From contig NZ_JAKZFR010000001.1 of assembly GCF_022808935.1 (NCBI RefSeq), forward strand, positions 372,001 to 436,000: a DNA stretch of 64,000 nt. Reading direction: 5' to 3'. This stretch comes from Geothrix sp. SG200 (GTDB lineage Bacteria; Acidobacteriota; Holophagae; Holophagales; Holophagaceae). The position numbers were made by a program, and so were the translations under genes. Within the stretch, counting starts at the first letter, position 1; the number at the start of each line of letters is the position of its first letter. Below, in pieces: positions 1 to 64,000 of this stretch. The notes beneath the pieces are model-generated. The model ran no database searches, was not told the origin of the DNA, and saw only the letters and a list, made by a program, of their open reading frames with translations.

Positions 1-1490
1 TCCATGAGCATGTTGCTCATGCGGGCCATGACCTCCTGGTTGTCCACGAGCTTCTGGCCCAGCACCTGCACCGCCAGGCCCGCGGCCAGCATGCACTGGC
101 GCTTGCTGAGCTCCACGCCGTGCTTCAGGCGGGCGAGGGGGCCCGTGAAGCTCTCGGCCTTGATCGGGTTGGAGATCTCCTTGGCCACCTGCTGGCCGAA
201 CTGCATGAGCGGCAGCTCACCCTTCATGGCGCGCTTGAGCAGCGTGCCGGCGATGAGGAGGCGGTTGATCTCGTTGGTGCCCTCGAAGATGCGGTTGATG
301 CGGCAGTCGCGCTGGGCCTTCTCGGGCGGGTACTCGGCGCTGAAGCCGTAGCCGCCGAAGGCCTGCACGGCCTCGTCCGCCACGTTGAACAGGGCCTCGC
401 TGGCCCACACCTTCGAGATGCTGCACTCGATGGCGTACTCGTCGATGGCGGCCATCTTGTCGGCGCCGGCCGTGGGGCTGTCCCAGCTGGTGGCGTGGAG
501 GGCGTCGTCGAGGTAGCCGATGGTGCGGAAGTTCAGGGCCTCGGCCACGAAGATCTTGGTGGCCATATCCGCGAGCTTCTGCTGGATGAGCCCGAAGGAG
601 TTGATGGGCTTGCCGAACTGCTGGCGCTCGCCGGTGTACTTGATCGTGTATTCCAGGATGCGCTTCATGCCGCCCTGGCTGCCCACGCCCAGCTTGAACC
701 GGCCGATGTTCAGGATGCCGAAGGCGATCTTGTGGCCCTTGCCGATCTCGCCCAGCAGGCGGTCCTTGGGGATGCGGCAGTTCTCCAGGATGACGGTGCG
801 GGTGGAGCTGCCCTTGATGCCCATCTTCTTCTCTTCGGCGCCCGTGCTCACGCCGGGGTCCGTCTTCTCGACGATGAAGGCGCTGAAGTCCTTGCCGTCC
901 ACCTTGGCGAAGATCACGAAGACATCCGCGAAGCCGGCGTTGGTGATCCACATCTTGGTGCCGTTCAGCACCCAGGTGTCCCCGTCCAGCACGGCCGTGG
1001 CCTTCGCGCCGAGCGCGTCGGAGCCGCTGCCGGCTTCCGTCAGCGCGTAGGCGGCCAGCCACTCACCCGTGGCCAGCTTGGGCAGGTAAGCCTTCTTCTG
1101 GGCCTCGGTGCCGAAGTAGACGATGGGCAGGGTGCCGATGCCGGTGTTGGCGCTGTAGCTCACGGCGAAGCTGCCCTGCTTGCTCATCTCCTCGAGCACG
1201 AGCATGGCCGTGCGCTTGTCCACGTCCATGCCTTCGTAGGCCTCGGGGATCTCCAGGCCCAGGAGGCCCAGCTCGCCGGCCTTCTTCATGAGCTCGATGG
1301 TGAGGGGGAGGTCGAGCTTGTCGATGGCCTCGTCCTTGGGGATGACCTCGCCTTCGATGAAGTCCCGGGCGGCCCGGGCGAACTCCTTGGCGTCATCGCC
1401 GAACTCCTCGGCGGTGAACTGGGGCAGCGCCCCGATGGGGGTCAGCAGGAAACTGCCTCCCTTGACCTGCTCTGCAGCGGCGGTGCTCAT
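1..1490 (-). CDS. Acyl-CoA dehydrogenase, C-terminus cut by window edge
   Basis: Flavin-dependent acyl-CoA dehydrogenase, expected to oxidise an acyl-CoA to the trans-2-enoyl-CoA in fatty-acid beta-oxidation. About 495 codons are in the window and the C-terminal extension typical of VLCAD/ACAD9-like members runs off the left edge. Visible signatures are the nucleotide/flavin-binding stretch ALTEAGSGSDA, the segment WITNAGFADVF, and IFEGTNEINR, whose Glu is the expected catalytic base. The start ATG at 1490 follows a GGAGG motif. It is closely similar along its length to the gene at 2423-4168 on the same strand, so the two are paralogues around menG. The chain-length preference cannot be read from sequence. 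Confidence 0.95.
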   Translation of the reverse strand, partial: MSTAAAEQVKGGSFLLTPIGALPQFTAEEFGDDAKEFARAARDFIEGEVIPKDEAIDKLDLPLTIELMKKAGELGLLGLEIPEAYEGMDVDKRTAMLVLEEMSKQGSFAVSYSANTGIGTLPIVYFGTEAQKKAYLPKLATGEWLAAYALTEAGSGSDALGAKATAVLDGDTWVLNGTKMWITNAGFADVFVIFAKVDGKDFSAFIVEKTDPGVSTGAEEKKMGIKGSSTRTVILENCRIPKDRLLGEIGKGHKIAFGILNIGRFKLGVGSQGGMKRILEYTIKYTGERQQFGKPINSFGLIQQKLADMATKIFVAEALNFRTIGYLDDALHATSWDSPTAGADKMAAIDEYAIECSISKVWASEALFNVADEAVQAFGGYGFSAEYPPEKAQRDCRINRIFEGTNEINRLLIAGTLLKRAMKGELPLMQFGQQVAKEISNPIKAESFTGPLARLKHGVELSKRQCMLAAGLAVQVLGQKLVDNQEVMARMSNMLM

Positions 1491-1662
1491 CTCTGTCCTC
1501 CAGATTGGGTAGGGATCACGATGGGGGTCCCCGTGGCTCTTGGCTAGCCTCTACCTTCGGTCAACGCCCTCTGGGGGGACCGCCTGCTCGCTCTGCTCGC
1601 GAGTCCTCCCGGACCCCTCGTGCCGACGCCAGGCTGGGCCTGACGCCGGTACCACGGGATAT

Positions 1663-1675
1663 ACCTCCGGTAGGT
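1663..1675. promoter_or_regulatory. 13-bp near-palindrome upstream of menG
   Basis: ACCTCCGGTAGGT lies in the divergent space between the acyl-CoA dehydrogenase and menG, just after a GATATA stretch. The same word with one change (ACCTCCGGGAGGT) occurs at 63470-63482, also in a divergent space and also after GATA. It could be a regulator site. It could also be chance, because the half-site resembles a ribosome-binding site. The rest of 1491-1713 is GC-rich with no gene visible. Confidence 0.25.
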
Positions 1676-1713
1676 CTCCTCTCTGGTTCAATGGAATGAC
1701 CCCTGGAGGTTGA

Positions 1714-2406
1714 ATGCCGGAAGGCCGTCACGTGCAGCAGATGTTTTCGGCCATCGCCGGGAAGTACGACCTCCTGAACCATGTGCTCTCGGGCGGCGTG
1801 GACTTCTGGTGGTGGTGGCGCATGGCCCGCCGCGCCGGGGCCGCGCCCGGGAAGCGCTTCTTGGACGTGGCCGCGGGCACCGGGGATTCCAGCGTGGCCC
1901 TGGCCCGCCGCGGCGCCGAGGTGGTGAGCACGGACTTCACCCACGCCATGCTGCGCCTGGGGCCCGCCAAGTTCCAGCGCAAGGGCCTGGCGGACCGCAT
2001 CTGGGCCTCCAGCGACGCGGATGCCCAGCGGCTGCCCTTCAAGGACGCCACCTTCGACGGCATCACCATCTGCTACGGCATCCGCAACGTGGAGGCGCGG
2101 CCCCTGGCCTATGCGGAGTTCCTGCGGGTGCTGAAGCCCGGTGGCCAGCTCACCATCCTGGAGTTCAGCACTCCGGTGGTTCCGGGCCTGAAGGCGCTCT
2201 ACGACTGGTACAGCCTCCGGGTGCTGCCCCGCATCGGCGCATGGATCAGCGGCGACGCCTCGGCCTACACCTACCTTCCCGAGAGCATCCGGGGCTTCCC
2301 GGATCAGCGGGCCCTGGCCTCCGAGCTAGGGACTGCGGGGTTCCGCGAGGTCGGCTGGACGAACCTCACGGGCGGCATCGCCGCCCTGCACACCGGGATC
2401 AAGTAG
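1714..2406 (+). CDS. menG: Demethylmenaquinone methyltransferase (MenG/UbiE family)
   Basis: SAM-dependent C-methyltransferase for the last step of menaquinone synthesis, acting on demethylmenaquinone at the membrane. 230 residues, normal for the family. The N-terminal block FSAIAGKYDLLNHVLS is a UbiE/MenG signature, VAAGTGD is the SAM-binding motif I, and the later YGIRNVEARP block is also typical. ATG at 1714 has GGAGG six bases upstream. It is divergent from the first acyl-CoA dehydrogenase and convergent with the second, so it is probably its own transcription unit. I favour menG over ubiE because no ubiquinone gene is visible, but the family signature alone does not separate the two. Confidence 0.93.
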   Translation: MPEGRHVQQMFSAIAGKYDLLNHVLSGGVDFWWWWRMARRAGAAPGKRFLDVAAGTGDSSVALARRGAEVVSTDFTHAMLRLGPAKFQRKGLADRIWASSDADAQRLPFKDATFDGITICYGIRNVEARPLAYAEFLRVLKPGGQLTILEFSTPVVPGLKALYDWYSLRVLPRIGAWISGDASAYTYLPESIRGFPDQRALASELGTAGFREVGWTNLTGGIAALHTGIK

Positions 2407-2422
2407 CTGATTGGCCGGCCGA

Positions 2423-4168
2423 TCAGCCGATGGGATACCGCCCCTGATCCATGAGGGCCAGGGCGATGCGGTTCCGCAGGACGGAGAGCGGCGCCGGGGC
2501 CGGGGCGCGCATGGCCAGCAGCTCGTCCATGAGGGCGTCCAGGGCCGCTCCGGCGGCCAGCTCGCCGGCCAGCATGCGGGCCTCGGACTGAACCCGGTTC
2601 CAGGCCTCCTGAGCGTAGACCTCGGCCAGGTCCCTGGCCAGGGCGGCCCAGCGGTGGCCGCTGGCGGCCATCTTCCCGGCGCGCACGGCGGCGGACTCCA
2701 TGGCGTAGAGCTCCAGAAGGAGGTTGCTGATGTGGGCCGCGGCCTCCTGGTTGTCGAGGATCTTCGGTCCGTGCTCCGCCTGGGCGCGGGCGATCACGCG
2801 GAGAGCCCGGGCCTTGGCCAGGGCCACGGTGGCCAGCAGGCCGTCCTCCGGCACCTGGGCGGGGGCCGTCCCGGCCTCCACCAGGGGCAGGCCGTCCGTG
2901 CCACTGCAGCGCTTGAGGAAGGTCTGGGCGATGAGCAGACGGTTGATCTCGTTGGTGCCCTCGAAGATGCGGTTGATGCGGCAGTCGCGGTAGATCTTCT
3001 CGGCCGGGTACTCGGCGCTGAAGCCGGCGCCGCCGAAGGTCTGCAGGGCGTCGTCGGCGGTGGCGAAGAGGGCCTCGCTGCCCCACACCTTGGCCATGGA
3101 GGCTTCCATGGCGTACTCCTCGATGGCCTTCATCTTGTCGGCGCCGCCGGTCTCGCTCTCCCAGCTCGTGTGGCCCAGGGCCTCGTCCAGGTAGCCGATG
3201 GTGCGGAAGTTCATGCTCTCGCCCACGAAGATCCGCACGGCCATGTTGGCCAGCTTCTGCTGGATGAGGCCGAAGGCCGTGAGGGGTTTGCCGAACTGGG
3301 TGCGCTCTCCGGCGTACTTCAGGGTGTATTCGAGCACGCGCTTGCCGGCCCCGGCGGAGCTGGCGCCCAGCTTGAAGCGGCCCACGTTCAGGATGCCGAA
3401 GGCGATGCGGGCGCCCTTGCCCTTGCCGCCCAGGATCCGGTCCTCGGGGATGCGGCAGTTGTCGAGGATGACCGTGCGGGTGGAGCTTCCCTTGATCCCG
3501 AGCTTCTTCTCCTCGGCGCCGGTGCTCACGCCAGGATCGGCGCGCTCCACGATGAACGCGCTGAGGTGGGTGCCGTTGACCTTGGCGAAGACCACGAAGA
3601 CATCCGCGAAGCCGGCGTTGGTGATCCAGGCCTTGGTTCCGTTCAGCACCCAGTGGCCGTCCTCCAGCACGGCGGTGGCCTTGGCGCCCAGCGCGTCGGA
3701 GCCGCTGCCGGCCTCGGTCAGGGCGTAGGCCGCCACCCACTCGCCGCTGGCGAGCTTCGGCAGGTACTTCGCCTTCTGCTCGTGGTTCCCGAAGTAGACG
3801 ATGGGCAGGGTGCCGATGCTGGTGTGGGCGCCGTAGCTGGTGGAGAAGCTGGCCTGCTTGGCCATCTCCTCCAGCACCAGGAGGGCGGTCTTCTTCTCCA
3901 GGTCCAGGCCCCCGTAGGCCTCGGGGATCTCGATGCCCAGGATGCCCAGCTCGCCGGCCTTGCGCAGCAGCTCGCGGTTCAGGTCGAGGTCGAGATGGTC
4001 GATCGCCTCGTCCCGGGGCATGACTTCGCCGCTGACGAAGTCGCGGGCGGCCTCGGCGATGGCGAGCGCCTCCTCGCTGCTCTCCTCGGGCGTGAACTGG
4101 GGCAGGGCGCCCGCGGGGTGGAACATGAAGCTGGCGCCGCGCACGGACAGGATGCTGGTCTCGGCCAT
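2423..4168 (-). CDS. Acyl-CoA dehydrogenase (VLCAD/ACAD9-like)
   Basis: Complete 581-residue acyl-CoA dehydrogenase, a close paralogue of the gene at the window start. It is longer than the roughly 380-residue short/medium-chain enzymes because of a C-terminal helical domain. It shows ALTEAGSGSDALGAK (substrate/flavin region, about residue 150), WITNAGFADVFVVFAKV, and RIFEGTNEINRLLIA with the catalytic Glu. A GGAGG motif precedes ATG 4168. Its 3' end lies 16 bases from the convergent menG stop. It probably acts in fatty-acid oxidation with the other copy; different chain-length preferences are a guess. Confidence 0.95.
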   Translation of the reverse strand: MAETSILSVRGASFMFHPAGALPQFTPEESSEEALAIAEAARDFVSGEVMPRDEAIDHLDLDLNRELLRKAGELGILGIEIPEAYGGLDLEKKTALLVLEEMAKQASFSTSYGAHTSIGTLPIVYFGNHEQKAKYLPKLASGEWVAAYALTEAGSGSDALGAKATAVLEDGHWVLNGTKAWITNAGFADVFVVFAKVNGTHLSAFIVERADPGVSTGAEEKKLGIKGSSTRTVILDNCRIPEDRILGGKGKGARIAFGILNVGRFKLGASSAGAGKRVLEYTLKYAGERTQFGKPLTAFGLIQQKLANMAVRIFVGESMNFRTIGYLDEALGHTSWESETGGADKMKAIEEYAMEASMAKVWGSEALFATADDALQTFGGAGFSAEYPAEKIYRDCRINRIFEGTNEINRLLIAQTFLKRCSGTDGLPLVEAGTAPAQVPEDGLLATVALAKARALRVIARAQAEHGPKILDNQEAAAHISNLLLELYAMESAAVRAGKMAASGHRWAALARDLAEVYAQEAWNRVQSEARMLAGELAAGAALDALMDELLAMRAPAPAPLSVLRNRIALALMDQGRYPIG

Positions 4169-4250
4169 AACGGACCTCCCGACCTCCTGATCATCTACCC
4201 GGAGTCAGGCTCCCTCCAGAGGGGAGTGGGGGACCTGGGTCACATTCTGG

Positions 4251-4799
4251 CTAAAGCAGCCGTTTCTGGCCCTTGGGGTGGCTCAGGACGACCTCCTTGA
4301 CCCGGTGGATCCAGCCCGGCCGGTCCTTGGGATCCAGGCGCTCGAAGGGGATGGACCGTTCCTCCAGGAGCTTGTCCACCAGCTTGTCGATGGCCTCGGC
4401 GAAGAAAGTGTCCGTGTCCCGCACGCCGTCCGCCGCCAGGTGCCCTGAGAACGGCACCTTGAAGAGCAGGTCGTAGCCCTTCATCCAGTGGTGCATGAAG
4501 CGCTCGATGGGCAGCTGGCGGCCGAAGGCCAGCATCATGTAGGCGTAGTTGTCGAGCACGCTTCGGTCGCACACCACCACGTCATGCTGGCTGGCGGAAC
4601 GGATCTCCTCGGCCATCTGGGTGAAGAAGATCCAGGTCTGCGCCTCGAGGGAGGTCTTCTGGTTGATGGGCAGGGGCGAGAGGCGCGCCACCTCCTTCAC
4701 GATGTCCACATGGACCCCGTCCCGCTTGAGGGCCGCGGCCAGCTCATAGCAGAGCGTGGTCTTGCCCACGCCGTGCGTGCCGATGAAGGCGATCTTCAC
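4251..4799 (-). CDS. P-loop ATPase/kinase-like protein (AAA_28-type)
   Basis: 182-residue nucleotide-binding protein. The Walker A motif GTHGVGKTT starts at residue 7, and VVVCDRSVLDNYAYM near residue 80 is a Walker B/kinase-like strand, as in small AAA_28 or deoxynucleoside-kinase-like proteins of unknown substrate. The start is GTG 4799: an ATG-started reading extends upstream only through the adjacent repeats, whereas GTG 4799 has GGAGG six bases before it and gives the standard VKIAFIGTHG beginning. The GTG overlaps the TGA of the preceding 46-codon repeat ORF (GTGA), and its ribosome-binding site is buried in the hairpin at 4802-4816. It is the last gene of the gpmI-PAS-repeat chain. Confidence 0.85.
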   Translation of the reverse strand: MKIAFIGTHGVGKTTLCYELAAALKRDGVHVDIVKEVARLSPLPINQKTSLEAQTWIFFTQMAEEIRSASQHDVVVCDRSVLDNYAYMMLAFGRQLPIERFMHHWMKGYDLLFKVPFSGHLAADGVRDTDTFFAEAIDKLVDKLLEERSIPFERLDPKDRPGWIHRVKEVVLSHPKGQKRLL

Positions 4800-4936
4800 T
4801 CGGCACCTCCGGTGCCTCGCCCTTCGGGCTTCGCCTTCGGCAAAGTGGCCCTCCATGTATCGGCCAGCGCACCGCGCTGTCCTCCCACGCGCTCGCGCTC
4901 GTGGACATGGAGCCTTTGCTGTCGCTGCATGCTCAC
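4796..4936 (-). CDS. 46-codon coupling ORF, repeat copy 2
   Basis: Second of two tandem mini-ORFs. It starts at GTG 4936, overlapping the TGA of copy 1 (GTGA), and stops at TGA 4798-4796, overlapping the GTG of the ATPase gene. The predicted peptide is Arg/Gly/Ala-rich, near-identical to copy 1, and resembles no protein family I know. Each copy carries its own GGAGG and start. It may be a real leader peptide that couples translation, or a by-product of a repeat that happens to stay in frame. Treat expression as unproven. Confidence 0.4.
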   Translation of the reverse strand: MSMQRQQRLHVHERERVGGQRGALADTWRATLPKAKPEGRGTGGAE

Positions 4937-5069
4937 TCGGCACCTCCGGTGCCTCGCCCTTCGGGCTTCGCCTTCGGCAAAGTGGCCCTCCATGTATCGG
5001 CGAGCGCACCGCGCAGTCCTCCTGCTCGCTGGCGCTCGTGGACATGGAGCCTTCGCTGTCGCTCCGTGC
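4796..5069. repeat. Two tandem 137-bp direct repeats
   Basis: Copies at 4796-4932 and 4933-5069 are mostly identical, with differences clustered in the middle and at the promoter-proximal end. On the minus strand each copy ends in a perfect hairpin, GGCACC-GGA-GGTGCC (4802-4816 and 4939-4953), that contains the GGAGG ribosome-binding site of the next start codon, followed by GTGA. The repeat thus copies a complete stop/start junction. The stretch TGTCCTCCC followed by a GCTCG-rich segment (about 4877-4900) recurs near 51201 in the tRNA-linked array. Confidence 0.9.
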
Positions 5070-5073
5070 TCAT
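4933..5073 (-). CDS. 46-codon coupling ORF, repeat copy 1
   Basis: First of the two mini-ORFs downstream of the PAS sensor gene. ATG 5073 overlaps the sensor's TGA stop (ATGA), and the ORF ends in TGA 4935-4933, which overlaps the GTG of copy 2. It has the same length as copy 2 (141 nt) and a nearly identical second half. No signal peptide, membrane segment or known motif is visible. The overlaps at both ends suggest translational coupling; whether the peptide matters is unknown. Confidence 0.4.
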   Translation of the reverse strand: MSTERQRRLHVHERQRAGGLRGALADTWRATLPKAKPEGRGTGGAE

Positions 5074-6683
5074 GATCCGTCCCCTTCCGTCCTCTGGGCA
5101 CGGAGTGCCTGCATTTCATCCCTGAGCTTCTGGGCGCAGTCGGGGCAGACGCCGTGGGTGAAGGTGGCTTCCGTGTGCTCGGAAAGGTAGGTCTCGATCT
5201 GGCTCCAGTAGCCGTGGTCGTCTCGGACCTTCTTGCAGCTGCTGCAGATGGGGAGCATGCCGCTGAGCTGCTTCACGTCGGCCAGCGCCTGGGTCAGCCC
5301 TTCGATCAGCCGCTCCCGCTCCGCCTCCATGCGCCGGCGTTCCGTGATGTCGCGGGTGACGCCCTGGAAGCCCAGCAGGCGTCCATCCTCGCCCCAGACG
5401 ATCCGCCACTGCGCTTCGACCTGGATCTCCCGGCCATCCCTGCGCCTCACGGTCGCCTGCATCAGGTCATCCTCGAAGGGTTGGGACCCCGGGGGGAGCT
5501 GGTGGGCCCGGGCCATGCGCTCCCGCACGATTTCGCTGCCCTTCCGGGAAAGGGCTCGCTCCTCGGGACCGAGGGCCATGAATTCTTCGGGGGTCCAACC
5601 CCGCTGGCGGAGGATGGAGGGGCTGATGTAGGTGAGCCGCCCCTCGGGGTCCATGGACCAGATGACATCCCCGAGGTTCTCGGCCAGCAACCGGTACTTG
5701 GCCTCCTGGGCGGCCAGCTGGGCTTGATCCTCCATCTGGCGGATCCAGGAGGAGCGGGCCTGCCAGCCCAGGGCCAGGGTGAGGGCGGCCAGGCCGAGGA
5801 CCGCCGCGGCGGCGAAGGCCGCCTGGTGGCGCCAGGTCCGGAGGTACTCGGACTGGGCCAGGCCCACGAGGATGTAGAACACGGGCCGGCCGGTCTTCCG
5901 CATGACGTAGGTCCGGTGCACGCCATCCAGGACCGACCGCTCGCTGAAGTGGAAGGTGCTGTTCCCTGCCTGCACGGCCCGCAGGTAGGTTCCCTGGATC
6001 CGAGTCGTGCCGGTCATCCGCTGTTGGCCCTCGAAGTCCGGGTACCGGGCCAGGAGGCTGAGATCCTGGCCCCGCAGGGACACGGATCCGTGCCGGCCCA
6101 CATCCAGGTGGGACATGGTCCGGGCCAGCTGCTCCGTGGGGAGCATGGCGAAGACCCCGCCCGCGAACCGCCCATCGGCGCGGACCATCCGGCGGGCCAG
6201 GACGATGACCCAGGCTCCCGAGGGCCCCCGGACGGGCCGCGAGATGGCCAACTCATCCCCGGCCAGTGCCTTGAGCTGGGCGAAGAAAGGCTGGTCCCCC
6301 ACGTTTCCGGGGGCCTGGACCGGGGCGGCCTGCAGGACCCGGCCGGTGGCATCCGCCACCTGCAGGGAGGTCAGCAGGCCCACCCGCCGGAACTGGGTCT
6401 GGACGAGGGCTCCGATCCGGTGGTGGCCCGGGTCCTGGTGGGCTTCGTCCTGGATGGACTGGAGGGTCAGGTCGATCCGGTGGACCGTGTCCTCCACGTT
6501 GTCCTCCAGGACCTCAGCCAGGTTCTGCGTCGCGGCCTCCGCGCGCTCCACGTAATGCCGGTGACTCAGGACCAGCAGCCACGCCGCGGTGAAGGCGGCC
6601 AGGAGGTTGAACAGGACCAGCAGTGCCCCCACGCCCTTGATGAAGGTGGACGGGCTGAGCCTGGGGCGGGGCCGGTCGGTCAT
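5070..6683 (-). CDS. Membrane sensor with PAS domain and C-terminal Cys cluster
   Basis: 537-residue membrane sensor. A transmembrane helix near residues 14-38 and a second near 287-310 enclose an extracytoplasmic Cache/PDC-like sensing region. A PAS domain follows at about 335-455, with the typical ending GFQGVTRDITERRRMEAE. The last 60 residues hold two CxxC pairs (ICSSCKK and GVCPDC) around a GYW motif, a small probable zinc-ribbon seen at the end of some PAS proteins. No histidine kinase, GGDEF, EAL or methyl-accepting domain is present, so the output is unknown. It starts 9 bp after the gpmI stop and overlaps the next mini-ORF by ATGA. Confidence 0.8.
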   Translation of the reverse strand: MTDRPRPRLSPSTFIKGVGALLVLFNLLAAFTAAWLLVLSHRHYVERAEAATQNLAEVLEDNVEDTVHRIDLTLQSIQDEAHQDPGHHRIGALVQTQFRRVGLLTSLQVADATGRVLQAAPVQAPGNVGDQPFFAQLKALAGDELAISRPVRGPSGAWVIVLARRMVRADGRFAGGVFAMLPTEQLARTMSHLDVGRHGSVSLRGQDLSLLARYPDFEGQQRMTGTTRIQGTYLRAVQAGNSTFHFSERSVLDGVHRTYVMRKTGRPVFYILVGLAQSEYLRTWRHQAAFAAAAVLGLAALTLALGWQARSSWIRQMEDQAQLAAQEAKYRLLAENLGDVIWSMDPEGRLTYISPSILRQRGWTPEEFMALGPEERALSRKGSEIVRERMARAHQLPPGSQPFEDDLMQATVRRRDGREIQVEAQWRIVWGEDGRLLGFQGVTRDITERRRMEAERERLIEGLTQALADVKQLSGMLPICSSCKKVRDDHGYWSQIETYLSEHTEATFTHGVCPDCAQKLRDEMQALRAQRTEGDGS

Positions 6684-6692
6684 GCGATCTCG

Positions 6693-8216
6693 TCAGAACA
6701 GGCTCGCGCCGTCCATGGCCTGGGGCTGGGGCAGACCGAAGAGCTTCAGGAGGGTGGGGGCCACGTCGCTGAGGGCGCCTCCGGCTCGCAGCTGGAAGGC
6801 CTCGAAGCCCCGGGCCACGAGGACCGCGGGGACCGGATTCAGGGTGTGCGAGGTGTGGGGATTGCCGCCTTCGTCTCGCATGCACTCGCAGTTGCCGTGG
6901 TCGGCGGTGATGAAGAGGGCGCCGCCCATGGCCAGGGTGGCGTCGGCGATGCGGCCCACGGCGGCGTCCACGGCCTCGCAGGCGGTCACGGCGGCTTTCA
7001 GGTCCCCGGTGTGGCCGATCATGTCGGGGTTGGCCAGGTTGCAGACCAGGAACCGGTACTCGCGGGAGCGGATGGCGGATTCGAGGCCCTGGCTCACGTC
7101 GGCCAGGCTCATCTCGGGCTGCAGGTCGTAGGTGGCCACCTTGGGGGAGGGCACCAGGCGGCGCTCCTCGGCCTCGAAGGGCGCCTCCCGGCCGCCGTTG
7201 AAGAAGTAGGTGACGTGGGCGTACTTCTCGGTTTCGGCCGTGCGGAACTGCTTCCAGCCCTGGGCGGAGATGAGCTCGCCCAGGATGTGCTCCAGGCTCT
7301 GGGGCGGGTAGGCCACGGAGACGTAGGGATCCAGCTCGATGTCGTAAGCCGTGAAGGTGACCAGCCTCACCGCCGGCCGGTGCTTCGGCGCGAAGCCCTT
7401 GAAGTCCGGATGCACCAGGGCATGGCACATCTGGCGGGCCCGGTCGGCGCGGAAGTTGAACCACAGCACGCCGTCCCCATCGGCGATGGGGTGGAAGGCG
7501 GCGAGCTTGGTGGGGGCCACGAACTCGTCCGTCTCGCCGCGGGCGTAGGCGGCCTGGATGGCGGCCAGGGCGTCCGGCGCGGCCTGGGGGGCCTCGCCGT
7601 CCACGTAGAGCTTCCAGGCCTGCTCCGTGCGCTCCCAGCGCTTGTCCCGGTCCATGGCCGTGTAGCGCCCGCAGACGGAGCCGATCGTCACCAGCGGCGT
7701 GTTCCGCAGCTGGAAGGCCAGCCACTGGAGGTAGCCGTCGGCGCTCTTCTGGCCCGTGTCCCGGCCGTCCGTGATGGCGTGGATGGTGGTGGGCACGCCC
7801 TCGGCCTGGGCCCACTGGGCCAGCGCCACGAGGTGGTTCTGGTGGCTGTGCACGCCGCCGTCGCTCACGAGGCCCATGAGGTGGAGCCGCTTCCCGGAGG
7901 CCTTCAGCCCCGCCAGCAGGGCCCCCATGGCCGCATTCTCCCGGAAGGTTCCCCGCCGGATGGCCGCGTCGATGCGGGTCAGCTCCTGCCATACCACGCG
8001 GCCCGCGCCCAGGTTCATGTGCCCCACCTCCGAGTTGCCGAACTGCCCGTCGGGCAGGCCCACGGCCTCGCCGCTGGTGAAGAGCTGGGTGGTGGCGTAG
8101 GCCTTCCGCAGCGCGTTGAAGCGCGGCATGGCGGCGACGAAGGTGGCGTCGAAGGCGTTCCGGGGTCCATCGCCGAAGCCGTCGAGGATGAGGAGGGTGA
8201 TGGGGCCGGGGATCAT
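6693..8216 (-). CDS. gpmI: 2,3-bisphosphoglycerate-independent phosphoglycerate mutase
   Basis: Interconverts 3- and 2-phosphoglycerate in glycolysis/gluconeogenesis using two metal ions. 507 residues, normal for GpmI. LLILDGFGDG at the N-terminus supplies a metal-binding Asp, GNSEVGHMNLGAGR holds the nucleophilic Ser, and FITADHGNCE carries the C-terminal metal ligands. ATG 8216 is chosen because MIPGPITLLILDGFG is the family start, with AAAGG upstream; longer starts would run into the inverted-repeat arm at 8228-8262. It heads a minus-strand chain with the PAS sensor. Confidence 0.96.
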   Translation of the reverse strand: MIPGPITLLILDGFGDGPRNAFDATFVAAMPRFNALRKAYATTQLFTSGEAVGLPDGQFGNSEVGHMNLGAGRVVWQELTRIDAAIRRGTFRENAAMGALLAGLKASGKRLHLMGLVSDGGVHSHQNHLVALAQWAQAEGVPTTIHAITDGRDTGQKSADGYLQWLAFQLRNTPLVTIGSVCGRYTAMDRDKRWERTEQAWKLYVDGEAPQAAPDALAAIQAAYARGETDEFVAPTKLAAFHPIADGDGVLWFNFRADRARQMCHALVHPDFKGFAPKHRPAVRLVTFTAYDIELDPYVSVAYPPQSLEHILGELISAQGWKQFRTAETEKYAHVTYFFNGGREAPFEAEERRLVPSPKVATYDLQPEMSLADVSQGLESAIRSREYRFLVCNLANPDMIGHTGDLKAAVTACEAVDAAVGRIADATLAMGGALFITADHGNCECMRDEGGNPHTSHTLNPVPAVLVARGFEAFQLRAGGALSDVAPTLLKLFGLPQPQAMDGASLF

Positions 8217-8227
8217 GAATGCCTTTG

Positions 8228-8262
8228 GAACGCGAAGGGCGCGAAGGGGGCGAAGAAGGCGA
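8228..8262 (+). repeat. Left terminal inverted repeat of the GxxExxY cassette
   Basis: 35-bp purine-rich arm made of reiterated gcgaag words. Its inverted partner is 8656-8690; by eye 28 of 35 positions pair, including the outer ten (gaacgcgaag). It sits 11 bp upstream of the gpmI start codon. Confidence 0.75.
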
Positions 8263-8265
8263 ATC

Positions 8266-8655
8266 CTACTCTGGAACTTGATGGACGACGCGTTCCCATT
8301 CCAGTTTCGGATGGGATCCAAAATTGATCAGAAGCCCAACGTGGAGCCCCGTGGCCTTCAGGTAGTTCACCACCTGGGCTCGCTCCAGCAGACCGAGCTT
8401 GGCGACGGCCTTGAGCTCCACGATCAGGACGCCTCCGACGACCAAATCCGCCTGGAATCGTTTGGACAGGGGCTTTCCCCGGTACATGATCTCCAGGCTC
8501 ACTTCGCGTTCAAAGGGGATGTCCCTGGCCTCAAGCTCCCGCGCCAACGCCTCAGCGTAGACCGATTCCAGGAACCCGGCCCCTAGGTGCCGATGGACAT
8601 CGATCGCGGCCCCGATCACCGCGAAAACCTCGTCCTTGAGAGCCAGATCCTTCAT
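8266..8655 (-). CDS. GxxExxY family protein (PD-(D/E)XK nuclease-like)
   Basis: 129-residue member of the GxxExxY family, named for the motif seen here as GFLESVY near residue 27. FQADLVVGGVLIVELKAV looks like the D...ExK core of a PD-(D/E)XK nuclease fold, and the C-terminal region LLINFG is also typical. The family's function is not established. The gene almost fills the space between two inverted 35-bp arms (8228-8262 and 8656-8690), so gene plus arms look like one compact mobile cassette. ATG 8655 abuts the right arm directly. Confidence 0.85.
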   Translation of the reverse strand: MKDLALKDEVFAVIGAAIDVHRHLGAGFLESVYAEALARELEARDIPFEREVSLEIMYRGKPLSKRFQADLVVGGVLIVELKAVAKLGLLERAQVVNYLKATGLHVGLLINFGSHPKLEWERVVHQVPE

Positions 8656-8690
8656 TCGCGTCCTTCGCTCTATTTGCGCTCTTCGCGTTC
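8656..8690 (-). repeat. Right terminal inverted repeat of the GxxExxY cassette
   Basis: Inverted partner of 8228-8262. On the minus strand it also supplies the last six codons and the TAG stop of the upstream ORF6N paralogue (protein end EREERK), which indicates that the cassette entered the 3' end of that gene. Confidence 0.75.
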
Positions 8691-9176
8691 TGTTTTCCCG
8701 CGCTGCCCGGACTTCAGCCCATGGGGCAGGTCTTCTTCGTTGACGAAGCCGATGGGGCGCTGCTTCGGGGCGCCCTCCACCTCCTCGCCCTGGATGACCT
8801 TGATGAGCGTATCCAGCTTCTGCTCCAGGGCCGTGACGCGCAAGGACAGCTCCGCCTGGGCCGTGATCACGTGCCGGGCCTCGGCGAAGGCGGGCAGGAG
8901 CTTGAGCAGGGCCGGCTCGTGTCCGGGCACCAGGCCTGTCAGCAGGGCGGCTCCGGCCTCGGTGAAGGCCAGCACGGGGGCATCCGGGATGCGCTGGCGC
9001 TCCTCGGCGGTCAGGTGGAAGACCAGGGCCTCGGGGAAGCGGTCGGGCTGGGCGGTCACCAGGGCCGCGAGGGCCTTGGCCTCCAGCCCCAGCTGGTCTG
9101 CCAGGGCCTGGTCGGGGAGGGCCGCGGCATCGCGGACCCAGAGCAGGCGGGAGAGGATCTCGACGGGGGCGGCCAT
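8670..9176 (-). CDS. Diverged ORF6N-like protein
   Basis: 168 residues, recognisable as a degenerate paralogue of the ORF6N protein encoded just upstream (9179-9685). It has the same overall order: helical N-terminus, LVFHLTAEERQRI in place of [22 protein letters not shown] in place of FTEHGIAML, a coiled-coil region, then RPIGF. ATG 9176 is preferred over GTG 9182 because AGGAAG lies at the right distance. Its stop and last six codons lie in the right arm of the GxxExxY cassette, so the original end was probably replaced. ORF6N domains occur in phage antirepressor-like proteins; the role here is unknown. Confidence 0.65.
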   Translation of the reverse strand: MAAPVEILSRLLWVRDAAALPDQALADQLGLEAKALAALVTAQPDRFPEALVFHLTAEERQRIPDAPVLAFTEAGAALLTGLVPGHEPALLKLLPAFAEARHVITAQAELSLRVTALEQKLDTLIKVIQGEEVEGAPKQRPIGFVNEEDLPHGLKSGQRGKTEREERK

Positions 9177-9178
9177 GG

Positions 9179-9685
9179 TCACTTCCTCGGACGGAAGCCG
9201 ATGGGCTTCTTGGCTGGGACGGGTGGCTCCATCAAGTCCCGGATCGCTTCAAATACCACCCGGAACTGGCCATCATACTTGCGTTCCTGGGCTTCGAGCT
9301 TTCTGGCGAGATCGGCATGGGAAGCCAGAATGCCCCGGAGGCGCGTGAAGGCTCGCATGATCTCGATGTTCACGGCGATGGCCTGGTCGCTGTTGAGAAC
9401 GCTCGAAAGCATGGCAATGCCATGTTCGGTGAATGCGTAGGGAGCCGTTCTGCGACCGCCCCAGGCACTTGAGATCACCGTTTGTGATCTCAAGTCGGCC
9501 CATTCCTCCCCATCAAGCTGGAACATGAAGTCGGCCGGAAATCGCCTGGCGTTGCGTTTGACGGCCTGGACGAGGGCCCGGGTCTCTACACCGTAGAGGG
9601 CCGCCAGGTCCGCATCGAGCATGACCCGCTCCTTTCGGAACAGGTGGATGGAATGGAAGATGCGCTCCGCCGGGAGGGCGCTCAC
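9179..9685 (-). CDS. ORF6N domain-containing protein
   Basis: 168 residues. The ORF6N domain covers the first 100 or so ([16 protein letters not shown], then [16 protein letters not shown] and [15 protein letters not shown]), followed by a coiled coil and a basic tail. ORF6N/KilA-N-type proteins are DNA-binding or antirepressor-like and usually sit in phage or mobile DNA. The start is GTG 9685, which overlaps the pyrB stop (GTGA), so this accessory gene is joined seamlessly to the pyrimidine operon. A second, diverged copy follows at once. Confidence 0.85.
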
Positions 9686-10641
9686 GGCACCTGCTCGCCG
9701 TGGGGGTGGGACAGCAGGTAGAGCACGGCCATGCGGACCGGCACGCCGTTGGTGACCTGATCCAGGATCAGGTTGTTGGGGCCGTCGGCCACGTCGCTGG
9801 TGATCTCCAGGCCGCGGTTGATGGGGCCGGGGTGCAGCACCACCACGTTCTTCTTCGCGCGCTTCATGCGCGCCGGGTTGAGCTGGAAGAAGCGGCTGTA
9901 CTCGCCCTGGCCAGGGATGTAGGCGCCAGTGCCGCGCTCGAACTGGGCCCGAAGCATCATGATGGCGTCCTGCTCGGGGATCACGGAATCGAAGTCATGG
10001 CTGATCCGGATGCCGGGCCAGGTGGCGGCCATCTCCTGGGGCACCAGCGTGGGGGGGCCGACGAGCGTCACCTTGGCGCCCATGCGGGTGAGGAGCCAGA
10101 GGTTGGAGCGTACCACGCGGCTGTTGCGGATGTCGCCCACGATGGCCACCCGCAGGCCCTCCAGGCCTCCGAAGTGCTTCCGCAGTGTGTAGGCGTCCAG
10201 CAGGGCCTGGGTGGGGTGCTCGTGGGCCCCGTCCCCGGCGTTCACGATGCTGGCCTTCATGTGCCGGGACAGGAGGGCGTGGGCCCCGGGGGCGCTGTGG
10301 CGCATGACGATGAGGTCCGGGTGCATGGCCTCCAGGTTCATGGCCGTGTCGATGAGCGTCTCGCCCTTGTTCAGGCTGCTGGTGTCGGCGTCGAAGTTGA
10401 TGATCTCCGCCGAGAGGCGCTTCTCCGCGATCTCGAAGCTGTTGCGGGTGCGGGTGCTGTTCTCGAAGAAGAGGTTCACCACCAGCTTCTTGCGCAGGGC
10501 GGGCACGATCTTGATGCTGGGGCGCTCGCAGACCTCCTCGAAGGCCCGGGCCTGGTCCAGGATCGCCGTGATGTCCTGGGGGCTGAGGGGCTCGATGCCC
10601 AGCAGGTGCTTGTGGGGGAAGACGTAGCGTTCGGACGTCAT
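9682..10641 (-). CDS. pyrB: Aspartate carbamoyltransferase catalytic subunit
   Basis: Condenses carbamoyl phosphate with aspartate, the committed step of pyrimidine synthesis. 319 residues, normal length. The carbamoyl-phosphate loop reads FFENSTRTR where FFEPSTRTR is usual (Asn for Pro). [11 protein letters not shown] and the late [14 protein letters not shown] block are typical. ATG 10641 overlaps the pyrR stop by one base (TGATG), so the two genes are translationally coupled. No pyrI regulatory chain and no pyrC are in the window; ORF6N genes follow instead. Confidence 0.97.
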
Positions 10642-11183
10642 CAGCAGGCCTCCACGGTCACGCCGTCTTCACCATCGATTTCCTTCAGCCGCACGGCCAC
10701 GCGATGGCCCGGCGGCACCTCCACCCGCAGGCCCGCGAGATCGGCCTGGATGGGCAGCTCCCGACCGCTGCGGTCCGCCAGCACCAGCAGCATCACCCGC
10801 CGGGGGCGGCCGTGGTCCAGCAGGGCGTCGAGGGCGGCGCGCACCGTGCGACCCGTGTAGAGCACATCATCCACCAGCACCACCGTGCGCTCCTTCAGGG
10901 TGAAGGGGATCTCCGTGGGCCGGACGATGGGGCTGCCCACCATCTCGGTGAGGTCGTCCCGGTAGAGGGTGATGTCCAGGGCGCCCACGGGCACCTCGGC
11001 CCCGGTGGCGGTGCGGAGGTGGGTGGCCAGGCGCTCGGCCAGGGGCAGGCCCCGGGAGCGGATGCCCAGGAGGACGACCTCCTCCCCGGGCCGCAGGTGG
11101 GCCAGCAGTTCCTCGGCCAGGCGCCGGAGGGTGGCTTCCAATTGGCCGGGGTCCATGGGGCAGGGGCCTTGGGCTTCGGGCAT
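10641..11183 (-). CDS. pyrR: PyrR bifunctional regulator / uracil phosphoribosyltransferase
   Basis: 180 residues. The type I phosphoribosyltransferase motif VVLVDDVLYTGRTVRAALD binds PRPP. PyrR proteins act as uracil phosphoribosyltransferases and, in many bacteria, as UMP-responsive attenuators that bind pyr mRNA. ATG 11183 has GGAGG at ideal distance. A GC-rich hairpin (11196-11220) lies immediately upstream of the ribosome-binding site in the leader. pyrB follows with a one-base overlap. Confidence 0.93.
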   Translation of the reverse strand: MPEAQGPCPMDPGQLEATLRRLAEELLAHLRPGEEVVLLGIRSRGLPLAERLATHLRTATGAEVPVGALDITLYRDDLTEMVGSPIVRPTEIPFTLKERTVVLVDDVLYTGRTVRAALDALLDHGRPRRVMLLVLADRSGRELPIQADLAGLRVEVPPGHRVAVRLKEIDGEDGVTVEAC

Positions 11184-11195
11184 GGAACCTCCGGG

Positions 11196-11220
11196 GTGCG
11201 CCCCCGCGGGGCGCGCGCAC
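11196..11220 (-). promoter_or_regulatory. GC-rich leader hairpin before pyrR
   Basis: Minus-strand GTGCGC ... GCGCAC arms around a CCCCGCGGGG core, ending a few bases before the GGAGG of pyrR. In the pyrR leader this could be an attenuation or translation-control hairpin. I do not see a clear anti-terminator partner or PyrR-binding loop, so this is only a candidate. Confidence 0.35.
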
Positions 11221-11351
11221 GGGACCCAGTCTATCCCAGCCCGGTCCCGGACCGGGGGCCGCCGGGGCCAGAATTGACGACGTTCCAAACCCCCATGATT
11301 GGGAGACAATGCCCGGAGCGCCCCGGGCGCCAACCCTTCCCTGGAGCCCCC

Positions 11352-11708
11352 GTGAAGATCCTCGTGGTGGATGACTCCCCGACGATGCGCCGCATCATCA
11401 TCGGCAACCTCGTCCGCATGGGCCACCCGGACGTGGTGGAGGGCGAAAACGGCCGGTCCGGGCTGGAGCAGCTGGACCGGGGCGGGGTGGATCTCATCAT
11501 CACCGACTGGGACATGCCGGAGATGGACGGGATCGCGTTCGCTAGGGCCGTGCGGAGCCGGGGCGCCACCATGCCCATCCTCATGGTCACCACCCACGCC
11601 GCCACCCAGGACATCGTCCAGGCCCTCGAGGCCGGCGTGAGCACCTACGTGGTGAAGCCGTTCACGCAGGAATCGCTCAAGGAGAAGATCGACTCCTTGT
11701 TGGGATAG
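11352..11708 (+). CDS. CheY-like single-domain response regulator
   Basis: 118 residues, one receiver domain and nothing else. The acidic pocket [10 protein letters not shown], the phosphoacceptor region [13 protein letters not shown] (Asp in ITDWDMP) and the conserved Lys in YVVKPF are all present. It could serve chemotaxis or pilus-based motility, or act as a phosphate relay; no kinase is next to it. GTG 11352 is preceded by GGAGCCCCC, a leader word repeated exactly before the GTG of asnS. Confidence 0.92.
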
Positions 11709-11766
11709 GACCCTGGAGCCGGCTCCTTTCCCCGGGCACAATAGAGGTTTAGGCCCAGGAGCCCCC

Positions 11767-13068
11767 GTGACCAGCCAGCCCTTCACCGAAGTCCGATTCC
11801 TCGCCGGCCAGGTCGGCGAGACCGTCCGGCTGCGGGGCTGGGTCCGCAATGCCCGCACCAGCAAGACCCGCTTCATCGAGCTGCGGGACGGCTCCGGCTT
11901 CGTCCAGTGCGTCGTCGGCGCCGCAGAGGCGGACCCCGAGAGCTACGAGTTGGCCGGGAAGCTCACCCAGGAATCGGCCATCACGGTGACGGGCGTGGTG
12001 CAGCAGCACCCCAAGACCGGCCAGCCGGAGCTGCTGGTGAAGTCGCTGGAACTCGTCGGCGGCAGCGTGGACTTCCCCATCACCCCCAAGGAGCACGGCA
12101 CCGAGTTCCTCATGGAGAACCGGCACCTCTGGCTGCGCAGCAAGCGCCAGTGGGCCATCCTCCGCATCCGCCACACCCTGGTGAAGGGCATCCGCGACTT
12201 CTTCGACGGCGACGGCTTCACGCTGCTGGACGCGCCCATCCTCACGCCAAGCGCCTGCGAGGGCACCAGCACGCTCTTCGGCACCGAGTACTTCCATGAG
12301 GGCATGGCCTTCCTCAGCCAGTCCGGCCAGCTCTACCAGGAGCCGGGCATCGCGGCCTTCGGCAAGACCTACTGCTTCGGCCCCACCTTCCGGGCCGAGA
12401 AGAGCAAGACCCGGCGGCACCTCACGGAATTCTGGATGGTGGAGCCCGAAGTGGCCTTCGCCCACCTGGACGATGTCATGGCGCTCGGCGAGCGCATGAC
12501 CAAGTTCCTGATCCAGCGCGTGCTGGAGGGCCGCCAGGAGGAGCTGAAGATCCTCGAGCGCGACACGGCGCCCCTGGAGACCGCCCTCAACACCACCTTC
12601 GACCGCATGACCTACACCGAGGCCGTTGAGAAGCTGAAGGCTCTGGGCAGCGACATCAACTGGGGCGAGGATTTCGGCAACGACGACGAGACCATCCTCA
12701 TGAACGCCACGGACAAGCCCCTCTGGGTGCACCGCTTCCCCAAGGCCTTCAAGGCCTTCTACATGGAGCCCGACCCCCAGGATCCCCGCCTGGCCCTGGG
12801 CGCCGACCTGCTGGCCCCCGAGGGCTACGGCGAGGTCATCGGCGGCGGCGAGCGCGCCTCCAGCCTCCAGTACCTCCTGGACCAGATCGAGCACGAGGGC
12901 CTAAGCCGTGCGGACTACGAGTGGTATCTCGATGTCCGCAAGTACGGCAGCGTCCCCCACGCCGGCTTCGGCATGGGCCTCGAGCGCGCCGTGGCGTGGA
13001 TCTGCAAGCTGCCGCATGTGAGGGAGACCATTCCGTATCCCCGCATGATGGGCACACTCAGGCCGTAG
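11767..13068 (+). CDS. asnS: Asparaginyl-tRNA synthetase
   Basis: Class IIb aminoacyl-tRNA synthetase charging tRNA-Asn. 433 residues: N-terminal OB-fold anticodon-binding domain ([22 protein letters not shown]), then the catalytic core with motif 2 around [20 protein letters not shown] and motif 3 [13 protein letters not shown]. The start is GTG 11767. A diverged second copy of the last 16 codons lies downstream at 13172-13219. No T-box leader is visible upstream. Confidence 0.96.
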
Positions 13069-13171
13069 CGCTCGGTCACGACACCGCTCCCGCTGCGCGA
13101 TCGCGGGCGGCAGCCTCCGCAGGGCTGCGCCCTGCTCCGACTCGGGCCGGCGGGGCCCCGCGCCGCGGGTC

Positions 13172-13219
13172 CGGGAGACAATCCCGTACTCCTGCATGAT
13201 GGAGACGTTGCGGCCGTAG
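13172..13219 (+). pseudogene. Displaced copy of the asnS 3' end
   Basis: 48 bp aligning with the last 16 codons of asnS (13021-13068), in frame through the stop codon. By eye 36 of 48 bases match, and 12 of 15 residues are identical (RETIPY..MM.TLRP). Of the ten codons that differ, seven are synonymous, including AGG/CGG and CTC/TTG. A 103-bp GC-rich insert, including GGCGGGGCCCCGCGCC, separates it from the real end. Confidence 0.8.
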
Positions 13220-13231
13220 TTTCGCCGAAGA

Positions 13232-13274
13232 TTCGATTCCTACGCGCGGGCGCAGCCCGCGCGTAGGAATCGAA
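13232..13274. terminator. Perfect 19-bp hairpin between asnS and an orphan gene
   Basis: Arms 13232-13250 and 13256-13274 pair perfectly around CGCAG. A shorter AAAACC/GGTTTT pair follows. It lies between converging genes and could end transcription from both sides, although there is no long T-run. It may instead be the end of an inserted segment carrying the orphan gene to its right. Confidence 0.5.
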
Positions 13275-13298
13275 AACCGCTGTGGGGTTTTCGTGGCC

Positions 13299-14423
13299 TT
13301 AGTGGATCTTCGTCTTCGGAGATGGGGGCTGGGGCTTGGCAGGTTTAGCAGTTGTGCTAGGAGCTTTGGCGAGGGCTTTTTTGAGACTCTCCATCGGGAC
13401 CAGTCGATTGGCCACACTGCTCCAGCACCAACGCTCCAAGGATTTTTGAGAGGGGGGAGTCAGATTGATGGTCAGGTTTGGATCGTCAGGAACCAGCATG
13501 ATGGCGCCGACCTTTTCGATGACGGGACGTGAACCGTCTGAAAACGCGAATTGCTTTTCCTCTTCAACGTCCAAGGATTTGTAGATGAAGGCCATCTGGC
13601 TACCGCCCTGGATGGGCAGGAAATAGCATTGGGCTGAAGTGCTGGGATGCTCCACCGTCGAAATGAAGATGTCTTTTCCAGATGGCTTGGCGCGCTCGAT
13701 GTCCTGGTCGAGGGATTCATCCGTGAGGAGAGGCCAAGGAACCCGGAACCGCCTGAGGGTATGGGAATCCAGATCGTAGCCGCAGAGATCCCCTGACATC
13801 GGGAAATAGGCGTAGGCCATGCGATCGTCGAGGCCCGTCACGCAGGCTTTCCAGAACAACTCCGGGAACCGCTTCTGGATAGGGCACGCATCCAGAAGAT
13901 CGAGGGTCCCGCCGGTCAGGGTGCCCGCCAGGTGATAGCGCCCCTTGACTGGGTCGAAGACACCGAAGAGGAGGAAGCTGTCCTCGTCCATGACCTCGAA
14001 ATGAGCGGCCCGGACTTCCAGGCGGTGCAGGAGCTTCCAGGAACGGGACTCAGGGTCGAAACGGTACAGTTCGGAGAGACGTTGCTCTGGCAGGTGCCCC
14101 CGCTCCGGTCTGAGGAACCACCAGGCACCCCGGCGATATTTGATGAAACCCGCCCAGCCGTCGAGCAGGGCGGGAGGATGGAAGGTGGATTCGGTGAGAA
14201 CTTCAGACTGGAGGGTGAACGATTTATTCGAGGCCCCATCTCGAAAATGGATGCTATTTCCCTCCCTCCAGGTTTCCATAAAGGGCTGAGCCGCGACATC
14301 ACCACGTGAATGGATGAAGACGCGTGGCATAGCGGGCTTGGTGTTGTCTGAAATACCTTTTGCGGCCAAGGATAGGAATGGCAGGATCGCAAGGAAAACA
14401 TAGAAAGGATGCATGATAAGCAT
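13299..14423 (-). CDS. Secreted orphan protein in an AT-richer segment
   Basis: 374 residues from ATG 14423 (AAGGA upstream). The beginning MLIMHPFYVFLAILPFLSL is a signal peptide or single membrane anchor. The body has beta-propeller-like spacing of aromatic strands (for example LSELYRFDPESRSWKLLHRLE and MAYAYFPMSGDLCGYDLDS) but no family I can name; the tail is Lys/Pro-rich. The segment is visibly AT-richer than its neighbours and lies between the displaced asnS tail with a large hairpin and a terminator at 14548, so recent acquisition is plausible. A longer in-frame reading to 14507 lacks support. Confidence 0.7.
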   Translation of the reverse strand: MLIMHPFYVFLAILPFLSLAAKGISDNTKPAMPRVFIHSRGDVAAQPFMETWREGNSIHFRDGASNKSFTLQSEVLTESTFHPPALLDGWAGFIKYRRGAWWFLRPERGHLPEQRLSELYRFDPESRSWKLLHRLEVRAAHFEVMDEDSFLLFGVFDPVKGRYHLAGTLTGGTLDLLDACPIQKRFPELFWKACVTGLDDRMAYAYFPMSGDLCGYDLDSHTLRRFRVPWPLLTDESLDQDIERAKPSGKDIFISTVEHPSTSAQCYFLPIQGGSQMAFIYKSLDVEEEKQFAFSDGSRPVIEKVGAIMLVPDDPNLTINLTPPSQKSLERWCWSSVANRLVPMESLKKALAKAPSTTAKPAKPQPPSPKTKIH

Positions 14424-14547
14424 GGGCTTAATCCTTCTCTGCCACGGCAGCGACGATCGTAGCCCGGAGCCCCTATCGAACTGCCAGTTTCCGCTGAACG
14501 GTAGCAATCAGCCCTCTGAACGGGCATACCTTCCCCGAGCGCCTACG

Positions 14548-14566
14548 AAAATCGCGCAGCGATTTT
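14548..14566 (-). terminator. Hairpin after the DUF493 gene
   Basis: AAAATCGC-GCA-GCGATTTT, an 8-bp perfect stem 12 bases past the DUF493 stop, with the T-run inside the 3' arm on the minus strand. A likely intrinsic terminator. Confidence 0.6.
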
Positions 14567-14577
14567 GCCTCCTCGCC

Positions 14578-14847
14578 CTACAGCTGCATCACCACCCCTG
14601 GCAGCTTCTGGATCGCCTCCCGCAGCGGGGTCTCTGCCTGGGCATGCGGCAGGGTGACCCAGAAGGTGTAGCTGATGAAGGCGCCCTTGCAGTTGGCGGT
14701 GTGCTGCTCGTCGCCGTCGGCCTGGGGGCCGAGGTGGGCGAGGATCAGTTCCATGACCATGTCGGGGCGCAGCTCTTCCTGGCGCCCGATGATCTTCATG
14801 GGGATGCGGGTGGGGTAGGTGATGTCGGGGCGGCGGCAAACTTCCAT
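14578..14847 (-). CDS. DUF493 family protein (YbeD-like)
   Basis: 89-residue small alpha/beta protein. YPTRIPMKIIGRQEELRPDM begins the DUF493 domain, and KGAFISYTFWVTLPHAQAET followed by KLPGVVMQL ends it, as in YbeD/HP0495-type proteins, a proposed ACT-like fold of unknown ligand. Start choice is uncertain: ATG 14847 has GGAGG very close, and ATG 14856 adds three residues with a weaker site. It stands alone, divergent from the PLP enzyme. Confidence 0.8.
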   Translation of the reverse strand: MEVCRRPDITYPTRIPMKIIGRQEELRPDMVMELILAHLGPQADGDEQHTANCKGAFISYTFWVTLPHAQAETPLREAIQKLPGVVMQL

Positions 14848-14913
14848 GCCCTCCATCTTACCGTTTGCTAGGCTGAAGGGTCCGGCCCGCTCCGGACGCC
14901 CGGAGGGCCGACC

Positions 14914-16350
14914 GTGCTGGACCGTCTGAAGGATCTCGAATCTCTGTCCCGAGGCCTGGACCCCGGGCCGGAGGCGCGGGTGGCGCTGTGGGAGGCCACG
15001 CACGGCTACGCGGAGGGGTTCCTGCGGGCCCTGCCGGAGGCTCCGGCCTTCGTACAGCGGGATCGGCCCGGAGCGGGCCTGGCGGACTTCCCCATCCCCG
15101 AGGCGGGGCGCCCCTTCCCCCAGGTGCTGGGTGCCCTGGCCGAGCATGTGGATGGCGTGGGGGCCAACGGGGCCTCCGGCCGCCATCTGGCGTTCATCCC
15201 GCCCTCCGCCCTCTTCACGGGAGCCCTGGGCGACCTGCTGGCGGCCCTCACCAACCGCTACGCGGCCTATTTCTTCGCCGGGCCCGGGGCGGTGCGCATG
15301 GAGAACCAGGTCCTCGGCTGGCTGGCCCGGGAGATGGGCCTGCCCGAGGGCAGCTCGGGCAACCTGGCCGCGGGGGGCAGCATGGCCCACCTCATCGGGA
15401 TCTGCACCGCCCGGGAGGCTGCGGGCCTCAAGGCGGCGGATTACCCGAAGGCCTGTGTGTATCTGTCGGACCAGGCCCACCACTGCCTCGTGAAGGCCCT
15501 CCGGGTGGCCGGCATGGGCGAGGCGCCCGTGCGGGAGATCCCCACGGATGTCGACTTCCGCCTGCGCCCGGAGGCGCTGGAGGCGGCGATCCAGGCGGAT
15601 CTGCGGGCAGGTCTGCGCCCCTGGCTCCTGGTTCCCACTGCCGGCACCACCAACACCGGGGCGGTGGACCCCCTGGAGGCCTGCGCCGACCTGGCCGCCC
15701 GCCACGGCCTGTGGCTCCACACGGACGGGGCCTACGGGGCCTCCTTCGCCCTGACGGACCTGGGGAAGGCCGCCCTCCGGGGGCTGGAGCGCAGCGACAG
15801 CCTGGTGCTGGACCCCCACAAGGGCCTCTTCGCGCCCCTGGGCCTGGGGACCCTGCTGACACGGCACCTGGAGCCCCTGCGGCGAGCCCACGCCTTCGAG
15901 GCGGACTACCTGCCCTCGCCGCCGGAGGACCTGGAAGAGCTGAGCCCCTCGGAAACCACCCTGGAGTTCAGCAAGCACGCCCGGGCCCTGCGCCTCTGGC
16001 TGCCCCTCCAGGTGCATGGCGTGGCGGCCTTCCGGGCCGCCCTGGAGGAGAAGCTGCTTCTGGCCCGCCACGCCTACGGGCGCCTCCAGGAGATGCCCGG
16101 CGTGGATCCGGGACCCGCGCCCCAGCTGAGCGTCCTGGCCTTCCGGTTCCTGCCCAGGACCGGCGATCCGGACGCCTTCAATCAGGCCCTGCTCCAGCGC
16201 CTGACGGCCGAGGGCCGGGTCTTCCTCAGCGGCACCAAGCTGAACGGCGCCTTCCACCTGCGCCTGGCCATCCTCGCCGCGCGCACACACCAGGACCAGG
16301 TGGACGAAGCCCTGGACCGCCTCCAATCGGAAGCGGCCAAGTTCGCCTGA
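14914..16350 (+). CDS. PLP-dependent decarboxylase (group II type)
   Basis: 478-residue fold-type I pyridoxal-phosphate enzyme of the aromatic amino acid/glutamate decarboxylase superfamily. The cofactor Lys is in SLVLDPHKGLFAPLG, LLVPTAGTTNTGAVDPLE and LHTDGAYGASF hold the usual PLP-contacting residues, and GNLAAGGSMAHL is the phosphate-binding stretch. GTG 14914 has GGAGG seven bases upstream. The substrate cannot be assigned; aromatic amino acids or a related acidic substrate are possible. It stands alone between DUF493 and the HU gene. Confidence 0.88.
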   Translation: MLDRLKDLESLSRGLDPGPEARVALWEATHGYAEGFLRALPEAPAFVQRDRPGAGLADFPIPEAGRPFPQVLGALAEHVDGVGANGASGRHLAFIPPSALFTGALGDLLAALTNRYAAYFFAGPGAVRMENQVLGWLAREMGLPEGSSGNLAAGGSMAHLIGICTAREAAGLKAADYPKACVYLSDQAHHCLVKALRVAGMGEAPVREIPTDVDFRLRPEALEAAIQADLRAGLRPWLLVPTAGTTNTGAVDPLEACADLAARHGLWLHTDGAYGASFALTDLGKAALRGLERSDSLVLDPHKGLFAPLGLGTLLTRHLEPLRRAHAFEADYLPSPPEDLEELSPSETTLEFSKHARALRLWLPLQVHGVAAFRAALEEKLLLARHAYGRLQEMPGVDPGPAPQLSVLAFRFLPRTGDPDAFNQALLQRLTAEGRVFLSGTKLNGAFHLRLAILAARTHQDQVDEALDRLQSEAAKFA

Positions 16351-16394
16351 TCACCGCCTTTTTTACCGAGCAACGCGCCAGCGTGGTGCGCAGG

Positions 16395-16670
16395 CTACCC
16401 GACCTCGATCTCCCGCAGGTCCTTCCCGGGCTTGAAGCGGATGCTCTTGCCCTTGGGGATCTGGACGCTGGCGCCGGTCTTGATGTTCCGGCCCATGCCG
16501 CGCTTGCGGGGGCGGGGCTCGAAGACGCCGAAGCCCCGGATCTCGATGCGGTGCCCGTTCAGGAGGGCATCCTTGAGGCGCTCCGTGAGGAGGTCCACCA
16601 CCTGGAGGGCGGTGGCGCGGGAGCAGGGATGCACCTTCATCAGCGAATTGGCGATGTCGATCTTGATCAT
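16395..16670 (-). CDS. HU/IHF family DNA-binding protein
   Basis: 91-residue bacterial histone-like protein: IDIANSLMKVHPCSRATALQV forms the helical N-terminus, IRGFGVFEPRPRKRGMGRNI is the strand and arm region, and KGKSIRFKPGKDLRE is the C-terminal strand/helix. The arm tip ARNPKTGE of HU is GRNIKTGA here, closer to IHF-type subunits. It bends DNA and packages the nucleoid. It lies downstream of pilT on the same strand, 49 bp away. Confidence 0.93.
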   Translation of the reverse strand: MIKIDIANSLMKVHPCSRATALQVVDLLTERLKDALLNGHRIEIRGFGVFEPRPRKRGMGRNIKTGASVQIPKGKSIRFKPGKDLREIEVG

Positions 16671-16719
16671 CGGCGACCTCGGTTCGGGGGTGGGAGAGCC
16701 AGGATAAGGGGAAGGGCGG

Positions 16720-17961
16720 TCAGCGTGCCAGGGTGATTTTCACGTCGGTGCCCGGAGGCATGGCCATGGGCATGCCCGGGGCGGGGGGCTGGACCTGGGG
16801 CGCGGCCGACGGGGCGCCGGATTCCCGGCCTCCGCCCTGGGCGATGGACATGCCGCGTTCCATGTTGGCCCGGGCCATGTCCGCCGTGGCCATGACGCCT
16901 TCGAGGCGCAGCTTGAACTCGCCCACGTTGGTGGCACGCAGCAGGGCCTCCTCCTCGGTGATGAGACCCTGGCGCAGCAGGAAGTAGAGACTCTGGTCGA
17001 AGGTCTGCATGCCGTACTGGGCCGTGCCCGCCGCGATGACATCCTTCAGCATCTTGGTCTTGTCCTTGTCCTCGATGCAGGTGCGCACGGTTTCCGTGGC
17101 CACCATGACCTCCACGGCGGGCACGCGGCCCTGGCCGTCGGCCCGGGGCACCAGGCGCTGGGAGATGATGCCCTTGAGCACGGCCGCCATCTGGAGGCGG
17201 ATCTGCTTCTGGTGGTGGGGCGGGAACACGGAGATCACGCGGTTGATGGTCTCGGTGGCGTCCAGGGTGTGCAGGGTGCTGAAGACCAGGTGGCCGGTCT
17301 CGGCGGCGTGCAGGGCCGTCTCGATGGTCTCCAGGTCGCGCATCTCGCCCACGAGGATCACGTCCGGGTCCTGGCGGAGGGCGGCGCGCAGGGCCGTGGC
17401 GAAGGTCTTGCAGTCCGCCTCCACCTCGCGCTGGTTCACGATGCTGAGGTTGTCCCGGTGCAGGTACTCGATGGGGTCCTCGATGGTGAGGATGTGCTCG
17501 GACCGCGTGGCGTTGATCAGGTCGATCATGGCGGCGAGGGTCGTGGACTTGCCCGAGCCGGTGGTGCCCGTCACCAGCACCAGGCCGCGCTGCTCCTGGC
17601 AGATGGTCTTGAGGACCTTGGGGAGCATCAGGTCGTCGATGGTGTAGATCTTCCGGGGGATCACGCGGAGGACGAGGCCGACGGTGCCGCGCTGGTTGAA
17701 GATGTTGCAGCGGAAGCGGCCGAGGCTCGGCACCGAATAGGCGATGTCGAGGTCGAGGTTCTCCTTGAACTTCGCCTTCTGCTTGTCGCTGGCCATGATG
17801 GCGTAGGCCATGGCGATGGTGTCCTCCTGCACCAGGCGCTTGAACTGCGTCATGGGCGTGAGTTTTCCCTTGATGCGGGCGATGGGGTGGTTGCCGACCT
17901 TGAGGTGGAGGTCGCTGGCGCCCTGCTCGCAGACCACGGTGAGCAGTTCGTTGATATGCAT
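16720..17961 (-). CDS. pilT: Type IV pilus retraction ATPase PilT
   Basis: 413-residue secretion-superfamily ATPase that powers pilus retraction (twitching). Walker A GTTGSGKSTTLAAMID, the Asp box around HILTIEDPIEYLH, the Walker B region DPDVILVGEMRDLET and the His box region TGHLVFSTLHT are all present. The last 50 residues are a Pro/Ala/Gly-rich extension longer than in typical PilT. ATG 17961 gives the standard start with GASDLHLKVG. pilB, the extension motor, begins at 63517, so the pilus motors are not in one operon. Confidence 0.95.
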   Translation of the reverse strand: MHINELLTVVCEQGASDLHLKVGNHPIARIKGKLTPMTQFKRLVQEDTIAMAYAIMASDKQKAKFKENLDLDIAYSVPSLGRFRCNIFNQRGTVGLVLRVIPRKIYTIDDLMLPKVLKTICQEQRGLVLVTGTTGSGKSTTLAAMIDLINATRSEHILTIEDPIEYLHRDNLSIVNQREVEADCKTFATALRAALRQDPDVILVGEMRDLETIETALHAAETGHLVFSTLHTLDATETINRVISVFPPHHQKQIRLQMAAVLKGIISQRLVPRADGQGRVPAVEVMVATETVRTCIEDKDKTKMLKDVIAAGTAQYGMQTFDQSLYFLLRQGLITEEEALLRATNVGEFKLRLEGVMATADMARANMERGMSIAQGGGRESGAPSAAPQVQPPAPGMPMAMPPGTDVKITLAR

Positions 17962-18103
17962 GGGGTTCTCCCGGTGAGGGTCCGCTTATCTTAGACCCCT
18001 GGCGCGACAATGGAAGGGGTTGCAATCAGGGCTCGGAAATCAGCCTCGCGTCTGGTAAAATCAAAGGTTCTGCCTGGCTTGTGCCCGGGCTGCCGGGAGC
18101 CAG

Positions 18104-19930
<1,827 letters not shown>

Positions 19931-19943
19931 GGCCAGGCACTCC

Positions 19944-19975
19944 AAGCGCCCCGGGGCTTGAGTCCCGGGGCGCTT
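19944..19975 (+). terminator. Hairpin terminator after typA
   Basis: AAGCGCCCCGGG and its exact complement pair over 12 bp around an 8-base loop, starting 14 bases after the typA stop. There is no strong T-run. Confidence 0.6.
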
Positions 19976-20065
19976 CGCGTATATGCTCCAGGGCTCATCC
20001 CTTTATTCTTGGAGCGCGGCTGAGGGGCAAACCCCTTTAAGTACGTTCTGGCCCGGAGGTTCCCC

Positions 20066-21475
20066 ATGCGCCTCGTTGCCGCCTTCCTCGGTCTGGCCCT
20101 CTCCACCCTTGGGTTTGCCCAGGATCTGCCCATGCCCATCCTGGCCAAGGCCGATCCCCAGATGGTCTACCCCCAGTCCGCCGGCTGGCTGGATGCCTAC
20201 GGCCGCGTGGTGATCACCCTCACGGGCGCCAACCTCGCGCCGCCGGACGGCGACCTCGGGCATCCCGCCGGGCCCGAGGGCGGCTACCAGCACATCTTCG
20301 TGCGGGGCGTCTCGCCCGGCGGCGACCGGGCCACCGCCTGGGTGCCCGCGGTCTGGGAGAACGGCGCCCGGGTGCTGGGCGCCTGCGCGAGCACGGTCAT
20401 CCTGCTGGCGGTGGATCCCGGGCGCTTCCTCAGCGAGCCGGGCAGCCACCTCCAGGTGAAGCTCTGGGTGTCGGCCGGCGCGGACGGGGCGAGCGACCCC
20501 AGCGGGTCCCACCAGCTGAGCAGCCCCTGGTCCGCCATCAAGACCATCGACGTGGCGCCCGCCGGCGCCGTGAAGCCGGTGACGACGCCCCCGCCCAGCG
20601 CGCCGGCGGCGCTCACGCGCATCGTCCCCTCCGACATCCAGATCGGGGCGTCCCAGCCCTCTTTCCGGCTGAAGATCTACGGCACCCACCTGAGCCCCAA
20701 CGCGCTGAAGGTGGTCTTCAACGGCGATCGGGGCGGCGCGGTGCCCGCGGAGGACCGCGTCCACTACTACGACGATGACGGCAGCTTCACGAAGGGGGGC
20801 GAGGGCCTCATCCACGTGACCATCCCGGAGCGCTACCGCCTGGCCAGGCCCGGCCAGCTCCGGATCGCCGTGATGGACGACAGCGGCGCCACCCCGGAGA
20901 AGGTGGTCACCTTCATCCTCCCGGTCCGCACCTCGGCCCGGCCCGCGGTCCCCGCCCTCTCCCAGACGGGCGCGGCGATCGCCGCCCGGTCGGCCGCTCC
21001 TGGAGCCCAGGCCGGGACCGCGAATCCGGGCGCCGCGATCCCAGGGATCATCGGCCCTGGGCCGCAGATCACGCGCCTGAATCCGATGGAGTTGAAGGTG
21101 GGCGACCGGGCCGCGGCCTTCCGCATCCGGATCTACGCCAGGCACCTGGGGCCGGAGGTGCCGAAGGTGGTGTTCAACGGAGAAGAGGCCCTGGCCATCC
21201 CCGCCGAGGATGCGGGCCGGACGGCGGACGACGATGGCGCCAGCCTCCAGGCGGGCGAGAAGGTGCTGCACGTCACGATCCCGGACCGCTACCGCCGCGC
21301 CATGCCCGGCCCCCTGTCCCTGAGCCTGCTGGCGGGGAAGGCGAAGAGCGCCCCGGCCCAGATCCTGTTCAAGGGTCCAGAGCCGGTCCAGTCGGTGCGA
21401 CCCCTCGCCCCGGCGTTGCGTCCCGCGCCGGCCCCCGCGCCGCCTCCCCTGGCGGCGCCCACCATCCGCCGCTGA
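20066..21475 (+). CDS. Secreted protein with two copies of a ~90-residue beta domain
   Basis: 469 residues with an N-terminal signal peptide (MRLVAAFLGLALSTLGFAQ). After an N-terminal domain there are two similar modules at about 190-290 and 340-430. Each starts TR(I/L)xPxxxxxG, contains KVVFNG, then A(I/V)PAED, and ends HVTIP(E/D)RYR followed by PGxL, so one was copied from the other. The pattern resembles Ig-like/IPT domains, but I cannot name the family. Linkers and the C-terminus are Pro/Ala-rich. Probably periplasmic or surface-exposed; function unknown. It stands alone after typA. Confidence 0.75.
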   Translation: MRLVAAFLGLALSTLGFAQDLPMPILAKADPQMVYPQSAGWLDAYGRVVITLTGANLAPPDGDLGHPAGPEGGYQHIFVRGVSPGGDRATAWVPAVWENGARVLGACASTVILLAVDPGRFLSEPGSHLQVKLWVSAGADGASDPSGSHQLSSPWSAIKTIDVAPAGAVKPVTTPPPSAPAALTRIVPSDIQIGASQPSFRLKIYGTHLSPNALKVVFNGDRGGAVPAEDRVHYYDDDGSFTKGGEGLIHVTIPERYRLARPGQLRIAVMDDSGATPEKVVTFILPVRTSARPAVPALSQTGAAIAARSAAPGAQAGTANPGAAIPGIIGPGPQITRLNPMELKVGDRAAAFRIRIYARHLGPEVPKVVFNGEEALAIPAEDAGRTADDDGASLQAGEKVLHVTIPDRYRRAMPGPLSLSLLAGKAKSAPAQILFKGPEPVQSVRPLAPALRPAPAPAPPPLAAPTIRR

Positions 21476-21507
21476 TCCCAGTGCCGGCTGGGATGGCATC
21501 CTGAAGC

Positions 21508-22209
21508 ATGGCGCCGGACCGTCCCTACACCGCTCCGCCCCGGTCCACCTTCCTGCAGAAGCTGGGACCGGGGGGATTGGCGTCCTTCTTCCTGGCTTCG
21601 GGCTCAGCCGTGCTGCTGCTGGGCTTGCCGGTCTGGTGGCGGATGCGGCGCGTACTCCAGGGGGCGGGCGGCGACCCCGTGGAGCCCTCGGACCTCATCC
21701 TGGTGCTGGGCCGCCGCCTGGAGGGGGACCACCCCACGAGGACCTTTGAAGCGCGGCTGGCGCATGCCGCCGACCTCTGGCGGCGGGGCTTCGCCCAGCG
21801 GATCCTCGTGGCCGGCGGGCTGACGGGGCGCGCGCGGATCAGCGAGGCCGAAGCGGGCTGCGCGTGGCTGCGCGGCCAGGGAATCCTCAATGAGGCCCTC
21901 CGGACCGAGGACCAGAGCCAGCACACCCTCGAGAACCTGTTCCACGTGCGGGAGACCCTGCGTGCCGAGGGCTGGCGGACCCTCATCCTGGTCTCCGACC
22001 ACCTGCACCTGGCCAGGGCGGGGGCCCTGGCGCGGGGCCTGGGCCTGGCGGTGCGCTGCAGCCCCGCGCCCAGCTGCCCCCCGACGCCGGGAAGCCTGGC
22101 CTGGTGGCGGAGGGCCGCCCTCGAAGCCTTCTTCCTGCACTGGTACCACACCGGCCTGGCCTACAGCCGCCTGATCCGCAGCGAACGACAGCTCAACCGG
22201 GTAACGTGA
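21508..22209 (+). CDS. DUF218/YdcF-ElyC family membrane protein
   Basis: 233 residues. One transmembrane helix near residues 20-45 anchors a DUF218 domain: DLILVLGRRLEGDHPTRTFE, then RILVAGGLTGRARISEAEA and TLENLFHVRETL, and a Rossmann-like LILVSDHLHLARA. Relatives such as ElyC are linked to envelope and peptidoglycan homeostasis; the reaction is not settled. It starts 32 bp after the preceding gene. Confidence 0.85.
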   Translation: MAPDRPYTAPPRSTFLQKLGPGGLASFFLASGSAVLLLGLPVWWRMRRVLQGAGGDPVEPSDLILVLGRRLEGDHPTRTFEARLAHAADLWRRGFAQRILVAGGLTGRARISEAEAGCAWLRGQGILNEALRTEDQSQHTLENLFHVRETLRAEGWRTLILVSDHLHLARAGALARGLGLAVRCSPAPSCPPTPGSLAWWRRAALEAFFLHWYHTGLAYSRLIRSERQLNRVT

Positions 22210-22243
22210 TTATGGATGATCGACATGAATCGCGTGTAGATGC

Positions 22244-22273
22244 TTACAAGGTATCTTAAAAAAAAGATATATT
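22244..22273 (+). promoter_or_regulatory. Candidate promoter for the 22322 gene
   Basis: TTACAA and TATATT are separated by 18 bp in an unusually AT-rich stretch. An inverted pair TATCTT/AAGATA with a six-A loop (22252-22269) fills the spacer and could be an operator. Confidence 0.5.
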
Positions 22274-22321
22274 CATGAGCATTTGGGCGTAGCCTCATGG
22301 GCCTCACTCAAGGAGGAGTCC

Positions 22322-23155
22322 ATGGACACCCGGATCCTGCTCTGCCTTTCCCTCGGCGCCACGCTCGTGGGTGGCGAACCGCCGGTCCCGAGCTGGCCCA
22401 AGGTCCTGCGCATCGGCGTGGAGGACGTGAAGCCCGGCAAGGAGGCCGCCCACCAGAAGAACGAGTTCGCCTGGTCCAAGGTCCTCGCCCAGGCGAAGAG
22501 CCCTTACCACTTCCTGGGCCTGGTGCCGGTGGTCGGCGCGAACCAGGCCACGTGGGTGTGGTTCTATGATTCCCTGGCGGGCATGGAGGCGCAGCAGGCC
22601 TACATGGAGAAGCACCCGGCCCTCAAGGCCCAGGTCGAGGCGTTGGCCGTCAAGGATGCCGAGTACATCACGACCTACAGCAGCGCGGCCTACATGCTGC
22701 GTGGGGACCTCAGCCGGGAGATCGGGAACATGGCGCCCCGCTACTACTGGACCTCCACGATCCAGGTGAAGCCGGGCCACGACGCCGAGTTCGCGGCTGG
22801 CGCGAAGAAATACGCCGAGCTCTGCGAGAAGGCTGGCCTGAAGCCCCGGTGGGCCGTGTACCAGGCCGTGGCTGGGGCCGCCAATCCCACGTATCTCTGG
22901 GTGGTGCCGCTGCACAGCCTGGCCGATGCGGATGCGACCATGGCCGATGACGAGAAGATGGCCAAATCCGCTGGTCCCGAGGAACTCAAAGGCCTTTCGA
23001 AGCTCGTCGCCGACTGCTTCCTGCGGGAGGACGCCCAGCTGCTGGCCGTGGATCCGAAGATGAGCTATCCGGATGCCGGGGACATTGCCGCGGACCCCGA
23101 GTTCTGGAAAGCCTGGACGGCCAAGCCCGCTCCGAAGGCGGCGGCTGCAAAGTAG
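22322..23155 (+). CDS. Secreted protein with duplicated dimeric-barrel-like domain
   Basis: 277 residues from ATG 22322, chosen for its strong AAGGAGG. A short signal peptide (MDTRILLCLSLGATLVGG) is followed by two halves of similar shape. The first runs from VLRIGVEDVKPGKEAAHQKN to WVWFYDSLAGMEA, the second from TSTIQVKPGHDAEFAAGAKK to YLWVVPLHSLADAD. This pattern suggests a fused pair of ferredoxin-like alpha/beta-barrel domains (NIPSNAP/EthD-like), which is inference only. Function unknown. It has its own AT-rich promoter region and a hairpin after the stop. Confidence 0.7.
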   Translation: MDTRILLCLSLGATLVGGEPPVPSWPKVLRIGVEDVKPGKEAAHQKNEFAWSKVLAQAKSPYHFLGLVPVVGANQATWVWFYDSLAGMEAQQAYMEKHPALKAQVEALAVKDAEYITTYSSAAYMLRGDLSREIGNMAPRYYWTSTIQVKPGHDAEFAAGAKKYAELCEKAGLKPRWAVYQAVAGAANPTYLWVVPLHSLADADATMADDEKMAKSAGPEELKGLSKLVADCFLREDAQLLAVDPKMSYPDAGDIAADPEFWKAWTAKPAPKAAAAK

Positions 23156-23171
23156 GCCTCGGAAACAGGAC

Positions 23172-23202
23172 CGGAGGGGCGTTGCGGATGCGGCGCCCTC
23201 CG
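23172..23202 (+). terminator. Hairpin after the 22322 gene
   Basis: CGGAGGGGCG and CGCCCTCCG arms, with one bulged base, enclose a 12-base loop shortly after the stop codon. A plausible terminator without a T-run. Confidence 0.45.
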
Positions 23203-23224
23203 CCTGCCCTGCCAGAATGAAGCC

Positions 23225-23308
23225 ATGGCCGGCCACCTCATTCTCGTCCCCACGCCCATCGGCAACCGGGGGCCTCTCTCCGCGAAGCCAAGCGAAAGCG
23301 CCGGCTGA
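23225..23308 (+). pseudogene. Displaced copy of the rsmI 5' end
   Basis: 27-codon ORF whose first 14 codons read MAGHLILVPTPIGN, against MTGHLILVPTPIGN at the true rsmI start 206 bp downstream. 39 of 43 bases match by eye, and three of the four changed codons are synonymous. The similarity also includes about 8 bp of leader (CTGCCAGA). After GGCAAC the copy runs into unrelated GC-rich sequence and stops at TGA 23308. Confidence 0.8.
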
Positions 23309-23430
23309 GTGGGAGGACGCGACTTCCGCCTGACGCCCCCTGCCCCGCAGGGCGCTCCCGCTCGCCCTGCGGGCTTTCGGAGGCGGAGCCTTTGTCGCGT
23401 CCGATCGAGGGCTGCCAGACTGGATGGATC

Positions 23431-24279
23431 ATGACCGGTCATCTCATCCTCGTCCCCACGCCCATCGGCAACCTCGGCGACCTCACGGACCGCGCGAAGG
23501 AGGCCCTGGCGGAGGCCGACCTGGTGGCCTGCGAGGACACCCGCCGCACCGGCGGCCTGCTGAAGCATCTGGGGATCGAGAAACCCCTGCTGCGCTTCGA
23601 CGACCACGCCGGCGCCGCGGCCTACGAGCGCATCGGCCTGGAGCTGGCCTCGGGCCGAACCGTGGCCTACTGCAGCGACGCGGGCATGCCCGGCATCAAT
23701 GATCCCGGCTTCGAGATCGCCCGGGCGGCCCGGGCCGCGGGAGCCAAGGTCACGGTGCTGCCCGGCGCCTCGGCCGTGCTGCTGGCGGTGGTGGCCTCGG
23801 GCCTGCCCAGCCACGCCTTCAGCTTCTGGGGCTACCTGCCCAACCGCAGCGAGCCGCGCCGCGCCCTTCTGCGGAAGTTGGGTGCCGAGGAGGAGACGGT
23901 GGTGGTCTTCGAGACGCCCCATCGCATCCACGAGACCCTGTCCGATCTGGCGGAGCTGCTGCCGGACCGCGAGATGGCCCTGGGCCGCGAGCTGACCAAG
24001 CTGCACGAGAGCTGGTACCGCGGCACGCCGGACCAGGTGAAGGCCCAGCTGGGCCGGGAGGATCGCGGCGAGATGGTGCTGGTGCTGGCGGGCGCCGGGG
24101 CCAAGCGGATCGTCAACGAGGGGCAGGCGGCGTTCGACGGCACCCTGCCGGACTGGGCCAAGGCCTACCTTGCCGCCGCCCGCGAAGGCGGCATGACCCT
24201 TCGCGAAGCGGTGAAGCCCCTGGCCAAGCACCTGGGCGTGTCCGCCTCCGAGCTCTACCGCCTGGCGGCCGAGCTCTAG
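23431..24279 (+). CDS. rsmI: 16S rRNA 2'-O-ribose C1402 methyltransferase
   Basis: 282-residue SAM-dependent tetrapyrrole-methylase-fold enzyme that methylates C1402 of 16S rRNA. LILVPTPIGNLGDLTDRAKE at the N-terminus, CEDTRRTGGLLKHLGI, YCSDAGMPGINDPGFE and the ETPHRIHETL region are RsmI hallmarks. The ribosome-binding site before ATG 23431 is weak. A diverged second copy of the start region lies upstream at 23225, with a GC-rich insert between that includes complementary CCGCAGGGCG and CGCCCTGCGG segments. Confidence 0.95.
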   Translation: MTGHLILVPTPIGNLGDLTDRAKEALAEADLVACEDTRRTGGLLKHLGIEKPLLRFDDHAGAAAYERIGLELASGRTVAYCSDAGMPGINDPGFEIARAARAAGAKVTVLPGASAVLLAVVASGLPSHAFSFWGYLPNRSEPRRALLRKLGAEEETVVVFETPHRIHETLSDLAELLPDREMALGRELTKLHESWYRGTPDQVKAQLGREDRGEMVLVLAGAGAKRIVNEGQAAFDGTLPDWAKAYLAAAREGGMTLREAVKPLAKHLGVSASELYRLAAEL

Positions 24280-24315
24280 GGAAGACCTGATCTACTGGCG
24301 GGCCGGTCCCAGCCC

Positions 24316-24348
24316 TCACCCCGACTCGTGCCCGATTCCGTGGGTCGC
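24316..24348 (-). pseudogene. Most diverged displaced 3' end of the SprT-like gene
   Basis: 33 bp reading ATHGIGHESG-stop on the minus strand, the same 11-codon length as the true end (ITHGIGSEPE-stop at 24655-24623). It is farthest from the gene and most diverged. Confidence 0.65.
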
Positions 24349-24622
24349 GACCATGTGGGTCGCGAAGCAGGCTCCGGTGGAGCCTGCGGAGCGGGGCCCC
24401 ACAGGGAGCGAGTTTGACCAGGTGGGTCGGAGAGCAGGCTCCAGGGGAGCCTGCGGAGCGGGGCCCCACAAGGAGCGAATCATGCTGAACTCGCGCGCTG
24501 GACTAATCGGGCTCCGAGCCGATGCCGTGGGTCGCGACCATGTGGGTCGCGGAGCAGGCTCCGGGGGAGCCTGCAGAGCGGGGCCCCACAAGGAGCGAAT
24601 CATGCTGAACTCGCGCGCTGGG
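24349..24622. repeat. Hairpin-module repeats between rsmI and the SprT-like gene
   Basis: Three copies of a module (near 24367, 24434 and 24553) consist of GCAGGCTCC, 3 bases, GGAGCCTGC (9-bp stem), then GAGCGGGGCCCCACA and GGAGCGA. From about 24413 the block repeats with an exact 120-bp period, ending in the true gene end. The gap 24280-24622 contains no other gene; open frames across it are products of the repeat. Confidence 0.9.
24503..24535 (-). pseudogene. Second displaced 3' end of the SprT-like gene
   Basis: 33 bp reading ATHGIGSEPD-stop on the minus strand, in frame to TAG. It differs from the true end in three codons, one of them synonymous (TCG/TCA). It lies exactly 120 bp from the true end. 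Confidence 0.75.
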
Positions 24623-25018
24623 CTACTCGGGCTCTGAGCCGATGCCGTGGGTAATGCTCTGGTGCCCGAACACCTCCCAGGCCAGCTGGCGGAACCGCTC
24701 CGTGTGGCCCCAATCCTTTTCCCGGTCCATCCAGAGCTTGAAATGGATCAGCTCGTGCTCGAGGATGCGCCGCTGGATGTCGTCGGGCGTGTGGCAGTTC
24801 ATCCCGCAGACCGGCTGGGGCCAGGGCCAGTCCCGGCGGCGGAGCAGGGGGATGCTGAGGCGGATCTCCGGATGCCACTTCCCCCGCGAATCCTTCTCGA
24901 TCACGAAGAGCCCCGCGCAGCGGGCCATGCGGGGCGACCAGATGACGGGTGGCGGCGTAAGGTCCCAGCCCGCGCCGTCGAGGATGGCCTGGGCGCGGGC
25001 GCGGAGCGTGAGGTGCAT
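24623..25018 (-). CDS. SprT-like zinc-metallopeptidase-type protein
   Basis: 131 residues from ATG 25018 (GGAGAC just upstream). RRILEHELIHFKLWMDREKDWGHTERFRQLA contains HExxH-type HELIH and a downstream GHTERF, the arrangement of SprT-like/WSS1-like metallopeptidases in which a third His completes the zinc site. The N-terminal half includes IWSPRMARCAGLFVIEK and a lone CGMNCH. SprT-like proteins can act on DNA-protein adducts, but no DNA-binding domain is visible here. Its 3' end has been copied twice downstream. Divergent from the flavin reductase-like gene. Confidence 0.8.
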   Translation of the reverse strand: MHLTLRARAQAILDGAGWDLTPPPVIWSPRMARCAGLFVIEKDSRGKWHPEIRLSIPLLRRRDWPWPQPVCGMNCHTPDDIQRRILEHELIHFKLWMDREKDWGHTERFRQLAWEVFGHQSITHGIGSEPE

Positions 25019-25082
25019 GTCTCCATTGTGGGGCAGGTCCGGGTTTTCCGAAGGGCGTAGGCTTGGACGGCAGGAGGCGCCC

Positions 25083-25616
25083 ATGATGAAGGCCCTTCCA
25101 CTCTCAGATGTGTACACCCTTCTGGAGCCGGGGCCCGTGGTGCTGCTGGCCACCGCGCACCGAGGCCATGCCAACGTCATGGCCATGTCCTGGCACATGA
25201 TGATGGAGTTCAATCCGCCCCTGGTGGGCTGCCTGGTCAGCGGCGCCAACCACAGCTTCGAGGCCCTGCGGAAGACGCGGCAGTGCGTGATCGCGATCCC
25301 CGCGGCCGGGCTGGCGAAGCAGGTGGTGAAGGTGGGCAACGCCTCGGGCCGCGACGTGGACAAGTTCGCGGCCTTCGGCCTCACGCGCCTGCCGGCGAAG
25401 AAGGTGGCCGCGCCGCTGGTGGCCGAGTGCTTCGCGAACCTGGAGTGCCGGGTCGCGGACACGCGCTTCGTGAACCGCTACAACCTCTTCGTGCTGGAGG
25501 TGGTGCAGGCCTGGATCGATCCCGCCCAGAAGAAGCCGAAGACCCTCCACCACCAGGGGCGCGGCGTCTTCGCGGTGGACGGGGAGACGATCCGGCTGAA
25601 CTCCGGGAAGCCCTGA
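25083..25616 (+). CDS. Flavin reductase-like (FMN-binding split barrel) protein
   Basis: 177 residues of the flavin-reductase-like family: GPVVLLATAHRGHANVMAMSW is the FMN-binding strand pair, CVIAIPAAGLAKQVV the central strand, and FNLECRVADTRFVNRYNLFVLEVV the dimerising strand. It probably binds FMN; the partner is unknown. AGGAGG precedes ATG 25083. It is convergent with the PEBP gene 12 bp away. Confidence 0.88.
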   Translation: MMKALPLSDVYTLLEPGPVVLLATAHRGHANVMAMSWHMMMEFNPPLVGCLVSGANHSFEALRKTRQCVIAIPAAGLAKQVVKVGNASGRDVDKFAAFGLTRLPAKKVAAPLVAECFANLECRVADTRFVNRYNLFVLEVVQAWIDPAQKKPKTLHHQGRGVFAVDGETIRLNSGKP

Positions 25617-25628
25617 GAATCCGATCGC

Positions 25629-26144
25629 TCAGCGCCCGTAGGTGCCCATCCAGGTGCCTTCGGCCAGGACCTTGCCCTTCGCCGCTGCGTCCACCTGGGT
25701 TCGGCTGGCGCCGGCGGGGAGGCCTAGCGGCGCCGAGAGGGCCAGGAGGCGGAAGAAGTAGCGGTGGGGCTTCCCCGGCGGGGGCGAGGGGCCGTTCCAG
25801 CCCAGGCGGCCCCAGCTGTTCTTTCCCTGGTGCGCGCCGCCCGGAAGGGCGGCCGTGCGGGGATGATCCTCCGCCAAGGACCGGGCCGTGCCGGGCAGGT
25901 CGTAGAGGACCCAGTGGATCCAGGTGCCCACGGGGGCATCCGGGTCATCCACGATCAGGGCGAAGGCGACGGTGCCGGCGGGCGGTTCGCCCCACTGGAG
26001 GGCCGGCGAGCGATCAGCGCCATCCGCGGTGTGGGCGCGGGGGATCGTGCCCCCATTCGGGAAGGCGGACATCCGGAGTTCCATGCGGGCCTCCTTCGCC
26101 GGCGAGAAGGCCAGCAGGGCGGGGAGCAGCAGGACGGGGATCAT
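25629..26144 (-). CDS. YbhB/YbcL family (PEBP, Raf-kinase-inhibitor-like) protein
   Basis: 171 residues with a likely signal peptide (MIPVLLLPALLAFSP). The PEBP ligand-binding motif is visible as SPALQWGEPPAGTVAFALIVDDPDAP, followed by HWVLYDLP and the later GPSPPPGKPHRYFFRLLAL. It starts 5 bp after the radical SAM gene stop, so it is co-transcribed with the AmmeMemoRadiSam cluster; that link may be functional. Bacterial PEBPs have no settled biochemical role. Confidence 0.9.
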   Translation of the reverse strand: MIPVLLLPALLAFSPAKEARMELRMSAFPNGGTIPRAHTADGADRSPALQWGEPPAGTVAFALIVDDPDAPVGTWIHWVLYDLPGTARSLAEDHPRTAALPGGAHQGKNSWGRLGWNGPSPPPGKPHRYFFRLLALSAPLGLPAGASRTQVDAAAKGKVLAEGTWMGTYGR

Positions 26145-26149
26145 GGGTC

Positions 26150-27253
26150 TCAGAAGTCCTGGATGGCGAGGGGGATGCGCCGGGGGCCGAAGGGTCGGGG
26201 ATCGGCCTCGAAATGGCCCGGGATCAGGGTGCCGCAGTCCGGGCAGCGGCCGTCGGAGGCCAGTCGGTTCCGCTCGATGCGGTACCAATCCCGGACGATG
26301 AGGGGGGCCTGACAGCCGGAGCAGTGGGTCGTCCCCCCCGCGGCATCATGCACGTTGCCGGTGTAGACGTAGTGGAGGCCTGCGGCAAGGGCGATCTCCC
26401 GTGCCCGGGTGAGGGTGGAGGCGGGCGTTCGCGGCAGGTCCGTCATCTTGTAGTCCGGGTGGAAGGCGGTGAAGTGCAGGGGCATATCCGGGCCCAGCTC
26501 CCGGGCGATCCAGGTGGACAGCGCCGCGAGCTCTTCGCTGGAGTCGTTCTGGCCGGGGATGAGCAGGGTGGTGATCTCCATCCAGACCTCCGTCTCGTGA
26601 TGGAGGTACAAGAGGGTGTCCAGTACCGGCTGGAGGTGGGCCACGGAGAGCCGGGCGTAGAAGCCCTCGGTGAAGGCCTTGAGGTCCACGTTGGCGGCAT
26701 CCATCTTGGCGTAGAAGGCCCGGCGGGGCTCGGCATGCATGTGGCCCGCGGTGACCGCCACGGTGCGCAGGCCCCGCTCGTGGCAGGCGTCGGCCACGTC
26801 CATGGCGTACTCCGCGAAGATCACCGGGTCGTTGTAGGTGAAGGCCACGCTCCGGCACTCGGCCTCGGCGGCGGCCCGGGCGATGGCCTCGGGCGAGGCC
26901 TGGTCCGTCAGCCGGTCCATGTCCCGGGCTTTGCTGATGTCCCAGTTCTGGCAGAACTTGCACATGAGGTTGCAGCCCGCGGTGCCGAAGGACAGCACCC
27001 GCGAGCCCGGGAGGAAATGATTCAGAGGCTTCTTCTCGATGGGATCGACGCAGAAGCCCGACGACCGGCCGTAGGTGGTGAGGACCATGCCGCCGCCCAG
27101 GTTCTGCCGGACGAAGCAGGCGCCGCGCTGGCCTTCGGCCAGCTTGCAGTCGCGGGGGCAGAGGTCGCACTGGAGCCGTCCATCGTCCAGGCGATGCCAC
27201 CAGCGAGCCGGGTGGGGGGCGGGGCGGGAGGTCGGATGGGAGGCGGGATCCAT
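26150..27253 (-). CDS. amrS: AmmeMemoRadiSam system radical SAM enzyme
   Basis: 367 residues. The radical SAM cluster motif is in SFGTAGCNLMCKFCQNWDIS (CxxxCxxC), with a preceding Cys-rich CDLCPRDC segment and a C-terminal pair of CxxC motifs (HCSGCQAP and RCPDCG) that may bind zinc or a second cluster. This is the radical SAM member of the three-gene AmmeMemoRadiSam set; the upstream AMMECR1 and Memo genes complete it. The substrate is unknown. It is spaced 4 bp from AMMECR1 and 5 bp from the PEBP gene, a tight operon. Confidence 0.94.
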   Translation of the reverse strand: MDPASHPTSRPAPHPARWWHRLDDGRLQCDLCPRDCKLAEGQRGACFVRQNLGGGMVLTTYGRSSGFCVDPIEKKPLNHFLPGSRVLSFGTAGCNLMCKFCQNWDISKARDMDRLTDQASPEAIARAAAEAECRSVAFTYNDPVIFAEYAMDVADACHERGLRTVAVTAGHMHAEPRRAFYAKMDAANVDLKAFTEGFYARLSVAHLQPVLDTLLYLHHETEVWMEITTLLIPGQNDSSEELAALSTWIARELGPDMPLHFTAFHPDYKMTDLPRTPASTLTRAREIALAAGLHYVYTGNVHDAAGGTTHCSGCQAPLIVRDWYRIERNRLASDGRCPDCGTLIPGHFEADPRPFGPRRIPLAIQDF

Positions 27254-27257
27254 GGCG

Positions 27258-27839
27258 CTACCCCGGGCTGCCCACCTCGGCTTCCTCGTGGAAGCGCGTC
27301 ACCGTGAACCGGGTGGTCCGGATTCCGTCATCCCAGAAGGCCATGGGCAGGCCGGCCTTCCGCTTCAGGTGGGCCAGGAAGTCCCCGGGTTCGGGCAGCT
27401 GGTCCCAGACCTGGGGCAGGAAGGCGCCCCGCAATCCCTGCCATTCCAGCACCAGGCCATCCTCACCCGGCCGCAGCAGGGTCAGCAGCTGAGCTTGGCT
27501 GTTGAAAGGGAGCGGCTCGAGGGCGGAGAGAAGGGATACCTCCACCTGGAGGTCGGTGAATTCGCTGCGGGCCAGGGGCGGGAAGCGGGGATCGTGGAAG
27601 GCCGCCTGCCGGGCATTCTCGGCCACATCCTCGCCCAGGGGCCGCCGGGGCTCCAGGGTGCCCATGCACCCCCGGAGCTGGCCCAGACGGTGGAGGGTGA
27701 CGAAGGTGGCGGCGGGCTCCTCGAGCCAGGCGGCGGTCGGAACCGGCGGGGCCGCCATGCCCAGCTTTTCCGCGATGGCGCCGCGGGCGATCCGCAGCAG
27801 GATAGGACCCCAGTCAATGCTCGCGGGCGGATGGGTCAT
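27258..27839 (-). CDS. amrA: AMMECR1 domain protein (AmmeMemoRadiSam system protein A)
   Basis: 193-residue AMMECR1-family protein: FVTLHRLGQLRGCMGTLEPR is the core motif (LRGCIG in relatives), followed by AAFHDPRFPPL and LKRKAGLP. Function unknown; in bacteria it is encoded with Memo and a radical SAM enzyme, as here. ATG 27839 has GGAGG six bases upstream and lies inside the end of the Memo gene (26-bp overlap), implying coupled translation. Confidence 0.93.
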   Translation of the reverse strand: MTHPPASIDWGPILLRIARGAIAEKLGMAAPPVPTAAWLEEPAATFVTLHRLGQLRGCMGTLEPRRPLGEDVAENARQAAFHDPRFPPLARSEFTDLQVEVSLLSALEPLPFNSQAQLLTLLRPGEDGLVLEWQGLRGAFLPQVWDQLPEPGDFLAHLKRKAGLPMAFWDDGIRTTRFTVTRFHEEAEVGSPG

Positions 27840-28650
27840 GGGCGCCCTCCTGGATGAACGCGAAGGCGGCATAGCCCACGACGTGGTCGCGGTCTCCGGC
27901 GGTGTCGCCGGAGTTGCGCAGGTCCATCAGATGAGGCGTCAACCGATGATTCCGGGCGGTCAGCAGCAGCCCGTTCACTGCCGTGGCGCCGCAGGCCTGG
28001 TCGTGGCTGGCCAGCAGGTTCAGGTCCGAAATGCTGGCGCAGGTGCGGCGATCCAGGGCCTGCGCCCGCTCGTAGGGCAGGTAGTGGGACAGGTCGGAGC
28101 TCACCACGATCAGGGTCTCCATCCCTCCCCAGACGGCCTCGATGGCCTCCGCCACGCGCTCCGCGGTGGCATGGCCAACGGCCAGGGGCACCAGCTGGAA
28201 GCTGCCCAGGGCCTGCTGGAGGAAGGGAAGCTGGACTTCGATGGAGTGCTCCCTGGCGTGGGCTGCGGGGCTTGTGGTCACCCCGGCCAGAGGCTGGAGG
28301 ACCTCCGCGGCCGAGATATCCACGGGAATCCGCCCGAGGGGTGTGTCGAAAGCGGAAACGCCGGGCAGGGCGAGACCCACCACGGGCACATGATGGGCCG
28401 GGCCCAGCAGGACCACCCGCCGGATGATGCCCCGCAGGCGGTTCAGGGAGGCATAGGCGCTGGCGGCGATGGGCCCGGAGTAGACATAGCCCGCATGCGG
28501 GACGATCAGGGCCTTGGGGGGCCCCAGCCAGGGATTGGCCCCGGTGGCGTCCGCGAACATCGCCTGGATGGCCTGGCTCAGCTCGCTGCTCTCCCGCGGG
28601 TAGAAAATTCCGGCCACCGCGGCCGCACGGACATCCATCGTCGTGTCCAT
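27814..28650 (-). CDS. amrB: Memo-like protein (AmmeMemoRadiSam system protein B)
   Basis: 278-residue Memo family protein, structurally related to extradiol dioxygenases. The metal-site motifs VPHAGYVYSG, LLGPAHH, EHSIEVQLPFLQ and SSDLSHY are all visible. First gene of the minus-strand memo-AMMECR1-radical SAM-PEBP operon. The hairpin at 28662-28690 lies just upstream and ends the preceding lipoprotein gene. Confidence 0.95.
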   Translation of the reverse strand: MDTTMDVRAAAVAGIFYPRESSELSQAIQAMFADATGANPWLGPPKALIVPHAGYVYSGPIAASAYASLNRLRGIIRRVVLLGPAHHVPVVGLALPGVSAFDTPLGRIPVDISAAEVLQPLAGVTTSPAAHAREHSIEVQLPFLQQALGSFQLVPLAVGHATAERVAEAIEAVWGGMETLIVVSSDLSHYLPYERAQALDRRTCASISDLNLLASHDQACGATAVNGLLLTARNHRLTPHLMDLRNSGDTAGDRDHVVGYAAFAFIQEGAHDPSAREH

Positions 28651-28661
28651 GCCGCAAAAAT

Positions 28662-28690
28662 AACCCCTGGACCGGACCGGGCCAGGGGTT
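28662..28690 (-). terminator. Intrinsic terminator of the NHL lipoprotein gene
   Basis: AACCCCTGG and CCAGGGGTT form a 9-bp stem; on the minus strand it is followed by ATTTTTG. It sits between the NHL gene and memo, separating the two units. Confidence 0.8.
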
Positions 28691-28738
28691 GCGGAGAGAA
28701 TAGGGTGGAGACGAAGGTCGGCGCGGCGGGGAGCCCGC

Positions 28739-30106
28739 TCAGGGCGCGAGGAAGGTCGTGGCGACGCCGGCGGGGGTCACGGTCCTCAGCAGGTGGTTGG
28801 CCGTATCGGCCACCGCCAGGTTGCCCGCGGGGGTGACGGCGATGCCACAGGGCCGGAAGAAGAGGGCCGCGGTGCCGGTGCCGTCCGCGTTGCCGGCCGT
28901 GCCGCCCGTCCCGGCGGGGGTGCTGACCGTGCCATCGGTTCCGATGCGCCGGACGGCGTGGTTCTGGGTGTCGGCGACCCACAGGATCCCGGCGGCATCC
29001 AGCGCGATCCCCACGGGGGAATTGAACTTGGCGGCGGAGAGGCCGTTGCCGTCGGCGAAGCCGTAGGTGCTGGTCTGCCCGGCCAGCCGGGTCACGATGC
29101 CGCCCGGCGCGATGGCGCGGATGCAGGAATTGCCATAGTCCGCCACGTACAGGGTCCCGTTCGGTGCCAGGGCGATCCCGTTGGGCTGGTTGAACTGGGC
29201 GGCCGCGGCGGTCCCATCCACGAGTCCCGGCGCGCCGGCCTTGCCCGCGTAGGTGGAGACCGTTCCGTCCACGGCCAGGTAGCGGATGGTGTGGTTCTGG
29301 GTATCGGCGACGTAGGTTCCGCCGGCGGCGTCCACGGCCAGGCCGACGGGGGCATTGAAGCGGGCCTGGGCAGCCGGGCCGTCCGTGGTCCCGGGTTGTC
29401 CCGCGGCGCCGGCCAGGGTGGTCACGGTGCCATCGGGCGCGATCCGCCGGAGGGTGTGGTTGCCCGTGTCCGCCACCAGCAGGTTTCCGGCGGGATCGAC
29501 GGCGAGGCCGCCCGGATGGCTGAACCGCGCGTCCGCGCCCAGGCCGTCGGCAGAACCGGCCAGCCCAGAGCTGCCCGCCAGGAGGGTCTTGTGGTTCGTG
29601 GCGTCCACCTTCCAGATGGTGTGGTCGTCCATGTCGCACACGAAGAGGTTGCCCGAGGCGTCGTAGGCCAGGCCCACCGGCGCAGGGAACATCACGGCGG
29701 CGGTCACGGTCAGCGTGGCGATGCCGCTGGTGACGGTGCCGTTGGGATTGGTGATGGTCACGGTGTAGTCGCCCGCATCCTCGACCCTGGGCTGGAAGAG
29801 GGTGAAGCTGGAGCTGATGGCCCCCAGGATGTTCTGGCCATCCTTGGCCCACTGGTAGGCCAGCGTGGCGGCTCCGGTGGCGGTGACCGAGAAGGTGACC
29901 GGGCGGCCGGTGACGGTGCTGGCGTTCACCGGGGCGGCGGTGATGGCCGGCGGGGTGCCCGGGGCGGAGGCATCGGCGGACTTGTGGCCGGAACATGCCG
30001 TCCCCAGTGCCAGGCCCATCGCCAGGAGGAGGACCGTCGATAGGGACAGGAGCCGGGCCCGCATCGAACCGGCGGCCCCGACCAGGCTAGGACATCCCTG
30101 GATCAT
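28739..30106 (-). CDS. Lipoprotein with Ig-like domain and NHL-type beta-propeller
   Basis: 455 residues. A lipobox (GLALGTAC) near residue 38 follows a hydrophobic stretch. An Ig-like domain spans about 50-130 (VTFSVTATGAATLAYQWAKDG), then five NHL-type repeats follow, each with PxGLAVDxAGNLxVADTxNHTxRRI and a linker LAGxxGxxGxxDGxxxxARF. Probably an outer-membrane-anchored propeller for protein or carbohydrate contacts. ATG 30106 has GGAGAG at good distance; a shorter start at 30064 (MRARLLSLS) gives a more usual signal peptide. Confidence 0.85.
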   Translation of the reverse strand: MIQGCPSLVGAAGSMRARLLSLSTVLLLAMGLALGTACSGHKSADASAPGTPPAITAAPVNASTVTGRPVTFSVTATGAATLAYQWAKDGQNILGAISSSFTLFQPRVEDAGDYTVTITNPNGTVTSGIATLTVTAAVMFPAPVGLAYDASGNLFVCDMDDHTIWKVDATNHKTLLAGSSGLAGSADGLGADARFSHPGGLAVDPAGNLLVADTGNHTLRRIAPDGTVTTLAGAAGQPGTTDGPAAQARFNAPVGLAVDAAGGTYVADTQNHTIRYLAVDGTVSTYAGKAGAPGLVDGTAAAAQFNQPNGIALAPNGTLYVADYGNSCIRAIAPGGIVTRLAGQTSTYGFADGNGLSAAKFNSPVGIALDAAGILWVADTQNHAVRRIGTDGTVSTPAGTGGTAGNADGTGTAALFFRPCGIAVTPAGNLAVADTANHLLRTVTPAGVATTFLAP

Positions 30107-30229
30107 CGAATCTCTCCGAAAAACTAGACCCCGTGGGCCGAAGCGTGATGGAAGGGTGGACCGGGTCTCGCCGAAAGGGAGGATCCCATGAATGGTGGCC
30201 GCTCGACCGGTAAGGTTCCACGGAGGGCC

Positions 30230-32209
30230 TCAGAACTCGAAGGTCGGGCCGCTGAGGGTCTGGGCGTCGAGGATCTGGCCCTGGGCGTCGAGGGTGACGA
30301 GGCCCTGGGCCTGGCGAGGCGTCATCTGGCTGATCTGCTGGAGGGCCTGGCCCCGCAGTTCGGGACTTCCGCCTTCGGCGCTCTCGAAGAAGACGGCCCC
30401 CACGCGGTAGGTCTGCTTCGCGTCCTGCATCAGGTGCAGCTCGCGAAGCTGGCGCTCGTCCACCGGGCTGGGGGCGTCCGTCATGAGGCAGCGGGCCTGG
30501 GCCGTCTTGGGGAAGGCGATGACCTCACGGATGTTGTCCACGCCCGCCAGCAGCATGACGAGCCGGTCCAGGCCCAGGGCCAGGCCGCCGTGGGGCGGGG
30601 CGCCGTAGCTGAGGGCGTCCAGGAGGAAGCCGAACTTCGCGCGGGCTTCCTCGGGGCCGATGCCGATGGCCCGGAACATTCGGCTCTGCGTCTCGGCATC
30701 GTGGATGCGGATGCTGCCGCCGCCCACCTCGAAGCCGTTGAGCACCAGGTCGTAGGCCACGGCGCGGCAGCGGGCGGGATCCCTCTCCAGCAGGTCCAGG
30801 TCCTCCGGGTGCGGGCTGGTGAAGGGATGGTGGCAGGCCACGAAGCGGCCCTCCCCGTCATCCTCGCCGCTCCATTCCAGCAGGGGAAAGTCCACGACCC
30901 AGAGGAAGTCGAACCGGGATTCGTCCAGCATCCCGAACTGGCGGGCGAGGCGGAGGCGCAGCTCGCCCAGCACGCGGCTGGTCTGGGCGTCGGGTCCCAC
31001 GGCGAAGATGGCCAGGCCATCCCCGGTCGCGCCGAGACGCTGTCGTAGGGCGGCTTCATCCGCGGGTTCGAGGAACTTCTTGAAGCTGCTGGAGAGCCCG
31101 TCCTTGCCCCACTTGGCGTAGGGCAGGCCGCCGGCACCCAGCTGCTTGGCCGTTTCGCCCAGCTCGTCCAGCTGCTTGCGGCTGAGGGAACCCGCGGCCT
31201 CGCCGGGGAAGAAGAGGGCCCGCACCCGGCGGTGCCCCTGGCTCTCGGAGGCGGCGCGGAAGAGGTTGAAGCCGCTCTGGGCGAAGAGGCCGGTGACGTC
31301 CTGGATCTTGATGGCGCAGCGGAGGTCGGGCTTGTCGGATCCGTACCACTCCATGGCATCGCGGTAAGGAAGGTGGGGAAAGGGCGCGGTCACGTCCTTG
31401 CCGACCATCTTCGCCAGCTTGACCATGAGCGGCTCGATGACGCCTTGCACGTCCTCCTGGCGCGCGAAGCTCATCTCGATGTCGATCTGGGTGAACTCGG
31501 GTTGGCGGTCGGCGCGCAGGTCCTCGTCGCGGAAGCAGCGGCAGATCTGGACGTAGCGCTCGAAACCCGAGACCTGGAGCAGCTGCTTGAAGAGCTGGGG
31601 GCTCTGGGGCAGCGCGAAGAACTCCCCGGCATGGACGCGGCTGGGCACCAGGTAGTCCCGGGCGCCCTCGGGCGTGGACTTGGTGAGGATGGGCGTCTCG
31701 ACCTCGATGAAGTCCAGCTCCCGGAAGTGGTTCCGGGTGAGGTTCGCCACCTCGCTGCGGAGCACCAGGTTGCGCTGGAGCTGCTCCCGGCGCAGGTCCA
31801 GGAAGCGGTAGGTGAGGCGCAGGTCCTCGCCCACCCCCTCGTCCTCCAGGGGGAAGGGCAGGGGGGCGGCGGTGTTGAGGATCCGCAGGCCCGTCAGGCG
31901 GATCTCGATGTCGCCGGTGGGCAAATTGGGGTTCTTGCTCTCCCGCTCAGCCACCACGCCTTCGACCGCCAGCACGAACTCGCTGCGCACGGCCTTGAGC
32001 CGGGCCAGCAGCTCCGGATCGGCGGTCTCCTCGTTGGCCACCAGCTGCACCAGGCCCCAGCGGTCCCGGAGGTCCAGGAACACGAGGGAGCCGAGGTTGC
32101 GCACGCGCCGGCACCAGCCGAGCAGGCGCACGGTCTGGCCCGCGTGGTCGAGGCGGAGGTCGCCGTTGCGGTGGGTGCGTTGGAAGTCGCCGAGCCGATC
32201 GAGTTTCAT
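30230..32209 (-). CDS. aspS: Aspartyl-tRNA synthetase with C-terminal extension
   Basis: Class IIb synthetase, bacterial type with the GAD insertion. OB-fold at the start (VRLLGWCRRVRNLGSLVFLDLRD), motif 2 around RCFRDEDLRADRQPEFTQID, motif 3 GLALGLDRLVMLLAG. At 659 residues it is longer than the usual ~590: after the normal ending PSPVDERQLRELHL about 60 extra residues follow, ending GPTFEF. ATG 32209 (MKLDRL) is chosen; a start six codons upstream is possible. asnS is present, so mischarging for an amidotransferase route is not required for Asn. Confidence 0.95.
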   Translation of the reverse strand: MKLDRLGDFQRTHRNGDLRLDHAGQTVRLLGWCRRVRNLGSLVFLDLRDRWGLVQLVANEETADPELLARLKAVRSEFVLAVEGVVAERESKNPNLPTGDIEIRLTGLRILNTAAPLPFPLEDEGVGEDLRLTYRFLDLRREQLQRNLVLRSEVANLTRNHFRELDFIEVETPILTKSTPEGARDYLVPSRVHAGEFFALPQSPQLFKQLLQVSGFERYVQICRCFRDEDLRADRQPEFTQIDIEMSFARQEDVQGVIEPLMVKLAKMVGKDVTAPFPHLPYRDAMEWYGSDKPDLRCAIKIQDVTGLFAQSGFNLFRAASESQGHRRVRALFFPGEAAGSLSRKQLDELGETAKQLGAGGLPYAKWGKDGLSSSFKKFLEPADEAALRQRLGATGDGLAIFAVGPDAQTSRVLGELRLRLARQFGMLDESRFDFLWVVDFPLLEWSGEDDGEGRFVACHHPFTSPHPEDLDLLERDPARCRAVAYDLVLNGFEVGGGSIRIHDAETQSRMFRAIGIGPEEARAKFGFLLDALSYGAPPHGGLALGLDRLVMLLAGVDNIREVIAFPKTAQARCLMTDAPSPVDERQLRELHLMQDAKQTYRVGAVFFESAEGGSPELRGQALQQISQMTPRQAQGLVTLDAQGQILDAQTLSGPTFEF

Positions 32210-32266
32210 AGCCTTCCAGGATCGCATCCTGGGCCGGGTCGCTCAAGGCGGGGCGGAAAAGAAGGG

Positions 32267-32477
32267 GAATTAAGCGGAGGATGGCGGAGGGGCGGAGGAG
32301 TGCGGTGGGTGGCCGGGGGTTGGTGATCGTGAGGCTGGGCCAGAGCGTTCTTTTCGCTGCTGATTTCGCAGATTGCGGCGATAGGGCCATGGCACCCCCA
32401 CGGAGCCCATGCTGAGCCGGGGCAGGTACGGTCTTTTCTCCGCTCTCCTCCGCCCCTCAGCCTTCCTCCGCTTATTC
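32267..32477. mobile_element. MITE-like element with 38-bp inverted arms
   Basis: Left arm 32267-32305 and right arm 32440-32477 are inverted copies, matching at about 35 of 38 positions with one indel. They are made of stuttering cggagg words. The 134-bp interior has no ORF. Weaker pairing (GGAAAAG on both sides) extends beyond the arms. The right arm ends 15 bp from the stop of the RND gene. Non-autonomous; it resembles the GxxExxY cassette in layout. Confidence 0.75.
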
Positions 32478-32492
32478 GATTCCTTTTCCTTT

Positions 32493-35400
32493 TCAGTTCC
32501 CCCCAGGCGCCACAGCGACCTTGGCTCGGTTGGCGGCGCGGTAGCGGGCCCACCGCAGCCGGGCGCGGTCCATGTAGAGGTAGATGACGGGGGTGGTGTA
32601 GAGGGTCAGGAGCTGGCTGAAGAGGAGGCCGCCCACGATGGCGATGCCCAGGGGGCGGCGCAGCTCGGAGCCGGTGCCCATGCCGATGGCCAGGGGCAGG
32701 CCGCCCAGCAGGGCCGCCATGGTGGTCATGGTGATGGGCCGGAACCGCAGCAGGCAGGCCTGGAAGATGGACTCCTCCGGGGTCTTGCCCTCCCGGCGCT
32801 CCACCTCGATGGCGAAGTCGATCATGAGGATGGCGTTCTTCTTCACGATGCCGATGAGCAGGATGATGCCGATGAAGGCGATGACGCTCAGCTCCGTGCG
32901 GAAGGCCAGCAGGGCCAGCAGGGCCCCCACGCCCGCGGAAGGCAGGGTGGAGAGGATGGTCAGCGGGTGGATGAGGCTTTCGTACAGGACGCCCAGCACG
33001 ATGTAAACCACCAGCAGCGCCGCTGCCAGGAGCAGCGGCTGGTTCGCCAGGGAGGCCTTGAAGGCCTGGGCCGTGCCCATGAAGCTGCCGCGGATGGTGC
33101 CCGGGAGGCGGATCTCCTGCTGGGCCGCGTCGATGGCCGCCACCGCGTCGCCCAGGGCCACGCCGGGCGGCAGGTTGAAGGAGAGGGTCACCGAGGGCTG
33201 CTGGCCCTGGTGGTTCACGGAGAGGGCCGTGTTCCGCCGCTCCAGGCGGGTGAAGGCGCTGAGGGGCACCAGGTTCCCCGAGCTGGCGCGCACGTAGGTG
33301 TGGCGCAGGCCGTCGGGGGTCTGCATGAAAGGCGTGTCCACCTCCATGACCACGTGGTACTGGTTCAGGGTGGTGTAGATGGTGGAGACGAAGCGCTGGC
33401 CGAAGGCGTCGTAGAGGGTGCTGTCGATGGCCTGGGGCGTGATGCCCAGGCGGGAGGCGGTGGGACGGTCGATGACCAGCGTCGCCTCCAGGCCCTTGTT
33501 CTGGAGGTCCGTGTTGACATCGGCCAGCTGGGGCACGGTGCGGAGCTTCTGGAGCACCCGTGGCGCCCAGTCGAACAGCTCCCGGGCGTCATCGCCCTGG
33601 AGGGTGTACTGGTACTGGGAGCTGGAAGGCCGGCCGCCGATGCGGATGTCCTGGACGGGCTGCATGTAGAGCGTGCCGCCGGGCAGGTGGGCGGTCTTCC
33701 CCCGCAGGCGGGCGATGACCTGGTCGGCGGTCTCCTTCCGCTGATCGTTGGGCTTCAGCGAGCAGAACATGCGGCCCGTGTTGCCCCCGCCGATGAAGGC
33801 CGTGACGTTCTCCACGGCGGGATCCGCCTGGACGATGGCCACGTAGCCCGTCATCAGCTTCTCCATGCCCGCAAAGGAGATGTCCTGGGCGGCCTGGATG
33901 GAGCCGGTGAGGCGGCCCGTGTCCTGCTGGGGGAAGAAGCCCTTGGGGATGACCACGTAGAGCCCCACGGTGGCCAGCATGGTGCCCAGGGCCAGGCCCA
34001 GGGTGAAGCGCTGGTGCCGCAGCACCCAGGCCAGCGAGGTCTCGTAGTGGCGCATGACCCACTGGAAGGCCCGCTCCGTGGCCATGAACATGCGGCCGTG
34101 CCGCTCCTCGGCGTGGGGCCGCAGCAGGCGCGAGCACATCATGGGTGTGGTGGTGAGGGAGACCACCATGGACACCAGGATGGCCACGGAGAGAGTCACC
34201 GCGAACTCGCGGAAGAGCCGACCCACGATGCCGCCCATGAGCAGGATGGGAATGAACACGGCGATGAGGGAGATGCTGATGGAGACCACCGTGAAGCCGA
34301 TCTCCTTGGCTCCGTAGAGGGCCGCCTCCATGGGCTGCATGCCGTCCTCGAGGTGGCGCGTGATGTTCTCCACCACCACGATGGCATCGTCCACCACGAA
34401 GCCCGTGGCCACGGTGAGCGCCATGAGCGACAGGTTGTCGATGGTGTAGCCGAGCATGTACATGGCGCCGAAGGTGCCGATGAGGGAGATGGGCACCGCC
34501 ACGCTGGGGATGAGGGTGGACCGCACGCTGCGGAGGAAGACGAACACCACCAGGATCACCAGGCCGATGGAGATGCTCATGGCCAGCTGCACGTCCTTCA
34601 CCGAGGCCCGGATGGTGCGGGTGGCGTCGATGAGCACCTTCAGCTCGATGGTGGGCGGCAGGGAGGCCTGGAGCTGGGGGAGGATGGCCCGCACGCGGTC
34701 CACGGTGTCGATGATGTTGGCGTCAGGCTGGCGGAAGATGGGAATGATGATGGCGGGGACGCCGTTGGAGAGGCCGCGGTTGCGGACGTTCTCCACGGAA
34801 TCCGTGACCTGGGCCACGTCTGACAGGCGCACGGCGCTGCCGTTCCGGTACCTCACGATGAGGGGCTGGTAGTCCGCGGCCTTCATCAGCTGGTCCGTGG
34901 TGGACAGGGACCAGGTGGTGCTGGGGCTGGCGATGTCCCCCTTGGGCCGGTTGATGTTGGCGGCCGCGATCGCCAGGCGGACGTCCTCCAGGGCCATGCC
35001 CTGGGCGTTCAGCGCCGCGGGATTCACATCCACGCGCACGGCGGGCAGCGCGCCGCCCCACACGAAGACCTGGCCCACGCCCTGGACCTGGGACAGCTTC
35101 TGCTGGAGGACCGAGGAGGCCACGTCGTACATGCGCTCCCGGGGGATCAGGTTCGACGTCAGCGCCAGCATGAGGATGGGCGAATCGGCCGGGTTCACCT
35201 TCCGGTACCAGGGATTGTTCGGCAGGTTCGAGGGCAGGTCGCCCCGCGCCGCGTTGATGGCCGCCTGCACGTCCCGGCCCGCCGCGTCGATGTTGCGGCT
35301 CAGGTCGAACTGGAGGGTGATGTTCGTGGACCCCAGTGAGCTGGCGGAAGTCATCTCCGTGATGCCCGCGATGCGGCCGAACTGGCGCTCCAGGGGCGTC

Positions 35401-35591
35401 GCCACGGAGGAAGCCATGGTCTCGGGGCTCGCGCCGGGCAGGCCTGCCGAAACCTGGATGGTGGGGAACTCCACCTGGGGGAGGGGCGAGACCGGCAGGA
35501 ACTGGTAGGCGATGGCGCCCAACAGGGCGAGGGCCACCGTCAGCAGCGTGGTGGCGACGGGCCGGTGGATGAAGGGCGTGGAGATGCTCAC
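32493..35591 (-). CDS. mdtC: RND multidrug efflux transporter, MdtC-like
   Basis: 1032-residue inner-membrane proton-driven pump of the HAE1/AcrB superfamily. Twelve membrane helices in the usual 1+5+1+5 order are apparent; the proton-relay Asp pair is in [15 protein letters not shown]. The start [22 protein letters not shown] matches MdtC-type subunits, which pair with MdtB. GTG 35591 overlaps the TGA of a 30-codon ORF and has no clear ribosome-binding site, so its translation probably depends on coupling. Last gene of the mdtA-mdtB-ORF-mdtC operon. Confidence 0.93.
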   Translation of the reverse strand: MSISTPFIHRPVATTLLTVALALLGAIAYQFLPVSPLPQVEFPTIQVSAGLPGASPETMASSVATPLERQFGRIAGITEMTSASSLGSTNITLQFDLSRNIDAAGRDVQAAINAARGDLPSNLPNNPWYRKVNPADSPILMLALTSNLIPRERMYDVASSVLQQKLSQVQGVGQVFVWGGALPAVRVDVNPAALNAQGMALEDVRLAIAAANINRPKGDIASPSTTWSLSTTDQLMKAADYQPLIVRYRNGSAVRLSDVAQVTDSVENVRNRGLSNGVPAIIIPIFRQPDANIIDTVDRVRAILPQLQASLPPTIELKVLIDATRTIRASVKDVQLAMSISIGLVILVVFVFLRSVRSTLIPSVAVPISLIGTFGAMYMLGYTIDNLSLMALTVATGFVVDDAIVVVENITRHLEDGMQPMEAALYGAKEIGFTVVSISISLIAVFIPILLMGGIVGRLFREFAVTLSVAILVSMVVSLTTTPMMCSRLLRPHAEERHGRMFMATERAFQWVMRHYETSLAWVLRHQRFTLGLALGTMLATVGLYVVIPKGFFPQQDTGRLTGSIQAAQDISFAGMEKLMTGYVAIVQADPAVENVTAFIGGGNTGRMFCSLKPNDQRKETADQVIARLRGKTAHLPGGTLYMQPVQDIRIGGRPSSSQYQYTLQGDDARELFDWAPRVLQKLRTVPQLADVNTDLQNKGLEATLVIDRPTASRLGITPQAIDSTLYDAFGQRFVSTIYTTLNQYHVVMEVDTPFMQTPDGLRHTYVRASSGNLVPLSAFTRLERRNTALSVNHQGQQPSVTLSFNLPPGVALGDAVAAIDAAQQEIRLPGTIRGSFMGTAQAFKASLANQPLLLAAALLVVYIVLGVLYESLIHPLTILSTLPSAGVGALLALLAFRTELSVIAFIGIILLIGIVKKNAILMIDFAIEVERREGKTPEESIFQACLLRFRPITMTTMAALLGGLPLAIGMGTGSELRRPLGIAIVGGLLFSQLLTLYTTPVIYLYMDRARLRWARYRAANRAKVAVAPGGN

Positions 35592-35680
35592 AGGCGTGCG
35601 GGCAGGGGCTCCAGGCGTTCCGCCTGGAGCATGGTGCCGCTGGCGCGGCGCGGAGAGATGGGGTGGGCGTGGCCGTTCAT
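35588..35680 (-). CDS. 30-codon bridging ORF between the two RND genes
   Basis: ATG 35680 overlaps the mdtB stop (ATGA), and its TGA 35590-35588 overlaps the mdtC GTG (GTGA). The peptide has no known motif. It contains a perfect 10-bp hairpin at 35608-35630 (GCTCCAGGCG, three-base loop, complement). The double overlap fits a translational-coupling role; the peptide itself may not matter. Confidence 0.4.
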
Positions 35681-38600
35681 GACTCGGCCATATCAGGCGA
35701 AGCCTGTTCTGCGCCTCGCCAGCGGCGCACCCTCCTGGCCAGCCGGTCGAAAGCTAGATAGATGACGGGCGTCGTGTAGAGCGTCAGGATCTGGCTGAAG
35801 ATGAGGCCGCCCACGATGGCGATGCCCAGGGGGCGGCGCAGCTCGGCGCCGACGCCGGTGCCCAGCGCCAGGGGCACGCCCCCGAGCAGGGCCGCCATGG
35901 TGGTCATGATGATGGGCCGGAAGCGCAGCAGGGAGGCCTGGTAGATGGCCTCCTCCGGCGGCAGGCCGTCCTTGCGCTCGGCTTCCAGCGCGAAGTCGAT
36001 CATCATGATGGCGTTCTTCTCGACGATGCCGATGAGCAGGATGATGCCGATCAGGGCGATCACGCTGAAGTCGGTCCGGCAGATCATGAGCGAGAGCAGG
36101 GCGCCCACGCCGGCCGAGGGCAGGGTCGAGAGGATCGTGATGGGGTGGATGTAGCTCTCGTACAGCACGCCCAGCAGGATGTAGACCGTCAGGACCGCGG
36201 CGAGGATGAGGAAGGGCGTGTTCGTGAGGGAAGCGCCGAAGGCCTGGGCCGTGCCCTGGAAGCCCGCCTTGATGCTGGCGGGCATGTCGAGCTCGCTCCG
36301 GGCGCGCTGGATGGCTTTCACCGCGTCGCCGAGAGAGGCGCCGGGGGCCAGGTTGAAGGAGACGGTGGCGGTCGGGAACTGTCCCTGGTGGTTCACGGCC
36401 AGGGGCGCGGTGACGGTCTCGATGCGGGTGAAGGCGCTGAGGGGCACGGATCCGCCGGAGGCCGACCGGACATAGATGTTCTGCAGATCCTCGGGCCTCT
36501 GGTACTGGCCCGGTCGTGCCTCCAGCACCACGCGGTACTGGTTCAGCTGGGTGAACATGGTGGAGACCTGCCTCTGGCCGAAGGCGTCATAGAGCGCGTC
36601 GTCGAGCATCTGGGGCGTGATGCCCAGGCGCGAGGCGGTGGCCCGATCCAGGACGATGCGCACCTGGAGGCCGGCGTTCTGCTGGTCGCTGGCGACATCC
36701 CTGAGCTCCGGCAGCGACGAGATGCGCTCGACGAAGCGGGGGACCCACAGGCCCAGCTCCTTTGGATCCGCGTCCTCGAGGGTGTACTGGTACTGGGTGC
36801 GGCTGACCCGGTCCTCCACGGTGAGGTCCTGGATGGGCTGGAGGTACAGGCGGATGCCCTGGATCTTCGCCAACTCGGGCTGGAGGCGGTGGATGACGTC
36901 CATGGCGCTGAGGCCGCGCTCCTCGAGGGGCTTGAGGTTGATCTGGATGCGCCCGCTGTTGAGGGTGGTGTTCGTGCCGTCGATGCCGATGAAGGAGGAC
37001 AGGCTCTCCACGGCCGGGTCCTTGAGGATCTCCGCGGCGAGGGCCTGCTGCCGCTCGGCCATGGCGGAGAACGACACGGTCTGCGAAGCCTCGGAGATGC
37101 CCAGGAGCACGCCGGTGTCCTGCACCGGGAAGAAGCCCTTGGGGATGGCGAGGTAGAGCAGCACGGTGGACGCCAGAGTGGCCATGGCCACCACGAGGGT
37201 GCCGGTCTGGTGCTTGAGCACCCAGGAGAGTGTGCGGCCGTAGAAAGCGATGATCCGCTGGAAGACCCGCTCCGAGGACTGGTAGAAGCGGCCCTGTTCC
37301 GAGGGCGGCGTGTGCTTCAGCAGCTTGGCGCACATCATGGGCGTGAGGGTGAGCGACACCACCGCGGACACCAGGATGGTGACGCTCAGGGTGACGGCGA
37401 ACTCGCGGAAGAGGCGGCCCACGATGTCGCCCATGAACAGCAGGGGGATCAGCACGGCGATGAGCGAGACGGTCAGGGACAGGATGGTGAAGCCGATCTG
37501 GCCCGAGCCCTTCAGCGCCGCCTGGAGAGGCGGCTCGCCCTCCTCGATGTAGCGCATGATGTTCTCGATCATCACGATGGCATCGTCCACCACGAAGCCC
37601 GTGGAGATCGTGAGGGCCATGAGCGTGAGGTTGTTCAGGCTGTAGCCGAGCAGGTACATCACCCCGAAGGTGCCCACCAGCGAGAGCGGCACGGCCACGC
37701 TGGGGATGACCGTCGCGGCCAGGGTGCGCAGGAACAGGAAGATCACCATGACCACCAGGGCGATGGTGAGCATCAGCTCGAACTCCACGTCCGCCACCGA
37801 GGCGCGGATGGTGACCGTGCGGTCGGTGAGGATGTTGAGCTCCACGGCGGCGGGCAGGGAGGCCCGGAGCTGGGGCATCAGGTCCTTTACCCGGTCCACC
37901 ACGGCGATGATGTTGGCGCCGGGCTGCCGCTGGATGTTGAGGATGACGGCGGGCGTGCGGTTCATCCAGGCGGCGAGCCGCGCGTTCTCCACGTCGTCGG
38001 CGACGGTGGCCACCTCGGACAGGGCCACCGGCGCGCCGTTCTTGTAGGCGATGATGAGGGGCCGATAGTCCTCGCTGGAGAGCAGCTGGTCGTTGGCGCC
38101 GATCGCGTAGGCCTGTCGCAGGCCATCGAAGCTGCCCTTGGCCTGGTTCACGTTGCTCTGGGCCACGGCGGTGCGCACATCGCCCAGGGTGAGTCCCTTG
38201 GCTGCCAGGTCCGCGGGGTTGGCCTGGATGCGGACGGCGGGCTTCTGGCCGCCGCTGATGCTCACGAGGCCCACGCCGGGAAGCTGGGAGATCTTCTGGG
38301 CCAGCCGGGTGTCCGCGAAGTCCTCGACCTTCGACAGGGGCAGGGTCTTCGAGGTGAGGGCCAGGGTGAGGATGGGTGCGTCGGCCGGGTTGATCTTGCT
38401 GTAGATGGGCGGATTGGGAAGGTCGCGGGGGAGGTAGGTGCCTGCGGCATTCACGGCCGCCTGCACCTGCTGCTCGGCCACGTCGATGTTCAGGTCCAGC
38501 ACGAACTGGAGGGTGATGATCGAACTGCCACCGGAGCTGGAGGAGGACATGCGGTTCAGGCCCGGGAGCTGGCCGAACTGGCGCTCCAGGGGGGCGGTGA

Positions 38601-38787
38601 TGGCGGAGGCCATCACGTCCGGGCTGGCGCCGGGATAGAAGGTGACCACCTGGATGGTGGGGTAGTCCACCTGGGGAAGCGCCGAGACCGGGAGCTGGCG
38701 GAAGGCCAGCAGGCCCACCAGGAGCAGCCCGGCCATCAGCAGCGAGGTCGCGATCGGCCGAAGGATGAAGGGCCGGGATGGATTCAT
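35677..38787 (-). CDS. mdtB: RND multidrug efflux transporter, MdtB-like
   Basis: 1036-residue RND pump, paralogous to the downstream MdtC-like protein. [21 protein letters not shown] is an MdtB-type start; [15 protein letters not shown] holds the proton-relay Asp pair. ATG 38787 is chosen as the family start; the frame continues upstream through mdtA. It begins 4 bp after the mdtA stop. With MdtA and MdtC it should form a heteromeric pump; no outer-membrane channel gene is in the window. Confidence 0.93.
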
Positions 38788-38791
38788 CGGG

Positions 38792-39985
38792 TCAGCCCTT
38801 CGCGGCCGGGGGTTTCGGAAGGGCGACCTTGCTGCCCGGACGGAGCTTGTCGAGGCCGTCGGTGATGACGGTCTCGCCGCCCGCCACGCCCTGCTTGAGG
38901 GCGGTGTCGTCGCCATCGGTGGCGAGCACTTCCACCGGGCGCATGTCTGCGGTGCCGTCCGCCTTCACCACGTACACGAAGGCTCCCTGGGGGCTGCGCT
39001 GCACCGCGGCCGTGGGCACGATCACCACGCCGCGCAGGGTGTCGACCAGCAGTCGGGCGTTCACGAACTGGTTGGGAAAGAGGGTGCGGTCCTCGTTGGT
39101 GAAGAGGGCCTTGAGGCGCACGGTGCCCGTGGCGGAGTCCACCTGGTTGTCGATGGCCGCGAGGGAGCCGGTGGCGAGGCGGACCTTGAGGTCCCGGTCC
39201 CAGGCTTCGACGGGCAGCTTCGCGCCCTTGGCGGTCTGCCGCAGCACGTTCTGGATGTTGTCGGCGGGCACCGCGAACACGACGTTGATGGGCTGGATCG
39301 GCGCGATGACCGCCAGGCCGTTGGCGTCACTGGCCCGCACCATGTTGCCGGCGTCCACCTGGCGCAGGCCCACCCGACCCGAGATCGGTGCGGTGATGCG
39401 GCTGTAGGTGAGGTTCAGCTTGGCGCTTTCCACCTGGGCCTGGTCGGCCTTGAGGGTGGCTTCGTACTGGGCCACGGAGGAACTCTGGGTGTCCAACTGC
39501 TGCCGGGAGATGATGCCCTGCTGGACCAGTCCCTGGAGCCGGTTCAGGTCCGCGAGCGCGTTCTGGTAGGCGGCCCGGTCCTTGGCCAGCTGGCCCTCGG
39601 CCTGCATGAGCTGCACCTGGAACGGCCGAGGGTCGATCTCCGCCAGCAGATCGCCCTGGCGCACCATCTGGCCCTCGGTGAAGGCCACGCGCACCAGCTG
39701 GCCATCCACGCGGCTCTTCACGGTGACGGTGTTCAGGGCAGTGACCGTGCCAAGGCCCGTGAGGCTCATGGGCATGTCGCCCTGCCGGGCGGCGGCCGCC
39801 ACCACGGGAACGGGGCGTCCCCCCGCGGGGTTCTTGCCGGCGTCCTTCTTCGTGCCGCCACGGAAGAAGATCGCCCAGACGAGGATCGCGACCGCTCCCA
39901 GGACAGCCCAGAGGCGCCAACCGCTCAGGAGGGCGGGGCGGGCGGCGCTGGATTCATACGACGGGATGGGATCGGTGGCGTCCAT
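38792..39985 (-). CDS. mdtA: RND efflux periplasmic adaptor, MdtA-like
   Basis: 397-residue membrane fusion protein. An N-terminal anchor helix ([17 protein letters not shown]) is followed by the lipoyl half-motif [19 protein letters not shown], a coiled-coil hairpin (about 110-180), [20 protein letters not shown] and beta-barrel domains. It links the MdtB/MdtC pump to an outer-membrane channel. First structural gene of the operon, 182 bp after marR. Confidence 0.92.
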
Positions 39986-40047
39986 GCGGGAGTCGAAGCC
40001 TTTTCAAGGAGGGGGCGGAGGATGAGCTCAGCTCCGGACCGGCGACA

Positions 40048-40064
40048 GGTCCAATGGTTGGACC
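40048..40064. promoter_or_regulatory. Candidate operator between marR and mdtA
   Basis: GGTCCAA-TGG-TTGGACC, a perfect 7-bp inverted repeat with a 3-bp centre, about 63 bp upstream of the mdtA start and the clearest palindrome in the gap. Its size fits a MarR-type dimer site. No experimental link. Confidence 0.4.
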
Positions 40065-40167
40065 ATCCAGCCGGATACCCGGTTGGCCATGAAAGTAGAA
40101 AACCTGCTCCCGGCGGGCCGGACATGACCCCGATCAGATGGGACGGATGAGGCAGGCCGCGGCCCGG

Positions 40168-40659
40168 TCATGGCACTGGAGCCTGGTCCGTGCTCTGGGC
40201 GACCGTGGCGGCATACATGGCCTCCAGGTTGCCGACCATGGTCCGCAGGCTGTGGGTCAGGACCCGCTGCTCTTCCGGAGTCAGGCCGGCCGTCATGGAC
40301 TCCCGGATCTCCGTGGCCAGATCCCGCAGCTCGTGGGCCAGGGCCAGGGCGCCCGGGGCGAGCTCGATGAGGATGCGGCGCCCGTGCCGGGGGTCCGGCT
40401 TGGCGGTGAGCAAGCCCCGCTTCACCATGGCCTTCACCACCCGGCTGGCGGTGGGATCGTCCATCCAGACCTGCTGGGCCAGGGGGTGGAGGGAGGAGGG
40501 GCCCTGTTCGAGGAGCACCAGCATCACCCAGAACTGCTGGGGGCTGAGGCCGTAGGGAGCCAGCCGCGCCCAGACCACCTGCTTGAGGACCCGCCGGACG
40601 GCGGCGGCCAGGGTGCCGGGGTTGGCGTCAGAGAGGGAGATGGAAACCCGATCTTGCAT
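40168..40659 (-). CDS. MarR family transcriptional regulator
   Basis: 163-residue winged-helix regulator. LSPQQFWVMLVLLEQGPSSLHPLAQQVWMDDPTASRVVKAMVKRGLL forms the helix-turn-helix and wing entry, and DPRHGRRILIELAPGA is the wing. ATG 40659 is preferred over an upstream TTG. It precedes mdtA on the same strand and probably controls the efflux operon in response to a small ligand. A TTGACA hexamer (minus strand, 40696-40691) lies about 32 bp upstream, but no good -10 follows it. Confidence 0.88.
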   Translation of the reverse strand: MQDRVSISLSDANPGTLAAAVRRVLKQVVWARLAPYGLSPQQFWVMLVLLEQGPSSLHPLAQQVWMDDPTASRVVKAMVKRGLLTAKPDPRHGRRILIELAPGALALAHELRDLATEIRESMTAGLTPEEQRVLTHSLRTMVGNLEAMYAATVAQSTDQAPVP

Positions 40660-40735
40660 AAGCAACAAGGCTGCGCCCCATCTACCCTCGTGTCAAGGGG
40701 TATAAGCGCCTTTGTTGACTTGGCAGGTCGCCTGA

Positions 40736-42058
<1,323 letters not shown>

Positions 42059-42262
42059 GGTCGCTCCTGGAAGGGCCCGCCCGCGGATGGTTCCGGGGGC
42101 CCGGTCAGGGCGAGAAAGGGGTATTCGGACTGAAAAGAGGCGGAGACCGGGGGTCGCCTGCGATCACGAAGCCATTAGTTTATCTGAATAGTCAGGATTT
42201 CGCCAGCCACCTTCCAGACAGGCGTTCCAGGTCGGCCATAGAGCCAGGAACGATGGGGCGCT

Positions 42263-45200
42263 TCAGATGGAAGACGCCGTGCGCAGCAGGGCATCCGCGG
42301 GGGCCGGGCGGCGGGCGCGGCGATGGCGGCGGTGGTGGTGCCGGCGGTGGACCTCGAAGGCGAAGGCGTCCAGGGCCTCGGAATCCGGGGGCTCGCCGTT
42401 GAGCGACAGGGAGAGCGTGAGCAGCCCCTCCCGTTCGGCCACGTGGACGAACTGGGCGTCCGCCAGCTTGGAGGGCATGCACTCCAGGGGGCCCACCAGG
42501 ACGGCAGCGTCGATCTCGCCCCGGCGCCAGCCCAGGATGGGGGCGCCGAGGGTGAGCACGGCCTCCCCTTCCAGGGCCTCGCGAAGGTAGGGGGCGGAAG
42601 CCTCCAGGACCCGGGGCAGGGACCCGCGGCGCGGCCAGCCCAGCTCCGCCTCCAGAAGGCCCTCGGCCACGGCCAGGATCCGCTCGCGGATCCAGCGCTC
42701 CACCTGGGTGGCGGGGCCCTTCTTGGCGCCCTGGGCCCGCGACGTGTACTCGGAATACTGGATGAACTCCGTGGTGGCCTCCATGTCCACCCGGAGCCCC
42801 CGGGACGCGAGGGCACGGGCGGCCTCCCCATTGGCGAAGGGATCCAGGCGCACGTAGATCTCGCCCGTCATCAGCACGCGGGGCAGGTCGGCGCCGCTGT
42901 CCGCTTGCCGGAGCTCGCCGAGGGCCTGGCGGAGCAGTGCGGGCAGGCCGTAGACGCGCCCCGTGGCGACCTCGGTGATCACGCGGGTCGCGCTGAGGTC
43001 TCCCTTCGCGGCCGCTTCCAGGTGGGCGGCCAGGCGGCCGGCCCAGCGGTCCCGGATGGACTGCGCCTGACCCGGCAGCCGTTCCGCGGCCCGGACCAGG
43101 CCGAGGGCGCGCTCCAGCGTGCCGAAGGCCGCCATGCCCGCGAAGAGGATGGCCTTGAAGCCGGCGGGCAGGCCACCGAAATAGTCGCCGTAGGGGGGTG
43201 ACCAGATCCGCACGCGCCCCTCTTCGCCCAGCCGCTTCAGCACCAGCTGGTGCAGGGTGCGGTAGGCGCCCATGCGGCAGGGGCCCGAGGCGGCGGGGAG
43301 CAGCAGGCTGACGCGCTCGCCGGGATGGCGCTCCAGGTGGGCCAGGAGGTTCCCCAGCACGAGGGTCATGGGCAGGCACTCCTTCCCGGAGGTCTGCCGA
43401 CGGCCCAGGAGCAGGGCGGTGTGGTCCGAGGGGGGCAGGGCTTCCGCGTTCACGCCCATGCCCCGCAGGGTGGCCGCGGCGGCTTCGGTCTCCGGACCCA
43501 TGGGCGGGATCAGCAGGCGCTCGCCCAGGCTCTGGATCTCCCGGAAGGTGCGGGTGCCCACGGACAGGTCCGACGCGTCCCGCGGGGCGCTCCGGGTGGT
43601 CCGCTGCCGGTCCTCGCGGACGCAGTGGAGGAAGGCCTCCACGCGCGTCTTGGTGCCCGCGTCCCCGGAGTGGCCGTCGGTCTCGATCACGGCATAGGGT
43701 CGTCCCTCCATGAGCCAGGCGAACATCGGCACCGTGAAGCTGTCCGGCCCGCAGGCGTAGTTGGAGCAGAAGATGCTGTAGATGTCCGGCGTCCTCCGGA
43801 CCTGCCAGGCGGCGCGCAGGATGCGCTGGCTGTGGCCCCAGAAGATCTCGTCGAAGATGGGCGCGTCCTCCGCCACGGGCAGGCAGTCCAGGGGGATGCC
43901 GATGGCCCCCTGTTCCCGGAGGATGGCGGGCACGTTGGAGTTCAGCACGTCGTTGTGGAGGGTGTAGCCCCGCCCCAGCAGGACGACCGGCACGATCCCG
44001 CGCTCCCGGCAGAAGGCCAGGGCCCGGCGGCCCATCTCGCGAAGGTCGGCCTCGAAGGCGAGCTGCGCCGCGCGGGCGATCCGCCAGGCGGGGCGCCAGC
44101 TCAGGGGCCGGCCCAGGTCCGTGGCGAGGGTGCGGCAGGCGGCGAGGAAGGTCCGGGAGTCGAAGGCGCCGGCGCCGTGGTCCACCACGGGCGAGAGCAC
44201 CTTGGGCCCGTCCTCGCCCAGCAGAAGCCGGAGCACGTCCGGCGCGCCCTGCGAGATGGGACAGACGACGGAGTGGGTCTCTCCGCCCACCCGCGGGAGC
44301 TCGCGCATCATGGGCAGGAACAGGTAGTCCGGCCGGTCCTCGGCCATGCCCGCCACGAGGCCGTGGTACTGCTGCATGGGGGCGCAGAAGGGCACCCCGG
44401 CTTCCTCGATGCCGCGCTTCAGGGCCTCCCGGCCCGGGGAGGGCGCCACCTGCAGGTCGAAGCCCAGCTCGTGGAGGAAGGTGGCGAAGAAGGGGAAGGT
44501 GCCCTGCAGCTGGAACTCACCGCTGATCCCGATGAGCGGGCGGCCGCGCCGCTCGGAGAGGCGCTCGGAGAGGCGGGCCAGCCACTCGCGGCGCTCCCGG
44601 AAGGGGTCGGGGGCCAGGTCGGGCAGCTTGGCGCGGCGCGTCCCCTTGTCCCACAGCGAGCAGCCGCCGCCCCAGGTGAACTTCGTGACCCGGCCATCCA
44701 CCTGGGTGGTGAGCCGGTCGATGCGGCACTTGTTCCCGGCGCCGCCGCATCCCTGAGTGGCCGTGCAGACGAACTGGTCCTTGGCTGCCACTTCCGCCTG
44801 CAGGAAGCGGGCGCCGTCGAGGGGCCCGACCTCTTCCCAGGCCACCTCCCGCGCCGCCAGGAGCGCGATGCCCACGGCGCCCATGAGGCCGGGCCGCGGC
44901 GGCACGATGACCTCCGCCCCGGTCTGGCGGGCCACGGCCGCGGCCAGCGCGTCCGACGCGAAGGGCATGCCCTGGCAGAAGACCACCTGGCCCACCGATC
45001 GGCTGCCCTTCACCCGGTTCAGGTAGTTCGCCACCACGGAGTCGTAGATGCCCGAGATGATGCTGGCCTGCGGGGCGCCGGCGGCCACGGCCTCGTCGAT
45101 GACCTCTGCCATGAAGATCGAGCAATGCTGTCCCAGGGAGATGCAGCTGTCCGCCGACAGGGCCACCTGTCCCAGCTGGGCCACGGACTCGATGCCGGTG

Positions 45201-46588
45201 AACCGCCGCCCCTGCTCTTCGATGAAGGAGCCCGTGCCGGCGGAGCAGGCCTCGTTCATGGCGGCGTCCACCACCTTGCCGTCCGCGAGGCGGATGTACT
45301 TCGCGTCCTGCCCGCCGATCTCGAAGATGGTGTCCACCCGTGGATCGCACTGGAGGGCGCCGGTGGCGTGCGCGGCGATCTCGTTGATCACCCAGACCGA
45401 CTCCCGGCCGTAGCACACGGAGAGCAGCGAGCCGACGATCTCGCGCCCCGAACCCGTGACGCCGAAGCCCTGGATGCGGTGGGTGGCGGCGGGGCTGGCG
45501 AGGAGCTGGCGCATGAGGGCCTGGGCGGCGGCCACCGGGGCGCCGTCCGTGGGCAGGTAGCCCTCCCAGAGCACCGCGCCCAGCCGGGCGTCCAGGGCCA
45601 CGGCCTTCGATCCGGTCGAGCCGATGTCGAAGCCCACGACCACCTCCCGGGGCTCCATGTCCACAGACCCGGAGGACACAGGCCCGGCGGCCAGGGGGCC
45701 CGACGGCTCCGCCAGGCGGCGGACCCGGTTCAGGTGGAAGGCCAGGGGCTCGGTCACCTCCAGGGAGGCCCGGTCCGGCGGGCGCAGCAGGGCGCCCAGT
45801 CCGGGCACGGCGGCCGGGGTCTCCGCGGCCAGCACCGCGCAGCCCAGGGCTTCGAGGAAGAGGCGATCCTCCTCCCCGGTCTCCAGGAAGGTCAGGCCGT
45901 GGGCCGCCGCATGGCGCCGGAAGTGGGCCTGGACGCGCGCCGAGCGGGCCACGCCGCCCGCCAGGAGGAGGCGTTCGGGGCAGACCTTCGGCTTCATGAG
46001 GGCCTGCACGTTCTCGGCGATGGCGTCGAGCAGCCCCGCCAGGATGCGCTCCCGGGATTCCCCCTTGTTGGCCAGATGGGTCATGTCCGTCTTGAGGATC
46101 ACGGGGCAGCGCCCCGACAGCGGCGCCGGGTCCGTCACGCCCTCCGCCAGGCCGGACGCCTCCTCCACCGTGAGGCCGAACCGCCCCACCAGCTGCTGCA
46201 GGAAGTTGCCCGTGCCCTGGGCGCAGCGGCCGTTCTCCCGGAAGATCTCGCGGCCTTCCCCCCGGAGCTCCAGCACGGAGAAGCCCCGGCTGCCGATGGA
46301 CACCACGGTGGCAGGCGTCGCGCCGTGACGGAGGCGGAACCCCGCGGCCAGGGCCTGTCGCCCCGGCACCCGCGCCAGTGCCACGGGGCGGCCCATGCGG
46401 CCGGTCACCGCCGCGCCGTCCACGCTGCCCCAGTCCCAGGCGCCGAGCAGGTCCACGAGCACCTTGCCGGGTTCCTTCCCATGGGGCACCCGGGCCCGGC
46501 GGGTCCAGGTCCAGGCCCCGGCCTCGCCCACCAGCTCCACCGCCTTCAGGGTCTCCGCGCCGAGATCGAGGCCGATGAAGCGTGCCAT
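42263..46588 (-). CDS. Fused CoA-dehydratase activase (two ATPase domains) and HgdB-like protein
   Basis: 1441 residues. Two BcrA/BadF/HgdC-type ASKHA ATPase domains come first: GLDLGAETLKAVEL (residue ~5) with NGRCAQGTGNFLQQ, and GFDIGSTGSKAVALD (~317) with NEACSAGTGSFIEEQ. The Cys in each of these motifs normally binds a bridging 4Fe-4S cluster. A Cys-rich DUF2229-like segment follows (CTATQGCGGAGNKCRID), then a HgdB/2-hydroxyacyl-CoA-dehydratase-like half. The His/Arg-rich tail (HRRHHHRRHRRARR) is unusual. Such fusions are annotated as activases, but the substrate is unknown. GGGAG precedes ATG 46588. Confidence 0.88.
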   Translation of the reverse strand: MARFIGLDLGAETLKAVELVGEAGAWTWTRRARVPHGKEPGKVLVDLLGAWDWGSVDGAAVTGRMGRPVALARVPGRQALAAGFRLRHGATPATVVSIGSRGFSVLELRGEGREIFRENGRCAQGTGNFLQQLVGRFGLTVEEASGLAEGVTDPAPLSGRCPVILKTDMTHLANKGESRERILAGLLDAIAENVQALMKPKVCPERLLLAGGVARSARVQAHFRRHAAAHGLTFLETGEEDRLFLEALGCAVLAAETPAAVPGLGALLRPPDRASLEVTEPLAFHLNRVRRLAEPSGPLAAGPVSSGSVDMEPREVVVGFDIGSTGSKAVALDARLGAVLWEGYLPTDGAPVAAAQALMRQLLASPAATHRIQGFGVTGSGREIVGSLLSVCYGRESVWVINEIAAHATGALQCDPRVDTIFEIGGQDAKYIRLADGKVVDAAMNEACSAGTGSFIEEQGRRFTGIESVAQLGQVALSADSCISLGQHCSIFMAEVIDEAVAAGAPQASIISGIYDSVVANYLNRVKGSRSVGQVVFCQGMPFASDALAAAVARQTGAEVIVPPRPGLMGAVGIALLAAREVAWEEVGPLDGARFLQAEVAAKDQFVCTATQGCGGAGNKCRIDRLTTQVDGRVTKFTWGGGCSLWDKGTRRAKLPDLAPDPFRERREWLARLSERLSERRGRPLIGISGEFQLQGTFPFFATFLHELGFDLQVAPSPGREALKRGIEEAGVPFCAPMQQYHGLVAGMAEDRPDYLFLPMMRELPRVGGETHSVVCPISQGAPDVLRLLLGEDGPKVLSPVVDHGAGAFDSRTFLAACRTLATDLGRPLSWRPAWRIARAAQLAFEADLREMGRRALAFCRERGIVPVVLLGRGYTLHNDVLNSNVPAILREQGAIGIPLDCLPVAEDAPIFDEIFWGHSQRILRAAWQVRRTPDIYSIFCSNYACGPDSFTVPMFAWLMEGRPYAVIETDGHSGDAGTKTRVEAFLHCVREDRQRTTRSAPRDASDLSVGTRTFREIQSLGERLLIPPMGPETEAAAATLRGMGVNAEALPPSDHTALLLGRRQTSGKECLPMTLVLGNLLAHLERHPGERVSLLLPAASGPCRMGAYRTLHQLVLKRLGEEGRVRIWSPPYGDYFGGLPAGFKAILFAGMAAFGTLERALGLVRAAERLPGQAQSIRDRWAGRLAAHLEAAAKGDLSATRVITEVATGRVYGLPALLRQALGELRQADSGADLPRVLMTGEIYVRLDPFANGEAARALASRGLRVDMEATTEFIQYSEYTSRAQGAKKGPATQVERWIRERILAVAEGLLEAELGWPRRGSLPRVLEASAPYLREALEGEAVLTLGAPILGWRRGEIDAAVLVGPLECMPSKLADAQFVHVAEREGLLTLSLSLNGEPPDSEALDAFAFEVHRRHHHRRHRRARRPAPADALLRTASSI

Positions 46589-46732
46589 GGCGTCTCCCTA
46601 CGATCACCCGATGGGTTCCCGGGCAGGATGGGTGTGACCAGAGGCCAGCGGCCAGCGGCAAGGCGCGGGTGTCGTCCTTTGTCGTGCCCTTCCGGGATTC
46701 GGGTAATCCCTCCATGGATCCGCGGTTTTGGC

Positions 46733-46760
46733 TTGACGGTCAAGGGGGTATCGGTAGAAT
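46733..46760 (+). promoter_or_regulatory. Sigma70-type promoter of the HTH-TPR gene
   Basis: TTGACG and TAGAAT separated by 16 bp, about 70 bp before ATG 46829. Among the best consensus matches in the window. Confidence 0.65.
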
Positions 46761-46828
46761 TCCGTTGCATTTTCAATGGGATCATCCGGCGTCGGAAGGT
46801 GGAGGAAAGGTTCTCCCCGGGAGTGGCG

Positions 46829-48598
46829 ATGGCAGACGAGGCCCTGGAGGAGCGGCTGGAATCCTGGAAGGAGATCGCGGCCTACCTGGACCGCGATGTC
46901 CGGACGGTCCAGCGCTGGGAGAAGGGAGAGGGCCTTCCCGTGCACCGGCACCTCCACGACAAGCAGGGCAGCGTCTTCGCCCACCGCTCGGAGGTGGACG
47001 CCTGGCGGGCCGGGCGGATCCTGGCCCCCGACGGGGAAGGACCGGCCGCGGCGCCGGAGGCCGTCGCCGCGGCGGAGCCCGCGCCGGTCGAGGTGATCCG
47101 GCCGGAACCGCGGGGCGCGATGCCCTGGGTGCTCTGGTCCCTCACCGCGGCGCTGGTGCTGGCGGGCGTCCTCGCCCTGGTCTGGCGCCTGGGCTTCAGG
47201 CCCTCCCGGCCGGGCCCGGCCCTGGCGGTGCTCCCCTTCGTGGACCTCGGCGGAGAGCGTGGCCAGGAATTCTTCAGTGACGGCTTCACCGAGGAACTCA
47301 TCACCCAGCTCGGCCGGCAGCAGGGCGAGGGTGGCCGCGTGGTGGCCCTGCGTTCGGCCCTGGGCTACCGGAATACGGAGAAGCGGCCCCGCCAGGTGGC
47401 CCGCGAGCTGGGCGTGGACTACCTGCTGCAGGGGTCGGTGCGGCGGTCGGGCGACCGGGTGCGGGTGGCGGTGCACCTGCTGCGCGGCGCCGACGAGACG
47501 CACATCTGGGACAGCAGCTTCGACCGCAACGTGCGGGATGTCCTGGTGCTCCAGCGGGAGGTGGCGGATGCCATCGCCAGCGGAATCAGCCTCAAGCTGG
47601 AGCCCGGACGGGCCCACCCCAGGCCCGTCAAGCCGGAGGCCTACGAGGCCTACCTCCGGGGCCGTTTCCTCTGGAACAAGCGCACCCCGCAGGACCTCTA
47701 CCTTGCGCTGGAACGATTCCAGGAGGCCGCGCGGCTGGATCCCACCTTCGCCCCCACCCACGTGGGCATCGCGGACTGCTACGCGCTCCTGGGTTCCGCC
47801 GAGATGGGCGCCCTGCGGCCCGGCGAGGCCATGCCCCTGGCCAAGCGGGAGGTGACGACCGCGCTGGAGCTGGATCCCGCATCGGCCGAGGCCCACGCTT
47901 CGCTCGGCCACATCCGACTGATCTACGAGTGGGATTGGGATGGGGCCGAGGCCTCCTTCAACCGGGCCCTCGATCTGAACCCGGGCTACGCCACCGCCCA
48001 CCAGTGGTACGCCCTCTACCTCAGCGCCGTGGGCCGGAGCGACGATGCCCTGGCCGAGCTGCGGAAGGCCGAGGAGCTGGACCCGCTGTCGCCCGCGGTG
48101 AAGTCCGCCGTGGCCGAGGCCCACTACTTCAACCGGCGCTACGGCGAAGCCGTCGCGGCCTCGCAGAAGGCCCTGGAGCTGGACCCCGGGTTCATCCTGG
48201 GCTACCTGAACCTGGGCCGGGCCCTGGTCATGCAGGGGCGGCACGAGGAGGCCATCACGGCCCTGACCGAAGGCTGGGAGCGCTCCGGCCGGGCCCCGGG
48301 CATGACGCTCTTCCTGGGGCTGGCCTACGCGGCCAAGGGGAACCGCGGCAAGGCCCAGGAGATGCTGAATCTCCTCAACCACCCCCCGGACTTCCATGGG
48401 AAGCCGGTGTACGTGCCGGCCCTCTACCTGGCTGGGCTCCAGGGCGGCCTGGGGGATCGGGAAGGCGAGTTCCGCAGCCTGCAAAGGGCCTTGGAGGAGC
48501 GCTGCGAGTACCTGATCTACCTGGACCGCGAGCCCATGGCGGATCCCATTCGCCGGGACCCCCGGTTCAAGGATCTCCTCAAGGCCGTCCGGCGGTAG
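46829..48598 (+). CDS. HTH - membrane - TolB-like - TPR regulator
   Basis: 589 residues. An N-terminal helix-turn-helix (SWKEIAAYLDRDVRTVQRWEKGEGLP) is followed by a Pro/Ala linker, one membrane helix at about 95-120, a TolB-like/FlgO-like domain (PALAVLPFVDLGGE ... ELGVDYLLQGSVRRSGDRVRV) and at least six TPR units to the end. The layout resembles CadC-like membrane-bound one-component regulators, with a periplasmic sensing part and a cytoplasmic DNA-binding domain. The open frame continues far upstream on this strand, but that part is antisense to the activase. The start has GGGAG upstream. Confidence 0.85.
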   Translation: MADEALEERLESWKEIAAYLDRDVRTVQRWEKGEGLPVHRHLHDKQGSVFAHRSEVDAWRAGRILAPDGEGPAAAPEAVAAAEPAPVEVIRPEPRGAMPWVLWSLTAALVLAGVLALVWRLGFRPSRPGPALAVLPFVDLGGERGQEFFSDGFTEELITQLGRQQGEGGRVVALRSALGYRNTEKRPRQVARELGVDYLLQGSVRRSGDRVRVAVHLLRGADETHIWDSSFDRNVRDVLVLQREVADAIASGISLKLEPGRAHPRPVKPEAYEAYLRGRFLWNKRTPQDLYLALERFQEAARLDPTFAPTHVGIADCYALLGSAEMGALRPGEAMPLAKREVTTALELDPASAEAHASLGHIRLIYEWDWDGAEASFNRALDLNPGYATAHQWYALYLSAVGRSDDALAELRKAEELDPLSPAVKSAVAEAHYFNRRYGEAVAASQKALELDPGFILGYLNLGRALVMQGRHEEAITALTEGWERSGRAPGMTLFLGLAYAAKGNRGKAQEMLNLLNHPPDFHGKPVYVPALYLAGLQGGLGDREGEFRSLQRALEERCEYLIYLDREPMADPIRRDPRFKDLLKAVRR

Positions 48599-48604
48599 GA
48601 GAGC

Positions 48605-49852
48605 TCAGGACCGTCCGAGGCGCCCCGCCAGTTCGCCCAGGGGCCAGCTCTCCTGCTCGCCGCTGGCCATGTGCTTGACGGTGATGGTGCCCCCATCCAG
48701 TTCCCCGTCGCCGAGGATGAGCACGGTCTGGATGCCGGTGCGGTTGGCCGTGGCCATGGCCTTCTTGAGGGCCCCGCCGCGGGTCTCCAGCTGGAGGGCG
48801 ATGCCCGCGTCCCAGAGCTGGCGCGCGAGCTTGAAGGCTTCGACGGTGGCCCGCTCGCCAAGAGGGATGAGCAGGGCGGGAGCGGCCTGGGGGGCCTCGC
48901 CGCGCACCTGCTCCAGCACCATGGCCAGGCGGTCCAGGCCGATGGCCCAGCCGAAGGCGGGCACATCAGGGCCGCCCAGGTGCTTCACCAGCAGGTCGTA
49001 GCGCCCGCCGCCCAGCAGGGCGCTCTGGGCGCCAAGGTCGGAGCTGAGCAGTTCGAAGGCCGTGCGGGTGTAGTAGTCCAGGCCGCGGACCAGGCGCGGG
49101 TTCTCCTCGAAGGGGATGTCCAGCTCCGTGAGCAGGGCCTTGAGCCGCGCGTGGTGCTTCGCCGAGGCCTCATCGAGGTAATCGGTGATGACCGGGTGGC
49201 CTTCCAGCGCCGCCTGGCAGCTCTCGTTCTTGCAGTCCAACACGCGCAGCGGATTGGACTCGATGCGTCGGTGGCAGTCCGCGCAGAACTGCGCTTCCCG
49301 CGCCGCGAAGAAGGCGCGGAAGGCCTCATAGAAGGCCGGCCGGGATTCGGGCGTGCCCACGCTGTTGATGGAGAACACCATCCGCTTGAGCCCCAGCTCC
49401 TTCAGGAAGCTGTGGAGCATGAGCAGGCTCTCGGCCTCGCTCTCGGGCGTGGCCACGCCGAAGCTCTCGGCCCCGATCTGCCAGAACTGGCGGTAACGGC
49501 CCGTCTGCATGCGCTCGTAGCGGAACTGGGGACCGATGTAATAGAACAGGGCGGGATCGCTGGAGGCCAGCAGCTTGTGCTGGATGGCGGCCCGCACCAC
49601 GCCGGCGGTGTTCTCCGGGCGCATGACCACCTGGCGGCCGCCCTTGTCCGTGAACTCGTACATCTCCTTGTTCACGATGTCGGAACTTTCCCCCACGCTG
49701 CGTTTGAAGACATCGAGTTCCTCGAGGATGGGCGTGCGGATCTCCCCGTACCCGTGGCGGCCGAACACGCGCCGGGCGGTTTCCTCGATATGCTGGAACC
49801 AGCGAAGCTCCGCCCCGAACAGATCCCGCATACCTTTCACCGACTGGGCCAT
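48605..49852 (-). CDS. hisS: Histidyl-tRNA synthetase
   Basis: 415-residue class IIa synthetase. Motif 2 region YYIGPQFRYERMQTGRYRQFWQIG, the HisRS-specific LVRGLDYYTRTAFE, and GGGRYDLL are present, with a C-terminal anticodon-binding domain. ATG 49852 has AGGAG seven bases upstream. The start codon shares the palindrome CATG with the divergent amidase start, so the leader of each gene lies inside the other's coding sequence. Confidence 0.97.
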   Translation of the reverse strand: MAQSVKGMRDLFGAELRWFQHIEETARRVFGRHGYGEIRTPILEELDVFKRSVGESSDIVNKEMYEFTDKGGRQVVMRPENTAGVVRAAIQHKLLASSDPALFYYIGPQFRYERMQTGRYRQFWQIGAESFGVATPESEAESLLMLHSFLKELGLKRMVFSINSVGTPESRPAFYEAFRAFFAAREAQFCADCHRRIESNPLRVLDCKNESCQAALEGHPVITDYLDEASAKHHARLKALLTELDIPFEENPRLVRGLDYYTRTAFELLSSDLGAQSALLGGGRYDLLVKHLGGPDVPAFGWAIGLDRLAMVLEQVRGEAPQAAPALLIPLGERATVEAFKLARQLWDAGIALQLETRGGALKKAMATANRTGIQTVLILGDGELDGGTITVKHMASGEQESWPLGELAGRLGRS

Positions 49853-50642
49853 GATCCGACTCCTGAGCTTTCTGCCGCTCGCCACCTTCAGCCTACTGTC
49901 TTGGGCCCAGAGTCCCAAACCCGCCGGTCCGGCCCTCCATCCCCCCCGCCTGAAGGTCATGGTCGACCCGGGGCATGGGGGCGACGACGGGGGGGCCCGG
50001 GGGCCCAAGGGCCTGAAGGAGAAGGCGGCGGCCCTGGAGATCGGCAGGGCCGTGGCGGCCAAGCTCGAGACTGCGGGCTTCGAAGCCGTCCTCACCCGCG
50101 AGGACGACACCTTCATCCCCCTCTGGGACCGGGCCAAGGCCGCCAACGCCCAGGGGGCCGACCTCTTCATCAGCCTCCACCTGAACGCCGCCCGCGCCCG
50201 GGCCGCCCGGGGCTCCGAGGTGTACTTCCTGAGCCTGGGGAAGGGCGATGACGAGGAGGTGGTGGCGGCCGAGAACGCCGGCGCCGGGGACGCCCCGGCC
50301 AGCGCGGACACCGTGGTGGCGAGCATCCTGGACGACCTGGCCCAGAAGGCCTTCCTCCAGGACTCCGAGCGGCTGGCCGTGGCCATCCAGGGCCAGCTGA
50401 ACCGTCTGGCCGGCATCAAGGAGCGGGGGGTCAAGCAGGCCCCCTTCATCGTCCTCCGGGGCGCGGCCATGCCCGCCGTGCTGGTCGAGGTGGCCTTCAT
50501 CTCCAACCCCAAGGAGGAGGGGAAGCTCAAGGAGGCCGCGTTCCGCGCCAAGGTGGCCGATGCCATCACCCGCGGCGTCCGCCGCTACTTCGCCCAGGCC
50601 AACGGCAGCGTGCGCCGGAAGACCGTGGCCGGACCAGGCTGA
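49851..50642 (+). CDS. N-acetylmuramoyl-L-alanine amidase (AmiC/Amidase_3)
   Basis: 263-residue secreted zinc amidase that cleaves the amide bond between MurNAc and the stem peptide. The signal peptide MIRLLSFLPLATFSLLSWAQ is followed at once by the catalytic domain: VMVDPGHGGDDGG (zinc His), later SLHLNAAR (zinc His) and VEVAFISNPKEE (catalytic Glu). There is no AMIN or LysM domain. The start overlaps the hisS start by two bases (CATG), with only a weak ribosome-binding site. Confidence 0.93.
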   Translation: MIRLLSFLPLATFSLLSWAQSPKPAGPALHPPRLKVMVDPGHGGDDGGARGPKGLKEKAAALEIGRAVAAKLETAGFEAVLTREDDTFIPLWDRAKAANAQGADLFISLHLNAARARAARGSEVYFLSLGKGDDEEVVAAENAGAGDAPASADTVVASILDDLAQKAFLQDSERLAVAIQGQLNRLAGIKERGVKQAPFIVLRGAAMPAVLVEVAFISNPKEEGKLKEAAFRAKVADAITRGVRRYFAQANGSVRRKTVAGPG

Positions 50643-50663
50643 ACGCCCCTCAGCGTCCTCTGC

Positions 50664-50683
50664 CCTCCGAAGCCAATGGTCGC
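50664..50683 (+). repeat. Fragment of the tRNA-Arg anticodon arm
   Basis: 20 bp identical at 19 positions to tRNA-Arg bases 50782-50801 (anticodon loop, 3' stem and variable loop), 118 bp upstream of the same bases in the real gene. The match ends where the T-arm would begin. Confidence 0.6.
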
Positions 50684-50750
50684 GGGAACCCCGCCTCCCG
50701 AGCCTCAACCTTGAACAGAACCCCGATCGCCGCCATGATGGAAGGCCGCA

Positions 50751-50827
50751 GTACCCGTAGCTCAGTTGGATAGAGCGTTGGCCTCCGAAGCCAAAGGTCG
50801 CTGGTTCGAATCCAGTCGGGTGCACCA
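50751..50827 (+). tRNA. tRNA-Arg(CCG)
   Basis: 77 nt with an encoded CCA end. The acceptor stem GTACCCG/CGGGTGC has one G-T pair; D-arm, anticodon stem TTGGC/GCCAA with loop CTCCGAA (anticodon CCG at 50785-50787), and T-arm GCTGG-TTCGAAT-CCAGT. It reads CGG codons. The terminator stem begins inside the CCA. Pieces of the 3' half recur in a tandem array downstream. Confidence 0.96.
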
Positions 50828-50867
50828 ACAAAGCCAGGGGGGCCGCATGGCCCCCCTGGCTTTGTTG
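50826..50867 (+). terminator. 19-bp perfect terminator stem of tRNA-Arg
   Basis: Arms 50826-50844 and 50849-50867 pair completely around GCAT; the 3' arm ends CTTTGTTG. Its right half (GGCCGCATGGCCCCC, then CTTTGTTG) is repeated in each downstream unit. Confidence 0.85.
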
Positions 50868-50874
50868 ATGGTCT

Positions 50875-51136
50875 CTGGATTCGAACCAGCGAGTGGACCG
50901 CCCGAGACGCGCCTAGATGGCGCGTCGAAGCGGGCCGGCGGCGCGAAGCGGCGCGGTTCGAATCCCGACCGGGCCGCATGGCCCCCATGCCTTTGTTGCG
51001 GTTCCCTGGATTCGAACCAGCGAGTGGACCGCCCGAGACGCGCCTAGATGGCGCGTCGAAGCGGGCCGGCGGCGCGAAGCGGCGCGGTTCGAATCCCGAC
51101 CGGGCCGCATGGCCCCCCTGCCTTTGTTGCGGTTCC
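50875..51136. repeat. Two tandem 131-bp units derived from the tRNA-Arg 3' end
   Basis: Units 50875-51005 and 51006-51136 are almost identical. Each begins with an exact inverted copy of the tRNA T-arm (CTGGATTCGAACCAGCG). It then has a hairpin GACGCGCC-TAGAT-GGCGCGTC (first at 50906-50926), a GC-rich stretch, a direct T-arm/acceptor-like segment (50954-50978 and 51085-51109), and a half-copy of the tRNA terminator. No gene lies between the tRNA and 51415; open frames here are repeat artefacts. Confidence 0.92.
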
Positions 51137-51307
51137 CTGGATTCGAACCAGCGGGTTGGCCGCCGAAGGCGCTGCCTCCGTCTGACAGACAGGGCCAGCG
51201 CTGTCCTCCCGCTCCTCAGCTCCGCTCGTTGGCGGAGCCGGAGCCTCGGTGGCGCCGGCGCGGGCCAAGGCGGCGCAGCCGCACGGTTCGACTCCCGACC
51301 GGGCCGC
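51137..51307. repeat. Third, diverged unit of the tRNA-derived array
   Basis: Starts with the same inverted T-arm (51137-51153) and ends with a direct T-arm-like copy (51284-51307), but the interior is longer and different. It includes TGTCCTCCCGCTC followed by CGCTCGT, resembling the 137-bp coupling repeat near 4877-4900. Confidence 0.75.
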
Positions 51308-51360
51308 CTGCCCCCCGCCGGTGGGAAGTTCCTTCCTGTGAAAACATTTGTGGGGGCGCC

Positions 51361-51389
51361 TTGACTGGCCTCATTTTGCGAGGCACAAT
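51361..51389 (+). promoter_or_regulatory. Promoter of padR
   Basis: TTGACT and CACAAT separated by 17 bp. The -10 box covers the upstream in-frame ATG at 51388, which therefore cannot be the start codon if this promoter is used; GTG 51415 fits. Confidence 0.55.
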
Positions 51390-51414
51390 GATCCTGCCTA
51401 AACCGGAGGTCCCA

Positions 51415-51741
51415 GTGGATCGTGAACTCCTGAAAGGCAGCACTCCCTTGCTGCTGCTGTCGCTGCTCTGCGAGGGGCCCATGTACGGCTACCAGATCAT
51501 CGAGACGGTCCGCCAGAGAACGGGGGGAACCTACACCCTCAAGGAAGGGGCTTTGTATCCGGCCCTCCACAAGCTCGAGGCGACCGAGTTCATCACCTCG
51601 TACTGGGAAACCCAGGAGAACGGGCGGGAACGGCGCTATTACGCCATCCAGCCCGCGGGCCAGGCCTTCCTGACCGCCAAGAAGAAGGAGTGGAACCAGT
51701 TCGTGGACATGGTCCAGGCCTTCGTCGGGCCGAGGGCCTGA
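51415..51741 (+). CDS. PadR family transcriptional regulator
   Basis: 108-residue winged-helix regulator: LLKGSTPLLLLSLLCEGPMYGYQIIETVRQRTGG, then TLKEGALYPALHKLEATEFI and RERRYYAIQPAGQAFL are the PadR core. GTG 51415 has GGAGG five bases upstream and is the usual PadR beginning (VDRELLKGS). A membrane protein gene follows 13 bp later and is probably co-transcribed, a common pairing in which PadR represses a membrane or permease gene. Confidence 0.92.
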   Translation: MDRELLKGSTPLLLLSLLCEGPMYGYQIIETVRQRTGGTYTLKEGALYPALHKLEATEFITSYWETQENGRERRYYAIQPAGQAFLTAKKKEWNQFVDMVQAFVGPRA

Positions 51742-51754
51742 AGGATCCCTCACC

Positions 51755-52516
51755 GTGTCCCGCGCGCTCGACGGCTACCTCGCGCAAGTGGCTGCTGGCC
51801 TGAGGGGAGTGTCCCGCTGGCGGCGCCTCAGGCTGCTGCGGGAGCTGGAGGCCCACCTGCTGGATGAGGCCGAGGCCAGGGGCATCGAAGGTGAATCGGC
51901 CATGGCGGCCCTGCTCGCCGAGAAGGAGCGCCCCGGCTTGCTGGCCGGGGAACTGGCGGCGGGCGAGGGCCAGGACGCCACCCACCGCGGGGGCACTGCC
52001 CTGGCCGCGGGCATGATCATCGGGATCGCCACGGGCAGCCACATGTGGTTCGAAGGCTGGCGCTGGTACATCTGCGTGGCCTTCGCCGCGGCCCAGGGGC
52101 TGGCCGTGGGGGCCGGCTACTTCTGGGCCCGGCGCCACTGGCTCCGGCTCGATCCCTGGGCGAGAACGGCCGTGGCCGTGCTGCTCACCTCCCTGCTCTC
52201 GATCCCCCTCGGGTTCACCACGGCCCACGGGTTCAAGCCCACGCGGCTGTTCTATGGGGCCTATACGGGATTCCTCCTGGAGCGCCACAGCCAGGAGCGC
52301 CCGCTCTGGCAGACCCTCCTGGAACCTGTCCTCTTCACGGCCTTCATGTTCGCCCTCGAGACGGGGTTCCTGGGCCGGATCCGCTTCCGGTGGTGGCAAG
52401 TGCCCCTGGAGCTCAGCTTCAACGCCACCTTGCTGGTCAGCGTGATGCTGGCGCTGAAGCTGCGCCGCGTCCTGGCCGAGCGCTGGGTGCTGACGCCCCA
52501 GGAGCAGGAGGGCTGA
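51755..52516 (+). CDS. Membrane protein downstream of PadR (HAAS-like N-terminus)
   Basis: 253 residues. The N-terminal 65 residues form a helical segment with RLLRELEAHLLDEAEARG, as in the signalling-associated prefix of proteins paired with PadR. Four or five hydrophobic helices follow (about 80-230). No enzymatic motif is visible. GTG 51755 is the start. The function is likely tied to the PadR regulator; otherwise unknown. Confidence 0.75.
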   Translation: MSRALDGYLAQVAAGLRGVSRWRRLRLLRELEAHLLDEAEARGIEGESAMAALLAEKERPGLLAGELAAGEGQDATHRGGTALAAGMIIGIATGSHMWFEGWRWYICVAFAAAQGLAVGAGYFWARRHWLRLDPWARTAVAVLLTSLLSIPLGFTTAHGFKPTRLFYGAYTGFLLERHSQERPLWQTLLEPVLFTAFMFALETGFLGRIRFRWWQVPLELSFNATLLVSVMLALKLRRVLAERWVLTPQEQEG

Positions 52517-52554
52517 TCCAGGCCTGTTTCCGGGCCCTGCCCGGGGAATCCTCC

Positions 52555-52583
52555 TTGAGGGACGGGTGATTTGGCGATAAGCT
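52555..52583 (+). promoter_or_regulatory. Promoter candidate for rpmE-prfA
   Basis: TTGAGG and TAAGCT separated by 17 bp, about 75 bp before the rpmE start. Confidence 0.45.
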
Positions 52584-52657
52584 ATCCATCTTGCGTGGAC
52601 AAGCCGCGTGCGTTCACCCCGCCCATGGGGGCATCCGGTCGGTCCCAGGAGGAAGAG

Positions 52658-52906
52658 ATGAAGGAAAAAATCCACCCCGAACTGCACGATGTGAAGGTGC
52701 ACTGCGCCTGCGGCAACGAGTTCATGACGCGCTCCACCAAGAAGGAGCTGCGCGTGGAAATCTGCTCCAACTGCCACCCGTTCTTCACGGGCAAGCAGCG
52801 CCTGATGGACACCGAGGGCCGCGTGGAGAAGTTCAACAAGAAGTACGCGAAGAAGGAAGCCCCGGCCGCCGCTCCCGAAGCCGCTGTCGAGACGACCGAA
52901 GCCTAG
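52658..52906 (+). CDS. rpmE: 50S ribosomal protein L31, zinc-binding type
   Basis: 82 residues. HCACGNEF and [13 protein letters not shown] give the Cys set of the C+ zinc-binding L31 (CxC and CxxC). The last 15 residues are an Ala/Glu-rich extension. ATG 52658 is taken because GGAGG lies five bases upstream and [14 protein letters not shown] is the normal start; a longer frame upstream is not supported. A strong terminator separates it from prfA. Confidence 0.95.
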
Positions 52907-52920
52907 CTGCACCATTCCGA

Positions 52921-52952
52921 GGGAGGGGCCGATCTTCGGCCCCTCCCTTTTT
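52921..52952 (+). terminator. Intrinsic terminator between rpmE and prfA
   Basis: GGGAGGGGCCGA pairs with its full complement (12 bp) around TCT, followed by TTTTT. The clearest intrinsic terminator in the window. prfA either has its own promoter or depends on read-through. Confidence 0.9.
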
Positions 52953-52975
52953 CGTACCGGTGCTCTGGAGGCCCC

Positions 52976-54049
52976 ATGCTTGACCAGCTAGAAGCCGTGG
53001 ATGCCCGCTTCCAGGAAGTGGAGGCGCAGCTGCAGGATCCCGCCGTGGTGTCCGACCCCAAGCGGCTGCGGGAGCTGACCAAGCTCCGCGCGGAGCTGGA
53101 GCCCGTGGTCCAGGCCTTCCAGGCCCAGCGCACGCGTCTCAAGCAGCTGGAGGAGGCCGAGTCCATCCTGGGCGACAAGACCATGGACGCGGACCTCCGC
53201 GAGATGGCCGAGATGGAGATCCCCGACCTGAAGAAGGCCATCGCCGAAGGCGAAGCCGAGATCAAGCGCCTGCTCATTCCCAAGGATCCCGCTGACGCCA
53301 AGAACGTGATTCTCGAGGTCCGCGCCGGCACCGGCGGCGAGGAGGCGGCGCTCTTCGCCGCGGAGCTCTTCCGCATGTACATCCGCTTCGCCGAGCGCCG
53401 GGGCTTTAAGGTATCCGTGTTGGATGAGAGCGACGCTGATGCGGGCGGGCTCAAGGAGGCCACTGCGGAGATCCAGGGCGACGGCGCCTACAGCCTCTTC
53501 CGCTTCGAGAGCGGCGTCCACCGCGTGCAGCGGGTCCCCAAGACCGAGACCCAGGGCCGCATCCACACCTCCGCCGCCACTGTGGCCGTCATGCCCGAGG
53601 CGGAGGAGGTCGACATCGAGATCCACCAGAAGGATCTGCGCATCGACACCTTCTGCTCCGGCGGCAAGGGCGGCCAGAGCGTGAACACCACGTACTCCGC
53701 CGTGCGCCTCACCCACCTGCCCACGAACACGGTGGTCAGCTGCCAGGACGAGCGCAGCCAGATCAAGAACATGGCCAAGGCCATGACTGTGCTGCGCAGC
53801 CGGCTGCTCCAGAAGGCCCAGGACGAGGCGGACGCGGCCCACTCGGCCCTCCGCAAGTCCCAGGTGGGCAGCGGCGACCGCAGCGAGAAGATCCGCACCT
53901 ACAACTTCCCCCAGGGCCGCGTCACCGACCACCGCATCGGCGTCACCATCCACCAGATCGACAGCTTCATGTCCGGCCAGCTCGAGCCCATCATCGAGCC
54001 CCTGCGCGCCGCGTTCGAGGCGGAGCGCCTGCAGGCGCTGGAGGCGTGA
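52976..54049 (+). CDS. prfA: Peptide chain release factor 1
   Basis: 357 residues. Recognises UAA and UAG and triggers peptide release with the GGQ loop, seen in [39 protein letters not shown] and the PxT-type codon-recognition region are also present ([11 protein letters not shown] in this protein). GGAGG precedes ATG 52976. The last 82 bases plus one are repeated at 54185-54267 across a 134-bp insert. Confidence 0.97.
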
Positions 54050-54050
54050 A

Positions 54051-54184
54051 GCTCTGCCGCTGAGCGCTCGCCGCATACGCGGCTCTGCGTACGCTGCGAC
54101 TGGCAGCCCGCGATCGGGCGGTCCCCCGGACCGCCCTCCCGTTCGCCCGGCCCTTGGGGCCCGGGCTCACGGAGCGGGGCCCCC
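54051..54184 (+). other. 134-bp GC-rich insert after prfA
   Basis: Lies between the prfA end and its second copy. It contains GGCGGTCCCCCGGACCGCC (near-perfect palindrome), a TTGGGGCCCGGGCTC segment and GGAGCGGGGCCCCCC directly before the copy; GAGCGGGGCCCC also occurs in the modules at 24349-24622. No ORF of note. Confidence 0.7.
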
Positions 54185-54267
54185 CATGTCCGGCCAGCTC
54201 GAGCCCATCATCGAGCCACTGCGCGCCGCGTTCGAGGCGGAGCGCCTGCAGGCGCTGGAGGCGTGAA
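54185..54267 (+). pseudogene. Second copy of the prfA 3' end
   Basis: 83 bp matching 53968-54050 with a single difference, a synonymous CCC to CCA in a Pro codon. It keeps the frame from [12 protein letters not shown] to the TGA stop. 217 bp downstream of the original. Confidence 0.93.
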
Positions 54268-54270
54268 CTG

Positions 54271-54366
54271 GCTATCAGCCATCATCTGTCAGCTCTCAGT
54301 AAAAGCAGAAGCGGGAGGCGAGCCTCCCGCTTCCTTGTTGTTTCTGACAGCTGATGGCCGGCAGCT
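54271..54366. repeat. Inverted repeat with terminator core between prfA and a lipoprotein gene
   Basis: Outer arms GCCATCATCTGTCAG and CTGACAGCTGATGGC match at 14 of 15. The inner core GAAGCGGGAGGC pairs perfectly with 54322-54333 and is followed by T-rich sequence. It fills the gap from the prfA tail copy to the stop codon of the convergent lipoprotein gene. It also works as a plausible terminator. Confidence 0.75.
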
Positions 54367-55207
54367 ACTTCTTCAGCGTCACCTTCTCCGGCGAGGTCAG
54401 GCTGAAGGCGACGGGCTTGCTCGCTGGGATCTTGATCACAGTGTCGGCGGTGCCGGCGGCCACGGCGGTGCCGGCGGCGGCGCCGATGGCCGCGCCACCG
54501 AGGGCGTGGTCACCTTGGTTCTTCTTGTCGGAGAGCAGGCCCACCAGGGCGCCGAGGGCCGCGCCGCCGCCGATGTACTTGGCGTTGCGCTCGCCGCGGG
54601 CGGTGGCCACCACCACATGCGTGTCCGTATCGATGCCGACGCCGGCGACCTCGGTGAGACGGATGCCCAGGGCGCCCTTGCCGTTGCTGAGACGTCCCGC
54701 CGCAGCGCTCTGGGTCACGACGCCCCGGGCGGGGCTGCCGGCGCTCCAGACCAGCTTGCCGTCCACCACGACGTCAGAGGCCAGCGAGCCCTCCCAGGCA
54801 TCCCCGGCCTGGTCTTTGTCCGTTGCCAGCTCGCGGGCCAGGGTGATCTCGAGTTTCGTGCCGGTGGGCACGTCGATCACCACGGGCTTGGGCGCCTCCT
54901 TGGCGACGGGGGCGGAAGCCAGCATGGCGGCTTCCTGCTTCTTGGCCTCGGCGCGCTTCTTCGCGTCAGCCACCTGGCGCTCCAGGGCCTTCACCTGGGA
55001 CTTGGTCACCTGCTTGACGGTCTCGGCGTCCTCTCCGGTGACCTTGCCGGACTTGGCCTCGGCGAGCTGCTGTTCGAGCTGGGCAACTTTGGCCTCGGCT
55101 GCCTTGGCGGCTTCGTCCGCCTGGATGGCGGCTTCGCTCTTGCGGTTGCATCCCACGGCCAGGACAAGCGCCGCGGCGAGGGACATTCGGATCAGGGCTG
55201 TGCGCAT
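54365..55207 (-). CDS. Lipoprotein with coiled coil and glycine-zipper-like segment
   Basis: 280 residues. A lipobox (LAVGC near residue 20) marks it as a lipoprotein. Residues 25-95 are an Ala/Glu/Lys/Gln-rich coiled coil. The middle resembles a beta domain (VPTGTKLEITLARELATDKDQAGDAWEGSL). Near 215-250 are small-residue repeats (YIGGGAALGALVGLL, ALGGAAIGAAAGTAVAAGT) like glycine-zipper segments. No known enzymatic function. It stands alone, divergent from hrcA with 53 bp between starts. Confidence 0.8.
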   Translation of the reverse strand: MRTALIRMSLAAALVLAVGCNRKSEAAIQADEAAKAAEAKVAQLEQQLAEAKSGKVTGEDAETVKQVTKSQVKALERQVADAKKRAEAKKQEAAMLASAPVAKEAPKPVVIDVPTGTKLEITLARELATDKDQAGDAWEGSLASDVVVDGKLVWSAGSPARGVVTQSAAAGRLSNGKGALGIRLTEVAGVGIDTDTHVVVATARGERNAKYIGGGAALGALVGLLSDKKNQGDHALGGAAIGAAAGTAVAAGTADTVIKIPASKPVAFSLTSPEKVTLKK

Positions 55208-55260
55208 GGGACCTCCGTTGGGGGGGTATATAGTATGACAGCCCGCAAAGTTTACCTACC

Positions 55261-56310
55261 ATGGCCACCCCCAACCTCAATCCCCGCGGCGAATCCGTGC
55301 TGCGCACCCTCATCGAGGCCTACCTGGAGGCCGGCGAGCCCGTGGGTTCGCGCCTGCTGTCCAAGCGGTTCCCGGAACCCCTCTCCAGCGCCACCATCCG
55401 GAACGTGCTCTCGGACCTGGAGGACGAATCCCTGGTGGCCCAGCCGCACACGTCGGCCGGGCGGGTCCCCACGGAGCGGGCGTATCGCTACTACGTGGAT
55501 CGCTGGCTGAAGGCGCAACCCCCGGACTCCGAGCTGGAAGGGCGTCTTGCCACGGCGCTGGATGGCCTCGACCTGGATCCCGAGTCGTGGGCCCGGCACG
55601 CCAGCCGGACGCTGGCGGAGGTGATGGGAGGGGTCTGCCTGGCCCTGCCTCTGCCTCTGACCCAGAGCCGCCTCGTGCGCCTGGAGTTCGTGCCGGTGGG
55701 ACCGGGCCGCCTGGTGGCGATCTGGGTGGGGAGCCTGGGCGAGGTCGATCACCGCATCATGGATAACCCTTGGAATTACAGCGATACCGTGCTGACTGAG
55801 CTGGCGAACTTCGCCACTGCCCAGTTCGCGGGCCTCACCCTTGGGGAGATGCGGTCGAAGTTGCTGGACGCCCTGCAGGCGGGGGCCCGGGAGGGGGAGA
55901 CATTCCGGACCCGGCTTCAGGAGCTGGCCTCCCAGTGGCCCGAGGAGCGGCAAGCTGGCGACCCTCCCGTGCTGGTGTCAGGGCTGGGGCGTCTCGGCCA
56001 GCTTCCCGAATTCGAGGATGTGGCCCGGTTTCGTGGCCTGGTGGCCGCCTTCGAGGAGCAGGGCCGCCTGGCCCGCCTGCTGAATGCCTTCGCGGACAGG
56101 GCCTCCCAGGACATCCAGCTACTGCTGGGGTCGGAGAATCCCTATCTGGACGGCTGGCCTCTGGCCACCGCCGTTCGCACGGTGGGGCTGGGACCGGCGG
56201 GCTATGTCACCTTCGCCCTGGTGGGGCCGCTCCGCATGGACTACGGCCGGGTCATGGGTGGCCTGCGGTGGTGGTCCAGGCAGGTCCAGCGGCGGCAGGG
56301 CGGATCCTGA
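55261..56310 (+). CDS. hrcA: Heat-inducible transcription repressor HrcA
   Basis: 349 residues. The winged-helix region GEPVGSRLLSKRFPEPLSSATIRNVLSDLEDESLVAQPHTSAGRVPTERAYRYYV is diagnostic; a GAF-like and dimerisation part follows. HrcA normally represses heat-shock genes at CIRCE sites with GroEL as co-factor. I see no CIRCE (TTAGCACTC-N9-GAGTGCTAA) before hrcA, grpE, dnaK or dnaJ here, so its target may lie elsewhere. A TATAGT hexamer lies about 35 bp upstream. First gene of hrcA-grpE-dnaK-dnaJ. Confidence 0.95.
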   Translation: MATPNLNPRGESVLRTLIEAYLEAGEPVGSRLLSKRFPEPLSSATIRNVLSDLEDESLVAQPHTSAGRVPTERAYRYYVDRWLKAQPPDSELEGRLATALDGLDLDPESWARHASRTLAEVMGGVCLALPLPLTQSRLVRLEFVPVGPGRLVAIWVGSLGEVDHRIMDNPWNYSDTVLTELANFATAQFAGLTLGEMRSKLLDALQAGAREGETFRTRLQELASQWPEERQAGDPPVLVSGLGRLGQLPEFEDVARFRGLVAAFEEQGRLARLLNAFADRASQDIQLLLGSENPYLDGWPLATAVRTVGLGPAGYVTFALVGPLRMDYGRVMGGLRWWSRQVQRRQGGS

Positions 56311-56344
56311 CGCGGTTCCCCGCCGGACTGCGTATACTGCTGCG

Positions 56345-57034
56345 ATGACCACCGGCACTCCCCGCGAGCCCAACGACCTGCCCGCTCCACCCTCCGGCGA
56401 GCCCGAGGATGTGGTGGATCTCAGCCTGGACGATGCCTTGGAGGCGGATCTCCAGTCCGTCGCGGACGAGGTGGCCTCGGGGTATCCCGCACCATCTCTC
56501 GAGGAGGGCGAGCTCACGGAGCTCGACGGCTCTCGGGAGGGTTTGGAGGCGGCCCTCACCGAAGCCGAGCGGCAGATGGAGGAGATGCTCCGGCGGGAGG
56601 CCGAGCTGATGGATCAGCACCGGCGTCTGGCGGCGGACTTCAACAACTTCCGCAATCGCGTCCAGCGCGACATCGCCCTGGCCGTGGAGCAGGCCGAGCG
56701 GAAGATTCTCCTCGAAGTGCTTCCCGTCCTCGACAACTTCGAGCGGGGACTCAGCGCCTCATACCAGGATGTCGACACCTTCCGGGCCGGCGTGGAGCTG
56801 ATCCAGAAGCAGTTCGCGGAAGCGCTTCGCCGCATGAACGTCGAGCCGCTTCCGCTGAAAGTCGGAGACACGTACGACGCCCTTCACGCCGAAGCGCTCA
56901 CCACCTTCAGTGATCCGGGCCTTCCGGACGGCGCGGTGGCCGCGGTCTACGAGCGCGGCTACAACCTCAAGGGACAGCTCCTTCGTCCCGCCCGCGTGGT
57001 GGTGAATCGGCTCCAGGATTCCGGGAAGCCCTAG
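56345..57034 (+). CDS. grpE: Nucleotide exchange factor GrpE
   Basis: 229 residues. An acidic disordered N-terminus (about 70 residues) precedes the long helix (LEAALTEAERQMEEMLRREAELMDQHRRLAADFNNFRNR) and the C-terminal beta domain with the normal ending GYNLKGQLLRPARVVVN. It releases ADP from DnaK. Starts 35 bp after hrcA. Confidence 0.95.
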   Translation: MTTGTPREPNDLPAPPSGEPEDVVDLSLDDALEADLQSVADEVASGYPAPSLEEGELTELDGSREGLEAALTEAERQMEEMLRREAELMDQHRRLAADFNNFRNRVQRDIALAVEQAERKILLEVLPVLDNFERGLSASYQDVDTFRAGVELIQKQFAEALRRMNVEPLPLKVGDTYDALHAEALTTFSDPGLPDGAVAAVYERGYNLKGQLLRPARVVVNRLQDSGKP

Positions 57035-57054
57035 CGGCCGCCCGCCCCGTGCCT

Positions 57055-57083
57055 TTGGATGACCCAAGAATCCGATTTATCAT
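57055..57083 (+). promoter_or_regulatory. Possible internal promoter before dnaK
   Basis: TTGGAT and TATCAT separated by 17 bp in the 78-bp grpE-dnaK gap. The -10 is good, the -35 weak. No heat-shock inverted repeat overlaps it. Confidence 0.4.
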
Positions 57084-57112
57084 GAAGTTGCAATTCACCG
57101 GGAGTTCCACCC

Positions 57113-58975
57113 ATGGCAGGCAAACTGATCGGCATTGACCTCGGTACGACGAACAGTTGCGTCTGCGTGATGGAGAGTGGCGATTCGCGGGTGATCCCCA
57201 ACCGGGAGGGGAGCCGCACGACTCCCTCGGTGGTGGCCTTCACGGACAAGGGTGACGTGCTGGTGGGCCACATCGCCAAGCGCCAGGCGGTCACGAACCC
57301 GCAGCGCACCCTGTTCGCCGTCAAGCGCCTCATCGGCCAGCGGTTCAACGCCCCCAAGGTCCAGGAGGCCATCGGCCGGCTGCCCTTCCCCGTGGTCTCC
57401 GCGCCCAACGGGGATGCCTGGCTGCGCGTGGGCGAGCGGGACTATGCGCCGCCCGAGGTCACGGCCATCGTCCTGCGATCTCTGAAGCAGGCGGCCGAAG
57501 CCTTCCTCCATGAGGACGTGATGGACGCGGTCATCACGGTCCCGGCGTACTTTGATGATGCCCAGCGCCAGGCCACCAAGGATGCCGGCAAGATCGCCGG
57601 CCTCAACGTGCAGCGCATCATCAACGAGCCCACGGCGGCGGCCCTGGCCTACGGCTTCAACAAGAAGGGCCTGAAGCAGATCCTAGCCATCTACGACTTC
57701 GGCGGCGGCACCTTCGACTTCACATTGATGGAGATGAACGACGGCGTGTTCGAGGTGCTGGCCACCAGCGGCGACACCTTCCTGGGCGGCGAGGACATCG
57801 ATCTGGCCATCCAGAACTGGCTCGTGCAGCAGTTCCGTGAGAAGACGGGCATCGACCTATCCTTCGACCGCATGGCGCTTCAGCGGCTGAAAGAGGCCAG
57901 CGAGAAGGCCAAGTGCGAGCTGTCCACCCTGGACCGGGTGGAGATCCGCCTGCCCTTCATCGCCCAGGCCCCAAGCGGCCCCCAGCACCTCGAGGCCACC
58001 CTGACTCGCGACCAGCTCGAAGATATGGCCCGCGCGCTGGTGGAGCAGACGCTGGTCCCCATCAAGGACGCGCTGGAGCAGGGCGGCAAGACGCCCAAGC
58101 AGGTGGACGAGGTGATCCTCGTGGGCGGGCAGACCCGCATGCCCATGGTGCAGCGCCTGGTGCGGGACTTCTTCGGCAAGGAGCCCAACCGCAGCATCAA
58201 CCCGGACGAAGTGGTGGCCACGGGCGCCTCCATCCAGGGCGCGGTCCTGAAGGGCGACATCAAGGACCTGGTGCTGCTGGACGTCACGCCGCTCAGCTTG
58301 GGCATCGAAACCCAGGGCGGCGGCTTCGTGAAGATCATCCAGCGCAACGCCACCATCCCCACCCGGGACGCGCGCACCTTCACCACGGTTACGGACAATC
58401 AGAGCCGGGTGGAGATCCACGTGCTGCAGGGCGAGCGCGAACTGGCCGAGCACAACAAGAGCCTGGGCCGGTTCGACCTCATCAACCTGCCGCCCCTCCC
58501 CAAGGGCGTGCCTCAGATCGAGGTGGCCTTCGACATCGACTCCAACGGCATCGTGAAGGTTTCGGCCCGGGATCTCATGACCGGCCTGGAGCAGAGCATG
58601 AGCATCCGGCCCAGTTCCGGCCTGTCCGAACTGGAGATCCAGCGCATGATCCGCGAGGCCCTGGCCAACGCCGAGACCGATGTGAAGAAGCGCGACGCGC
58701 TGAAGTACATCGCCTCCGCCGAGGGCCTGATCTTCTCCTGCGACAAGAGCTTCGCGGAATGCGGCAAGTACCTGGCGGAAGACCAGCAGATCATGATCCG
58801 CGAGGTGCTCTCCCGCGCCCGGCAGGCCGTGGCCTCGCAGGACTCCACGGCTCTCCGGGCCTGCGAGGGCCAGCTGCTCGAGGCCCAGAACCTGCTGACC
58901 GACGCCGTCCTGGCCGCCAGCGAGGCCATGATGGCCTCCCTGGATGGCGAGGATGAAGGGGCGGGGCCGAATTAG
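57113..58975 (+). CDS. dnaK: Molecular chaperone DnaK (Hsp70)
   Basis: 620-residue Hsp70. [12 protein letters not shown], the nucleotide-binding [15 protein letters not shown] (normally ...FDVSIL) and [14 protein letters not shown] are present, followed by the substrate-binding domain beginning [13 protein letters not shown]. The C-terminal lid is short and ends EDEGAGPN, without the usual EEVDK-like acidic tail. It works with the neighbouring GrpE and DnaJ. Confidence 0.96.
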
Positions 58976-58990
58976 GCCGGCCCATCGGCT

Positions 58991-59007
58991 ATCCTGGAAT
59001 CCAGGAT
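58991..59007 (+). promoter_or_regulatory. Hairpin over the dnaJ ribosome-binding site
   Basis: ATCCTGG-AAT-CCAGGAT, a 7-bp perfect stem. The 3' arm contributes GGAT to the GGATGGG that precedes ATG 59014, so melting could favour dnaJ translation. A thermosensor role is speculation. Confidence 0.3.
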
Positions 59008-59013
59008 GGGTGC

Positions 59014-60174
59014 ATGAAGCGTGACTACTACGAAGTCCTCGGCGTCTCGAAGGACGCGGGGACGGATGAACTGAAGAAGGCCTACCGCAAGCTGGCCATG
59101 GAGCTGCATCCCGACCGCAATCCGGGCAACAAGGAGGCGGAGGAGAAATTCAAGGAGGCCGCGGAGGCCTACAGCGTGCTGTCGGATCCCGAGAAGCGCC
59201 GGGTGTACGACCAGTTCGGCCACGCGGGCCTGGGCGGCGCGGGGGGCGGCGGCCAGCAGTTCCAGTTCGACCCGAACCAGTTCGCGGATTTCGAGGACAT
59301 CCTCGGCAGCTTCTTCGGCGGCGGGCTGTTCGGCGACCTCTTCGGCGGCGGCCGGCGGCGGGCCAGCGGCGAAGAGCGGGGTTCGGACCTGCAGTACAAC
59401 CTGAAGCTCAGCTTCAAGGACGCGGTCTTCGGTAAGGAGAGCGTGGAGCTCAGCATCCCGCGCCTGGAGGCCTGCGGCACCTGCCATGGCTCGGGCTGTG
59501 AGCCGGGCACGCGTCCGGAGACCTGCCCCCAGTGCCGTGGCGCGGGCCAGGTGGCCATGCGCCAGGGCTTCTTCCAGATGCTCACGCCCTGCCCCCGCTG
59601 CGAAGGCAAGGGCCGCATCATCCCGAAGCCCTGCCGCGAGTGCCGCGGAGAGGGACGGGTCCATCGGAAGGCCAAGGTGAGCTTCAAGGTGCCCGCGGGC
59701 GTGGACCGGGGCACGCGCCTCCGCCTCCAGAATCAGGGCGAGGCCGGACGCTTCGGAGGCCGCACCGGCGATCTCTACGTGGTGTTCGACGTGGAGCAGG
59801 ATCCGAAGTACGAGCGGGACGGGTTCGATCTCCACCAGCGGCTGGAGGTGTCCTGGCCCCTGCTCGTGACCGGCGGCGCGCTCGACGTCGAGACGCCCTA
59901 CGGCGCGGACAAGGTGAAGCTGGCGGCGGGAACTCCCGCGGACCATGTGGTGAAGCTGGTGAACGCCGGCGTTCCCCGGCTCCAGGGCAGCGGCCGGGGC
60001 GATCTCTATCTGCACCTGCGGGCGGCCGTGCCGAAGTCCATTACGGCCGAGCAGCGCCAGTTGCTGGAGCAACTCCGCCGGAGCCTCGACGGCGAACCCG
60101 CCGGGGAGGGGGAAGAAGGCTTCCTGGCCAAGGTATTCGGGGCCGAGAAGGGCGGGAAGAAGAAGCGGAAGTAG
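59014..60174 (+). CDS. dnaJ: Chaperone protein DnaJ (Hsp40)
   Basis: 386-residue type I Hsp40. J domain with HPD (LAMELHPDRNPGNKEAEEKF), Gly/Phe-rich region, and four CxxCxGxG zinc motifs (CGTCHGSG, CPQCRGAG, CPRCEGKG, CRECRGEG). The C-terminus is Lys/Arg-rich. It stimulates DnaK ATPase and delivers clients. Last gene of the heat-shock operon; an inverted repeat begins at its stop codon. Confidence 0.97.
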   Translation: MKRDYYEVLGVSKDAGTDELKKAYRKLAMELHPDRNPGNKEAEEKFKEAAEAYSVLSDPEKRRVYDQFGHAGLGGAGGGGQQFQFDPNQFADFEDILGSFFGGGLFGDLFGGGRRRASGEERGSDLQYNLKLSFKDAVFGKESVELSIPRLEACGTCHGSGCEPGTRPETCPQCRGAGQVAMRQGFFQMLTPCPRCEGKGRIIPKPCRECRGEGRVHRKAKVSFKVPAGVDRGTRLRLQNQGEAGRFGGRTGDLYVVFDVEQDPKYERDGFDLHQRLEVSWPLLVTGGALDVETPYGADKVKLAAGTPADHVVKLVNAGVPRLQGSGRGDLYLHLRAAVPKSITAEQRQLLEQLRRSLDGEPAGEGEEGFLAKVFGAEKGGKKKRK

Positions 60175-60279
60175 GGGACTCGGGCTTCAGTCCTCAGGCT
60201 TCAGTAAAAGATGCGAACCTGCCGGGCCGCTCTGGTGGGTTGACGCAAAACTGAGGACTGAGGACCGAGGACTGTCCCC
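60175..60279. repeat. Inverted stutter-word repeat filling the dnaJ-GGDEF gap
   Basis: Left arm 60174-60205 and right arm 60250-60279 are inverted versions of reiterated TCAGTCCTCAG words, both with GGGGAC ends. Together they fill the entire space between the dnaJ stop and the stop of the convergent diguanylate cyclase gene. The 44-bp centre has no ORF. Confidence 0.75.
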
Positions 60280-61437
60280 TTACCCTGCCACCACCACCTG
60301 CCGCTTGCCTTCCCGCTTGGCGCGCAGGAGGGCGCGGTCGGCCTGTTCGATGAGGTGGCCGGCCCCGTCCGCGTGCTCCGGGAAGGCGGCCACGCCGGCG
60401 CTGAGAGAGATGGTCAGGCGGTCGTTCCCGATGGCGACGGGCTGGCCCAGGGTGACTTCGATGAGGCGCTCCGCCAGCTTCTGAGCCCCCAGGGAGCGGG
60501 TACTGGGCATGATGAGGCAGAACTCGTCCCCCCCATAGCGGTAGAGGCGGTCATGGGCGCGGCAGAGACGTTGGGCGGTCCGGGCGACGGCCTCGAGCAC
60601 GATGCTTCCCGCGGGGTGGCCGTACTGGCTGTTCACCTGCTTGAGGTCGTCCACGTCGATGAACACCAGGGCCACGGATTCCCCCTTGGCGGCGGCTTCG
60701 CGCACCGTCTGGGGCAGCTCCGTCTCCAGGCACCGGCGATTCTGGGCCACGGTGAGGTCGTCCTTGAAGGACAGGGCCTTGCTCTCTTCCAGGCGCCAGG
60801 CGTTGAGCAGCAGGGGCTCCACGTCCTCGAAGCCCAGGAGGAAGCGCTCGGGTGGCTCGAGAGGGTTCAGCAGGCGCAGGAGGCCCAGTTGCTCCGAGGC
60901 GGCCAGGAGGAAGGCCTCGCCCCGGCGAACCAGGTCCAGGGCCTCGTGGCGGGGCAGGGGGGCCTCCGGGAAGGACCCGTCGCCGGCCCGCTGGTAGAAC
61001 CGGTTCTCCTTGCGGAGCCAGATCGCGCCGCCCTTCGCCCGGGATTGCCGGATGGCGCGGGTCAGCATGAGCTTCAGCAGCTCGTCCAGGGAGGCCAGAT
61101 GGAGCATCTGGCGCAGCCATCCCTCGCTGCCGAGGTCCCGCTGCCGCAGGTGCCGGAGCGCCTCCCGGGCCGCCTCGAGAGGGCGGTCCTGGCGCATCAC
61201 CCAGCCCGGCCGCTGTTCCAGCACGGCGCTGATCTCCTCCGCCTCCGCCTCCTGGACCCACCACAGGATTTCCGATCCTTCCGCCGGAATCAGCCGCGGA
61301 TCGGGCCGTTCCGCCACCAGCACCAGCGAACCGGGGCCCGGCCCCGGCACCACGTCGTGGCCCCAGGCCTCCAGGGCCGCTCGCAACGCATGACCGGCCG
61401 TGGACGGTTGCGGTTCCAGCCAGTGGATGTGGTGCAT
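60280..61437 (-). CDS. Diguanylate cyclase (GGDEF), soluble
   Basis: 385 residues, no membrane segment. The N-terminal 100 residues are receiver-like in spacing but lack a clear phosphoacceptor; a GAF-like middle (about 110-205) follows. The GGDEF domain begins at FKDDLTVAQNRR (normally LTGLxNRR), with the intact active-site motif YRYGGDEFCLIMP. No RxxD inhibitory site is obvious five residues before it. It makes cyclic-di-GMP; the nearby pilB start suggests control of pili, which is inference. Confidence 0.92.
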   Translation of the reverse strand: MHHIHWLEPQPSTAGHALRAALEAWGHDVVPGPGPGSLVLVAERPDPRLIPAEGSEILWWVQEAEAEEISAVLEQRPGWVMRQDRPLEAAREALRHLRQRDLGSEGWLRQMLHLASLDELLKLMLTRAIRQSRAKGGAIWLRKENRFYQRAGDGSFPEAPLPRHEALDLVRRGEAFLLAASEQLGLLRLLNPLEPPERFLLGFEDVEPLLLNAWRLEESKALSFKDDLTVAQNRRCLETELPQTVREAAAKGESVALVFIDVDDLKQVNSQYGHPAGSIVLEAVARTAQRLCRAHDRLYRYGGDEFCLIMPSTRSLGAQKLAERLIEVTLGQPVAIGNDRLTISLSAGVAAFPEHADGAGHLIEQADRALLRAKREGKRQVVVAG

Positions 61438-61478
61438 GGGGCTCCGGGGAGGTGGGGGGTCGGGTCGTTCGCGGGCGG

Positions 61479-63437
61479 TCAGCCCAGCGCGGCTTCGAGT
61501 CTCATGGCGAGTTGGCCGAGGTGGGCGGCGAGCGGCTCCAGGACGGGAAGCGAGCCTTCCCGCTGCCCGCGCTCGGCGCGGATCCAGCGCTTGAGAAGGA
61601 CCACGGCCTGGGCGTCGCGCACGCCGAGGCGCTTGGTGCTCTGGATCAGCTTGTGGGAAAGGCGGGCGCGCTCGGGTCCCGCCGGGCTTCCCCTCAGGCT
61701 GGCGATGAGCTGCAGGGCTTCCTGGGCCACTTCCAGGTCCTGCCGGATGAGGGGCACCCGGGCGTTGATCCGGAGCAGGAACAGCTCCAGGAATCGCAGC
61801 AGCTCGCCCAGCACGTCCATGGCGTCACGGAGGGCCTGGTGGACCTCCTCCGGGGATTCCAGCAGCTGGCCCAGGTCCGCGATGAGCCGTTCGGCCTCCT
61901 CGCGGTCGGGCCGCCTCATCAGCGGGAACTCCGGACTGCGGCGGAAGGCCAGCAGGTGGCGGTAGGCCTGGGCGAGCCCGAGGGCGAGCCGGGGCCAGTC
62001 CTGGAGCTCCAGGCTCAGGAGGAGGTGGGTGTGGATGGGCGGGACCTGCTCCCAGAGCCGCTGGATGCGTAGCCGGAGGCGATCCCCCTCTTCCATCAGG
62101 CTGGGGGAGTCCGGGAACAGGCGCTGCTGCACGTCAGGAGAGAACAGGCCCACGAGCTCGCCCATGAGCTGCTTCTGGTGATTGAGGAGCAGGCCGCGCA
62201 GGCTGTCCTGAGCGTGGGCCACCTGCTCGGCGTCGGCCCCGGCCAGGGCCTGCTGCAGGAGGCTCCGCAGGGTCCCCTGGTCCTGGCGCAGGCTCAGCAC
62301 GGCCTGGCGGAGGTAGGCCCGGAGCCGGGGGGCCTCGGGCCGGTCGGGGTTCACCAGGGCGGCCCGGCCAGGGTCGTAGGCGCGTTCCGCCACCCGCCCC
62401 AGCTCGGATTCGATGACCAGAAAGGTGGGCACGGACGCGTAGATCTCCTGGGCGCCGGCTCCGGCCGAAGGTTCCAGGGACTCCATCAACCCCAGGAGGG
62501 AGATGTGGCTGGCCATGGCCCGGGCCACCACGGAGAAGAGGGCCGGATCCCCGGCACGGAGATCCCGGAGCAGCTGCCGCAGCTCGACCGGGGTGCGGTC
62601 CCTGAACAGCTCGGCGTCCATGCGGGGCAGCACCCAGCCCAGGTGGTCCCAGAGCCAGCGCAGGCTTCCTCGCACCTGCTCCACCGCAGGCCAATGGATG
62701 CCCCGATCCATGGGCCGCATCAGGCCCAGGCGCAGGTTGGACACCACGTGCTGCAGCAGCAGCAGGGGCTCCACGCGGGCATGGAACTCCGGAGGGATGC
62801 AGGCTTCCAGGTGCTCCGCCAGCCGGGCCAGGGACTCCTCAAGCCGGCCCTGGCCCTGGATGGCCCGGTTCACCACCTTCATCTGGGCGTTCAGCCGCGC
62901 CACGGCCTCTGGTCCGTCCTTGCAGGTCTGGAGCGCGGTCAGGATCTGGCGGAAGGAATCGCGGTGATCTTCCAGGAAGGCCGCCCACAAGGCCTGAAGG
63001 GTTCCGGCTTCCTCTCCGGGCGGGGCGGCCATGGTCCGGAGCGAGGCCAGGAGATCAAGCAGCAGGCCCACCCACGCCGGCTGGTCGTGTTCCACCATCA
63101 GCTCCCGATGGGCGGTGCCGGTCAGGTGGGCCAGCCGCCCGAGGCTGTGCTGCAGAACCAGCCCCATGGCGACCCGGGCTTCGCCGAGGCGGCGGGGCGA
63201 GAACTGGTGCAGAAAGGCCAGGAAGAGTCCGAGGTTGCGTCGCAGGTTGGCCTGGGCCGGGGACTCCTCGCTGCTGGCAGGCTCACCGGAAGGCGCTTCC
63301 AGCAGGGGATCCAGGTCTCCGGCCCCTTCCCGCAGGATGTCCTCCAGCAGGGCCAGGTCCGTCCTGGATAGGCCTTTCTCCCGGATCAATTGCCGGGCCA
63401 GCATCAGACGCTGGGGCGGAGTCCCTGGGGCAGGCAT
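61479..63437 (-). CDS. Large all-helical orphan protein
   Basis: 652 residues, Leu/Arg/Glu-rich, with no signal peptide or membrane segment and no motif I recognise. The whole length looks alpha-helical with amphipathic heptad-like stretches (for example ILREGAGDLDPLLEAP at the start and HLGQLAMRLEAALG at the end). ATG 63437 is chosen; it has no ribosome-binding site, and TATGCT lies only 6 bases upstream, which would suit a leaderless transcript. Divergent from pilB (79 bp between starts) and upstream of the diguanylate cyclase, so it may belong to a pilus/c-di-GMP module. Confidence 0.7.
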   Translation of the reverse strand: MPAPGTPPQRLMLARQLIREKGLSRTDLALLEDILREGAGDLDPLLEAPSGEPASSEESPAQANLRRNLGLFLAFLHQFSPRRLGEARVAMGLVLQHSLGRLAHLTGTAHRELMVEHDQPAWVGLLLDLLASLRTMAAPPGEEAGTLQALWAAFLEDHRDSFRQILTALQTCKDGPEAVARLNAQMKVVNRAIQGQGRLEESLARLAEHLEACIPPEFHARVEPLLLLQHVVSNLRLGLMRPMDRGIHWPAVEQVRGSLRWLWDHLGWVLPRMDAELFRDRTPVELRQLLRDLRAGDPALFSVVARAMASHISLLGLMESLEPSAGAGAQEIYASVPTFLVIESELGRVAERAYDPGRAALVNPDRPEAPRLRAYLRQAVLSLRQDQGTLRSLLQQALAGADAEQVAHAQDSLRGLLLNHQKQLMGELVGLFSPDVQQRLFPDSPSLMEEGDRLRLRIQRLWEQVPPIHTHLLLSLELQDWPRLALGLAQAYRHLLAFRRSPEFPLMRRPDREEAERLIADLGQLLESPEEVHQALRDAMDVLGELLRFLELFLLRINARVPLIRQDLEVAQEALQLIASLRGSPAGPERARLSHKLIQSTKRLGVRDAQAVVLLKRWIRAERGQREGSLPVLEPLAAHLGQLAMRLEAALG

Positions 63438-63469
63438 GGCGAAAGCATACAATGGGCCGGGCGTGGGAT

Positions 63470-63482
63470 ACCTCCGGGAGGT
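63470..63482. promoter_or_regulatory. 13-bp palindrome in the pilB divergent promoter region
   Basis: ACCTCCGGGAGGT, a perfect 6-1-6 palindrome after GATA, matching the site at 1663-1675 at 12 of 13 positions. A possible shared operator. Confidence 0.3.
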
Positions 63483-63516
63483 GTTACCATCGCATCACCC
63501 CACCCGGAGGCAGCCA

Positions 63517-64000
63517 GTGGTCAGCAAGCTAGGGGAAATGCTCGTCAAAGCTCAGCTCCTCACGGATGCCCAGTTGGAAGAAGTGATCAGGATCCAGCGC
63601 CGGGAAGGCGGCAAGCTGGGCAGCATCGTCGTGCGCCAGGGCTACTGCTCGGACCAGGACATCGTCAGCTTCCTGGGCATGCAGTACGGCGTCCCCGCAG
63701 CGGACCTGGAGCAGTGGCCGCCCATCGATCCCGCTGTCATCGCGCTGATCCCGAAGGACCTGGCCCAGCGTCACAAGGTGCTGCCCCTGCAGCGCACCGG
63801 CAATGTCCTGACCCTGGCCATGTCCGATCCCACGGACATCTTCGCCATGGATGACGTGCGGTTCCACACCGGCTACAACGTGGATCCCGTCGTCTCCAGC
63901 GAGATGGGCCTGGTGCGGGCCGTCGAGAAGTACTACGGGGGCTCCAGCGGCCTGCGCCTGGCGGATGCCCAGGGCGCGCGGACCACCATGGGCGGCGCGG
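63517..64000 (+). CDS. pilB: Type IV pilus assembly ATPase PilB, N-terminal part
   Basis: 161 codons before the window ends. The MshEN/GspE N-terminal domain is clear: LGEMLVKAQLLTDAQLEEVIRIQRREGGKLGSIVVRQGYCSDQDIVSFLGMQYGVP, then LIPKDLAQRHKVLPLQRTGNVLTLAMSDPTD. The ATPase motifs lie beyond the edge, so GspE cannot be excluded, but the pilT gene in the window favours PilB. GTG 63517 has GGAGG six bases upstream. Confidence 0.85.
   Translation, partial: MVSKLGEMLVKAQLLTDAQLEEVIRIQRREGGKLGSIVVRQGYCSDQDIVSFLGMQYGVPAADLEQWPPIDPAVIALIPKDLAQRHKVLPLQRTGNVLTLAMSDPTDIFAMDDVRFHTGYNVDPVVSSEMGLVRAVEKYYGGSSGLRLADAQGARTTMGGA

Follow-up and report, generated by a model that had tools for sequence, protein, structure and literature searches.

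A dispersed repeat, probably a mobile mini-cistron, located on start codons in Geothrix and other Holophagaceae

In Geothrix sp. SG200, two short open reading frames (mini-ORFs) lie in tandem between a sensor gene and an ATPase gene, and they belong to a repeat family that occupies the start codons of host genes throughout the genus. On sequence grounds, we consider the repeat fairly likely to be a translated mini-cistron, dispersed and probably mobile, which hands ribosomes on to the host gene by termination-reinitiation. Its geometry, conserved frame, covarying hairpins, start-codon location and pairs of empty and filled sites are seen directly in the sequences; translation, coupling and mobility are inferred.

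The sensor/ATPase junction

The window, the whole stretch of DNA analysed, comprises 64,000 nucleotides, and all features of the locus lie on its minus strand. The sensor gene (5070..6683; Pfam dCache_1 and PAS) ends with a TGA that overlaps the ATG of mini-ORF 1, and an SD-like GGAAGGGG (5081..5088) is read ahead of this first ATGA. Mini-ORF 1 (MSTERQRRLHVHERQRAGGLRGALADTWRATLPKAKPEGRGTGGAE; unit 1, 4933..5073) and the GTG-started mini-ORF 2 (VSMQRQQRLHVHERERVGGQRGALADTWRATLPKAKPEGRGTGGAE; unit 2, 4796..4936) each contain 46 codons and a stop. The downstream ATPase gene (4251..4799; Pfam AAA_28) takes its GTG start from unit 2. The original prediction described two 141-nt mini-ORFs, a 137-bp period and three 4-nt stop/start overlaps, all of which we reproduced from the window coordinates. 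The overlaps are ATGA at 5073-5070, GTGA at 4936-4933 and GTGA at 4799-4796, and the tandem repeat (4796-5072) has 2.0 copies of period 137, which are 93% alike.

Each 137-nt unit of the window consists of a 74-nt core, running from RTGA to RTGA, and a 63-nt palindromic in-frame insert, which is missing from the 74-nt units of relatives. The nested insert locates at 4987..5049 in unit 1 (CTCCATGT...ACATGGAG) and at 4850..4912 in unit 2. It is followed by the covarying hairpin H1 (CTTTGCC-GAA-GGCGAAG in unit 1, 4966..4982; unit 2, 4829..4845) and the hairpin H2 (CCC-GAA-GGG in unit 1, 4957..4965; unit 2, 4820..4828). The predicted GGCACC-GGA-GGTGCC hairpin before each GTGA was found at 4939..4953 in unit 1 and at 4802..4816 in unit 2, the latter 5' of the ATPase GTG. 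These SD hairpins (GGCACCGGAGGTGCC) fold with -12.4 and -13.0 kcal/mol, respectively (z -2.1 and -2.7 against shuffles). A search of seven loci with the Rfam 15 covariance models returned nothing at E<=1. Since the unit recurs genus-wide with identical frame geometry, the arrangement in the window is more than chance.

Comparison of 40 full-length ATPase loci revealed that 18 are occupied by units and the others are empty. Occupied loci carry one to seven units (one in L067, three in L068, seven in L102), and L069 and L079 are also ATPase loci with units. At the empty sites L065, L066, L070, L071, L082, L090, L092 and L095, the sensor stop and the ATPase start overlap directly (GTGA or TTGA), and in L065 GGAAGGGG stands directly before the ATPase start. 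At the empty sites L064 and L073, a spaced ATPase start lies behind a GATACT box. Junction occupancy changes at least 10 times on the ATPase gene tree, with a shuffled mean of 13.4. At the junction, units with lengths of 2 mod 3 (71, 74, 131 and 137 nt) overlap the next start, and those with lengths of 0 mod 3 (45, 75 and 138 nt) are fused in frame to the next unit. The proposal that the repeat can add copies without loss of coupling is supported by these relatives, which have zero to seven units with the junction intact; frame-breaking copy variants, which the original prediction named as a refutation, were sought there, and none breaks coupling. L079 and L085 carry the element though no sensor gene is recognised beside the ATPase gene, so the element is not tied to the sensor.

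Family spread, hairpins and host genes

In a BLAST search of its own genome, the window copy looks almost unique, and a covariance model, built from 22 units, was needed to find others. The window genome holds few copies: the window pair, one degenerate copy and one 131-nt unit, which precedes a DUF58-like gene and, in common with many other units, follows a TAGGCT box placed 12 nt ahead of the unit's ATG. BLAST with the window repeat detected related pieces in 24 of 25 genomes of the genus and in none of 16 outside it. The covariance model matches all 47 Geothrix genomes, with 1-31 matches per genome. Class-wide, it matches 58 of 93 genomes and 8 of 18 genera, all from one family (Holophagaceae), and none of the 16 genomes from the two other families of the class. 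A pattern scan of one genome per species (approximately 85,000 species) matched only Geothrix/Holophagaceae-type contigs, with Geothrix limicola, G. oryzisoli and G. fuzhouensis among the hits; contigs that have Deltaproteobacteria or Bacillota in their titles align with loci of Holophagaceae. The 5' pattern of the unit was unmatched in viral contigs.

We also observed other repeats. Nested inserts of approximately 57, 63, 66 and 75 nt (L305-L334, L231, L213, L249) are themselves repeated, hairpin-rich and multiples of three. Another tandem repeat of the window (24349-24652; 67 and 120 bp periods), just past a gene end, has units ending in AAGGAGCGAATCATG and may represent another family with start-codon-like ends. 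At 50751-51310, a tRNA-Arg(ccg) precedes a tandem array, 2.5 copies of a 131-bp unit with tRNA-like 3' ends (TTCGAACCAGCGAGTGG), which reaches a tRNA-Asp-like call on the opposite strand.

The three hairpins of the unit covary. In alignment A1, built without fitting to the model, covariation is 0.336 versus 0.142 for shuffled and at most 0.117 for slid structures; in alignment A2, it is 0.251 versus 0.095 and at most 0.061. The family consensus of the SD hairpin has a GGCAC/GTGCC stem (up to 8 bp) and AGGAG as its 5-nt loop, so that the loop displays the SD, whose 3' part continues into the stem. The original prediction of a GGAGG inside a perfect hairpin therefore holds for the window and is refined by this consensus. 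The stem varies through paired changes, and its outermost pair joins column 55 with the initial base of the following start codon. Column 55 in 111 units is C with GTG in 67 and T with ATG in 38. Because of this pairing, the first base of the start codon is part of the element and not of the target alone.

Among 83 distinct ends of strong matches, 73 lie on the start codon of a gene in sense orientation. Host genes were judged by codon-position G+C and Pfam; ORF length alone was dropped as proof of a gene, since a frame of 80 codons opens at 41% of randomly chosen RTGA sites when the DNA is this rich in GC. The hosts include hemC (identified from its N-terminus), dnaE, nuoC, NAD synthase, a Mur-ligase family protein, NAD(P)H-hydrate dehydratase, a biotinyl-domain protein, DnaJ, MFS and AcrB transporters, and cytochrome c7. 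Pfam domains begin within the first residues of several hosts (TANGO2 at residue 1, CN_hydrolase at 2, PHP and DnaJ at 5). Hosts that are essential in other bacteria carry the element on their start codon, and must therefore be expressed through it.

Approximately 10 of the 83 unit ends meet no gene, GTCA-ended copies among them. Copies ending in GTCA, not RTGA, locate at L182:2035-2422, L141:8049-8126, L163:4009-4086 and L196:2080-2158. Those of L182, L141 and L163 sit behind a gene end, L182 has three of them in a 155-nt tandem array, and the SD is degenerate (GGAAG) in some GTCA-ended copies. Meanwhile, the units before TANGO2-domain genes (L170:2095-2172, L173:2015-2092) end with ATGT, the protein starting MC, and the mini-ORF stop lies a few bases further on, so the overlap is longer. 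On the basis of these units, the target is the start codon and not strictly RTGA.

The strong covariation of the three hairpins, and the recurrence of the element before the same genes in several genomes (hemC, the DUF58 gene, nuoC, NAD synthase and AcrB), would also suit a cis-acting RNA or leader-ORF regulon, in which the SD hairpin tunes host-gene translation, for example with growth rate or stress. We regard such a regulon as possible but rather unlikely. Occupancy is patchy at one orthologous site (18 of 40 ATPase loci, with the tree changes given above), copy number there varies from zero to seven, the host genes have no obvious pathway in common, and nested inserts and in-frame fusions are tolerated.

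Empty sites and conservation of the frame

Superimposing filled and empty sites on each other, we notice that empty orthologues of the ATPase gene, the KPFAKDQ gene and hemC show the gene's own start codon at the position of the element. For the KPFAKDQ gene, the empty site (L290) reads ..TAGGCTGGAGGC-ATGAAACCC and the filled site (L282) reads ..TAGGCTGGAGCC-ATGAGTATGAAGCAGG..GGTGCCGC-GTGAAACCC. For hemC, the empty site (L306) is CC-ATGAGACAT, where the hemA-like stop overlaps the hemC start, and the filled site (L309) is CC-ATGAGAACGGAG..GTCGC-ATGAAACAT. Filled sites carry RTG(A) on either edge and empty sites have a single RTG(A), but the R on the right covaries with the element. The L277 copy is shrunken and joined in frame to its gene. 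L284 and L287 look like a six-base in-frame remnant of the element.

From all fetched loci, we cut 182 distinct candidate units, of which 163 are 2 mod 3 in length; in 162 of these, the frame that begins at the first RTG stays open as far as the TGA overlapping the following RTG. Removal of L157, which fails the open-frame test, and L257 as false left an accepted set of 161 units; such units are related by descent, and their counts hence do not represent independent events. The units measure 59, 65, 74, 77, 101, 119, 131, 137, 146, 149, 164, 176, 194, 197, 206, 260 or 281 nt (about 17 lengths in total), and an additional 71-nt unit was seen. Many different nested inserts and deletions have all retained the frame. 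On inspection, the remaining candidates were mostly a false anchor, two units spanned or an in-frame fusion, and L211 (73 nt) is the sole clear frame break among those inspected. Frame 0 of the 161 units has zero stops in 5021 codons, and stops occur in frame +1 of 63 units and frame +2 of 24. As in coupled overlapping genes, the ORFs are co-directional with a 4-nt stop/start overlap, and dispersed copies elsewhere keep the same frame geometry as those at the sensor/ATPase junction.

These frames bear on a second alternative, a REP- or MITE-like mobile repeat acting at the DNA level, which favours RTGA, uses its hairpins for transposition and has an open frame as a by-product of GC-rich sequence. 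Such a repeat would account for a dispersed, palindromic and patchy family with RTGA at both ends and with filled and empty sites. We consider it improbable, however: 73 of the 83 ends lie on gene starts in sense orientation, the lengths of many nested variants remain 2 mod 3, frame 0 lacks stops where frame +1 often has them, a correctly spaced SD is conserved, and Y1 transposase is unlinked.

On the other hand, substitutions in the mini-ORFs show no synonymous bias (synonymous fraction 0.21 observed versus 0.25 expected), so codon-level selection lends translation no support. Judging from the aligned units, it is the open frame and the structure that appear to be kept; the peptide sequence is not conserved and probably does not represent the product. 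The consensus peptide MSTKQERSATLAKPKPEGRGTGGAA has, by inspection, no regulatory codons or amino-acid-specific run, and a leader-peptide attenuator was rejected for want of such a run. That the peptides of 25-46 residues form a functional multicopy family is highly improbable: the open frame is conserved in 161 units, but synonymous changes are not in excess, nested inserts alter the peptide, and the two mini-proteins of the window have zero Pfam matches.

Proposed ribosome hand-over and relation to known elements

For the mini-cistron that we favour, the point of ribosome entry may often be the 5' end of the mRNA. A TANNNT box approximately 12 bp upstream is a sign of leaderless bacterial genes (PMC3160421), and TANNNT begins exactly at -12 in 17 of 56 first units, matching the published sign, on which basis we propose leaderless entry. 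ATG opens 52 of the 56 first units, whereas GTG opens 11 of the 25 units preceded by another unit (Fisher p 2e-4). Many host genes may accordingly be leaderless, in which case the mini-ORF would be entered at the mRNA 5' end and the SD would be used only by the host gene.

We propose that a unit would be placed so that the old RTG(A) of the host gene, which may also be the stop of the upstream gene, becomes the start of the mini-ORF. The 3' end of the element would bring the AGGAG-loop hairpin and a new RTGA, of which TGA closes the mini-ORF and RTG opens the host gene. The ribosome would reach the old start codon through an SD or through coupling or, on many promoters, in a leaderless-looking manner. 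It would then translate the mini-ORF, melt the SD hairpin, halt at TGA and reinitiate at the overlapping RTG. Tandem units could thereby be added without losing the host gene. Overlapping stop/start pairs tested elsewhere displayed strict coupling in 13 of 14 cases (PMC6728339), and models of termination-reinitiation include possible RNA unfolding (PMC6728339, PMC12548453). The strong SD in a loop might also allow the host gene to be initiated independently.

Termination-reinitiation pairs resemble the element in the ATGA/GTGA junction, the upstream SD and the possible RNA unfolding (PMC6728339, PMC12548453). They normally link two functional genes, whereas the Geothrix repeat carries the junction along. 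Rickettsia palindromic elements (RPEs) are likewise small structured open-frame repeats, which keep the frame of the housekeeping genes where they occur at various loci (PMC2229807, PMC10969869), but they are fused inside host proteins, in contrast to a separate mini-cistron that ends on a new start codon. In-frame fusion is a rare exception here (L177, L277). An RPE-like in-frame insert was rejected, nearly all copies having a separate mini-ORF.

MITEs of the ERIC, YPAL and Correia type are interspersed structured repeats of about 100-200 bp, several with ORFs and some co-transcribed (PMC2229807). Unlike them, the Geothrix consensus is without evident terminal inverted repeats; inspection found none between its ends ATGAGCACGAAG.. 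and ..GTGCCGCGTGA. The MITE features reported in PMC2229807 do not include start-codon placement combined with an SD and overlapping codons. REP elements with RAYT are short palindromes near stop codons, which can affect translation (Liang 2015, cited in PMC12306157), whereas the Geothrix element is predicted to be a translated unit with several hairpins. The search for a mobilising enzyme gave no candidate: Y1 transposase (PF01797, Y1_Tnp) was present in just 5 of 47 genomes, zero times in the window genome and zero times in the genomes with approximately 30 matches (G008, G050, G054). REP/RAYT identity was dropped, as Y1 transposase is unlinked and is absent from 42 of 47 genomes, including those of highest copy number.

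In the open-access literature, we found no described bacterial repeat working this way. We tentatively raise the idea, to which we give slightly less than even weight, that the element represents a new class of mobile element colonising start codons, made harmless by a translated bridge that captures the initiating ribosome and returns it to the host gene via the SD hairpin and a replacement start. If so, even essential genes could host it and tandem growth would be tolerated. The family also offers a natural library of more than 150 putatively coupled junctions with covarying SD hairpins for studies of reinitiation. Gene callers could be misled by it, and start codons and small hypothetical proteins at element sites may be misannotated across Holophagaceae. 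If the mini-cistron works as proposed, repeats would have a route into essential operons, along which they could spread with the help of the translation machinery instead of by avoiding genes.

Follow-up and report, generated by a model that had tools for sequence, protein, structure and literature searches.

GxxExxY genes between inverted arrays of 7-bp units: a putative class of small mobile elements with a nuclease as candidate mover

In the genome of Geothrix sp. SG200, a short gene of the GxxExxY family fits so closely between two inverted repeats that one of them supplies the stop codon of the neighboring gene. This arrangement raises the question of whether the gene and its repeats are a mobile unit and, if so, whether the encoded protein moves it. 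GxxExxY genes are common and often present in multiple copies. In the open-licence literature the name turns up in two papers, in one of them in passing. We analyzed the locus within a window of 64,000 nucleotides, to which positions given without a contig name refer, and compared it with related genomes.

The GxxExxY gene occupies positions 8266..8655 on the minus strand and encodes a protein of 129 amino acids. Its ORF matches both TIGR04256 (E=6.5e-41, 139 bits against a cut-off of 35) and PF13366 (E=2.5e-40, 137.9 bits against a cut-off of 22). A prior sequence-only reading had placed inverted arms at 8228-8262 and 8656-8690. These arms are real and can be extended to 8228..8264 for the left arm (plus strand; the downstream arm in the orientation of the gene) and to 8654..8690 for the right arm (minus strand). 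The left arm thus defined is 37 nt long and 81% complementary to the right. Distances of 3 bp and 0 bp from arm to gene, also given in that reading, are correct for the original arms and the ORF at 8266-8655. The arm alignment scores 24, and the 99th percentile of 2067 random placements of the same size is 21. What had been described as a 35-bp inverted repeat does pair in inverted orientation, but neither arm is a single sequence: each is an array of units of approximately 7 bp, separated by short spacers. The units here are of the GCGAAG type; the window holds 9 occurrences of the pattern GCGAAGNNCGCGAA with one mismatch allowed, where 0.45 would be expected, and five of the 9 lie in the two arms of the element.

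As had been claimed, the adjacent gene takes its six final residues and its stop codon from the right arm: on the minus strand, bases 8690-8670 read GAA CGC GAA GAG CGC AAA TAG, or EREERK-stop. This neighbor (8670..9182, minus strand), which is the insertion target, had been called an ORF6N paralog. A clear ORF6N gene (E=5e-34) does adjoin it at 9179-9685; the match of 8670-9182 itself to PF10543 is weak (E=7.7e-6, just under the Pfam cut-off). The other flank of the target site is the gene for 2,3-bisphosphoglycerate-independent phosphoglycerate mutase (iPGM; 6693..8216, minus strand; TIGR01307, E=1.5e-190). Between the iPGM start and the C-terminus of the ORF6N-like protein, 14 congeners have 22-25 bp, where SG200 has 482 bp (8218..8699, the inserted element with its edges). 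It is true, then, that an arm supplies the neighbor's stop, and the empty sites of the congeners refine the point: the element took the place of the original stop-codon region. The ORF6N gene at 9179-9685 is itself found at this place in some congeners and missing from others.

SG200 has five GxxExxY genes, each of them enclosed by inverted short-period arms close to its borders. Their unit types are GCGAAG in the window, CGCGAAT at C8:244903, CACGGAT at C1:769690, the AATCAGCGAAATCGGCGG type at C6:250141, and GCGGAGG at C1:280597. The last of these is also the unit type of a gene-less element in the window (32271..32474), with 35-nt arms that are 91% complementary and a 134-nt loop. A single conserved 35-bp terminal repeat is ruled out, as unit types differ by copy; because the arm sequence varies from copy to copy, a search with one 35-bp repeat would miss the phenomenon. 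The copy on C6 (L010, about G000:C6:249500-251500), with arms of its own type, lies amid clustered copies of long palindromes (ATGGGGGGCGCCAGGGCCGCGA...). The assembly has a long run of C near this copy, possibly an artefact.

Within the genus, 26 of 31 genomes have a GxxExxY gene, with up to ten matches each; within the phylum, 21 of 60 do. The gene was also found in Bacteroidota and Planctomycetota. We searched for arms around 126 of these genes, a non-random sample in which the genus is over-represented, by aligning the upstream flank (up to 150 bp) with the reverse-complemented 150 bp downstream. The absence of arms from the flanks of other GxxExxY genes was to have counted against the idea of a cassette. 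The opposite was found: 85 of the 126 genes reached an inverted-arm score of at least 20, as against 2.5% and 3.5% of controls. The median score was 24.5, compared with 11 in direct orientation, and control medians were 12 both at the 2067 random placements in the same loci and for 143 other genes. About a quarter of GxxExxY genes had no inverted arms, and a smaller group showed direct arms or a complete hairpin on each side. Among eight plasmid or chromid records, clear inverted arms were seen in Bacteroides finegoldii and Bernardetia; in the remaining records arms were weak, one-sided, direct or absent. Carriage by phages or viruses was not indicated by any match in viral contigs or phage records with the methods used.

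Throughout, the arms consist of arrays of units of about 7 bp (CACGGAG, CACAGAG, CGCAGAG, CACCAAG, CGCCAAG, CACGAAG, CGCGAAT, CACGGAT, ACAGGAT and others) with short spacers between them. Among 12 hairpins from a single congener the units hardly vary, in contrast to the purine spacers. Strict pairing of spacers within these hairpins was not found, spacer matching being 0.25 within a hairpin and 0.29 between hairpins. Although the strands of hairpin elements fold stably, the combination of invariant units and unmatched spacers suggests that it is the units that are recognized, rather than perfect pairing that is selected. Each GxxExxY gene has its own matching pair of arms: the arm match score is highest within a locus (27), lower against the same unit elsewhere (18) and lowest against other units (11). 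Seven loci gave no match in Rfam at the gathering score.

The structure model of the 129-aa protein (pLDDT 90) has its best PDB match in SSO0001 (4ic1; Foldseek E 4.7e-5; Z 9.7, 3.6 A over 102 residues), known as a Cas4-type nuclease. Matches to Hjc and to further RecB-like enzymes fall within the range common for this fold, and an I-Bth0305I domain matches weakly in structure. A sequence search of solved structures yielded no relative at E up to 1. The D-ExK and QxxxY residues are kept in GxxExxY, and E30, D70, E80 and K82 occur all together in 122 of the 126 copies. The PD-(D/E)XK-like core noted earlier thus agrees with the Cas4-type match of the model and with the conservation of D70, E80 and K82. 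By its modeled fold, GxxExxY is a Cas4/RecB-like PD-(D/E)XK nuclease with predicted catalysis. The CGCGAAT-type copy of SG200, in which E80 is changed to K, is probably inactive.

Unit type and protein sequence vary together. A tree of 56 proteins from several phyla, with identities below 70%, shows 22 changes of unit class, compared with 36.9 in shuffles (minimum 32 of 500); the merging of unit classes by hand is the soft spot of this count. When units ending in AG are set against the rest, the same tree shows 6 changes, compared with 18.7 in shuffles (minimum 13), a split chosen after seeing the tree, so that the 12-class figure is the fairer test. As far as these sequences can tell, the arm unit type follows the GxxExxY protein tree.

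Most hairpins of any given type contain no gene. The gene-less hairpins of one type number in the tens of copies and are found mainly in genomes with a GxxExxY gene of that type, intact or decayed. A pattern for CRCCAAG pairs gave 0-156 matches per congener, with 0-1 for the reversed pattern; the median was 69 in 12 genomes with the cognate gene (some of these decayed) and 11 in 19 genomes without it (p=7e-5). All six genomes with the cognate gene had CACGGAG pairs, as did 4 of the 25 without it (p=3e-4). For a third unit type the coupling was weaker (p=0.06). Genes were typed for these counts in 31 congeners, and the comparison loses sharpness on both sides through draft assemblies and decayed genes that escaped detection. 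Phylogenetically independent pairs on a mutS tree pointed in the same direction and were too few for significance. The hairpin census of SG200 itself covered 864 kb of 3.36 Mb. A comparison of 100 kb between a gene-rich and a gene-free congener gave 2 hairpins and 0, in a region too small to inform.

These hairpins might instead be 3'-end elements such as terminators or mRNA stabilizers, or older repeats spread by some other enzyme, with GxxExxY genes as passengers. Such an account would fit the location of elements directly behind stop codons and the stable folding of their strands. It would also fit the occurrence of hairpins in genomes in which no cognate gene was detected, for example those with 57 (G016) and 46 (G020) matches, and the finding of a different gene between such arms. 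The latter encodes a DUF4268 protein of 322 aa, a PADLOC candidate (PDC-S11), and lies between CACCAAG arms (L278 600-1660, G007:C6:11100-12155) at the site where SG200 has its CACGGAT-type GxxExxY element; hairpins of the kind that encloses DUF4268 may carry other cargo. Passengers, however, would not be predicted to have a unit type that follows their own protein tree, nor to possess each its own matching arm pair, with the graded scores of 27, 18 and 11. The obvious alternative mover is also missing: the Y1/RAYT family (PF01797) is absent from 42 of 47 congeners (SG200 and 41 others, hairpin-rich ones included), which rules out RAYT/IS200 as the mover. We regard the passenger account as unlikely.

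The insertion history at other loci bears on a second alternative. In addition to the window, empty sites were found at serA-serC and mutS. At serA-serC a gene-bearing element is present in three species, seven have 12-15 bp, and other species have at the same place gene-less hairpins of the CGCGAAT, CGCGAAA, CACCAAG, CGCCAAG and CACGAAG types. In two genomes (G096 and G102) the serA-serC hairpin has the unit type of the SG200 element around a short loop only, and a related GxxExxY gene is located at purH-alaS in the same arm type. At mutS the element occurs in several species, a gap only in others, and a decayed copy in one. No target duplication is visible at the junctions, where the nearest relatives are too diverged to read. 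From this comparison the gene with its arms is a discrete inserted unit, and its insertion history suggests mobility. The proposal that the gene is the sole cargo of a mobile cassette holds in that respect, with empty sites at three loci, and fails in another, since most hairpins are gene-less and one pair of arms holds DUF4268. Recent duplicates within a genome are few, which suggests that activity is slow or episodic.

The re-use of the same intergenic sites across species, the scarcity of duplicates and the decayed copies would also be expected of a homing-type selfish gene, whose nuclease would cut empty sites, the gene then being copied in by repair, with arms as recombination borders and gene-less hairpins as decayed remains. 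An arm-like CTTCGCG stretch at the empty window site of several congeners is consistent with this. The other mapped empty sites lack arm-like sequence, so that arm homology at the target is not a general rule, and allelic homing with gene loss would not be enough to produce gene-less hairpins of one type dispersed in tens over unrelated sites; homing appears improbable to us. We give as little credence to a non-mobile role in regulation or defense, in which the nuclease would use the arms as operators or processing sites to influence its own expression or to act on host DNA: it would suit the co-variation of gene and arm type and the small defense-like genes nearby (both ORF6N-type genes upstream of the element, 8670-9685, match PADLOC candidate PDC-S05) or between arms (DUF4268), but leaves the empty sites, the tens of gene-less copies and the inverted orientation of the downstream arm unexplained, and the GxxExxY protein has no PADLOC match.

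We therefore return to mobility served by the element's own nuclease. It seems to us rather likely that 8228-8690 belongs to a class of small, widespread mobile elements, in which inverted arrays of approximately 7-bp units enclose a GxxExxY gene or a short loop and which a nuclease drives. The broader proposal, that in several phyla a new class of bacterial mobile DNA, hairpins of 7-bp arrays, owes its mobility in cis and in trans to GxxExxY proteins as stand-alone Cas4/RecB-like nucleases whose specificity co-evolves with the unit, could as easily prove wrong as right. Each lineage has one unit type, and the two inverted arrays are able to form a hairpin. The Cas4/RecB-like PD-(D/E)XK nuclease would bind its own unit type and cut at or near the folded or paired arms, and the hairpin, released or copied, would then enter gaps at the 3' ends of genes. 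The nuclease would also move gene-less hairpins of its own type in trans, as RAYTs are thought to do with REPINs. The earlier suggestion that the nuclease moves the cassette survives as a candidacy: with unit type tracking the protein tree and gene-less hairpins tracking the cognate gene, GxxExxY appears to be the best candidate for the mover. Of 82 armed elements, 66 start close to where an upstream open frame on the same strand as the gene ends, 52 of them within 25 nt of its stop, figures that have no matched background and count open frames unchecked as genes. Judging from position, GxxExxY is likely expressed by read-through from the upstream gene.

The closest known parallel is that of REPIN and REP elements with RAYT (TnpA-REP) transposases, termed "REPtrons"; "TIRtrons" have been noted in Acidobacteria (PMC3116915, PMC3733652). 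In both systems tens of short palindromes lie between genes, and about one dedicated gene per repeat type is bordered by palindromes of the same kind; action in trans is presumed. As in a REPtron, dispersed intergenic palindromes match the repeats around the gene. RAYTs, however, are HUH/Y1 enzymes, whereas the partner here is a PD-(D/E)XK nuclease (PF13366), and in place of one tagged palindrome there are arrays of 7-bp units with variable loops. REPtron palindromes end on one side in a GTAG (or CGTC) tag; no constant tetranucleotide was apparent in the present hairpins viewed by eye. The best reading by analogy is that the system works like REPIN/RAYT and may be driven by an unrelated nuclease family; since the defining enzyme is absent, we do not describe it as a member.

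MITEs and autonomous DDE insertion sequences are similar in that a gene-bearing element and its gene-less copies end in the same inverted repeats, and in that empty sites are clean. They differ in that GxxExxY is the only gene of the present element, which has no DDE transposase, in the lack of a visible target duplication (with the above caveat on diverged junctions), and in that copies share units rather than a near-identical full sequence. Cas4/RecB-type nucleases such as SSO0001 are the best match in fold and in the D-ExK and QxxxY residues, but are about 200 residues long rather than 129, and GxxExxY is found outside a CRISPR or RecBCD setting, in a hairpin element of its own. TnsA of Tn7 and the PD-(D/E)XK homing endonucleases belong to the same superfamily and serve mobile DNA, as is proposed for GxxExxY. 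TnsA works with TnsB, unlike the lone nuclease of these elements, and homing endonucleases come with neither terminal arrays of units nor dispersed relatives that lack the gene.

In the open-licence literature, which is part of the whole, neither PF13366 nor nucleases with miniature inverted repeats led to a description of such elements; a prior one may exist elsewhere. The novelty rests on the class of enzyme, and on a stricter view these could be a version of hairpin elements with a dedicated enzyme. If the proposal is true, it would explain the GxxExxY family, provide an origin for many short-period repeats of environmental genomes, and add a nuclease superfamily not known to move DNA alone. 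Specificity is directly testable by pairing proteins with arms, since unit type and protein are particular to each element.

Several additional features were observed. At L130 (G093:C317:3375-4379) two GxxExxY genes encoding an identical protein are arranged in tandem, 666 bp apart; this is a recent local duplication. CACGGAT-type arms about 490 bp apart at L279 360-860 (G014:C1:602963-603450) enclose a 72-aa ORF without a Pfam match. Some CACCAAG hairpins at serA-serC (L183, L194, L206) include an extra internal palindrome, TCTCGGTATCGCC...GGCGATAC, which may belong to another hairpin family nested in the first. Within the window, a 137-bp unit is present in two tandem copies, 93% alike, at 4796-5072, beside a gene at 5070-6683. 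Hairpins with CTTCAGT-like units, for which no GxxExxY gene of this type was seen, are located at G000:C1:269536, C1:825357 and L323 19601-19671, and possibly represent a further unit type.

Follow-up and report, generated by a model that had tools for sequence, protein, structure and literature searches.

The tRNA-Arg(CCG) gene of Geothrix sp. SG200 is followed by a tandem array of units that copy the T-arm of this tRNA in both orientations. The array lies in a stretch of 64,000 nucleotides, hereafter the window, and throughout the genus, units of the same design stand directly 3' of numerous further tRNA genes. The anatomy of these units is well supported; from it we infer their function and which of the two, RNA or DNA, is the acting form. 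Our tentative reading, to which we give slightly less than an even chance, is that the array consists of tRNA-templated trailer elements, comparable to the RtT of Escherichia coli and acting as a switch in cis. This reading is preferred because the unit ends track the sequence of the tRNA, the helices show compensatory changes, strand and position are constant, and a parallel exists in E. coli.

Layout of the array after tRNA-Arg(CCG)

All the features of the array lie on the + strand. The tRNA gene itself (50751-50827; ARAGORN, 69.4 bits with the Rfam tRNA model) carries positions 49-61 of its T-arm at 50800-50812, and its CCA end is overlapped by a terminator-type palindrome, an inverted repeat with 22-bp arms (50823-50870). 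An inverted T-arm of 18 nt, called antiT below, then occupies 50875-50892 and is the exact reverse complement of 50798-50815. It opens the first unit, whose predicted three-way junction (50877-50965) was delineated by covariance model, fold and covariation. The junction is closed by pairing of antiT with a direct T-arm piece, called T', and carries two hairpins, P2, with the apical part GACGCGCC-TAGAT-GGCGCGTC (50906-50926), and P3 (50938-50954), both assigned by fold and covariation. T' itself, GGTTCGAATCCCGACCGG, is a direct repeat at 50955-50972 and runs into a first repeat of the 3' half of the terminator (50971-50998, direct and inverted repeat). The second unit (51008-51096) has the same composition, with an 18-nt antiT at 51006-51023 that is again the exact reverse complement of 50798-50815, a T' at 51086-51103 and a second terminator half at 51102-51129. 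The third (51137-51295) has diverged: between an exact antiT of 17 nt (51137-51153, inverted repeat) and a T' reading GGTTCGACTCCCGACCGG (51285-51302), its middle is longer than that of units 1 and 2 and differs from it.

Units 1 and 2 measure 131 bp each, follow one another at a spacing of 131 and are 95% identical. Direct and inverted T-arm copies take turns through the array at steps of about 65 bp, the T' motif of the window units, GGTTCGAATCC, lying about 65 nt after antiT. The direct piece GGTTCGAATCCCGACCGGG is found at 50955 and 51086 and, with one change, at 51285; it departs from tRNA-Arg(CCG) past position 62, and the window units are devoid of CCA. With R1, a covariance model built from an alignment of 38 units, unit 1 scores 82.4 bits (E 3.2e-16) and unit 2 also 82.4 bits, while unit 3 gives a weak partial match only (51234-51295, 14 bits). 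Against a 20-nt T-arm probe, the three antiT match at 18, 18 and 17 positions, the best of 1000 dinucleotide shuffles reaching 14. A chance origin is ruled out by these shuffles together with the counts at many loci given below.

This layout bears out much of an earlier note on the same DNA, which had described 131-bp units starting with an exact inverted T-arm, a diverged third unit, half of the tRNA terminator inside the units, and direct pieces that do not match tRNA-Arg(CCG) exactly. The same note had placed an anticodon-arm fragment upstream of the tRNA, and a match of 22/27 was indeed recovered at 50658-50684, 93 nt 5' of the tRNA (shuffle maximum 19 in 2000 shuffles). This fragment is part of the locus and not of the unit. 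Of 30 Arg-CCG loci, 7 have such a fragment 91-123 nt before the tRNA, the match reaching 26/27 at locus L234, and no Thr-CGT or Pro-CGG locus has a copy.

Two further observations concern the same window. ARAGORN calls a tRNA-Asp(GTC) on the minus strand at 51128-51225, where the Rfam tRNA model gives no match; a second real tRNA is not supported here and the call is most likely an artefact, antiT being read as a minus-strand T-arm. False calls of this type may be present in other genomes that carry units. The unit model also matches, weakly (23 and 19 bits), a GC-rich tandem repeat with hairpins at 24343-24602 that has no tRNA near it.

Units at other tRNA genes and the origin of their ends

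When the two window units were used as a query against 60 genomes, comprising this one and relatives, matches were obtained in 33, of which 32 belong to the same genus and one, weak, lies outside. Nearly every match inspected is on the same strand as a tRNA gene and directly 3' of it, with an antiT that fits that tRNA. The R1 model detects 1-13 copies per genome in 39 of 41 genomes of the genus; across 297 genomes of the phylum it finds copies in only 22, from three genera of a single family, the window's own. Almost all the R1 matches inspected are at tRNA genes, and the tRNAs concerned are Arg(CCG, TCT), Pro(CGG, GGG, TGG), Thr(CGT), Met(CAT), His(GTG), Asp(GTC) and Asn(GTT). One of the Thr tRNA units belongs to the cultured strain G. 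fermentans DSM 14018. The lack of similar units at other tRNA genes had been named in the earlier note as a point that would speak against its interpretation; many were found, in this genome and in the genus. No known Rfam family matched the unit.

The ends of the units are copies of the adjacent tRNA. AntiT is the reverse complement of tRNA positions from about 47 to 61, and T' copies the tRNA from about position 53, reaching CCA in young copies. Of 135 tRNA loci, many of them picked for carrying units, 94 have an antiT that matches tRNA positions 49-61 with a score of 11/13 or better, in most cases 45-62 nt past CCA, and none has one within the 140 nt upstream of the tRNA; these genomes are mutually related, and the locus counts are not numbers of independent events. 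Prevalence was estimated from the 78 loci fetched by tRNA sequence alone, after removal of one assembly palindrome: 40 of them contain an exact antiT stretch of at least 14 nt, and none has one upstream. The locus removed, L297, lies on a contig (G036:C257) whose perfect palindrome surrounds tRNA-Pro(CGG) and reaches past the tRNA, and was dropped as an assembly artefact.

In 92 of the 94 loci, no other tRNA type is matched by antiT as well as its own, the other two being ties, and the mean own-tRNA match of 12.5 is to be compared with a maximum of 11.0 over 2000 permutations. The T-loop of tRNA-Arg(CCG) varies between species (..GAAT.., ..GATT.., ..GACC..), and both antiT and T' track all three variants. 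The unit cores of genomes G014 and G024 are 89% alike, so these units probably share a common descent, as judged from sequence; their tRNA, antiT and T' differ in concert. Tracking extends to the antiT bases that face the 5' strand of the T-stem (CAGC/CTGC/CTCC), although the junction leaves these without a partner; this suggests that they pair with the tRNA. Where antiT deviates within positions 49-61, 12 of 17 changes are G.U-compatible. The proposal that the direct pieces come from another tRNA was rejected as the main reading and is probably wrong, T' tracking the adjacent T-loop and reproducing the exact adjacent 3' end in the young copies at loci L232, L278 and L384.

The main rival of the trailer-element reading, and a strong one although we regard it as rather unlikely, is a selfish repeat, non-autonomous and tied to tRNA genes. 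Such a repeat would land at the universal T-loop GTTCRA, duplicate the tRNA 3' end and stack in tandem, with the antiT:T' fold serving as a recombination site in single-stranded DNA or RNA and the ends copied from the target. Plain insertion fails, however, to explain an inverted copy that tracks the tRNA after T-loop changes. The constancy of position and strand also speaks against a selfish repeat, all tRNA-proximal units lying just past the terminator on the strand of the tRNA, and neither an enzyme, a circular form nor a clean empty-site pair was found; for L232 and L278, where an empty counterpart was sought, only partial flank matches came to light.

The young-looking units argue in its favor. 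At L232 (Arg), L278 (Thr) and L384 (Met, this genome), they end in an entire copy of the neighboring tRNA's 3' end, CCA included, and a second terminator follows the duplicated CCA; the first 33 nt of this second terminator at L232 are 91% identical to the terminator directly 3' of the tRNA at L233. Tandem growth and patchy presence, many loci of the same tRNA types being without a unit, point in the same direction. The latter also makes the unit dispensable, which counts against the trailer reading. So does the state of most arrays: T' is complete to CCA in 3 of the 94 loci, and elsewhere it is reduced to its T-loop part, without acceptor continuation, while distal units have often lost antiT.

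The cores divide the evidence further. The nearest neighbors of 12 of 36 cores are at different tRNAs in different species, as expected of a mobile repeat, but for the remaining 24 another species has the nearest neighbor at the same tRNA, a pattern that looks vertical. The same kinds of ends are shared by at least three unrelated cores, namely the usual core, that of L384 unit 1 and that of L385, another point for a selfish repeat. Under the trailer-element reading, tandem duplication would enlarge the arrays and recombination would swap cores between tRNA loci. Two loci of this genome deserve description. At L384 (G000:C7 117900-119400), tRNA-Met is followed by two unit types in series, first one with a different core and then the usual one, with the terminator duplicated. 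At L385 (G000:C9 97700-99000), a partial tRNA-His 3' end precedes 174-bp tandem units with a different core, which repeat the full tRNA-His 3' end with CCA and resemble the tyrT plan of E. coli.

Relics of the attachment sites of integrated phages or integrative elements are a very improbable origin. In five genomes (G002, G017, G019, G060 and G063), partial 3' copies of tRNA-Thr(CGT) are found at a distance of about 7-16 kb from the intact gene, which suggests integrated elements, and this tRNA does resemble an integration site. The integrations at tRNA-Thr nevertheless keep a plain tRNA part only, and in G017 and G019 repeat units adjoin the displaced tRNA-Thr end; a unit beside such an end (L039, L051) is probably older than the integrations. 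We know of no attachment site in which a T-arm in inverted orientation is combined with a pair of covarying hairpins. The duplicated tRNA 3' end beside an intact tRNA is shared with the attL/attR sites of tRNA-targeting integrative elements, but the Geothrix units differ from these in their size of about 130 bp, their inverted T-arm and their covarying hairpins, and in the window no integrase or element body is present between successive tRNA-piece copies, which are only about 131 bp apart.

Folding, covariation and a possible switch

A three-way junction in the middle of the unit, closed by antiT:T', is supported by the alignment of 38 units. In it, P1 consists of the 10 pairs of antiT with T', P2 is a hairpin with an inner mismatch and P3 has a three-base loop. 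The cells of the junction are paired in 93.6% of cases versus 84.1% in shuffles, and changes on both sides affect 15 pairs and 112 cells versus 10.4 and 31 in shuffles, none of 500 shuffles reaching the observed level; sliding the pairing partners abolishes the signal. Across relatives, 6 of the 8 pairs of P2 show double changes. The + strand gives the better fold in 31 of 36 cores, and the R1 model scores 82 bits on this strand versus 18 on the other. Folding of the unit, which had been proposed as a check, gave -57 and -55 kcal/mol for the window units, with z about -4. Of the proposals in the earlier note, small tRNA-linked elements and an RNA that could pair with the 3' half of the tRNA may each apply. 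The description of the array as stacked relics is made doubtful by helices with compensatory change and by an antiT that tracks its tRNA.

A second fold competes with the junction. From 50796 to 50900, a single long hairpin of -79.3 kcal/mol (z -10.9) is predicted, in which T-arm and antiT pair around the terminator. Since both folds are possible, antiT would have two competing partners. Under the trailer-element reading, the units would be transcribed by read-through from the tRNA promoter, and antiT in the transcript would pair either with the T-arm of the upstream tRNA or with T' of its own unit, the two being mutually exclusive. The first pairing would produce the long hairpin that includes the terminator and disable the tRNA; the second would form the junction and set the tRNA free. 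The unit would in this manner act as a cis switch on the 3' maturation of the tRNA or on the fate of its trailer, and would probably be excised as a small RNA like the RtT of E. coli. The units lie past strong terminator palindromes, so read-through is needed, which counts against the trailer reading.

The same near-palindrome, in which T-arm, terminator and antiT are arranged around the terminator, invites a neutral explanation, which we consider improbable: template switching during replication and recombination would copy the T-arm both ways, and palindrome correction with gene conversion would keep the copies alike. Spacing that by reading is at times exactly symmetric (L096, L111) and the recurrence of related arrangements in distant phyla fit such a by-product. 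So does the scarcity of G.U pairs, which would suit DNA palindromes and to that extent weighs against the trailer reading: with fixed structure, they number 3/717 in P2/P3 versus 18/180 in tRNA stems. This contrast vanishes with minimum-energy folds, and G.U scarcity was therefore discarded as proof of a DNA structure. Correction would, however, erase the conserved mismatches of P2/P3 (e.g. columns 68/82), and a by-product of this kind accounts poorly for a single core found genus-wide at many tRNAs and for the 0/135 loci with antiT on the upstream side.

Parallels beyond the genus and their significance

The closest parallel is provided by the tyrT/tyrV repeats of E. coli, which are 178 bp long and include the RtT/RttR RNA and tpr; older work on them includes Egan and Landy 1978 and Bosl and Kersten 1991. 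As in Geothrix, tandem units directly follow the tRNA and contain its T-arm or 3' end. In E. coli K-12, an antiT (19/24; maximum 17 in 1000 shuffles) stands 55-58 nt past CCA in tyrT-tyrV, and the tyrT unit has hairpins and, as its last part, the 3' end of the tRNA with CCA. The annotated RNA RttR corresponds to one unit, and its predicted fold pairs the antiT strand with the tRNA 3' end of the unit. Both systems thus possess an inverted T-arm about 45-60 nt past CCA that is able to pair with a 3' T-arm piece. All four E. coli units are recognized by the Rfam RtT model (RF00391), with 133-138 bits, and it finds no match at E up to 5 in the window at 50700-51400, so the likeness is one of plan, the sequences appearing unrelated. 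The E. coli antiT also breaks the T-loop complement whereas that of the window is exact, the whole E. coli unit does not fold with unusual stability (z -1.1), and ten kinds of tRNA bear units in Geothrix versus one in E. coli. Two papers, both citing Bosl and Kersten 1991, describe RtT as an RNA set free from the tyrT transcript and connect it with the stringent response (PMC4986893; PMC2965389). A literature search returned no description of the arrangement outside tyrT.

Other short repeats are less similar. REP/BIME sequences are likewise short, extragenic, GC-rich hairpin repeats, and one paper links sequences similar to RtT with BIMEs (PMC2965389), but they are scattered between ordinary genes whereas the Geothrix units are tied to tRNA genes and have ends templated by the adjacent tRNA. 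Transposon-type miniature elements have fixed, host-independent terminal inverted repeats; the ends of the Geothrix units vary with the host tRNA.

A wider survey was conducted by scanning genome contigs with one pattern and filtering out the matches that overlap tRNA genes. Among the matches listed, the succession of tRNA, antiT and T-arm occurs in haloarchaea, some Clostridia, some Pseudomonadota and others. In one haloarchaeal order, the pattern was found in 28 of 146 genomes versus 0 for the reversed pattern, the tRNA-gene filter being applied to part of these only; in the order of the clostridial example, 1 of 147 genomes has it, that of the query itself. Many matches outside Holophagaceae overlap tRNA genes and were rejected as ordinary tRNA clusters with palindromic T-arms, and among the matches listed none of the 33 on viral contigs passed the filter. 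The haloarchaeal and clostridial copies follow the order seen in Geothrix, with tRNA, hairpin, inverted T-arm, hairpins, then T-arm and 3' end; their cores differ from the Geothrix core, and the comparison is one of arrangement. In haloarchaea (L107, L137, L323-L341), inverted and direct T-arm copies stand at many tRNA types with a common motif, GGATTCGAACCCTGGAAGTCGCAG...

The occurrence of the same design at many Geothrix tRNAs, together with the likeness to the E. coli tyrosine tRNA repeat, suggests that elements bound to tRNA genes in this way are a general kind, which has largely escaped notice. It is more doubtful whether these form one class of tRNA-templated trailer elements across domains, in which an anti-T-arm and a spare T-arm at the module ends would constitute a cis switch between disabled and mature tRNA, re-templated as the tRNA evolves, E. 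coli RtT being the sole case studied before.

Transfer RNA genes are among the best studied of all, and in a single genus a conserved folded element stands 3' of many of them, copies that tRNA at its ends in both orientations and generates false tRNA calls in annotation. A selfish element would amount to a very small parasite that fits its ends to each tRNA. A regulatory one would provide control in cis of individual tRNAs and would help to explain the tyrT repeats described in E. coli decades ago.
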